Shown: positions 1-23,888 of the stretch, piece after piece
How the letters are laid out: the number at the start of each line of letters is the position of its first letter
Position numbering within the stretch: position 1 is the first letter of the stretch
IMG/VR virus record: IMGVR_UViG_3300030333_001576
Coordinates: 1-23,888 of that record
DNA: 23,888 nt
Origin: a virus
Direction: 5' to 3' (one strand)
The notes under the pieces: model-generated
The model's database searches: none
What the model was told of the DNA's origin: nothing
Seen by the model: only the letters and a program-made list of their open reading frames with translations
Made by a program: the position numbers and the translations under genes

Positions 1-373
1 TCTGTAATCTACCTAATAGTTCCCTAGCAGTTGCTGCCTTGTTAGCAAGAATACCAATATTCACACTAGCATTGAAAACAGCGTAATGAAGTAAGAACGC
101 CACAACAGTTGTAGATTTACCTGTCTGACGAGGCATCTTACAAATGTTAAATCTATTATGATGGAAATTATTAATTAATCTTTCTTGAAAATGATATGGT
201 TCAAAAGGTTGAAGACCTTCATCCAACGTCACAATCTTGACGTAGTTCATAGCAAAGTATACAGGGTCTTCCTTACACTTTATAAACTCCTCAATATTTT
301 CTGCAGTAAATTCAACTTGGGTATTAGCCTTTTTTAAATTAGGATTACCAAGATATATGTCAGCAGCACTCAT
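1..373 (-). CDS. gp17: Large terminase subunit gp17, N-terminal part (cut by window edge)
   Basis: The large terminase is the ATPase-nuclease motor that pumps phage DNA into the prohead through the portal. Only the first 124 residues are in the window. I see an adenine-binding type Q motif (PFEPYHFQ, residues 57-64), then a Walker A loop PRQTGKST at 81-88, followed by a hydrophobic strand and GILANK at 107-112. The same arrangement (Q motif, SRQLGKT, GILAHK) occurs in T4 gp17. The Walker B, coupling motif and nuclease domain lie beyond the left edge. The ATG at 373-371 is preceded by TGAGGT with 6 nt spacing. In T4, genes 16 and 17 are adjacent; here two extra genes lie between them. Confidence 0.96.
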   Translation of the reverse strand, partial: MSAADIYLGNPNLKKANTQVEFTAENIEEFIKCKEDPVYFAMNYVKIVTLDEGLQPFEPYHFQERLINNFHHNRFNICKMPRQTGKSTTVVAFLLHYAVFNASVNIGILANKAATARELLGRLQ

Positions 374-379
374 AATATA

Positions 380-385
380 ACCTCA
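380..385 (-). promoter_or_regulatory. Shine-Dalgarno site of gp17
   Basis: TGAGGT lies 6 nt ahead of the gp17 ATG, in the 13-nt gap after the preceding gene's TAA stop. It fixes the gp17 start. The same hexamer precedes gp14 and gp16. Confidence 0.8.
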
Positions 386-386
386 A

Positions 387-1157
387 TTACTTAGTAAAAC
401 CGTCCCCTGCACCTACATGGATATATGGATCACCATAATTTATAGAAGATATATAACAATTCCTTAAAATAGCACTAGGATATACTTTATTTAATGCTAC
501 CTGAACTTCATCTTTACTTGGTTTTCCTGGTTGAGGGAAGAACATCTTACAGTAGTAAGTCTTTCCTCTCCAACTATACATTAACTCATATACATTTCCG
601 TTCTGAGCAGGAATTCTAGTTGTTGCTGCTTCTTCTATTTCTTCATGAGGAATAGTATTACCATCAGCATCCTTTTGATGATGTTCTTTCTGTAATTTAT
701 CTCTTTCTATAGCTTTAGCAAGTCTTTGTCTCTTTGCTGCTTTTGCTGCTTCATTCTCTTTATTTGAAGTTTTAGCATCTGTACCTACAACTCCTCTTTT
801 AGGTTGAGATCCAGTAGTTACTTTTGCTTTCTTTTTACCAAGAACATCAACCTTAGAACCTAATGCAGCACCAGCAGCAGCACCAAGTGGTCCACCAACA
901 GCACCACCTAATACAGCACCAGAAGCAGCACCCAATACTCCTTCATCTATTTCTTCCCATTTTCCACCTTTTTGCTCATACCATTTATATGCCCATGAAT
1001 GTGCTTTAACTCCATAAACACCAAATCTTTCTTCAGCTAATTCTTTTGCTCTTGTCCATAATTTAGGACGAGATGCATCAAAATTTGATTCTAGAATTTT
1101 TAGAGAAGCTTCTCCATCTAATCTATCTAGTACTTTTTCAACAATAGGACTTGCCAT
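387..1157 (-). CDS. Unknown protein with glycine-zipper segment, between gp16 and gp17
   Basis: I do not recognise this 256-residue protein. Residues 1-70 look like a small mixed, largely helical domain rich in Trp, Tyr and Lys. Residues 73-101 are almost only Gly, Ala, Val and Leu with repeated GxxxG/AxxxG spacing (a glycine zipper), which could pack as a helix in a membrane or inside an oligomer. Residues 105-160 are Lys/Ala-rich and probably helical or disordered. Residues 185-250 form an aromatic, probably folded C-terminal domain (YSWRGKTYY, NYGDPYIHVG). There is no signal peptide. A late-promoter-like CCTAAATA lies 20 nt ahead of the ATG and contains the stop of the preceding gene. T4 has no gene at this position. 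A virion, packaging-accessory or membrane role are all possible. The call as a real gene is firm; the function is open. Confidence 0.88.
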   Translation of the reverse strand: MASPIVEKVLDRLDGEASLKILESNFDASRPKLWTRAKELAEERFGVYGVKAHSWAYKWYEQKGGKWEEIDEGVLGAASGAVLGGAVGGPLGAAAGAALGSKVDVLGKKKAKVTTGSQPKRGVVGTDAKTSNKENEAAKAAKRQRLAKAIERDKLQKEHHQKDADGNTIPHEEIEEAATTRIPAQNGNVYELMYSWRGKTYYCKMFFPQPGKPSKDEVQVALNKVYPSAILRNCYISSINYGDPYIHVGAGDGFTK

Positions 1158-1177
1158 CTTTCTCGGACACTTTTTTA

Positions 1178-1185
1178 TATTTAGG
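1178..1185 (-). promoter_or_regulatory. Candidate late promoter for the glycine-zipper gene
   Basis: CCTAAATA on the minus strand, 20 nt ahead of the ATG at 1157, resembles the T4 late -10 element TATAAATA. Its TAA is the stop codon of the upstream coiled-coil gene. The spacing matches the motifs ahead of gp8, gp13 and gp15. TAAATA is common in AT-rich DNA, so the support is the repeated position rather than the motif alone. Confidence 0.5.
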
Positions 1186-2359
1186 CATTCATAGTTGTTC
1201 TAAACACTTTAAAGACTGTGGAATCACTAGAAGTAGGTGTTGCTAACAACCTAACATTACCACTGTCTATATCAGCATCAAAGGTAGCAAGACTAATTCC
1301 AGTTTTAATTGTTCCATATTCACTAATATAAACATTTCCTCCAGCATGAAGTAAGTTTATAGAAGTAGTGTGATAATCACTTCCTTTCTTAATTTGAATT
1401 TGATAAGTTGCAGCAGAATAAGTAGATGAACTAAAGGTATCTATTGATGCCTGTGCAGTAGAAGTTTTTGTAGAAGTTACACCTTCTATTCTAACAATAT
1501 TTGAACCACCTAAATCTATTCCACTTCTAGCAGTAATCAATCCAACAGAATCAATACTAGTTACATCCTCATAAGTTAAAGTTCCACCTATAGATACATC
1601 TCCACTGAATGTGGCATTAACAGCACTTATATTCCCACTAAATGTACCAGTTGTTCCATCCACATTTCCTGTTAAAGGACCACTAAAGGCAGATGCAGTT
1701 ATAATTCCAGTAGTATTAATACTATCTTCTGTTCCTATTCCAGCTGCAGCACCACCTACCCATTTACCAGTAGAGGATTGATATTTAAGAACCTTATCAT
1801 TAACTTTAGCAGAATCTCTATCTATATCATCTAAAAACTCAAGACGAACTTCTCCTCCACCACCTTGAGTATGGACAATATTTTTTAATACATCTATTTC
1901 CTTTCTTAATATAGCAAGTTCAGATTCTGTAGTATTTTCTTTTATTATTTCCTTTCCAGTTTTCTCATTAATAGTATCTAAGATTTTAATTGCATGTTCT
2001 GCAGTAGTTTCTTCTGTAGCAATTTCATCAACAGCAGGTTTAACTGGTTTTTCCTTACTACCAATCTCTTGTTTTATTTCTTCATAATCATCTTTCTTTG
2101 CTTTCTTTTTAGTCTTTTTCTTAGGTTCAGAGAAAATAAAATTCTCAAAAATCTTAGCATCAGCAACTAATTTCTTTCTTGCTTCCTCTTTCTCCTTTTC
2201 CTTTTCTTGTAATTCTTTTTTAACACGAGCTGTTTCTACTGCTATATCCTGAAACATACTTTCAAGAGATATTTCACCTATTAATTCTTTTTTCTCTTCC
2301 TCCTTTTTCTTCTTTTCTTCTCCTATTATAGAAAAGAAGCTATCCAGATTTTGATCCAT
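1181..2359 (-). CDS. Coiled-coil protein with fibre-type C-terminal domain
   Basis: A 392-residue protein in two halves. Residues 1-165 are very rich in Lys and Glu with coiled-coil character (roughly 15-70 and 140-165), broken by a Lys-rich patch near 80-95. A GGGG hinge follows near 166. The rest is a Ser/Thr/Gly-rich fibre-like part: LKYQSSTGKWVG, TGIITASAFSGPLTGNV, repeated TFSG(N/D), LTYEDVTSIDSVGLITARSGI, and a conserved-looking terminal domain (YHTTSINLLHAGG ... FKVFRTTMNA) that I associate with marine T4-like fibre and structural proteins. A longer reading from the ATG at 2371 is possible, but GGAGGT at 2369-2364 lies inside that extension and is ideally placed for the ATG at 2359. 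The gene overlaps the end of gp16. A collar, neck or fibre role is inferred from the neighbours gp13-gp15 and the coiled coil; it is not shown. Confidence 0.88.
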   Translation of the reverse strand: MDQNLDSFFSIIGEEKKKKEEEKKELIGEISLESMFQDIAVETARVKKELQEKEKEKEEARKKLVADAKIFENFIFSEPKKKTKKKAKKDDYEEIKQEIGSKEKPVKPAVDEIATEETTAEHAIKILDTINEKTGKEIIKENTTESELAILRKEIDVLKNIVHTQGGGGEVRLEFLDDIDRDSAKVNDKVLKYQSSTGKWVGGAAAGIGTEDSINTTGIITASAFSGPLTGNVDGTTGTFSGNISAVNATFSGDVSIGGTLTYEDVTSIDSVGLITARSGIDLGGSNIVRIEGVTSTKTSTAQASIDTFSSSTYSAATYQIQIKKGSDYHTTSINLLHAGGNVYISEYGTIKTGISLATFDADIDSGNVRLLATPTSSDSTVFKVFRTTMNA

Positions 2360-2732
2360 TTTTACCTCCATTCTTTAATAACTTTTGTAATTCAGCAGTA
2401 GAACCAACAAATAGTGCATTATTAACTGTGGTAGGACTTTTTGCCTCTTCCTCTTTATTAACGTCTTTAACTTTCTTCTGTAAGTCCATCAACTTATCAG
2501 TAGCATCAGAAACACTCTTAATTAATTGACCAGCAACTTCATATGCTCTAGGCATCTCACTATCTTGAGCAAGTTCTAGAATACCATTAATTGCTTCCTG
2601 ACCTTTCTCTATGATACTGTAAAGATTACCACGAGTATACTCATAGTCTTTAGTTATATCATCTTTAGTAAGTCTATCTGGTTTCTTTAATGGAGAAACT
2701 TCAGTAGGAGTTATGTTAAGAGTGTCATCCAT
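2340..2732 (-). CDS. gp16: Small terminase subunit gp16
   Basis: The small terminase recognises DNA and stimulates the gp17 motor; in T4 it forms ring oligomers. This 130-residue protein is somewhat shorter than T4 gp16 (164). The family signature is visible: DYEYTRGNLYSIIEKGQEAI (about 30-49), then ILELAQDSEMPRAYEVAGQL (about 51-70) and a helical tail ending in KLMDLQKK, the central helical oligomerisation region. The C-terminus is Gly/Lys/Ser-rich (KNGGKNGSKSG). The ATG is preceded by TGAGGT with 7 nt spacing, and the TGA of that hexamer is the stop of gp15, which suggests translational coupling. Its last 20 nt overlap the next gene. Confidence 0.93.
   Translation of the reverse strand: MDDTLNITPTEVSPLKKPDRLTKDDITKDYEYTRGNLYSIIEKGQEAINGILELAQDSEMPRAYEVAGQLIKSVSDATDKLMDLQKKVKDVNKEEEAKSPTTVNNALFVGSTAELQKLLKNGGKNGSKSG
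2364..2369 (-). promoter_or_regulatory. Shine-Dalgarno site deciding the start of the coiled-coil gene
   Basis: GGAGGT inside the last codons of gp16, 4 nt ahead of the ATG at 2359. It argues against the upstream in-frame ATG at 2371, which overlaps the site itself. Confidence 0.75.
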
Positions 2733-2739
2733 AATCTAT

Positions 2740-2745
2740 ACCTCA
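2740..2745 (-). promoter_or_regulatory. Shine-Dalgarno site of gp16 merged with gp15 stop
   Basis: TGAGGT: TGA (2745-2743) is the gp15 stop, and the whole hexamer is the ribosome site for the gp16 ATG 7 nt downstream. The same merged arrangement occurs at gp13/gp14. Confidence 0.75.
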
Positions 2746-3741
2746 AATTATACTACCATCAAATCCAAAATCATCACCAAATTCAATGAGAGCATTATCA
2801 TCAGTTCCTGGATAATTGATACCCAAGACCTGTGCTCCCTTAACATGATTCTGAACTGTTGTATTATCTTGAGCCCTCTTAACAGTCATCTTATTACCTG
2901 TTACAGACTCAACATACATCTCTTCTTGACCAATATATACATACTTATCTGCTTCAATCTTAGTACCATCATCTACTTCAATAACAGTCTCTAAGAGATC
3001 AACATTTTCAGCAAGAAGAGTTACAACATCACCAGTGTAATCCTTAGTTGCTCTTCCAGTTACACTATAAGTAACATCTCTAGAAGGAGCAACACCCTTA
3101 GCACTGGAACCAGCAACGTATCCAACAGAAACCTTCTTGATAACATCTCCAGTAACATCTGCAATAGGACCGAATACGTAAGTCTTAGCAGTAAATTCTA
3201 AAGTATAAACTAATGCTCTTCTAGTTTCAAAATTTCCTTCATAATCATCTTCCATTTGGATGTTATCTAATTGAATAGGAACATCTCTTAATTCTTTTAA
3301 ATTTCCCAAATACTTAATTGGAAGATTATAAGCAGGTTGGAAATATGGTAATATCTGCTCTACAATTTGAAGCATATCATCATTCAACTTTGTCATTATA
3401 GACAATTGAATCTTCATATTATAAGGAACAGGAATATAATTTTTATTTACTGTTGCTCCATCTGGAGTTTGATTAATAATTGTTTGAGTCTGTGTAGACT
3501 TTCTTGTTGGATCATATTGAAGTCCTAAAAATTCAAATGACATTCTAGGAAGTGTCATTGAAACAGGCTTATTCAAATCAGCCTCTTGTTGCATTCTCGC
3601 AAGAAACTTTTGAGTAGGTCCATAAGCTAAGGGAACTTTAACTATAGAAGAATCCCCATGCTTAATTTCCAACCCATTAAATAAAGATCCAAATCCAATA
3701 ATTACAGATCTGAAGATCTCGTTGTAAAAATACTCAAACAT
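2743..3741 (-). CDS. gp15: Tail sheath stabiliser and completion protein gp15
   Basis: In T4, gp15 forms the hexameric ring that ends the tail tube and sheath and docks to the neck. Here it has 332 residues against 272 in T4. The N-terminus MFEYFYNEIFR matches T4 MFGYFYNSSFR. IKVP-type strands and LPRMSFEFLGLQYD follow, then the near-identical family block MLQIVEQILPYFQPAYN (123-139). RRALVYTLEFTAKTYVFGPI (174-193) parallels the last conserved strand region. Residues about 239-310 add a small module (VYIGQEEMYVESV ... TVKRAQDNTTVQNHVKGAQV) that is not in T4 and resembles modules in two other proteins of this window. The C-terminus is acidic (FGDDFGFDGSII). No good Shine-Dalgarno site precedes the ATG; a TAAATA motif lies 22 nt upstream. 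Confidence 0.95.
   Translation of the reverse strand: MFEYFYNEIFRSVIIGFGSLFNGLEIKHGDSSIVKVPLAYGPTQKFLARMQQEADLNKPVSMTLPRMSFEFLGLQYDPTRKSTQTQTIINQTPDGATVNKNYIPVPYNMKIQLSIMTKLNDDMLQIVEQILPYFQPAYNLPIKYLGNLKELRDVPIQLDNIQMEDDYEGNFETRRALVYTLEFTAKTYVFGPIADVTGDVIKKVSVGYVAGSSAKGVAPSRDVTYSVTGRATKDYTGDVVTLLAENVDLLETVIEVDDGTKIEADKYVYIGQEEMYVESVTGNKMTVKRAQDNTTVQNHVKGAQVLGINYPGTDDNALIEFGDDFGFDGSII
2812..3027 (-). repeat. IDDE-type module inserted near the C-terminus of gp15
   Basis: About 72 codons (residues 239-310) with the pattern IxxGxExMxVxxVxGNxxTVxRxxxxTxxxxHxxGxxV. Similar segments occur at 7741-7945 in the DUF4815-type protein and at about 21545-21745 in the giant right-edge protein. This is a protein-level repeat that is not visible as DNA identity. 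Confidence 0.6.
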
Positions 3742-3763
3742 TATTTTATACCATTATACTTAC

Positions 3764-3771
3764 TATTTAAC
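3764..3771 (-). promoter_or_regulatory. Candidate late promoter for gp15
   Basis: GTTAAATA lies in the 39-nt gap between gp14 and gp15, 22 nt ahead of the gp15 ATG. It is the weakest match to TATAAATA of the five, supported mainly by its spacing and by the lack of a ribosome site in the same leader. Confidence 0.4.
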
Positions 3772-3780
3772 AAAATAAAA

Positions 3781-5199
3781 TTAAGGTATTCCAAATGGAT
3801 TCTTTTCAGTAAAGTCTAAAATAGAATCTCCTTCTGTTTGGAAGACATCATTTTCAGCAAAAGCATCTACCAAATCATCAGTATTAACTTTTAATATACC
3901 ATACAAAGCACCAGAATTAGAACCTAGAATTGTCTCTCCAACAACAAACTTCTTATCTACTATAGAAATTTCTAATGTGTTATTAACTGAATCCCATTCC
4001 TTAACTCTAGCAGTTGCTCCAGAAGTCTGACCTGTAACAGTTTCATTAAAGACATAGGAACCAGTTCCAACACCCACACCTGCTCCAGTTGGTGCTTCAA
4101 ATGTAATAGTTGGAACCTCAGAGTAACCAACACCAGCATTAGTAATATAAGCAGTTGTAACAACACCAGCAGAGTTAATATAACCAATACCATAGGCAGC
4201 AGTACTACCAACACCAACACTTCCAGGTGCTGATACTGTGAATGTTGGATGTGTGGTATATCCAGAACCACCACCAACAAGTGTTACTACTCCTATTGAA
4301 CCAAGTGTAGTAATTCCTACTGTAGCAGCAGCACCTACACCATATCCAGTAGGATCTTGAATCGTAATCCAAGGTGCTTCTGTATATCCAGCACCAGCAT
4401 TAGATATATGAATTGCCGCAATCTTTCCATCAGTTAGACCAGTATCACAATCAGTCCAAGTAGTAGAAACAGAAGCAACACCAACAGCATTAGCAGAACC
4501 AGCAGGTGAAGAAGATATACCAATCAAAGGTTGTGCTTGATAACCAGCACCCATATTGGTCATATAGATTTTCTGAACACCACCTGTAGCAACATAAGAT
4601 GCTGTAGCAGTAGCAGTAACAGCAGCTCCTATTAAAGTAAGAGTCTGGATATATCCTAGTTGTTCTACTTCATCATCAATAGTTTCAACTCCTGTATCAA
4701 TAACCTCATCCTCATAACGGAAGAGTTCACATCTAAGTTGATAAACGTAATTCTTTTTAAGTTGATAGAATGGTTGCTCATGCTCAACATACTTAATTTC
4801 AAATAACCTATCACCTAATGGGAAGTAAATAAGATCCCCTTCTTTAGGTCTAGTTGCTAATTCTATATTGGGTATATTTTTAATAAGAGGTGTAATATAA
4901 GTCTCATATCTTTCTCTAGAAATAACAAGAGTCAAATCATCTACATTTTGAATACCAAATTTTGATAGGAGTGTACCTTGTCCACCATATCCTTCATAAC
5001 TATCGATATATGCTTCAATAGGATAAGCAGCATCAAATTGAGATTCAATAACCTCTCTAATAATAGTATTTTTTTGAATATATCTTCTAGGAATATAATA
5101 GATATCTACTCCATACATCTTCAACTGTTCGTTGATAAGACTTTGGACTAAACTTTGTTCACTTTTAGCTCCCTGTAAGAAATATGGATTAAGTGCCAT
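3781..5199 (-). CDS. gp14: Neck protein gp14 with large repeat insertion
   Basis: Neck protein gp14 acts with gp13 to complete the filled head for tail joining. It is 472 residues against 256 in T4. Residues 1-165 align by eye with T4 gp14: GVDIYYIPRRYI (30-41), YIDSYEGYGGQ (64-74), FGIQNVDDLTLVI (81-93), EGDLIYFPLGDRLFEI (120-135) and VEHEQPFYQL (138-147), the last two very close to T4. The C-terminus (EGDSILDFTEKNPFG, 456-470) looks like a family tail. Between about 190 and 435 is an insertion with four GxGY repeats (217, 269, 311, 356) and a GETxxGxxSGA-type segment (about 385-435). The ATG follows TGAGGT by 5 nt; that TGA is the gp13 stop, so translation is probably coupled to gp13. Confidence 0.94.
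   Translation of the reverse strand: MALNPYFLQGAKSEQSLVQSLINEQLKMYGVDIYYIPRRYIQKNTIIREVIESQFDAAYPIEAYIDSYEGYGGQGTLLSKFGIQNVDDLTLVISRERYETYITPLIKNIPNIELATRPKEGDLIYFPLGDRLFEIKYVEHEQPFYQLKKNYVYQLRCELFRYEDEVIDTGVETIDDEVEQLGYIQTLTLIGAAVTATATASYVATGGVQKIYMTNMGAGYQAQPLIGISSSPAGSANAVGVASVSTTWTDCDTGLTDGKIAAIHISNAGAGYTEAPWITIQDPTGYGVGAAATVGITTLGSIGVVTLVGGGSGYTTHPTFTVSAPGSVGVGSTAAYGIGYINSAGVVTTAYITNAGVGYSEVPTITFEAPTGAGVGVGTGSYVFNETVTGQTSGATARVKEWDSVNNTLEISIVDKKFVVGETILGSNSGALYGILKVNTDDLVDAFAENDVFQTEGDSILDFTEKNPFGIP
3895..4632 (-). repeat. GxGY repeat array within gp14
   Basis: Residues about 190-435 of gp14. Four copies of the pattern [IV]xxAGxGYxxxPx[IV]x[IF] have their GxGY cores at 4540-4551, 4384-4395, 4258-4269 and 4123-4134, a spacing of 42-52 residues. 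Regular Gly/Ala/Val-rich strands suggest beta-solenoid or small beta modules. The module recurs in gp8 and in both giant proteins. Confidence 0.75.
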
Positions 5200-5204
5200 G
5201 TTCT

Positions 5205-5210
5205 ACCTCA
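5205..5210 (-). promoter_or_regulatory. Shine-Dalgarno site of gp14 merged with gp13 stop
   Basis: TGAGGT, 5 nt ahead of the gp14 ATG; its TGA (5210-5208) ends gp13. Confidence 0.78.
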
Positions 5211-6059
5211 AGCTATCATGTCTAGTGGAGGAGTCTCATAAGTACTAAGCATTTCATCACGTATTTCACTTAGTTCTCCTTGAGCATCATCATATATTTG
5301 TCTTCCATTTAATTCTATACCTCCAGGAAGTTTTACTCCTTGGAATTTTATTAAATTCTGACCCCATTGCCTTTTAACTAAAGCAGTAAGATATTTCTTT
5401 AAAAATCTATCATTATAAACTTTAGTATAAGATTCTGGACTCAATCCAAGATAACAATCTATAACCAAATAATCACCAGCAGTAACCTCATCCCAGTCAA
5501 TATCAATATATAACCTATCTTGTCTCATATTGAATCTACATCTGGTATGAGTATTAAGAAGGAAATCCATAGTTTCCAAATAACTCATAGCCATTGTATA
5601 TCCCAATAATTCCATTCTTCCCCAATAATATATGTCATTCATCATCAACTGATACTTAAAGCTGAACATGTTTCCAGTCATGCCCATTGCTTTAGTACTA
5701 TTAACTTTAAATATATTTTTAACTCCTATTACATTAGCAGGGACTTGTAGATAATTACTACTTTCATAGAATTTAAATTCTGTTGTTCCATTACCAGGAA
5801 TATCTGATGAAGCAGTCATAGATCCTATTCCAGATCCACCATCAGCATCTGCTGTTCCTCTATCAATATCTCCTTGAGTTATTTTATACTTTAGATAATT
5901 CTCTGTAATTCCATCATAATGTCTTTCTTGATAAAATTGGATGGCATCATCCATCAAATCCTCTAGTTGCTCATCCGCAACATTAATCTCTAAAACAGGA
6001 GCACCGTTCTGCCTAAGAGCATAGTCTATTAATTCTTGTCGTGATGATGGTTGCGCCAT
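5208..6059 (-). CDS. gp13: Neck protein gp13
   Basis: gp13 forms the head-completion ring under the portal, together with gp14. At 283 residues it is close to T4 gp13 (309). The N-terminus MAQPSSRQELIDYALRQNGAP and the acidic helix EQLEDLMDDAIQFYQERHYDG (30-50) are typical of gp13 in marine T4-like phages. VPANVIGVKNIF (106-117), the Met/Tyr-rich middle and FLKKYLTALVKRQWGQNLIK (219-238) followed by LPGGIELNG (244-252) complete the family pattern. A Gly/Ser-rich loop at about 70-92 is probably exposed. Identity rests on these motifs and on the position directly before gp14-gp15-gp16. A CATAAATA motif lies 21 nt upstream and a modest AAAGGT site lies 11 nt upstream. Confidence 0.92.
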   Translation of the reverse strand: MAQPSSRQELIDYALRQNGAPVLEINVADEQLEDLMDDAIQFYQERHYDGITENYLKYKITQGDIDRGTADADGGSGIGSMTASSDIPGNGTTEFKFYESSNYLQVPANVIGVKNIFKVNSTKAMGMTGNMFSFKYQLMMNDIYYWGRMELLGYTMAMSYLETMDFLLNTHTRCRFNMRQDRLYIDIDWDEVTAGDYLVIDCYLGLSPESYTKVYNDRFLKKYLTALVKRQWGQNLIKFQGVKLPGGIELNGRQIYDDAQGELSEIRDEMLSTYETPPLDMIA

Positions 6060-6080
6060 GAATATAGTTTACCTTTTACT

Positions 6081-6088
6081 TATTTATG
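6081..6088 (-). promoter_or_regulatory. Candidate late promoter for gp13
   Basis: CATAAATA differs from the T4 late element TATAAATA by one base and lies 21 nt ahead of the gp13 ATG. Its TAA (6086-6084) is the stop of the preceding small gene. Late promoters of the form NATAAATA are described for T4-like cyanophages. Confidence 0.6.
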
Positions 6089-6470
6089 GAGCGGAGGAAA
6101 TACCTCCTTGTACCAATATATCTCCTTCTACCATTCTATAGATTGTAGATCCAGAACTTACTAAAATATCATATACATGTCTTCCTTTTTTCAAACTTCT
6201 TGTAGCAGTAGAACCTAAAGATATTTCAAATTCACCACCTGCAGCACTAGTGATTCCTACAGTGAAAGTTGCTCCTACTCCTAATGTTGCTCCAATAGCA
6301 ACAGATTTAGTCATCTGTGAAGATCCACTATAACCAGTTAAATTATAAGCAGACTTATCTGGTTTAAGAACAGAAAAAGTTGATTTAAAATCTGCACCAG
6401 AAAGAATAGTTAGATTGACACCGTAAGCTACTCCAGCATCAGGGTCAAATGTAATAGTGTTATTTGCCAT
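6084..6470 (-). CDS. Small beta-rich virion-associated protein (unknown)
   Basis: A 128-residue protein, function not assigned. Its composition is almost wholly beta: Gly/Ser/Thr/Val-rich with alternating polar and hydrophobic residues. The pattern 'NLTILSGADFKSTFSV ... DLS-like loop ... GEFEISLGSTATRSLKKG ... YDILVSSG.TIYRMVEGDILV' is reminiscent of an immunoglobulin-like or upper-baseplate (BppU-type) N-terminal sandwich; this is my structural impression, not a proven homology. It sits between the DUF4815-type protein and gp13, where T4 encodes wac. It begins 1 nt after the upstream stop, with AGGT a few nucleotides ahead of the ATG, so it is probably cotranscribed and translationally coupled with the 73-residue gene. 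Confidence 0.85.
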   Translation of the reverse strand: MANNTITFDPDAGVAYGVNLTILSGADFKSTFSVLKPDKSAYNLTGYSGSSQMTKSVAIGATLGVGATFTVGITSAAGGEFEISLGSTATRSLKKGRHVYDILVSSGSTIYRMVEGDILVQGGISSAP

Positions 6471-6471
6471 T

Positions 6472-6693
6472 TTACTTACCTACTAAAGATTGGAGCATAG
6501 ATTTAATATCACCAATATCATTAGTCAAATTATCAACTTTGGTTTCAAGAGTATCAATTCTTTCTGCCTTTGTTCTCATCTTTTTTCTACTACTTACGTA
6601 GATATCAAAATCACTTTTATTTTTATTAATGATAGCCCCAGACACTTCATCTCTAAAGAGTCCAGGATTATCTTCTACAGGAATTAAAGCCAT
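6472..6693 (-). CDS. Small conserved-type protein with C-terminal coiled coil
   Basis: A 73-residue protein starting MALIPVEDNPGLFRDEVSGAI, an opening I associate with small uncharacterised proteins in the same place in marine T4-like phages. Residues about 40-70 (ERIDTLETKVDNLTNDIGDI and on) show heptad spacing, so a short coiled coil is likely. It starts 2 nt after the stop of the 2640-residue gene, with no evident Shine-Dalgarno site, and ends 1 nt before the next gene. This tight packing supports translation as one unit. The role is unknown; a small structural or assembly partner is plausible. Confidence 0.85.
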   Translation of the reverse strand: MALIPVEDNPGLFRDEVSGAIINKNKSDFDIYVSSRKKMRTKAERIDTLETKVDNLTNDIGDIKSMLQSLVGK

Positions 6694-6695
6694 AA

Positions 6696-9600
6696 TTATG
6701 CAAGAGCGGAAGCACGAAGTCTTTGGAATTGAGGAACCACAGCAGAATCAGTAGATGTTCCAACAATCTTGATTCTGAATTGTTTAAATGGATCTAGATC
6801 TTCAATACTATAAGTATATTCCTTATAAAGTCCTTGATGTGGTTCTGCAACATAAGTATCAACTTTAGGAACCTTTTTATTAGCTTCACCATCATTATCA
6901 GTTGGAGTAATAATATCTCCATTAACATTTAGATTCTTATATCCTGGGAAAGGAACAAAGATAGCATCTTTAACAGGACCATCCTGATTTAATGCATAGA
7001 ATACTCTAACATCACAAACATCAGGAACATATCCATCAAGAATTACCTGCAATGATGTTGCTGGATTTTCCAATGTTACATTCTTGGTTACATAAAGGAA
7101 TGCATCAGGATCTCTAATACTTAAATTAGATCTAAAGTCAGTTGCATAGTTAGAAATAGGTTTATTAATTCTATTGTTAACAAAAGTAACTCCTGCATGA
7201 TCTAAGTTAATCATAGGACTTAATCTTTCATCACTAGCTGATAAATTCAACAACATAGTTAGAGATTTATTTCCAGGAAGATCACCCAAGTAAGCAGCTT
7301 CATTAGCAGGAGATGCTACACATCTTGCAGAATCAAAATAATTCTTCTTAAACATAGAAACTTCTTGGTATCCCTTATCTTGGAATGCAGGTTCGTTACC
7401 ATCTACACTAGTACCTGTAATAGTTCTAGCTTGAGCTGAAATCTTACATCCAGTAGGTGACATTGTTTCAAATTTAGGAATCATTATAGAGAATGGAATA
7501 TTATATTGTCCTCTAGCTTGTTCACCACCACCTTTTCCAAGAGTCTTGAATTTAAGAGGAAGTTTTGTATTAGCATCAGTCGGATCCCACTGAGCAGAAC
7601 TTCTATCTACACCATAACCAGTATCTGATGTATCTATTTTAATCTTATAAGAATCAATAGTAATTGCTTGAGAATCACCATCAGCACTTGCATCTGCTAA
7701 ATCATGAGTCTTGTTAATTCTTCTTAAAGAAATTCCACCAAACTCATACTTATAAACCACATCATTACGTTCATGTCTAGATTGAAGACTTCCATCTACT
7801 GATCTAGTAATACCAGTTAATTTATTACCACTAACTGCAGTATATCCAATAATTTCATCTTCACACATAATATAACCAGTATTACCAGTTCCTACTGGTA
7901 AACCTTCAAAATTAGTAAATCCACTACCAACCTTAACATTAATAGCAGAAGTAGAAGTTCTACCATAATTAGAAGTTAATTGTGTTGGAGTAACATCACT
8001 CAAAATATCAGAAAGAGTTACTTTATTAACATCATTATACATTCCATGATTCTTCTGAAGAATCTTCATATGTAATCCATCATTTACAGTAACAATTGGA
8101 GATTGTGGAATAGCTCTTCCATTAACTAGTTCTCCTCCATTAACTTCTGTTCCTACCCCAACATTATCAATATACCAAAGTTGATTAGCACTAGCACTAA
8201 CATCAAAATCACCTTGAACATCTGTCAATATTAATTCATTAAATGATGCTATACCAGATTCAGTCTGACCTACACCATAAACTTGATCAAACTGATTGAC
8301 AACAGTTATTCTACCTCCAGTACCAACTTCATCATTTCCTAATGTACAAGTAAGAACATCACCTACCTTATATCCATAACCACCAGAACCAGCTACTCCA
8401 TAACTAATACCAGCACCAACTAATTCACCATCAGTAACAGTCACAAATCCAACAGCAGCAGCACCTATACCCTCAACATTAGTAAATTGAACATTATTAA
8501 AGACATATGTACCAGAAGCAGGAGTATATCCAACACCAGGATTAGTAATCTTAAGAGCAGTTCCTTCAAGATCAGTAGCACTTGCTGTAGGAGGATAAGA
8601 TCTAATAGATCCAGCAAATCCAACTAAAGATCCATGAGGTACAGTATCTAAATTAATAAATTTCTTATCATTACCAGCTTGGTAAACTGTATTACCAGCT
8701 TGAAGAGCAGTATCAGTAATGCTATTTTGGTTAATACTACCACCTATAGCAACCCTAATCTTATTAGGTTTAAAGAAGCATGATTCTGCCGAAAGATCCT
8801 CCATATCTTCAGGCAATTCACTATTATAGAAAGAAATAGATCCTCTACTCTTAAACTTAGCTCTATAGAGGTCAAATTTAATATCCTCATACTGACTTGG
8901 CGTCCATACAGAAGCATTCTGTGATTTGAATAATGAACCAAGAACAGGCTGTTTAGATACTATTACTCTACCAGCTTCAGATCCTAAAGTTCTAATATCA
9001 GCCTCACCTAATCTAGAAATATAGACTTTATAATTAGTAATTTTGGATTTAAGAACCATAGCATATTCAGTTGCTGGTTCCAAATAAACTGGAGCTTCGA
9101 ATCTAAATGTAGTAGGAACAGTAGCATCAGATGATGTCTTTACTTGATCTGGAGTCAAATGAACTTCAGAATAAGGGAGAACCTCTGTAGTAGGAGTTCC
9201 TAACTTAGTAGTTCTCATTTGGAATGTAACAGGAATATTCTTATCCTTTTCAGCAAAGTAGAAATCAACCTTAGTTACAAACATACCAACATCTTGAGGA
9301 GTACCAAATGTTTGTGCTAGAGGGTCATCATCACCCCATTCCCTTGGTTCTCTAATAATTTGAGTAACCTGAGATACATTGGTTACGTTTCTAACATTAG
9401 TTACATTAGTAACTTCAGTAACATTAGTAATCTCATTTGTGATATTAGTAATCTCAGTTACTTCTTGAGTAACATTAGTAACAACATCAAATCCACTTAC
9501 TTGAGATATTGTATTTGACTGTGCTTCTCCACCAATTGTTTGTGTTTCTTGGAACTCCTGATTTCGTACTTTAGCATTCCTCATAGACAAAGTAGTTTCT

Positions 9601-12600
9601 TGAGTAGAATCTATATCACCTTGTGAGTAGAATGTTTCTTCACCAGAGGTATCATAAGTACCCTTAATCTTACTATTAGTTTTACTACCAGTAAGTCTAA
9701 ATGTTGATCTTCCAGTCTCAAATACTGGATTAGATTTAACACTAGAATGAGGAACATGGAATGTACCTATAATAGTTGCTTGCTTATCTGGAATTAATCT
9801 TACATTTGTTACTTTTGCCCTTGCTCCAGAAGATCTACCACGAAGAATCATCCCTTTAGTAATATATCCTCTATAACGTGGATAGTCATCACTAGCTAAT
9901 GACCAACAATCTATATTAAGAGTAGTTGATCCACTACTATAACTTGCAGGAATTGTTTTTCTTCTATTATATGGGTTAGTAGTATAGATATCACTAGGTC
10001 TTCTATGAGGACCATACTTATGATTACTTTTTGCTACTCTACATCTAATAAATGCCTTTGATTCTCTATTTGATCTACCACTACCACGCATCCTTCCTAC
10101 AATTTCTTCTCCTGGTCTGAAAGTACCATTCTCCATTTTTATTTCTATCAACTTAGGAACAAGGAACTTATTAACATCAACACCATCAAAGAAACCATAA
10201 ACTCTATTGTATGGTTTGAAATCTGTTCCAGTGAACATAATTTCTCTAGATCTCATAAAGTTAATAATATCTCTCTTAACAACTCTACTTCCTAAAGATG
10301 ATGTATCTATAGATTCAACAACAGTCTTTTGAGATCCTGTTCTTTGTTGATCTAAACTTATACTACCACTAGCAGTAATGTTATTAACAACAGAATCACT
10401 TGGATCTAAAATTTGTTGTTCACCAACATTGATACCATCCAATAATCCTCTAACAGCTCTATTATTTCTATTACTTGTTGCATTCTGCCATGTCTCTTGC
10501 TGATTAGATAATCCAAGATCCATATTAACACCAACAGTTTCCCAAGAATTCCAAACAACAGGAGTTATTCCCATTCTCTTTCCTTGAGCATTAGTTGTAA
10601 CTTCAGCACCTAATGCTTCTGCGATACCTTGGAAAGAACCTTCCATCATCACATCATTAGGTTGCATTTTAGTAACATCAATCCATATATCAGTATCTGG
10701 ATCTAATTTAATAGCACCTTTCCAGAACATAACAAGGAAAGGAGTTACGTTTTCAACTCTAGTTGCATATGGTTGGAATTGATATATTTCATCTGTATAA
10801 TCCAAAGTAATCATATTACCAGTTCTTCTCACATTAGTACCCATCAAATCTGCAAAATTTGAATCCTCTGCACTACCATTACCTATTCCTGGAATAGCAT
10901 TAGAAGCAACCTGCATATTAATAGCAGTAGAATAATGAGAAGGTCTTAAAACTCCTTTCTTTTTATCGATAGAGTTTTTAACACCAATAGCCATATCCTG
11001 TGATTGAACTGTAGTAAAATTATCTACAAATACACCAGATTTAAATCTATTCAATCCATCTGCATCAGGAATAAATTTATTTAAAGCTTCACTTTCAACA
11101 GTATTCAGTGAAGTATAATATTCTAAATTTTTAATTCTCTGCTCTAACTTAGAAATATCACTCATTTGATATCTCTTATGCTCAATAAATTTAACTCTAG
11201 CGTGAGATGTTTTATACAAATAAGCAGGTAAGTAAATATTAGCAATATTCATTGCTCCACTTACTTCTTCTGGCAACTGAGGTTCATCAGCAGGAGCACC
11301 ATAAACAACTTGGATAAATCCTGTCTTATCAATATAAACCCTATCAGCTCTAGGTAGATAATAATTGAATCCCATAGACATGGATTCATCAGAAGCTAAA
11401 ATATATTTGGCACTATGTTGTGCTCCACTATTTCCACTATCATCAAAACTTCTTCCTAAAAATTCAAAAGGAGAACGAGTACCAGCAGCTACAGTATATT
11501 CAGAAACCCTTGGTCTAGCATCAATTAAATCTGTATTTCTATTTCCATTAACACTTGGTATTTCAGTTCCATAATTATAACCACCATAAGAATTAACTGT
11601 AGTTATATCACCAACATCATTAGTATCATAAGTTCCTCTTGAATAATAAACTATTAATTTTTTGGAAGCTGGATCTTCATTTGCCTTTCTTATAAGTCTA
11701 GAATATCCATAATGAGATCCTACTTGTCCAGTTTCAAAATCATAAACTTGAGTAACATTAGGTGAACCTTCATCTACTACATTAACAACACCAGTAACAT
11801 TAGAATCTTGGAAAGTAACTATTTCACCTTCTTCAAAAGGATTATTATTTAAGTAAATGAAATTAATAGCAACATCACTCTTTCTGACTACATATAATCC
11901 TCTTCCACCACTACTTTCTCCTACAAATTCTTCTCCTACAATAAAATCATTAGTAGAAGATGAAGGTCCATCCATAGAACCTATTGTAAGACCAGGAGAT
12001 TGTGGATCATTTGTATCTACAGATTCATATACCCCATATACTTTATTAACATCTGGAACATTTAAACAAATTTCTTGATCTTGTACTCTAGTTCCATATG
12101 GGAATACAGCTCCATTTTCACCATATGTCAAACCATCATTTAAAGAAGTTCCACCAATACCAGAAGCTGGATTAGATGATTTATCAATTAATGTTTGTAC
12201 TGATACCTTTTTAATCTTTGTCTTGGATGTAATATTACTCTTACGTAAAGTTGCTATCAAAGTAACGTTAGTGCTTGTAGCTACATTTAATCCTTTAAAT
12301 TGAAGTGTAGTTGAACCATTAGTTAATTTAAGTTTATTTGCATTAATAGGAATAATAGCACCAGTAGATGCATTAACTAAAGTATATCTTTCTTCATCAT
12401 AAGGCATAAATGTTTCATTATCATCAGCAGTAACAGTAGAAGTTTTTCTATTTGTAATAGTTAAACCAGTAAATTGCCTTCTTACTATAATATTAGAATT
12501 TACTAAATCAACATACTGAACATTTTCCTTTGGAAGAACACTATAAAGACTTTCATTATCAGAAGCATTACCAGATCCTGCAGTATTTTGCATTGCAGTT

Positions 12601-14618
12601 CCTACTAATCGTATACCTGATACATTTTCAGCACTAGAAGGAAGAGCACCACTAAAAACATTAGCAACATCAGTTGTAGCTCTAAGTGTAAGAGAAGTAT
12701 TTTTAACAGCAGCAACTATATTAATAGTTGCTAAAGTTTGACCAGGTCTCTTATATCTAATGAGATCACCAGTAGTTACAATGCCAGCAAATACATCTCC
12801 AGCACTTGTTATAGTTGCTAAACCAACTGAAGGAGCAGCTACTCTACCACCACCAAAATTTCTAATTTTTCTTGGTATTAAATCTCCAGTAAATGTCTTA
12901 CCAACACCAGTACTAGACCATAAAGATTGAATATCTGAAATTTCATAATTATCAATATCTACTGTAAATCTATCATCATCATCTACCCCATTAAATGTCA
13001 ATCTTTCTCCTGGGAAAAAGTTTCCTTTAACATTATAAGCAGTAAAAGAAACTACACCAGTAACAGCATCTTTTAAATATGCGGATGCACCACTAGACTG
13101 ACCTTCTATACGACAAGGTACAGATAAAGTAGTTTTAGCATTTAATTCAAATTTGGTGTACATCTGTACATCCCATAAAGATACATCCCATTGATTGGTA
13201 GTTGGTGCTCCAGTTTGATAAGAACCAGATTCTAATGCATAATCATAAATTCTAGCTATTCCAATTTCTTCTCCAGCCGCACCAACATGACCATTATCAA
13301 TATTTGTATTACTACTAATATGAGTAGCTGAGGGTGTTGTTTCATCAGATACCCTTTTACTTCTAAGACTGATAGTATTATTGTTATTAAAACCTAAAGT
13401 AGGAGCTCCACTAACATTATTAAGAGTAAATGATGGTCCAAAACCAAAATTCACAGCTTGATTAGTAACTGTTTTTACATCTCTTGGTTTTACAACATCA
13501 AAGAGTGCAGGAGTTCTTCTCTGAACCTCATATCCTTTTACATAAGCTTTTCCTGGAGATAGTTTATAAACCATCAAATTATCTGCAGGCTCATTTCCTT
13601 GAGCAGTAATTTGACCAGTTTGATAAATTCCCCTATTACCCATACCATCGTTCAAACACTCTCTGACGGTAGTAGTAAAATCTTTTACATAATAATGACC
13701 AGATTCTTCCCAAGTTCTTTTAGCAAATTCATCAGCTAAATGATTATATTCAGTAACAACAGTATCTTTCTCAATAGCACCATTGGTAACTGTAGAAATC
13801 TGAACAAAATTTTCATCATTAAGTTCATTTGGTTCTTTTTTAGTAAGAGTTGCTGTAATTCTTAATCTATCAGCACCTGGAGCAGTATAATTATTAAATC
13901 CTTGAGCATTATCTGCTAGACTAGGATCAATATCAGCAGAAATAACATCTTCTTCTACTTTAAATCCTACTCTCCAACTTGAAGTATTATTATATTGGTC
14001 AAGTATTAATACTTGATCATGAACATCTACAAAATGACCTCTTAAAAAGTATATACCAGCAGATTGCTGATATGCCATACCAATAGCATTAGATTCTACA
14101 GTAACAGTATTAGCAAATCCTTCCCCTTCTGCTATAAAGGTAGTAGCATAACTAATATCTTCAGTTGTTTTTAAAACTTCATTATCAAAGAAAGTATTTA
14201 CACCATCAGCATCTCCACTTTCTATATAATTGATATAAATTGTATAATTTCCTTTTTCAGATTCTTCGTCAGTAATATAAGTAATAACTTTTGCAGTAAC
14301 TCCAGAAGATGATCCTGTAATCTCCTTACCTATTAATTGATCCAAATATAGAGAAACAGGAACTCCTAAAAATTCTGGATCAATTTGAATTCCAAAAAAT
14401 TGATCTTTAAATGTTAACCCACCAGGAATTACTCTAGCTCCCTCCTTGAAGAGATGGTCTCCCATATCCTCAATTTGATTCTGCAGAATAGACTGCATGG
14501 TAGTGAGTTCTCTTGCCTGAACAGGGAATCCAGGTTTGAATAACACCTTATAGTAATTACTATCAGGCGTAAAATCATCAAAGTAGGGAGCTACATTTAA
14601 ATTGGTTTCCTGTGGCAT
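6696..14618 (-). CDS. Giant baseplate/fibre protein with N-terminal DUF4815-type region
   Basis: A 2640-residue virion protein. The start MPQETNLNVAPYFDDF with NYYKVLFKPGFPVQARELTT (21-40) and an LQNQIEDMGDHLFKEGARVIPGG region (45-67) is the hallmark of the DUF4815 family of T4-like structural proteins. Further regions, in order: GxxSGxxAxV segments; a coiled stretch KLEQRIKNLEYYTSLNTVE (about 1155-1175); an xVT/xIT repeat array (about 1714-1757); REWGDDDPLAQTFGTP; a carbohydrate-module-like beta region; a GVGY repeat; an IDDE-type module (about 2225-2293); and a C-terminus ending FQRLRASALA. It occupies the T4 9-10-11-12-wac interval between gp8 and gp13, so a baseplate-periphery or host-contact role is likely. 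It starts 6 nt after gp8 with only a weak AGAG site. The gene is intact. Confidence 0.9.
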   Translation of the reverse strand: MPQETNLNVAPYFDDFTPDSNYYKVLFKPGFPVQARELTTMQSILQNQIEDMGDHLFKEGARVIPGGLTFKDQFFGIQIDPEFLGVPVSLYLDQLIGKEITGSSSGVTAKVITYITDEESEKGNYTIYINYIESGDADGVNTFFDNEVLKTTEDISYATTFIAEGEGFANTVTVESNAIGMAYQQSAGIYFLRGHFVDVHDQVLILDQYNNTSSWRVGFKVEEDVISADIDPSLADNAQGFNNYTAPGADRLRITATLTKKEPNELNDENFVQISTVTNGAIEKDTVVTEYNHLADEFAKRTWEESGHYYVKDFTTTVRECLNDGMGNRGIYQTGQITAQGNEPADNLMVYKLSPGKAYVKGYEVQRRTPALFDVVKPRDVKTVTNQAVNFGFGPSFTLNNVSGAPTLGFNNNNTISLRSKRVSDETTPSATHISSNTNIDNGHVGAAGEEIGIARIYDYALESGSYQTGAPTTNQWDVSLWDVQMYTKFELNAKTTLSVPCRIEGQSSGASAYLKDAVTGVVSFTAYNVKGNFFPGERLTFNGVDDDDRFTVDIDNYEISDIQSLWSSTGVGKTFTGDLIPRKIRNFGGGRVAAPSVGLATITSAGDVFAGIVTTGDLIRYKRPGQTLATINIVAAVKNTSLTLRATTDVANVFSGALPSSAENVSGIRLVGTAMQNTAGSGNASDNESLYSVLPKENVQYVDLVNSNIIVRRQFTGLTITNRKTSTVTADDNETFMPYDEERYTLVNASTGAIIPINANKLKLTNGSTTLQFKGLNVATSTNVTLIATLRKSNITSKTKIKKVSVQTLIDKSSNPASGIGGTSLNDGLTYGENGAVFPYGTRVQDQEICLNVPDVNKVYGVYESVDTNDPQSPGLTIGSMDGPSSSTNDFIVGEEFVGESSGGRGLYVVRKSDVAINFIYLNNNPFEEGEIVTFQDSNVTGVVNVVDEGSPNVTQVYDFETGQVGSHYGYSRLIRKANEDPASKKLIVYYSRGTYDTNDVGDITTVNSYGGYNYGTEIPSVNGNRNTDLIDARPRVSEYTVAAGTRSPFEFLGRSFDDSGNSGAQHSAKYILASDESMSMGFNYYLPRADRVYIDKTGFIQVVYGAPADEPQLPEEVSGAMNIANIYLPAYLYKTSHARVKFIEHKRYQMSDISKLEQRIKNLEYYTSLNTVESEALNKFIPDADGLNRFKSGVFVDNFTTVQSQDMAIGVKNSIDKKKGVLRPSHYSTAINMQVASNAIPGIGNGSAEDSNFADLMGTNVRRTGNMITLDYTDEIYQFQPYATRVENVTPFLVMFWKGAIKLDPDTDIWIDVTKMQPNDVMMEGSFQGIAEALGAEVTTNAQGKRMGITPVVWNSWETVGVNMDLGLSNQQETWQNATSNRNNRAVRGLLDGINVGEQQILDPSDSVVNNITASGSISLDQQRTGSQKTVVESIDTSSLGSRVVKRDIINFMRSREIMFTGTDFKPYNRVYGFFDGVDVNKFLVPKLIEIKMENGTFRPGEEIVGRMRGSGRSNRESKAFIRCRVAKSNHKYGPHRRPSDIYTTNPYNRRKTIPASYSSGSTTLNIDCWSLASDDYPRYRGYITKGMILRGRSSGARAKVTNVRLIPDKQATIIGTFHVPHSSVKSNPVFETGRSTFRLTGSKTNSKIKGTYDTSGEETFYSQGDIDSTQETTLSMRNAKVRNQEFQETQTIGGEAQSNTISQVSGFDVVTNVTQEVTEITNITNEITNVTEVTNVTNVRNVTNVSQVTQIIREPREWGDDDPLAQTFGTPQDVGMFVTKVDFYFAEKDKNIPVTFQMRTTKLGTPTTEVLPYSEVHLTPDQVKTSSDATVPTTFRFEAPVYLEPATEYAMVLKSKITNYKVYISRLGEADIRTLGSEAGRVIVSKQPVLGSLFKSQNASVWTPSQYEDIKFDLYRAKFKSRGSISFYNSELPEDMEDLSAESCFFKPNKIRVAIGGSINQNSITDTALQAGNTVYQAGNDKKFINLDTVPHGSLVGFAGSIRSYPPTASATDLEGTALKITNPGVGYTPASGTYVFNNVQFTNVEGIGAAAVGFVTVTDGELVGAGISYGVAGSGGYGYKVGDVLTCTLGNDEVGTGGRITVVNQFDQVYGVGQTESGIASFNELILTDVQGDFDVSASANQLWYIDNVGVGTEVNGGELVNGRAIPQSPIVTVNDGLHMKILQKNHGMYNDVNKVTLSDILSDVTPTQLTSNYGRTSTSAINVKVGSGFTNFEGLPVGTGNTGYIMCEDEIIGYTAVSGNKLTGITRSVDGSLQSRHERNDVVYKYEFGGISLRRINKTHDLADASADGDSQAITIDSYKIKIDTSDTGYGVDRSSAQWDPTDANTKLPLKFKTLGKGGGEQARGQYNIPFSIMIPKFETMSPTGCKISAQARTITGTSVDGNEPAFQDKGYQEVSMFKKNYFDSARCVASPANEAAYLGDLPGNKSLTMLLNLSASDERLSPMINLDHAGVTFVNNRINKPISNYATDFRSNLSIRDPDAFLYVTKNVTLENPATSLQVILDGYVPDVCDVRVFYALNQDGPVKDAIFVPFPGYKNLNVNGDIITPTDNDGEANKKVPKVDTYVAEPHQGLYKEYTYSIEDLDPFKQFRIKIVGTSTDSAVVPQFQRLRASALA
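7741..7945 (-). repeat. IDDE-type module in the DUF4815-type protein
   Basis: Residues about 2225-2293: GYIMCEDEIIGYTAVSGNKL, then TRSVDGS, then SRHERNDVV. This has the same order of motifs as the inserted module of gp15 and a segment of the giant right-edge protein: a strand, an acidic E pair, a hydrophobic turn with GN, R-x-x-x-G, then H-x-x-G/N-x-x-V. Confidence 0.5.
9350..9485 (-). repeat. Three-residue xVT/xIT repeat array
   Basis: About 45 codons (residues about 1712-1757) read as near-continuous triplets such as NVT, EVT, EIT, NIT. Hydrophobic residues first alternate at 3 and 4 spacing and then settle to every third residue. At DNA level the + strand shows a 9-nt-like repetition of 'gtaac(a/t)tt(a/c)'. 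This probably forms a trimeric stalk just before the WGDDDPLAQTF domain. Confidence 0.7.
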
Positions 14619-14624
14619 GATCTC

Positions 14625-16196
14625 TTAGAATTGCAAGATAATTTTTACGTCTTCTTTTTGGGACTTTGACCTAGTTATTGATGGTCTGTTATCAACATAT
14701 ACTACTTCCCCAGAATATTTTTTAATCTCTGGTTGTGCAACACCGCTGCTGAAATTTTGTCCAAGATAATATGTTCTATTATTTATTACTGTCGAAACAC
14801 CTTGGAAATCAGTATTAATTCCCAAAGATACACTTCCACCATTAATTATATAACTACCACCTCCAGTTTCTCCTGGAGAAGTAATCATATGATTAAATCT
14901 ATTTGCCCTAAAACCATAAATTGGATTAGGTTCAGCTAGACCAGTAGAAGTAAATCCAGCAGTAGTTCTATCTTGCCAGTATTTCAATACTCCAGTTATT
15001 TGGTCATATGATATAACTCTTCCTACAGCAGTAGAACCAACACCAACAGTTTGAGTAATAAAGGAGTCAGGAGTAAAAATAGCAGAACTATATCCAGTAC
15101 CAGTTAGTCTAAGAGCATAAGCAGAACTTGCTTTGTCTAAAATTAACATTTGATCAGAACCATATGCTTTAGGGTTCTTAAGAACTCCTATTCTAGCAAA
15201 TTGGTTTCCTGTAATAAAATCAGGGTTTTCAGAATCATTCTCAAACCTAGCATATGCTAAAGCATTCAATGCTCCTAATTCCAAGTAAATATCTTTTCCA
15301 TGTCCACCTGGAGGAGGAATAATAACATTAAATGTTGGGGTTGTAGTGCCAGTTGGAACTCCACCAGCTTTTAAATCAACATTTGCATATGTGTATCCAG
15401 CACCACCATCAGCAACAGTAATGGATTCTACTTTTGAATCATTATTAATAACAATAGTTGCCTTAGCACCTTCACCATCACCAAGAATAGGAACTTGGTT
15501 ATAAGTGATATTAGCAGTTCCCAAACCAACACCACGATTTGTTATTGTACAAATTTTAATTTGACCACTAGCATCTGCATTTTCCCTCATAGGGACATAA
15601 CTAGCACTAGTATACCAATCATCAGGAACTGGAATATAATCTGTAGAATCAAATTTAATTGCTTGGCTTGGTCTAATACTATAAAGATATTTCCAAATAT
15701 ATCCATCACCACTACTTCCAGCAGCTCTAGGTTCTAAATCTGTAAAAGTAGGTTGATCTAATGATGGACCACCTTGATTGTTATTTTCAGGACTAGCATT
15801 ATTAAACAAACAAGCATAGACTCTATAATCATCATTAATTACATAATAATTTGCTGAATAGATATCAAAAGCACCAGAAGGTTGAGATGGATTATCTCTA
15901 GTGATATCATTTCTCCACATATCATAAGTAACACCAGATTGCCACTTAAGCTTTCTTACAACTTGACTTATATCTGCTGAGTTAATTCTTTTAACTGCCA
16001 ACATGGTATCATAATAATCATCTTGTTGACTAAAGCTATCTTTAGGAGCAGGAGGATCTGAATCCCAAGTAGAAACATAATCTGCAGGATTAGGTACTCC
16101 AATAAAACAGTAATACGAATTAGCACTGGATTGTACACCAGCCACAAAATTCGTAGCATTCACAATACGAAGTTGATCAGTAATTATCGCAGCCAT
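14625..16196 (-). CDS. gp8: Baseplate wedge subunit gp8
   Basis: gp8 is a baseplate wedge protein that in T4 dimerises and bridges gp7 and gp10. It is 523 residues against 334 in T4. The anchor blocks are clear. GDGYIWKYLYSI (163-174) then DYIPVPDDW (186-194) corresponds to T4 GDGYVWEYLFEI ... EYIVVPWPEE. The C-terminus YSGEVVYVDNRP ... QKEDVKIILQF (494-523) corresponds to T4 HSGEMIYMENRP ... QTEEINILFTF. The region 85-130 (WRNDITRDNP ... INDDYRVYACL) matches the T4 PDPYTFRINDIVV ... YRCLD part. The extra length lies at about 215-480 and includes one GAGY repeat (265-268). AATAAATA lies 20 nt ahead of the ATG; no canonical Shine-Dalgarno site is seen. Confidence 0.9.
   Translation of the reverse strand: MAAIITDQLRIVNATNFVAGVQSSANSYYCFIGVPNPADYVSTWDSDPPAPKDSFSQQDDYYDTMLAVKRINSADISQVVRKLKWQSGVTYDMWRNDITRDNPSQPSGAFDIYSANYYVINDDYRVYACLFNNASPENNNQGGPSLDQPTFTDLEPRAAGSSGDGYIWKYLYSIRPSQAIKFDSTDYIPVPDDWYTSASYVPMRENADASGQIKICTITNRGVGLGTANITYNQVPILGDGEGAKATIVINNDSKVESITVADGGAGYTYANVDLKAGGVPTGTTTPTFNVIIPPPGGHGKDIYLELGALNALAYARFENDSENPDFITGNQFARIGVLKNPKAYGSDQMLILDKASSAYALRLTGTGYSSAIFTPDSFITQTVGVGSTAVGRVISYDQITGVLKYWQDRTTAGFTSTGLAEPNPIYGFRANRFNHMITSPGETGGGSYIINGGSVSLGINTDFQGVSTVINNRTYYLGQNFSSGVAQPEIKKYSGEVVYVDNRPSITRSKSQKEDVKIILQF
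14780..14787 (-). promoter_or_regulatory. Possible internal late promoter within gp8
   Basis: AATAAATA inside the gp8 coding region, about 161 nt ahead of the 2640-residue gene. It is identical to the octamers ahead of gp8 and the fibre gene but encodes part of a plain INN peptide, so it may be chance. It is the only ATAAATA I noticed on the coding strand that is not just ahead of a start. Confidence 0.25.
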
Positions 16197-16216
16197 TGTT
16201 TAAACAGTTTTCTTTT

Positions 16217-16224
16217 TATTTATT
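16217..16224 (-). promoter_or_regulatory. Candidate late promoter for gp8
   Basis: AATAAATA lies in the 32-nt gap after the fibre gene's stop, 20 nt ahead of the gp8 ATG. The leader that follows is A-rich with no Shine-Dalgarno site. It is identical to the motif ahead of the fibre gene and one base from the T4 late consensus. Confidence 0.6.
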
Positions 16225-16228
16225 AAGG

Positions 16229-18481
16229 TTATCTAAGAGCTGGGTAGATAAAGATAGTACCACCCATTCCAGTATGTGCTGTACACTGATAATATAGAGT
16301 ATCAGGAGCATTAAATGGAACTTCAAAAGTAATAGTTGATCCACCAGCACCATCATTATTAATTACACCAGAACCATATGCAGCACCAGTAGATCCATTA
16401 GCAGTGCTTTGAATTCTGAATGGATGAGCACCAGAAGAATTGCCATTAACAAACTGATATGTATTACCTCTTGCAAGGTATAGATCTGGATCATTTTCAG
16501 TAGCAGTAAATCCAACTCCTATAAATGTATAAGCACTAGTACCATTAGCACCTAATATCCATCTTCCACTAACAACTCTAGATGAGTCACCTGTGTAAGA
16601 TTTACCAGCACCAACTACAATACCAGTAGAACTACTTGTTACAGCAGATCCAACATTAGCAGTAGTTATATTAGCAGTAGTTAAGGTTGCTGTTGTACTA
16701 CCAAAGGTAGTAATAGTTCCAACTCCAGTAACATTTAATCCTGTCTGAATACCTGTTAGATTTAACCCAAGGGTATTACCATTAAGAACTAAACCACCAT
16801 TAGATGTAGTTACACCAGTAACAGTTAATCCATTAGCAGCAGTAATAGAAGCAACACTAATATCTGGAGTTCCAGTTAAACCTGAAGCAACTGTTGCAGT
16901 TGCAGAATTACCTGTACAAGATCCAGATGAACCTGAAGCATTACCTGTTACGTTTCCAGTTAAAGCACCACTAAAGGTGGTGGCAGTTAAAGTTCCGTTT
17001 GCTGAATTAAAAGCTAAATTAGAACCTGTTTTTGGTGGTAAATTTCCAGTTGCAGCAGTTACAAATAAGGGGAAACAAGTTGTATCAGTTGATTCATCAG
17101 CAGCAGTAACATTAGTTGCATTAGTTGCAGTAGCTGAAGTTACATTAGTTAAATTTGATCCATCACCATGAAATTCTTTTGCAGTAACAATTCCAACATA
17201 AGATCCAGCATCAATATTACCTTGATCTATAGTAACACCAGTACCAATTATAGCTTTAGTTAATGTTGGACTACCACTTACATTAGAAATATCACCAAAG
17301 TAGAAGTTAGAATAAACATCAGTAACTTGAAGTGATGTAGCACCAGTTACAATACCAACAGTAGTAACACCAGATACAGTTAATCCAGTTGTAACACCAC
17401 TTATATTCAGTCCTCTAACAGTTCCAGGAACATAAAGAGTTCCAACAGTACCTAAACCAGAAACATTGATATCTGTAAAGTCATTTGGACCTGCTTCTAT
17501 AGCAGCCTCAATTGTATCTCTGGTTGTAGTATCTAAAGAAGCAATATTTTGTAATTGTCTTGCACTACTGATGACTTGATTAGTTCCAACTTTAAATGCA
17601 GTAGCAGTAGCAATACCAGTGGTAAAGTTAGCATTTAAAGCACTACCACTACATGAAATACTTGCAACAGTAATATTAGGAGTACCCTGCAATCCTTCAG
17701 CATTAGCAGCAAGAGTAGCATTAGAAGCAGTACCAGTTACATTACCAGTTACATTACCTTCTACATTTCCTTTTAATAGAGATATTGTAGCAATACCAGT
17801 AGAAGAAGCAAAATCAATACCACTGGAATTGATTGTCATTCCAGCACCAATTACAGCAGATGTAATTATTCCACTATTAATATTTGCTGTTGCTAAATTA
17901 GCAGTACCACTATTTTGTATAGTTACTAAAGTTGCTGTATCAGTAATACTAATTGCTGTTGCAGCAATACCTGTATTATCAATAGTAACTGTGTTTAGAC
18001 CAACATATGAACCATCTCCAGTATCTCTAACTGCCAAAGAATTTGCTGTTACTGCACCACCAACATTAACTCCAAAAGAATTAATAGTAGTGATACCAGC
18101 AATCTTTGCAGTATCATATAAAATTGCATTTTGAGCAGTTATAATACCTGCTACATCATATCCAGCACTCGAAAAAGTATTAATTCCACTTATCTTAGCA
18201 TCAGTAGCAAAAGTAACTATACCTGCACTATAAATCTGTCTTGAGTTAATTACTGCTGTATTAGCAGTTCCTGTAATAGTAGGAGCACCAAAGGAGGTTG
18301 ATATACTCAGAGCACCATCAACAGCAATAGAACTAACAATTCCTACAAATAAATTAGTCCCATCACCCAGTTTCCCATAAACCTCATCAAAGTTTTCATT
18401 AACTTTAACGGCACCAGCTAAGAGGCTATCACCCGTTCCGTCATTCGGACTTGATCCAGTACTAATTCCTTGTTTCGCCAT
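16229..18481 (-). CDS. Fibre-like protein with C-terminal cupredoxin-like domain
   Basis: A 750-residue protein. The N-terminus (MAKQGISTGSSPNDGTGDSL, then KVNENFDEVYGKLGDG) is a head seen on many marine phage fibres. Residues about 45-630 are Gly/Thr/Ser/Val/Ala-rich fibre repeats (GIVTA, GITT, SGALTGNVTGN, LTGTPDISVASI), with an internal imperfect duplication. Residues about 648-750 form a separate domain: DLYLARGNTYQFVN, then HPFRI (His686), then ITFEVPFNAPDTLYYQC (Cys733), TAH (His736), TGM (Met739), GGTIFI. This is the strand order and ligand set of a type 1 copper cupredoxin, with C-x2-H-x2-M spacing as in amicyanin. It lies between a giant structural gene and gp8, so it is probably a tail or baseplate fibre; the receptor is unknown. 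AATAAATA lies 28 nt upstream, and no ribosome site is evident. Confidence 0.88.
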   Translation of the reverse strand: MAKQGISTGSSPNDGTGDSLLAGAVKVNENFDEVYGKLGDGTNLFVGIVSSIAVDGALSISTSFGAPTITGTANTAVINSRQIYSAGIVTFATDAKISGINTFSSAGYDVAGIITAQNAILYDTAKIAGITTINSFGVNVGGAVTANSLAVRDTGDGSYVGLNTVTIDNTGIAATAISITDTATLVTIQNSGTANLATANINSGIITSAVIGAGMTINSSGIDFASSTGIATISLLKGNVEGNVTGNVTGTASNATLAANAEGLQGTPNITVASISCSGSALNANFTTGIATATAFKVGTNQVISSARQLQNIASLDTTTRDTIEAAIEAGPNDFTDINVSGLGTVGTLYVPGTVRGLNISGVTTGLTVSGVTTVGIVTGATSLQVTDVYSNFYFGDISNVSGSPTLTKAIIGTGVTIDQGNIDAGSYVGIVTAKEFHGDGSNLTNVTSATATNATNVTAADESTDTTCFPLFVTAATGNLPPKTGSNLAFNSANGTLTATTFSGALTGNVTGNASGSSGSCTGNSATATVASGLTGTPDISVASITAANGLTVTGVTTSNGGLVLNGNTLGLNLTGIQTGLNVTGVGTITTFGSTTATLTTANITTANVGSAVTSSSTGIVVGAGKSYTGDSSRVVSGRWILGANGTSAYTFIGVGFTATENDPDLYLARGNTYQFVNGNSSGAHPFRIQSTANGSTGAAYGSGVINNDGAGGSTITFEVPFNAPDTLYYQCTAHTGMGGTIFIYPALR
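16232..16540 (-). other. Cupredoxin-like domain coding segment
   Basis: Residues about 648-750 of the fibre-like protein. The candidate copper ligands are His686 (codon at 16424-16426), Cys733, His736 and Met739. The family resemblance comes from motif order and spacing only; metal binding is inferred. Confidence 0.7.
16852..16969 (-). repeat. Internal duplication in fibre gene, copy 2
   Basis: Encodes GNVTGNASGS ... SATATVASGLTGTPDISVASI. It pairs with copy 1 at about 17661-17771 (GNVTGTASNATLAANAEGLQ, then GTPNITVASI). The copies are similar at protein level and diverged at DNA level. Confidence 0.6.
17661..17771 (-). repeat. Internal duplication in fibre gene, copy 1
   Basis: The earlier copy of the GNVTG ... 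LQGTPNITVASI block. The shared order is GNVTG, Ala/Thr/Asn-rich spacer, G[LT]xGTP[DN]I[ST]VASI. Confidence 0.6.
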
Positions 18482-18509
18482 TATTCGCTAGGTTATTATT
18501 CCGTAAAGG

Positions 18510-18517
18510 TATTTATT
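18510..18517 (-). promoter_or_regulatory. Candidate late promoter for the fibre gene
   Basis: AATAAATA lies 28 nt ahead of the ATG at 18481. Its first two bases belong to the TAA stop of the giant upstream gene. It is identical to the octamer ahead of gp8. Confidence 0.55.
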
Positions 18518-21500
18518 ATGAAATGACATACTCATTCATTTTCAATGGTTTATGTCTAGTAATCACTGTTGAAGTAGATAAACCACTAATCCCATTATCA
18601 CCATAATAGGTAAATGTGTTACCTTCTTTTCTTTGTACTGTAATCTTACCCCAACTAAAGTGACCCATGTTAGGAGAAGTAGTAACAATACCAGAGTATG
18701 TGGTAATATTTTGAGTATCAAATGTAACTGTTCCTACACCAGTTTTATTTTGATCAAATTTATAATATGTAGAAGAGAAATTCTCTGTACTAATACCAGC
18801 AATATTACAGAAGACTCTTCTTACATCTGTAGTAAGACCTGTAAATGGTCCATTAATACCAGTAGCACCAATAGAAGCATTGGTTACAGTTACAGTTTCA
18901 GCACTAGCAACTTGATATACACAATCTAAGAATGATGTGGTAGCACCAACCTTAGTAGTAGTATCAGTCTTTCTAGTTTCTAGAGTTCCATCTCCAAATG
19001 TAAAGAAAGTATTATCTGCTATGAAGAAATCACCAGTAGTAATACCACTAACTGTGGTAGCAGCAGAAACAGGACCAGTTCCACCAGAAGCAACATCTCT
19101 CAAAGGAGATCCATCTGGAATATAGAAATCAAAGATGATTTGAGGTTTTCCACTTGTAGTAGTTGTACCAAATCCAACTATAGTTCCAAAATCACCTTCA
19201 TAAGCATCTACATCCACTTTAACTTCTCTTACTGCTTGAGGAGCAGCAATTTCTAGAACAGGTGGATTTGTAGTAGTATATCCAGTTCCAGCATTAGTAA
19301 CTGTTATTGATGTTACTGTTCCAGCAGCACCTACAGTACAAGTAGCAGTTGCTGTAACAAAACCACCACCTTCGGGAGGAGGAGAGAAAGAAAGTGTAGG
19401 AACTGCTGTATATCCAAGTCCAACATTAGTTAAATCTACAGAACTAACAGTACCAGTATCAGAAACTATAGCAGTAGCAATAGCAACTATCTTATCGTCC
19501 TGTTCTGTAATATCAATAAAGTTCTGTAGAGTATCTCTACTAGCAGACTGTTCATTATATTGATTAAAGAATGGTCTAACAGTATCAACATAGATGTATG
19601 TTGTACCTGCTCCTATTGGTTGTGTTACAAAAGCAGTAGGGAATACATCTGCTTCTAATTCAACCCTATCCTTTCCAACTGGTCTATTATTAACAATTAG
19701 ATCACTAGTTTGTTTTCTCCAGTTAGCAGGTCTTAATAGACTTATATCTGTTGTTATTCCTATTCTATTGTAAGGTGTAGTAGTTACACTATCAGAACTT
19801 AATGATGTAATTCCTACAATAGTTCTTGGTTCTTGATTTAATCCTGGTCCCTGTGGATATCCATTATATAATTTCTCTGGATTATTCTGAATATCTATTT
19901 GATCACCTTTCTTAATAGTTTTAGCAACATTTAATAATGCTACATCTATTCCAGGAGTTCCTTTATAGAAAAGAACATGTATATAATCATCAGCATTAGG
20001 AGCAGTTGAGAATACAATAGAACTTCCACCACTACCTAAGTTATATGCATACCCTGGTTTTTGAAGAAGACCATTAACAAATACTAATAGAGAATGAACA
20101 GGACTTACATTCCAACCAGGAGCAGTTTTAAGTGAAACAGGTTTATTATTAACCTTCATCTGAAAAACTGTTCTAAATCCATCCAAATCAGTACTAAAAT
20201 TATCTAATGCTTCAAGTTGTCCAAAATGCCATCCAGAGAATTCGTCAGTATGAATCTTTTGTACTGTAAGTTCAAAGTCTCTATGACTAGTAGAACTTGT
20301 AGTAGGAATTCCAGTTGCTCCACCAGTAGCAACAGTTAATATTTCACCATTACCATATCCAAATCCTTCTCTCTTAACTTTAAAGTCAACTACACTACCA
20401 CCCATTCCAACAACAATATCTACAGATGCGCTTTGTCCTGCTCCAGTAGTAGAATCAGGATCATATATTAAAGGAATGTTAGTGTAACTTAATGGAGCAT
20501 CTATTACCACTTCTGGTGGATCATATCTTTTAATAGTAACCACTGGAGCAGCAGTAGTAGTTCCAATACCTATTGCAGAACTAATAGTGTCTCCTGTACC
20601 AATAGTAAACTGACTTTGACCAACACTAACTACAGAAACATTAGCAATTAGAGTTACTTTACTAGTAGTTGATGAATTAGTAGTTTGAGCAATAGAAATT
20701 ATAGACCCTGTATTAATTCTACTTGTATCAGCAACACTTATAATTGTAGTTCCTGCAGCACCAGCAGCAGTCATAAAGGTTGTAGAATCAGTAGGATAAT
20801 AAGTATATCCAATTCCAGGATTAGTAACAGCAATACTTACGATATGACCACCACTAATAGCAGCAGTACCAATAGAAACGTAACTTGCTATACCTACACC
20901 ATAAGTCTGAACTCCAACATTAACTGTAGTCTGGATTCCAGATCTATATCCAGAACCAGTATTACCTATACTGATAGAAGTAATAGTTCCAACACCAGAA
21001 ACAATAGCAGTACCACCAGCAGCAACTAAAGGTTGATAACCTAATCCACCAGCAGATCCAACAGAAAGAATCTTACCACCATTAGGATAATTAGTTCTAT
21101 TTGCATTCTCACCTAAAACAGTATCAGTTGGTCTACGATATGCTGCAAGAGATGTTTCTTCTCCAGTAAATGTAACAGTACTACCAGCACCAGTTTCACC
21201 AAAACTATAATTTCCTTGTTGAGTACTTGCAGGTTCTTGGAACATATCATTGATCAAGAGTACTCCATTATAAGTAGAGAATCCTAAAGCATTAGTTTCA
21301 CTAGTACCATATCCAGTTGTAAGAGTGAAAGCACTCTGAATTCCAGTAAATTGATCTGAAATATCATTGAAAACTGCATTAGTAGTATAAGTTTCCTTAG
21401 TAGACCTTGGAGGTGCAGTTCTGGTAAAGATTCTACCGTGGAAAGTAGAATGAGTAACAAGACCAACCCAAGAAGTTTCATCTGGATCAGAAGTAGTACT

Positions 21501-23888
21501 TAAAGGAGTATTTCCTTTTGGTGCTTGTGCAAAATGAAGAGTATTTAATGCAATATTATAATTTCCACTCAACTTAGTAACAATAGATCCATTACTATGA
21601 GCTTCCACAGGAGTTCCTAGTTGACCCCTCAATAAAGTTAGATTATTCCCGTTAACACCTACATCTAATACTTTACAGATCTCGTCGTCGATTTTAACTA
21701 GGTCCGCAGCGGCAAATGACGTTATTCCAACTACAGGAGTATTTTGTCCAAATACTATAGCTTGTGATAAAGCAGTAGTAACAGCAGTTCCTGCAATAGG
21801 AGACTGAATCATATTATCAATAGTTATTAATGATTTGGAATTTTGATTAGTAGCAGTAATATGATGAGAAGTTCCTATACCAACTGAATTTAATTCAAAT
21901 GTTTCTGGAACCTGTTGTAAAGCTTTAGCAGCACTTTCGGCAAATCTTAATCCAGAATCAGAGAATTTAACAACATATAATTCAGTAGGAAGTTTAGTAG
22001 TGGTTACTCCAGCAACAGTAGCAGCTTTAATTCCTACAGCATTAGCAGTACTTGAACCAGTGTAACTATAATTAACCTTTTCACCTGTAACAAAGTAATG
22101 ATCAGGAATATCAACAGTATTATTAGTTAAGTTAATTCCATTACCACCTGTTCCAGCATCAGTAGAACCATCAAATATTCTTCTAAAGATTTGCTTTTCA
22201 TTATGCTTTAAGTTAAATGCTGTTTGAAGATCTAACTTAGTTCCAACATATCTACCAAATTTACTGTACCATTCTATATTATCTAAATCTAAACTAGGTG
22301 CTAAAGGAATATTATCATAAATCTGCATCTCAATACCAAAGGTCTTGACATGTACAGAAGCACCAGCTCTAGGACTATAAGTTATATCTACACTATCACC
22401 TACCAATTGAGCATCAACTGTTCCCAAACTAGTAGTATTAAGACCGACATTAGCAAAATCAACAGTTACTACATTCGATGCTGAGTTTAAAACAGCAACT
22501 TCAAAACACTCATACTGACCAGTAGAAGCAGCATTAGCACCTTCTACAGATACAAAGTAATATCCAGTAGATGCTTTGAAATCAAATCCAGAACCATCTG
22601 TTCCATAAGATGCTATAGGAGTAGCAGTAGACCCTACACCAACAGTTTGTTTGTTTGAAGTAAGTCTACCAATATCTAAAGTTACAGAACCAATACCACT
22701 AGAACCATATTTCTCTAAAGCAATAAAGGAAGCATTTGCTGTAACAGCAGCACCTACACTTTCATGGAAATCTAATTTAACATGACCACCTTCAATTTTA
22801 GCATAATAGGTTCCAAATCCAACATCTAAAGAATCAGGAGAAAGACTATTAGTAAGATCTCCATATTGGTTAAATGCTACCTTAGTACCATCATGAATGA
22901 GGTTAAATTCACTTCCTACAAACTCTTGAACATTATTTTCAAGTTGAACCATAATATGAGCAGATCTATAATCTACTCCAAATTCAACAACATTAGCACT
23001 TACACCAGCACCAATATTAGCTTGTGAATCACCTAAGTAACATGAATCACCTAAAGCAGTACTTGCTACACCAACAATATTATCTTTAACACTTATAGAA
23101 ACATTAGAAATATCATATAAATTATACTCATTCTTAATAGGAACAAAAGTTAAATCCCAACCTTCTTTCTTAGGAGCATAATCAAAAGTTCCTAATTCTG
23201 GATAGGTTTCTATAGTTGCATACTCATTAATATATGCAACATTATCATGCTGAAGAAGAGAAACAATAGAGAATTGTCTTTCATCAGAATAAGTTTGATC
23301 TTTTACTAAAGTAAAGATTTTGTTGAATACATCATTATCAGTAAATTCACCAACAGTAGAGAATTTAGTAGGTCTTTCTCTATCATTAAATGTATCACTA
23401 AAGTCATCTATATCAAGTGCTCTATTTCCAATAGACTGATAATAATCAGTAATAGGTCTATTAGCAAATAAAACTTCCTTAGAGATTATTTGACCTCCTA
23501 CATCAACTGTAAGTTCACTTACATCGTCAAAATCAGGATATGATTGTACATCACCAAAACATTGCTGTTCAGCAACTAACTCAAAGTTAGCAGGCTCTGT
23601 TCTAGTAATAGCAGCATCTGGATCTTTACTTTCAATTTCTAAATCAGACCATCTATCAAATCCAGCAACATGACTTAATGCTTTTACATCATCACCCCAA
23701 GTATCAATAGGAACTTGTGATCTTAAAGCATATGAAAATCTTTGATAATATCCATTATCTGGAAGTCTTTGGAAACTATTGTTTAAGAATCCAGAATCAG
23801 ATTGGAATCCATGATTGACTGTTGCACCAGCACCAGTTGCAATTTCTGCTGCAAAATTAACATTCTTTTTAATATATGCTTGTACTCT
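18516..23888 (-). CDS. Giant tail/baseplate structural protein, 5' end beyond window
   Basis: An open frame runs without a stop from the right edge to the TAA at 18518-18516, giving 1790 in-window residues. I translated 23888-22953 by hand and it reads as good protein in the same frame (for example NNSFQRLPDNGYYQRFSYAL, RPITDYYQSIGNRALDIDDF, SYLGD-type turns), so the ATG at 22952 is internal. Visible parts: the YYQRFSYAL region; an IDDE-type module (about 21545-21745); five GxGY repeats (cores at 20946, 20805, 20355, 19410, 19278); YIHVLFYKGTPGIDVALLNV, typical of long marine T4-like virion proteins; and the C-terminus ITRHKPLKMNEYVIS. It sits upstream of gp8, the T4 gp7 position; homology to gp7 is not visible. 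A baseplate or tail structural role is inferred. Confidence 0.88.
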   Translation of the reverse strand, partial: RVQAYIKKNVNFAAEIATGAGATVNHGFQSDSGFLNNSFQRLPDNGYYQRFSYALRSQVPIDTWGDDVKALSHVAGFDRWSDLEIESKDPDAAITRTEPANFELVAEQQCFGDVQSYPDFDDVSELTVDVGGQIISKEVLFANRPITDYYQSIGNRALDIDDFSDTFNDRERPTKFSTVGEFTDNDVFNKIFTLVKDQTYSDERQFSIVSLLQHDNVAYINEYATIETYPELGTFDYAPKKEGWDLTFVPIKNEYNLYDISNVSISVKDNIVGVASTALGDSCYLGDSQANIGAGVSANVVEFGVDYRSAHIMVQLENNVQEFVGSEFNLIHDGTKVAFNQYGDLTNSLSPDSLDVGFGTYYAKIEGGHVKLDFHESVGAAVTANASFIALEKYGSSGIGSVTLDIGRLTSNKQTVGVGSTATPIASYGTDGSGFDFKASTGYYFVSVEGANAASTGQYECFEVAVLNSASNVVTVDFANVGLNTTSLGTVDAQLVGDSVDITYSPRAGASVHVKTFGIEMQIYDNIPLAPSLDLDNIEWYSKFGRYVGTKLDLQTAFNLKHNEKQIFRRIFDGSTDAGTGGNGINLTNNTVDIPDHYFVTGEKVNYSYTGSSTANAVGIKAATVAGVTTTKLPTELYVVKFSDSGLRFAESAAKALQQVPETFELNSVGIGTSHHITATNQNSKSLITIDNMIQSPIAGTAVTTALSQAIVFGQNTPVVGITSFAAADLVKIDDEICKVLDVGVNGNNLTLLRGQLGTPVEAHSNGSIVTKLSGNYNIALNTLHFAQAPKGNTPLSTTSDPDETSWVGLVTHSTFHGRIFTRTAPPRSTKETYTTNAVFNDISDQFTGIQSAFTLTTGYGTSETNALGFSTYNGVLLINDMFQEPASTQQGNYSFGETGAGSTVTFTGEETSLAAYRRPTDTVLGENANRTNYPNGGKILSVGSAGGLGYQPLVAAGGTAIVSGVGTITSISIGNTGSGYRSGIQTTVNVGVQTYGVGIASYVSIGTAAISGGHIVSIAVTNPGIGYTYYPTDSTTFMTAAGAAGTTIISVADTSRINTGSIISIAQTTNSSTTSKVTLIANVSVVSVGQSQFTIGTGDTISSAIGIGTTTAAPVVTIKRYDPPEVVIDAPLSYTNIPLIYDPDSTTGAGQSASVDIVVGMGGSVVDFKVKREGFGYGNGEILTVATGGATGIPTTSSTSHRDFELTVQKIHTDEFSGWHFGQLEALDNFSTDLDGFRTVFQMKVNNKPVSLKTAPGWNVSPVHSLLVFVNGLLQKPGYAYNLGSGGSSIVFSTAPNADDYIHVLFYKGTPGIDVALLNVAKTIKKGDQIDIQNNPEKLYNGYPQGPGLNQEPRTIVGITSLSSDSVTTTPYNRIGITTDISLLRPANWRKQTSDLIVNNRPVGKDRVELEADVFPTAFVTQPIGAGTTYIYVDTVRPFFNQYNEQSASRDTLQNFIDITEQDDKIVAIATAIVSDTGTVSSVDLTNVGLGYTAVPTLSFSPPPEGGGFVTATATCTVGAAGTVTSITVTNAGTGYTTTNPPVLEIAAPQAVREVKVDVDAYEGDFGTIVGFGTTTTSGKPQIIFDFYIPDGSPLRDVASGGTGPVSAATTVSGITTGDFFIADNTFFTFGDGTLETRKTDTTTKVGATTSFLDCVYQVASAETVTVTNASIGATGINGPFTGLTTDVRRVFCNIAGISTENFSSTYYKFDQNKTGVGTVTFDTQNITTYSGIVTTSPNMGHFSWGKITVQRKEGNTFTYYGDNGISGLSTSTVITRHKPLKMNEYVIS
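19242..19440 (-). repeat. Paired GxGY repeats in the giant protein
   Basis: Two adjacent copies: VDLTNVGLGYTAVPTLSFSP, and ITVTNAGTGYTTTNPPVLEI. Cores are at 19410-19421 and 19278-19289. They are close relatives of the gp14 repeats. Confidence 0.75.
20345..20980 (-). repeat. Dispersed GxGY repeats in the giant protein
   Basis: Three copies with cores GSGY (20946-20957), GIGY (20805-20816) and GFGY (20355-20366), each preceded by a short strand such as ISIGNT, IAVTNP or FKVKRE. Confidence 0.65.
21545..21745 (-). repeat. IDDE-type module in the giant protein
   Basis: GITSFAAADLVKIDDEICKV, then GNNLTLLRGQLGTPVEAHSN, then GSIVTKLSGNYNI. The order of motifs matches the inserted gp15 module and the DUF4815-type protein module. 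Part of it (about 21678-21725) has unusual codon use. Confidence 0.55.

Follow-up and report, generated by a model that had tools for sequence, protein, structure and literature searches.

The internal proteins IPI to IPIII of phage T4 are small, head-targeted, cut by gp21 and variable between phages. Short N-terminal sequences direct T4 internal proteins into the head, and gp21, the prohead protease, cleaves after L/I-x-E (described in PMC9026906). In the giant phages SPN3US and phiKZ, a relative of gp21 is reported to process propeptides of internal proteins at several short Glu motifs (PMC10052503, PMC9026906). These proteins belong to a different lineage, and it is for their cleavage motifs that they are compared with the protein presented below.

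The hyperplastic gp15-gp18 (gp16-gp17) hot spot of cyanomyoviruses is attributed to Millard 2009 and Sullivan 2010. The region is presented as a hyperplastic hot spot of T4-like cyanophages in PMC2984593 and PMC3037559, and the latter names the place 'between gp16 and gp17'.

The gp16-gp17 interval

We analysed a window of 23,888 nucleotides, the whole stretch taken from IMG/VR record IMGVR_UViG_3300030333_001576. The genes gp13 to gp16, then a fibre-like gene and a mosaic gene, form one gene run (Table 1). Genes 16 and 17 overlap in T4; here the gp16 stop and the gp17 start are 1,966 nt apart, and the spacing between the mosaic gene and gp17 is 13 nt. The first-pass annotation, which had placed two genes in about 2 kb between the terminase subunits, agrees with the coordinates, the (-) strand and the family matches. 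Both open reading frames are real, as it supposed: the relative L010 shares 96% identity in the fibre and 90% and 92% at the two ends of the zipper protein, and this conservation of both rules out chance ORFs. Using the late promoter motif NATAAATA taken from PMC2984593, we found one core ahead of gp13, with no other exact core match beyond it on the same strand up to the window end.

Table 1. Features of the terminase interval and its upstream promoter (window coordinates)
Feature	Position	Strand	Remarks
T4-type late promoter core ATAAATA	6081..6087	(-)	21 nt before gp13
gp16, terminase small subunit, 130 aa	2340..2732	(-)	phrog_445 5.6e-52; Pfam DNA_Packaging 31.7 bits, cut-off 25
Fibre-like protein, 392 aa	1181..2359	(-)	ORF open from 2371, ATG at 2359; phrog_30742 (cyanophage tail fibre) 2.8e-61, residues 3-209; phrog_6942 1.3e-13
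Glycine-zipper mosaic protein, 256 aa, proposed internal head protein	387..1157	(-)	
Conserved N-terminal helical domain, residues 1-66	960..1157	(-)	modelled as three helices
Putative prohead-protease site Glu72, IDE|G	942..944	(-)	before the zipper cassette; L089 and L092 have a like site before theirs
Swappable middle block with glycine-zipper cassette (zipper about residues 73-101)	687..961	(-)	missing in L010
Putative prohead-protease site Glu176, IEE|A	630..632	(-)	before the C-domain; Glu in 27 of 27 aligned sequences
C-terminal domain, residues 177-256	390..629	(-)	beta-beta-alpha-beta; model pLDDT 79-88 for residues 191-230
gp17, terminase large subunit, N-terminal 124 aa only (gene cut by window end)	2..373	(-)	phrog_5989 1.1e-35

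The best 80 of at least 585 gp16 relatives were fetched, and 25 of their contigs extend to gp17. All 25 intervals, which are near relatives including some near-duplicates, contain the C-terminal domain of the mosaic protein, which is thus neither absent from close relatives nor always found elsewhere. A wider set of 89 intervals was also collected, several entries of which are a contig taken twice and many of which were selected via family members. Across cyanophages, the two genes are not fixed at this place: S-PM2 carries neither of them, and in P-SSM2 the T4-GC119 gene sits between gp15 and gp16.

The placement, which had been regarded as noteworthy in itself, turned out not to be new, as the region is already published as a variable hot spot. 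The window genes occupy the gp16-gp17 gap of a T4-like cyanophage, in the same place and lineage as that hot spot and with similarly variable content, but the published accounts, as far as available, stress host metabolism genes, whereas the window interval holds the fibre-like and mosaic genes only. These two are probably late virion genes filling this known gene-exchange hot spot.

The fibre-like gene

The structure model of the fibre-like protein has helices at residues 4-26, 32-76, 119-134 and 145-165 and strands over residues 189-391, and it is confident only for about residues 291-391. Foldseek matched the model to T4 gp9 (1qex) with E 9.4e-6 over 115 columns (rmsd 3.1, TM-score to target 0.30), presumably in the C-terminal domain, as the Foldseek table gives no range. 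From this model, the gene looks like that of an ordinary modular fibre with a coiled coil, a beta shaft and a gp9-like beta-sandwich, in keeping with its initial description as a coiled-coil/fibre hybrid. T4 gp9 is the connector of the long tail fibres, and the window fibre resembles it in one domain at most. Comparison of the sequence profile with solved structures gave a translation factor as best match (E 0.013), which was unconvincing and was set aside.

It is rather unlikely that this fibre takes the place of the T4 whisker, with the N-terminal coiled coil attaching it to the neck. Its helical N-terminus is conserved in related interval fibres, and PMC2984593 reports wac as missing from cyanomyoviruses while mentioning one unpublished isolate with whiskers; however, the fold matches are gp9 and tailspike chains, and the fibre has no match to the T4 fibritin (wac) domain in Pfam or PHROGs, on which ground a fibritin identity was dropped. 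No wac was recognisable in the same databases among the ten window proteins scanned, as first noted from the sequence. The N-terminal coiled coil may anchor the fibre, at a position in the particle that we infer.

Cassettes, targeting sequences and virion detection

The mosaic gene has conserved ends around swappable in-frame cassettes, the glycine zipper being one of them. Its N-terminal domain is 86-91% identical in L010 and L090-L093 and 47-55% identical in P-TIM68 and L100-L102. The DNA alignment with L010 breaks at window positions 962 and 686, L010 continuing after 8 nt, and the flanks of the middle block are 93.9% and 92.4% identical. The zipper cassette is present in the window, L009, L089 and L092 and absent from L010, L090, L091, L093 and L096. 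Because close relatives lack it, a fixed zipper function was ruled out as the core role of the gene. The name 'glycine zipper' given at first reading suits residues ~73-101, but the best score against the Pfam glycine-zipper families (19.2 bits) is below the curated cut-off of 28.9.

Confidence in the model of the whole protein is low (mean pLDDT 57.6), and it has no match in the PDB at E 0.001 or better; the best E for the C-domain profile against solved structures is 0.42. The C-domain is 37% identical over its length to S-SM2 GC119. The T4-GC119 family (phrog_727; S-SM2 SSM2_109, S-SCSM1 gp029) shares with the window protein this domain, a mosaic build and hydrophobic-x-Glu sites. The S-SM2 gene also precedes gp17, a position that the family does not always occupy. 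Unlike that family, the window protein matches neither the terminal DUF6321 module nor phrog_727; of ten related proteins scanned, six have the module and six match phrog_727.

Profile comparison with family A3, the targeting-sequence family (92.7%, E 4.2e-7), indicates that the C-domain is homologous to proteins with predicted T4-type capsid-targeting starts, the same type of start as in IPI-IPIII; the domain is thus also found downstream of such sequences. In S-SZBM1_192, a near-T4 targeting start is joined to a DUF6321-type end. The window protein, which starts MASPIVEKVL, has no N-terminal targeting sequence and comprises several linked modules rather than one, in both respects differing from IPI-IPIII; no targeting-type ORF was found in the window's gp16-gp17 interval.

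A position-specific pattern derived from the T4 targeting sequence, fixed after inspection of S-CREM2 N-termini, recovers ipII and ipIII. Of 12 cyanophage genomes, 10 have matches to it, at 16 places altogether, as opposed to none with the pattern reversed; three of the 16 (Bellamy 133470, S-B05 157230, P-HM2 169747) are putative gene starts. With a second, wider pattern, which also yields chance matches, all five S-CREM2 matches are virion-detected proteins; its match at S-SCSM1 44902, out of frame within gp031, was left uncounted, and some of its other matches contain stops or lie opposite a known gene. A first, looser pattern (10 places, 3 in the reversed control) was not relied on. Initial N-terminal tests on 203 S-CREM2 proteins, including 26 of the 28 non-structural virion proteins, were not significant in strict (2/26 vs 3/160, p 0.14) or relaxed form (4/26 vs 16/160, p 0.30).

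For two or three cyanophages, relatives of the mosaic protein have been reported as virion components. Between terS and terL of S-SCSM1, gp026-029 and gp031 are labelled virion proteins; we take these labels as reflecting the mass spectrometry that, according to the S-SCSM1 paper, detected 45 virion proteins. In the same genome, gp030 has a targeting sequence and no virion label. The virion proteome table of S-CREM2 includes gp136 and gp137, the latter by 4 peptides (4.1% coverage); gp13 is listed there with one peptide. The relatives so detected are S-SCSM1 gp029 and S-CREM2 gp137, and record notes suggest virion detection of the S-SM1 T4-GC119 protein. The available S-SZBM1 proteome data (30 proteins) include 190 and 195 out of ten interval genes, with 191, 192 and 194 not detected. 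S-SZBM1_190 corresponds to phrog_1645 and was discarded as a further virion-detected relative. We also drew on PMC9602691, PMC10665884 and PMC9146016. Among the proteins listed in the cyanophage virion proteomes consulted are enzymes and hypothetical proteins whose presence in the particle has no agreed explanation.

Candidate prohead-protease sites and the proposed role of the mosaic protein

A Glu residue in hydrophobic-x-Glu context precedes the C-domain in 27 of 27 aligned sequences. It is followed by Ala (19), Ser (6) or Val (2), and the third residue before the putative cut is Ile or Leu in 17 sequences, which fit the T4 L/I-x-E rule exactly, and Val or Met in 10. The window protein conforms to L/I-x-E at both Glu72 and Glu176.

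For motif statistics, 214 family ORFs (188 unique) were reduced to 102 representatives. Throughout the family, hydrophobic-x-Glu sites are over-represented near module starts: [ILVM]xE[AGS] occurs near 196 of 442 starts (80.4 at random places, sd 7.5) and strict [IL]xE near 166 (104.2, sd 8.4). The well-sampled CxxGxYYC module type is at baseline (5/34).

We propose, with about even confidence, that the hot spot here holds a modular fibre gene (1181-2359) and a gene for a mosaic internal head protein, prohead-processed and perhaps injected (387-1157). Once in the prohead core, the mosaic protein would be cleaved by the phage's gp21-type protease after Glu176 and perhaps also after Glu72, and the head would retain at least one small piece that can be ejected together with the DNA. 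The cassettes between fixed ends would be an exchangeable payload, in this phage a glycine zipper with a potential action on membranes. That the protein is cleaved, lies inside the head, is ejected and has any action in the host is inferred from cassette exchange, the invariant Glu, site enrichment, targeting-start homology and virion detection of relatives. We count against this proposal the missing targeting sequence, the Val/Met sites, the excess of E[AGS] alone and of control motifs (below), the CxxGxYYC baseline, the non-significant N-terminal tests, the post hoc pattern and the chance hits of the wider one, the S-SZBM1 non-detections, the unlabelled S-SCSM1 gp030 and the thin S-CREM2 peptide support.

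An external virion part (neck, collar or head decoration) made with the late genes, its Glu motifs being plain linkers, is unlikely. Virion detection of relatives and a gene run in common with the neck genes gp13-gp15 would suit such a part. Against it, the C-domain is homologous to proteins that have targeting starts, and hydrophobic-x-Glu is 2.58-fold over shuffled sequence both in the 102 representatives and in 3 gp22 scaffolds, while 17 controls (tail, neck, portal and terminase) lie below expectation at 0.67. The mosaic product looks more like a head-internal protein than a neck or whisker component.

We consider it distinctly unlikely that the Glu-rich junctions are recombination sites, where short common coding sequence permits cassette swaps without a protease. 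In-frame exchange among close relatives, Glu-rich linkers at many junctions and the enrichment of E[AGS] alone at module starts (299/442 vs 180.5 at random, sd 10.5) are in line with such sites, which however do not predict the hydrophobic residue: overall, [ILVM]xE[AGS] is 2.53-fold over shuffled sequence, as against 0.62 for [KR]xE[AGS] and 0.44 for [AGST]xE[AGS]. Near module starts the latter two are in slight excess (39 vs 28.4 and 37 vs 26.3 at random), and the control motifs [IL]xK[AGS] (1.53) and reversed (1.39) exceed expectation overall. Recombination at the junctions is compatible with cleavage.

An aid to terminase or genome packaging, for which only the location of the genes between those of the subunits and a presumed common transcript speak, is very improbable given the S-SCSM1 relatives labelled as virion proteins beside unlabelled terS and terL, S-PM2 without both genes and the T4-GC119 gene ahead of gp16 in P-SSM2; of the first-pass suggestion of packaging-coupled or neck functions, what holds is that this place encodes virion parts in S-SCSM1 and S-CREM2, a packaging-motor role having found no support.

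The location was already known as variable, and to us the internal-protein interpretation of the mosaic gene is new. More tentatively, and doubtfully, the gp16-gp17 hot spot might in part be an internal-protein locus of marine T4-like cyanophages. Small proteins with capsid-targeting sequences and an array of cassettes resembling a polyprotein would then be taken into the prohead, where the prohead protease would cleave at many Glu sites, and would be injected as a combinatorial payload that in this phage includes a glycine-zipper peptide active on membranes. Enzymes (cytidylyl/NMN-adenylyltransferase, SAM hydrolase, kinase) would be loaded by means of the same targeting code. If the T4 rule, a targeting sequence together with L/I-x-E, also applies to cyanophages, head-carried proteins would be predictable from sequence. 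If true, such proteins are probably delivered to some of the ocean's most abundant photosynthetic cells, and the gp16-gp17 gap would be a place to seek early host-takeover and counter-defence factors.

Gene order between the terminase genes

The first-pass annotation had placed a fibre-like gene and a glycine-zipper gene between the terminase subunits of this 23,888-base record of a T4-like cyanophage, and both genes are found there (see table). The fibre-like gene overlaps gp16 by 20 nt, taking 2359 as its start, and is separated by 23 nt from the zipper gene, whose end lies 13 nt from gp17. The seven genes from gp13 to gp17 look like a single late unit, since an ATAAATA motif, the core of T4-type late promoters, is present 21 nt upstream of gp13 (6081-6087), with no second exact copy downstream of it on the minus strand. 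Taken alone, this motif is weak evidence; it occurs 4 times in the window, with 14.5 occurrences expected. Further cores at 16217-16223 and 18510-18516 precede ORFs of 523 and 750 aa by 20 and 28 nt, respectively.

Genes of the gp13-gp17 region in the window
Gene	Position	Strand	Basis
gp13	5208-6059	-	ORF and profile matches
gp14	3781-5199	-	ORF and profile matches
gp15	2743-3741	-	ORF and profile matches
gp16	2340-2732	-	ORF and profile matches
Fibre-like gene	1181-2359 (ORF open from 2371)	-	ORF and profile matches
Glycine-zipper gene	387-1157	-	ORF
gp17, first 124 codons	2-373	-	ORF and profile match

Two neighbouring proteins appear to be enlarged. The head-closure protein gp14 (472 aa) seems to carry a fibre-like insertion, because its residues ~188-377 match parts of baseplate wedge and fibre families, and residues 210-309 of the tail sheath stabiliser gp15 match the tail protein family phrog_1101 (6.7e-5), which suggests an added domain.

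The placement of extra genes between gp16 and gp17, which overlap in T4, is already known. In cyanomyoviruses the content of the g15-g18 region is reported to vary strongly, 4 to 14 genes being inserted there, and Sullivan 2010 names 'between gp16 and gp17' a hot spot that Millard 2009 had reportedly already seen (PMC2984593, PMC3037559). A similarity scan with gp16 kept the best 80 of at least 585 relatives; 25 of these 80 loci span both gp16 and gp17, all with an interval of ~1.7 to 6.6 kb in which the C-terminal domain of the zipper protein (C-domain, residues 177-256) was matched (25/25). Of 89 intervals in a wider collection, some of them selected via other family members and with repeats included, 87 have a family match, the exceptions being S-PM2, whose interval holds three other genes, and P-SSM2, in which the gene for T4-GC119, a cyanophage mosaic protein family (phrog_727), sits between gp15 and gp16. 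In S-SM2 and Bellamy, gp16 is followed by a fibre gene, a small gene, a mosaic gene and then gp17; P-TIM68 is arranged like the window and has no small gene. The S-SSM7 interval is a single 83-aa gene, and that of S-SM1 a run including plastocyanin, PTOX, gnd and zwf. In P-SSM4 (L007:4484-8992), the T4-GC119 gene lies apart from gp17, downstream of the cytidyltransferase gene, and has neighbours whose products begin in a targeting-like way or share modules.

The fibre-like gene

Residues 3-209 of the fibre-like protein match the tail fibre family phrog_30742 (2.8e-61), and the protein also matches phrog_6942 (1.3e-13); the 750-aa fibre of the window (16229-18481) hits the same two families. 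Recombination between its N- and C-terminal parts is suggested by the ORFs of the loci compared, those of the window among them: the first 160 residues are shared by 26 and the last 106 by 69. Structure prediction gave low confidence for the protein as a whole (pLDDT 52.9); the N-terminus is modelled as helical and the C-terminal part as a well-predicted beta-sandwich. The model's matches to T4 gp9, which connects the long tail fibres (E 9.4e-6), and to tailspike chains presumably involve the C-terminal domain, the range being absent from the match table; among predicted viral structures the model matches cyanophage fibres and S-SCSM1 virion proteins. No mass-spectrometry support was found for its direct relatives. 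We consider with fair confidence that the product is a virion fibre, most likely an ordinary modular one.

A mosaic protein with cleavage-type sites

Close relatives of the zipper protein retain its N-terminal helical domain (residues 1-66) and its C-domain and exchange the middle. In L010 and L093 the middle is only a short linker, L090 has a different cassette, L092 combines that cassette with the glycine zipper, L089 has the zipper and a third insert, and L091 a fourth cassette. L010 matches the window DNA at 93.9% up to 962 and 92.4% from 686, the block between being absent from it. The glycine zipper is thus an exchangeable passenger. A virion cytidyltransferase may also share cassettes with these proteins, because residues 86-248 of the L092 protein (3777-4838), a range that takes in a middle cassette, match phrog_764, the family of that enzyme (1.3e-12).

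The C-domain is also present in larger T4-GC119-type proteins of the same interval (708 aa in S-SM2, 618 in Bellamy, 517 in S-SCSM1 and 490 in S-CREM2), which consist of short modules in series, including DUF6321, DUF192 (S-SM2) and several unnamed ones. Judged by sequence, the window protein is a relative of T4-GC119 short of a full member, because it shares the C-domain but lacks DUF6321 and a phrog_727 match.

The T4 prohead protease gp21 cleaves after L/I-x-E, according to a passage of PMC9026906. Cyanophage major capsid proteins have this same pattern near the N-terminus, ahead of a conserved stretch, where cleavage may occur (FLAE/APTN in S-SCSM1, VLTE/APTN in P-HM2, ILTE/TLQT in S-SM1). 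In the window protein, Glu72 marks a putative site ahead of the zipper, and Glu176 one ahead of the C-domain. All 27 of 27 aligned sequences keep Glu176, even though the model places it in a stretch of low confidence that is probably unfolded; two residues before it, 17 sequences have I/L and 10 V/M.

Across 102 family representatives, which are related so that counts are not independent, [ILVM]xE[AGS] occurs near 196 of 442 module starts and 102 of 392 module ends, versus 80.4 (sd 7.5) at random places, and 307 times in total versus 121.2 in shuffled sequence. The stricter [IL]xE[AGS] and [IL]xE are found at 92 (versus 37.1, sd 5.9) and 166 (versus 104.2, sd 8.4) of the 442 starts. Motif controls were mixed, which slightly lowers our confidence in the head-internal reading given below: [KR]xE[AGS] and [AGST]xE[AGS] are depleted overall (0.62 and 0.44), [IL]xK[AGS] and the reversed motif are above expectation overall (1.53 and 1.39), and E[AGS] alone is enriched at module starts (299 versus 180.5, sd 10.5). 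Overall, the family has a site ratio of 2.58, the same value as three gp22 scaffolds, versus 0.67 for 17 tail, neck, portal and terminase proteins. Against a baseline of 13%, the share of distinct contexts with a site is 37 to 83% for five module types, and 3/3 for the zipper module; the CxxGxYYC type is at baseline (5/34), and another five types, each represented by 2 to 14 contexts, together have it in 7/33.

Capsid targeting and virion proteomes

A short sequence at the N-terminus directs T4 internal proteins into the head; its residues 4 and 7 are important for targeting, and 8 and 10 for cutting (PMC9026906). In T4, a DNA pattern built on this rule finds ipII, ipIII and gene 61.1. Of 12 cyanophage genomes, 10 contain matches, at 16 places in total (gene-start status checked for all but three); the reversed pattern has none in the 12. 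A second, wider pattern, which also yields chance matches, picks out five S-CREM2 proteins (SAM hydrolase gp6, gp13, kinase gp14, gp136 and cytidylyltransferase gp154). Each of the five was also detected in the S-CREM2 virion, where 52 proteins were found, gp13 by one peptide (chance 6e-4, for a pattern fixed after S-CREM2 N-termini had been inspected); first, looser N-terminal tests in this phage were negative. The Cas9-like gp12 of S-CREM2, which like gp6, gp13 and gp14 lies within positions 1-42000 of the phage's record, has a targeting-similar FASFMAE at residues 19-25. One of two pattern proteins of S-SCSM1 is virion-labelled (NMNAT, not gp030), and the only S-SM1 match to the first pattern, T4-GC190, is reported in the virion by Sullivan 2010 (PMC3037559). 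S-SZBM1 191, which has the pattern, and 192, near it, are absent from 30 detected proteins (49 of 178 kb examined).

S-SCSM1, S-B05, S-SZBM1 and at least seven contigs encode, between gp16 and gp17, members of a ~105-aa family that opens with a targeting sequence. Profile alignment shows the body of these proteins to be homologous to the C-domain of the window protein (hhalign 92.7%, E 4.2e-7, 53 columns). S-SZBM1 192 joins a near-T4 targeting start to a DUF6321-type end (by eye), and in an L107 protein a cysteine module comes after such a start, as does a part resembling DUF192 (by motif). ORFs with a targeting start occur in 21/89 intervals, with none in that of the window; across loci, repeats included, 54 lie on the query-match strand and 4 on the opposite one. 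In L059, what follows the targeting start is similar to the beginning of the major head protein (phrog_696, 1.6e-5); small proteins at L059:4033-4389 and L001:7266-7694 have a targeting start followed by residues (TPTN...) that resemble the N-terminal part of that protein.

No proteome was found for the window's phage. In relatives, S-SCSM1 gp029 carries the record label 'virion protein', the S-SCSM1 paper reporting 45 proteins from CsCl particles, and the S-CREM2 proteome includes gp136 (8 peptides, 24.1%) and gp137 (4 peptides, 4.1%). Of ten S-SZBM1 interval genes, only 190 and 195 were detected. T4-GC119 records of S-SM2, P-SSM4, P-SSM2 and P-HM2 bear the note 'similar to Synechococcus phage S-SM1 protein'; we infer that it flags the 41 detected S-SM1 proteins, because it also marks GC190, named as detected in the paper, but not gp16 or gp17.

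Literature searches, with most subscription papers outside their reach, returned only a T4 review for cyanophage with capsid targeting ('cyanophage' appearing just in its references) and nothing joining cyanomyovirus with internal head proteins. We infer that the mosaic gene most likely encodes a head-internal protein that would be cut by the prohead protease.

Follow-up and report, generated by a model that had tools for sequence, protein, structure and literature searches.

In this work we describe a cupredoxin-like domain at the C-terminus of a 750-residue fibre encoded on a 23.9-kb virus contig, hereafter the window. What is new here is the setting, a cyanophage baseplate fibre, the cupredoxin fold itself being known, and both the fold and the set of ligands are well supported by prediction. 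We consider it probable that a type 1 cupredoxin of one domain is carried here on a trimeric baseplate fibre of the T4 gp9/gp10 class in a cyanomyovirus, with a one-copper site formed by His686, Cys733, His736 and Met739 on a loop of amicyanin length, and that copper stiffens the head of the fibre. If true, a copper site in the virion would represent a new cofactor for tailed phage and would tie ocean copper chemistry directly to how Synechococcus and Prochlorococcus become infected. The analysis also supplies a fold and a testable predicted cofactor for a common cyanophage baseplate protein whose present name reflects only its position.

Gene order and identity of the fibre

The fibre gene and the features that place it in the baseplate are as follows.

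16229..18481, minus strand: baseplate fibre gene, 750 aa (open reading frame; phrog_677; gene order as in P-TIM68), positional equivalent of cyanophage gp9 ("baseplate wedge tail fiber connector")
18350..18475, minus strand: N-terminal baseplate-attachment segment, residues 3-44 (phmmer to T4 gp10/gp9; phrog_958, E=1.2e-9)
18516..23888, minus strand: gp7-like baseplate wedge protein, upstream neighbour of the fibre gene (phrog_2885 baseplate wedge subunit), with its 5' end outside the window; its counterpart in P-SSM4, with matching gene order, bears the annotation gp7
14625..16196, minus strand: gp8 baseplate wedge protein, downstream neighbour of the fibre gene (Pfam PF09215 Phage-Gp8, E=6e-12; phrog_438, E=3e-158)

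Genes in the window run in the order gp7-like wedge protein, 750-aa fibre, gp8, a 2640-aa protein, proteins of 73 and 128 aa, gp13, gp14 and gp15, which is the order of AVU42_gp086-095 in Prochlorococcus phage P-TIM68; gp14 and gp15 of the window are 76% and 82% identical to their P-TIM68 counterparts. The corresponding gene of P-SSM4 is annotated gp9 and likewise sits between gp7 and gp8. Residues 1-402 of the fibre are 60% identical to the gp9-like protein of P-TIM68, while residues 465-747 (the C-terminal 283) match phrog_677, "baseplate wedge tail fiber protein connector", with E=1.1e-40; this profile match in the C-terminal half, together with the position between gp7 and gp8, places the fibre in PHROG 677. 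With the full 750-aa fibre as query, Pfam gave no hit at E<=1. At the N-terminus, a stretch of 42 residues matches residues 2-43 of T4 gp10 (phmmer, E=4.9e-8), the gp9-type connector of 9f4a (E=0.001) and T4 gp9 (E=0.0044), such that the fibre carries the N-terminal attachment domain of the T4 gp9/gp10 wedge-trimer class. By homology and gene order, the product of the 750-aa open reading frame is a fibre in the baseplate of a T4-like cyanophage.

Each T4 virion carries 18 chains of gp9, assembled as trimers, in which the N-terminal domain binds gp7 and the C-terminal domain provides the attachment for the long tail fibre (PMC3004832). Since the C-terminal domain of T4 gp9 holds the long tail fibre, the cupredoxin-like domain may by analogy be a joint for that fibre instead of a tip. 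An earlier note on this DNA had spoken simply of a phage fibre; the protein can be named more closely, as the syntenic protein that is T4 gp10/gp9-like at its N-terminus and lies beside gp7 and gp8. Separately, we observed that parts of gp8 (14625-16196), gp14 (3781-5199) and the gp7-like protein (18516-23888) match PHROG 460 or 2885 of one another, which suggests, at the level of sequence profiles, that a module common to the three is another domain spread across neck and baseplate genes.

Predicted fold and ligand residues

The domain and its putative copper ligands map to the window as follows.

16232..16564, minus strand: cupredoxin-like domain, residues 640-750 as modelled, core 659-747 (AlphaFold2; Foldseek; VIA-align; HMM core)
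16424..16426, minus strand: His686, first predicted copper ligand (HPF motif), invariant in the 64-row homologue alignment
16283..16285, minus strand: Cys733, predicted thiolate ligand closing model strand 89-94, invariant in the same alignment
16274..16276, minus strand: His736, predicted second imidazole ligand, invariant in the same alignment
16265..16267, minus strand: Met739, predicted axial ligand, invariant in the same alignment

AlphaFold2, supplied with residues 640-750 and 63 homologues from related loci, produced a model of the domain with a pLDDT of 94.7 and a pTM of 0.88. A Foldseek comparison of this model with the PDB put rusticyanin (E=4.1e-5) and amicyanin (E=6.7e-4) at the head of the list, and nearly all of the best 50 matches were cupredoxins or copper (multicopper) oxidases, with plastocyanin among the top ones. 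Alignment with VIA-align to the first domain of 2dv6 covered 95 of 111 residues with a Z of 10.9 and an rmsd of 2.2 A, and alignment to rusticyanin gave a Z of 9.9. All three methods find the Greek-key beta-sandwich of about 100 residues that defines the cupredoxin fold superfamily, which is the fold that the earlier note had proposed. The folded unit begins near residue 640 (16564) and stops near 747; the span of 16232-16540 given previously does correspond to residues 648-750, and it opens slightly too late.

All four ligands lie in the sequence where they had been reported, His686 within GAHPFRI and Cys733, His736 and Met739 within YYQCTAHTGMGGT, and the YYQC motif and the ligand spacing had also been read correctly: the segment YYQC733-TA-H736-TG-M739-GGT has the spacing C-x2-H-x2-M. 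The ligand loop of plastocyanin is C-x2-H-x4-M. No other His, Cys or Met occurs in the C-terminal 110 residues of the fibre, and the entire 750-aa protein is poor in residues of this type (3 His, 4 Cys and 3 Met). Placed by strand positions in the model, His686 falls just before strand 49-52, Cys733 closes strand 89-94, and His736 and Met739 occupy the loop preceding the last strand, which is the cupredoxin arrangement; the model strands thus reproduce the layout of a type 1 copper site, with a His before strand 4 and Cys, His and Met/Gln/Leu in the loop before the last strand.

Sequence-based methods point to the same fold less strongly. With phmmer, the domain matched 2vmj, a nitrite reductase with an amicyanin loop, at E=0.002 and plastocyanin at E=0.41, and a profile search matched amicyanin and plastocyanin weakly. 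The Pfam model PF00127 (Copper-bind) scored 16.7 bits (E=0.01) against a gathering cut-off of 21.2 bits and matched 34 of the 64 homologues (best E 1.1e-4), while the NCBIfam models for amicyanin (TIGR02657) and plastocyanin (TIGR02656) reached 15.5 of 110.2 and 16.1 of 87.85 bits, respectively, below their equivalog cut-offs. Because the sequence methods agree weakly and the family cut-offs are not attained, we assign the domain to the cupredoxin fold and not to the plastocyanin/azurin or amicyanin family. A further profile, PF25489, built on a plant At5g54830-like domain, matches 32 of the 64 phage domains in the homologue alignment (best E 6.5e-4), and these matches suggest that the plant domain is cupredoxin-like too.

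Distribution, ligand conservation and competing explanations

Among GenBank phage records, 327, almost all of them from cyanophages, match the domain at E<=1e-5. With these matches, and with the domain HMM scoring 115 bits (E=1.7e-35) for a single copy in the window, the domain is judged from profile searches to be no chance resemblance, and to be real and widespread. Its commonest form in those records is the C-terminus of a cyanophage "gp9", and 287 GenBank phage records contain a gp9 of the P-SSM4 type over at least 80% of its length. The remark in the earlier note that similar tails may occur in other marine phages was therefore an understatement, as the domain occurs in hundreds of sequenced cyanophages and sometimes in several copies per genome, with four copies in three genes of P-SSM2 and three copies on one 250-kb contig. 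Of 269 copies, 121 end within 15 aa of the protein C-terminus and 98 are internal, more than 150 aa from it, and the domain is also found in podoviruses, in phages of Methylophilales and in Bacteroidetes genomes; on this distribution it behaves as a mobile module. Many marine Bacteroidetes genomes carry relatives (loci L087-L153), in which the full ligand set is found in 27 of 29 clusters, the search pattern itself having contained three of the ligands.

To follow the ligands across homologues, domain copies were gathered by HMM from all open reading frames of the retrieved loci, and the viral copies were clustered at 70% identity into 88 non-redundant clusters; loci from the genome-contig search were excluded from the viral ligand statistics because the pattern used in that search included ligands. 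All 64 homologues in the alignment retain H, C, H and M. Of the viral clusters, 58 carry His-Cys-His-Met and 12 His-Cys-His-Gln, giving 70 intact clusters; the remaining 18 have lost at least two and up to all four ligands, with no cluster missing a single one, the alignment at the first His being ambiguous by one residue in a few cases. The free variation of H/C/H/M that would have spoken against the earlier reading is thus absent. When columns were shuffled over the 88 viral clusters, so few single losses arose in none of 20000 permutations, in a test that ignores shared ancestry, the ligand-less copies representing perhaps five or more lineages and not 18 independent events. A smaller set, gathered before ligand-less queries were used and with the Gln group removed, gave 36 intact clusters, 7 that had lost at least two ligands and 0 with a single loss.

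In the intact copies the ligand columns are the most conserved (100%), higher than any fold residue, whereas conservation across 8 ligand-less clusters is 0-38% at the ligand positions and 75-100% at the fold residues Y/P/G/G/Y/F; a copy without three of the ligands retains 61% identity to an intact one. Codons for the ligand His vary synonymously (CAT 54/CAC 64, and 97/21). Four residues that form one site would be expected to be kept or lost together, and the observed pattern, in which the ligands behave as one unit and are under joint selection as in a type 1 copper site, speaks for selection on a metal site in the intact copies. At the same time, since ligand-less relatives exist in phage structural genes, the fold itself can serve in a virion gene without metal.

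Two related families were observed alongside these copies. A ligand-less lineage, in which the Cys and second His are absent (locus L200, residues 717-825 in the frame from 1573, and relatives), is found in many cyanophages, adjoining an intact His-Cys-His-Gln copy within one large gene, the one that also holds the family described next. A family with the motif YYWCHxHTxQGN (L258:2471-2821 and 20 other loci; L200 residues 454-562 in the frame starting at 1573) has the invariants H39, H56-Y57 and C103-H104-x-H106-x2-Q109, and in some cyanophages lies in a large gene downstream of gp9. Modelled separately, the Gln-bearing subfamily gave an AlphaFold2 pLDDT of 74 and no clear PDB match, for which reason we do not claim it as a cupredoxin; from these models it could represent a Gln-ligated or a different metal site.

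The persistence of ligand-less copies in tail genes raises the alternative that the fold is an inert beta-sandwich used for protein-protein or glycan contact, with H/C/H/M kept for packing or through recent common descent. Many phage fibres employ beta-sandwich adhesion domains, which lends this explanation some appeal, but we regard it as unlikely given that the ligands exceed every fold residue in conservation within intact copies, that they are lost jointly and never singly where packing residues would be expected to go one by one, and that their codons vary synonymously. The type 1 copper reading thus remains our preferred one. Under it, the predicted site would most likely load copper inside the host as it lyses, or else from seawater, the bound metal would rigidify a compact, protease-resistant head, and the stiffened head would dock the long tail fibre or contact the host surface; the copper load would be three per trimer, or about 18 per virion if the copy number of T4 gp9 applies. 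The host cytoplasm, in which virions are assembled, keeps free copper very low, and loading in vivo is therefore not a given. The boldest form of this proposal, that cyanophage baseplates bear about 18 type 1 copper centres which are redox-active or act as a copper bait for entry, making the infection of marine picocyanobacteria copper-dependent, is in our estimation quite improbable.

Two specific roles for the metal may be considered further. In a copper version of the iron Trojan Horse, the metallated domain could be a decoy bound by a host outer-membrane receptor for copper or chalkophore uptake, a role in keeping with its C-terminal position on the fibre of the window phage and with the iron HxH sites of T4 gp37 and marine fibres proposed for siderophore receptors (PMC11705849). 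We think this very unlikely, as the C-terminal domain of T4 gp9 binds the long tail fibre and not the host (PMC3004832), the domain is internal in many relatives (the 98 of 269 copies noted above), and the receptor is itself hypothetical. Still further down in probability, and hard to credit at present, is a redox function in which cycling between Cu(I) and Cu(II) at a light-driven host surface would serve for sensing or electron exchange and help to trigger the baseplate: the ligand set and loop length are those of amicyanin, an electron carrier, but any partner would be hypothetical, and redox is not required by the fold because ligand-less relatives sit in virion genes. Finally, although phages of the same group carry petE (PMC3037559) and one relative is annotated PetE, we reject the capture of a host plastocyanin, by chance fusion of an auxiliary photosynthesis gene to the fibre, on loop length and on the low score of the plastocyanin model, the nearest relatives being other phage fibre domains.

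The relative in question, SSCSM2R_202 of Synechococcus phage S-SCSM2R (L085:1752-2255), is 168 aa long and carries the cupredoxin-like domain, has an N-terminus resembling that of the long-tail-fibre gene of P-SSM2 and, as in P-SSM2, is adjoined by a peptidase S8 gene. By these resemblances it is probably a virion protein and not a plastocyanin, a warning that genes labelled "PetE" in phages may in some cases encode virion domains and that phage petE counts may be inflated. Taken together, the analyses confirm as real the earlier observation of a cupredoxin-like domain with four ligands, and support its interpretation in part.

Comparison with known systems

With amicyanin the phage domain shares the cupredoxin fold, the order His...Cys-x2-His-x2-Met and the length of the ligand loop; it differs in falling below the PF00127 and TIGR02657 cut-offs, and in being fused to a baseplate fibre where amicyanin is a free periplasmic electron carrier. 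Its first His is followed by Pro (HPF), compared to HN in amicyanin and plastocyanin. As the T1 His of laccases likewise lies in an HPF context, the Pro provides no argument against copper. The best structural matches, rusticyanin and the N-terminal cupredoxin domain of the Hyphomicrobium nitrite reductase 2dv6, superpose over 94-95 residues at 2.1-2.2 A, while sharing about 20-24% identity with the phage domain and being free or enzyme-fused electron carriers; the Cys-His-Met loop of rusticyanin is longer.

Among phage proteins, T4 gp9/gp10 align with the N-terminal 42 residues of the fibre, whose gene lies between gp7 and gp8 as does cyanophage gp9, whereas the fibre has a longer shaft and a C-terminal domain that is a predicted cupredoxin with ligands. 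Cyanophage gp9 (PHROG 677) belongs to the same family, and gp9 of P-SSM4 has the same domain and ligands; the variable middle is longer in the window protein, which has 750 aa (about 410 in P-SSM4 and about 815 in P-TIM68). The PHROG 677 family bears no copper or cupredoxin annotation, and none of the annotations, the Pfam or NCBIfam models reaching cut-off, or the open-access papers found names the domain a virion cupredoxin. Our search of the open literature found no paper on a cupredoxin, plastocyanin-like or type 1 copper domain in phage tails, though earlier notice elsewhere is possible, and a 2010 paper comparing 16 cyanomyoviruses is silent in its main text on both cupredoxin and copper.

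The nearest published idea is that of HxH-held iron, in which T4 gp37 and the fibres of marine phages are proposed to exploit siderophore receptors through iron-binding sites under the Trojan Horse hypothesis (PMC11705849). The HxH tips of T4 gp37 and of alterophage R22Y likewise place metal-binding residues on a phage tail fibre (PMC11705849), whereas the predicted cupredoxin site differs from them in metal, fold and ligand set, and lies within one chain instead of along the trimer axis.
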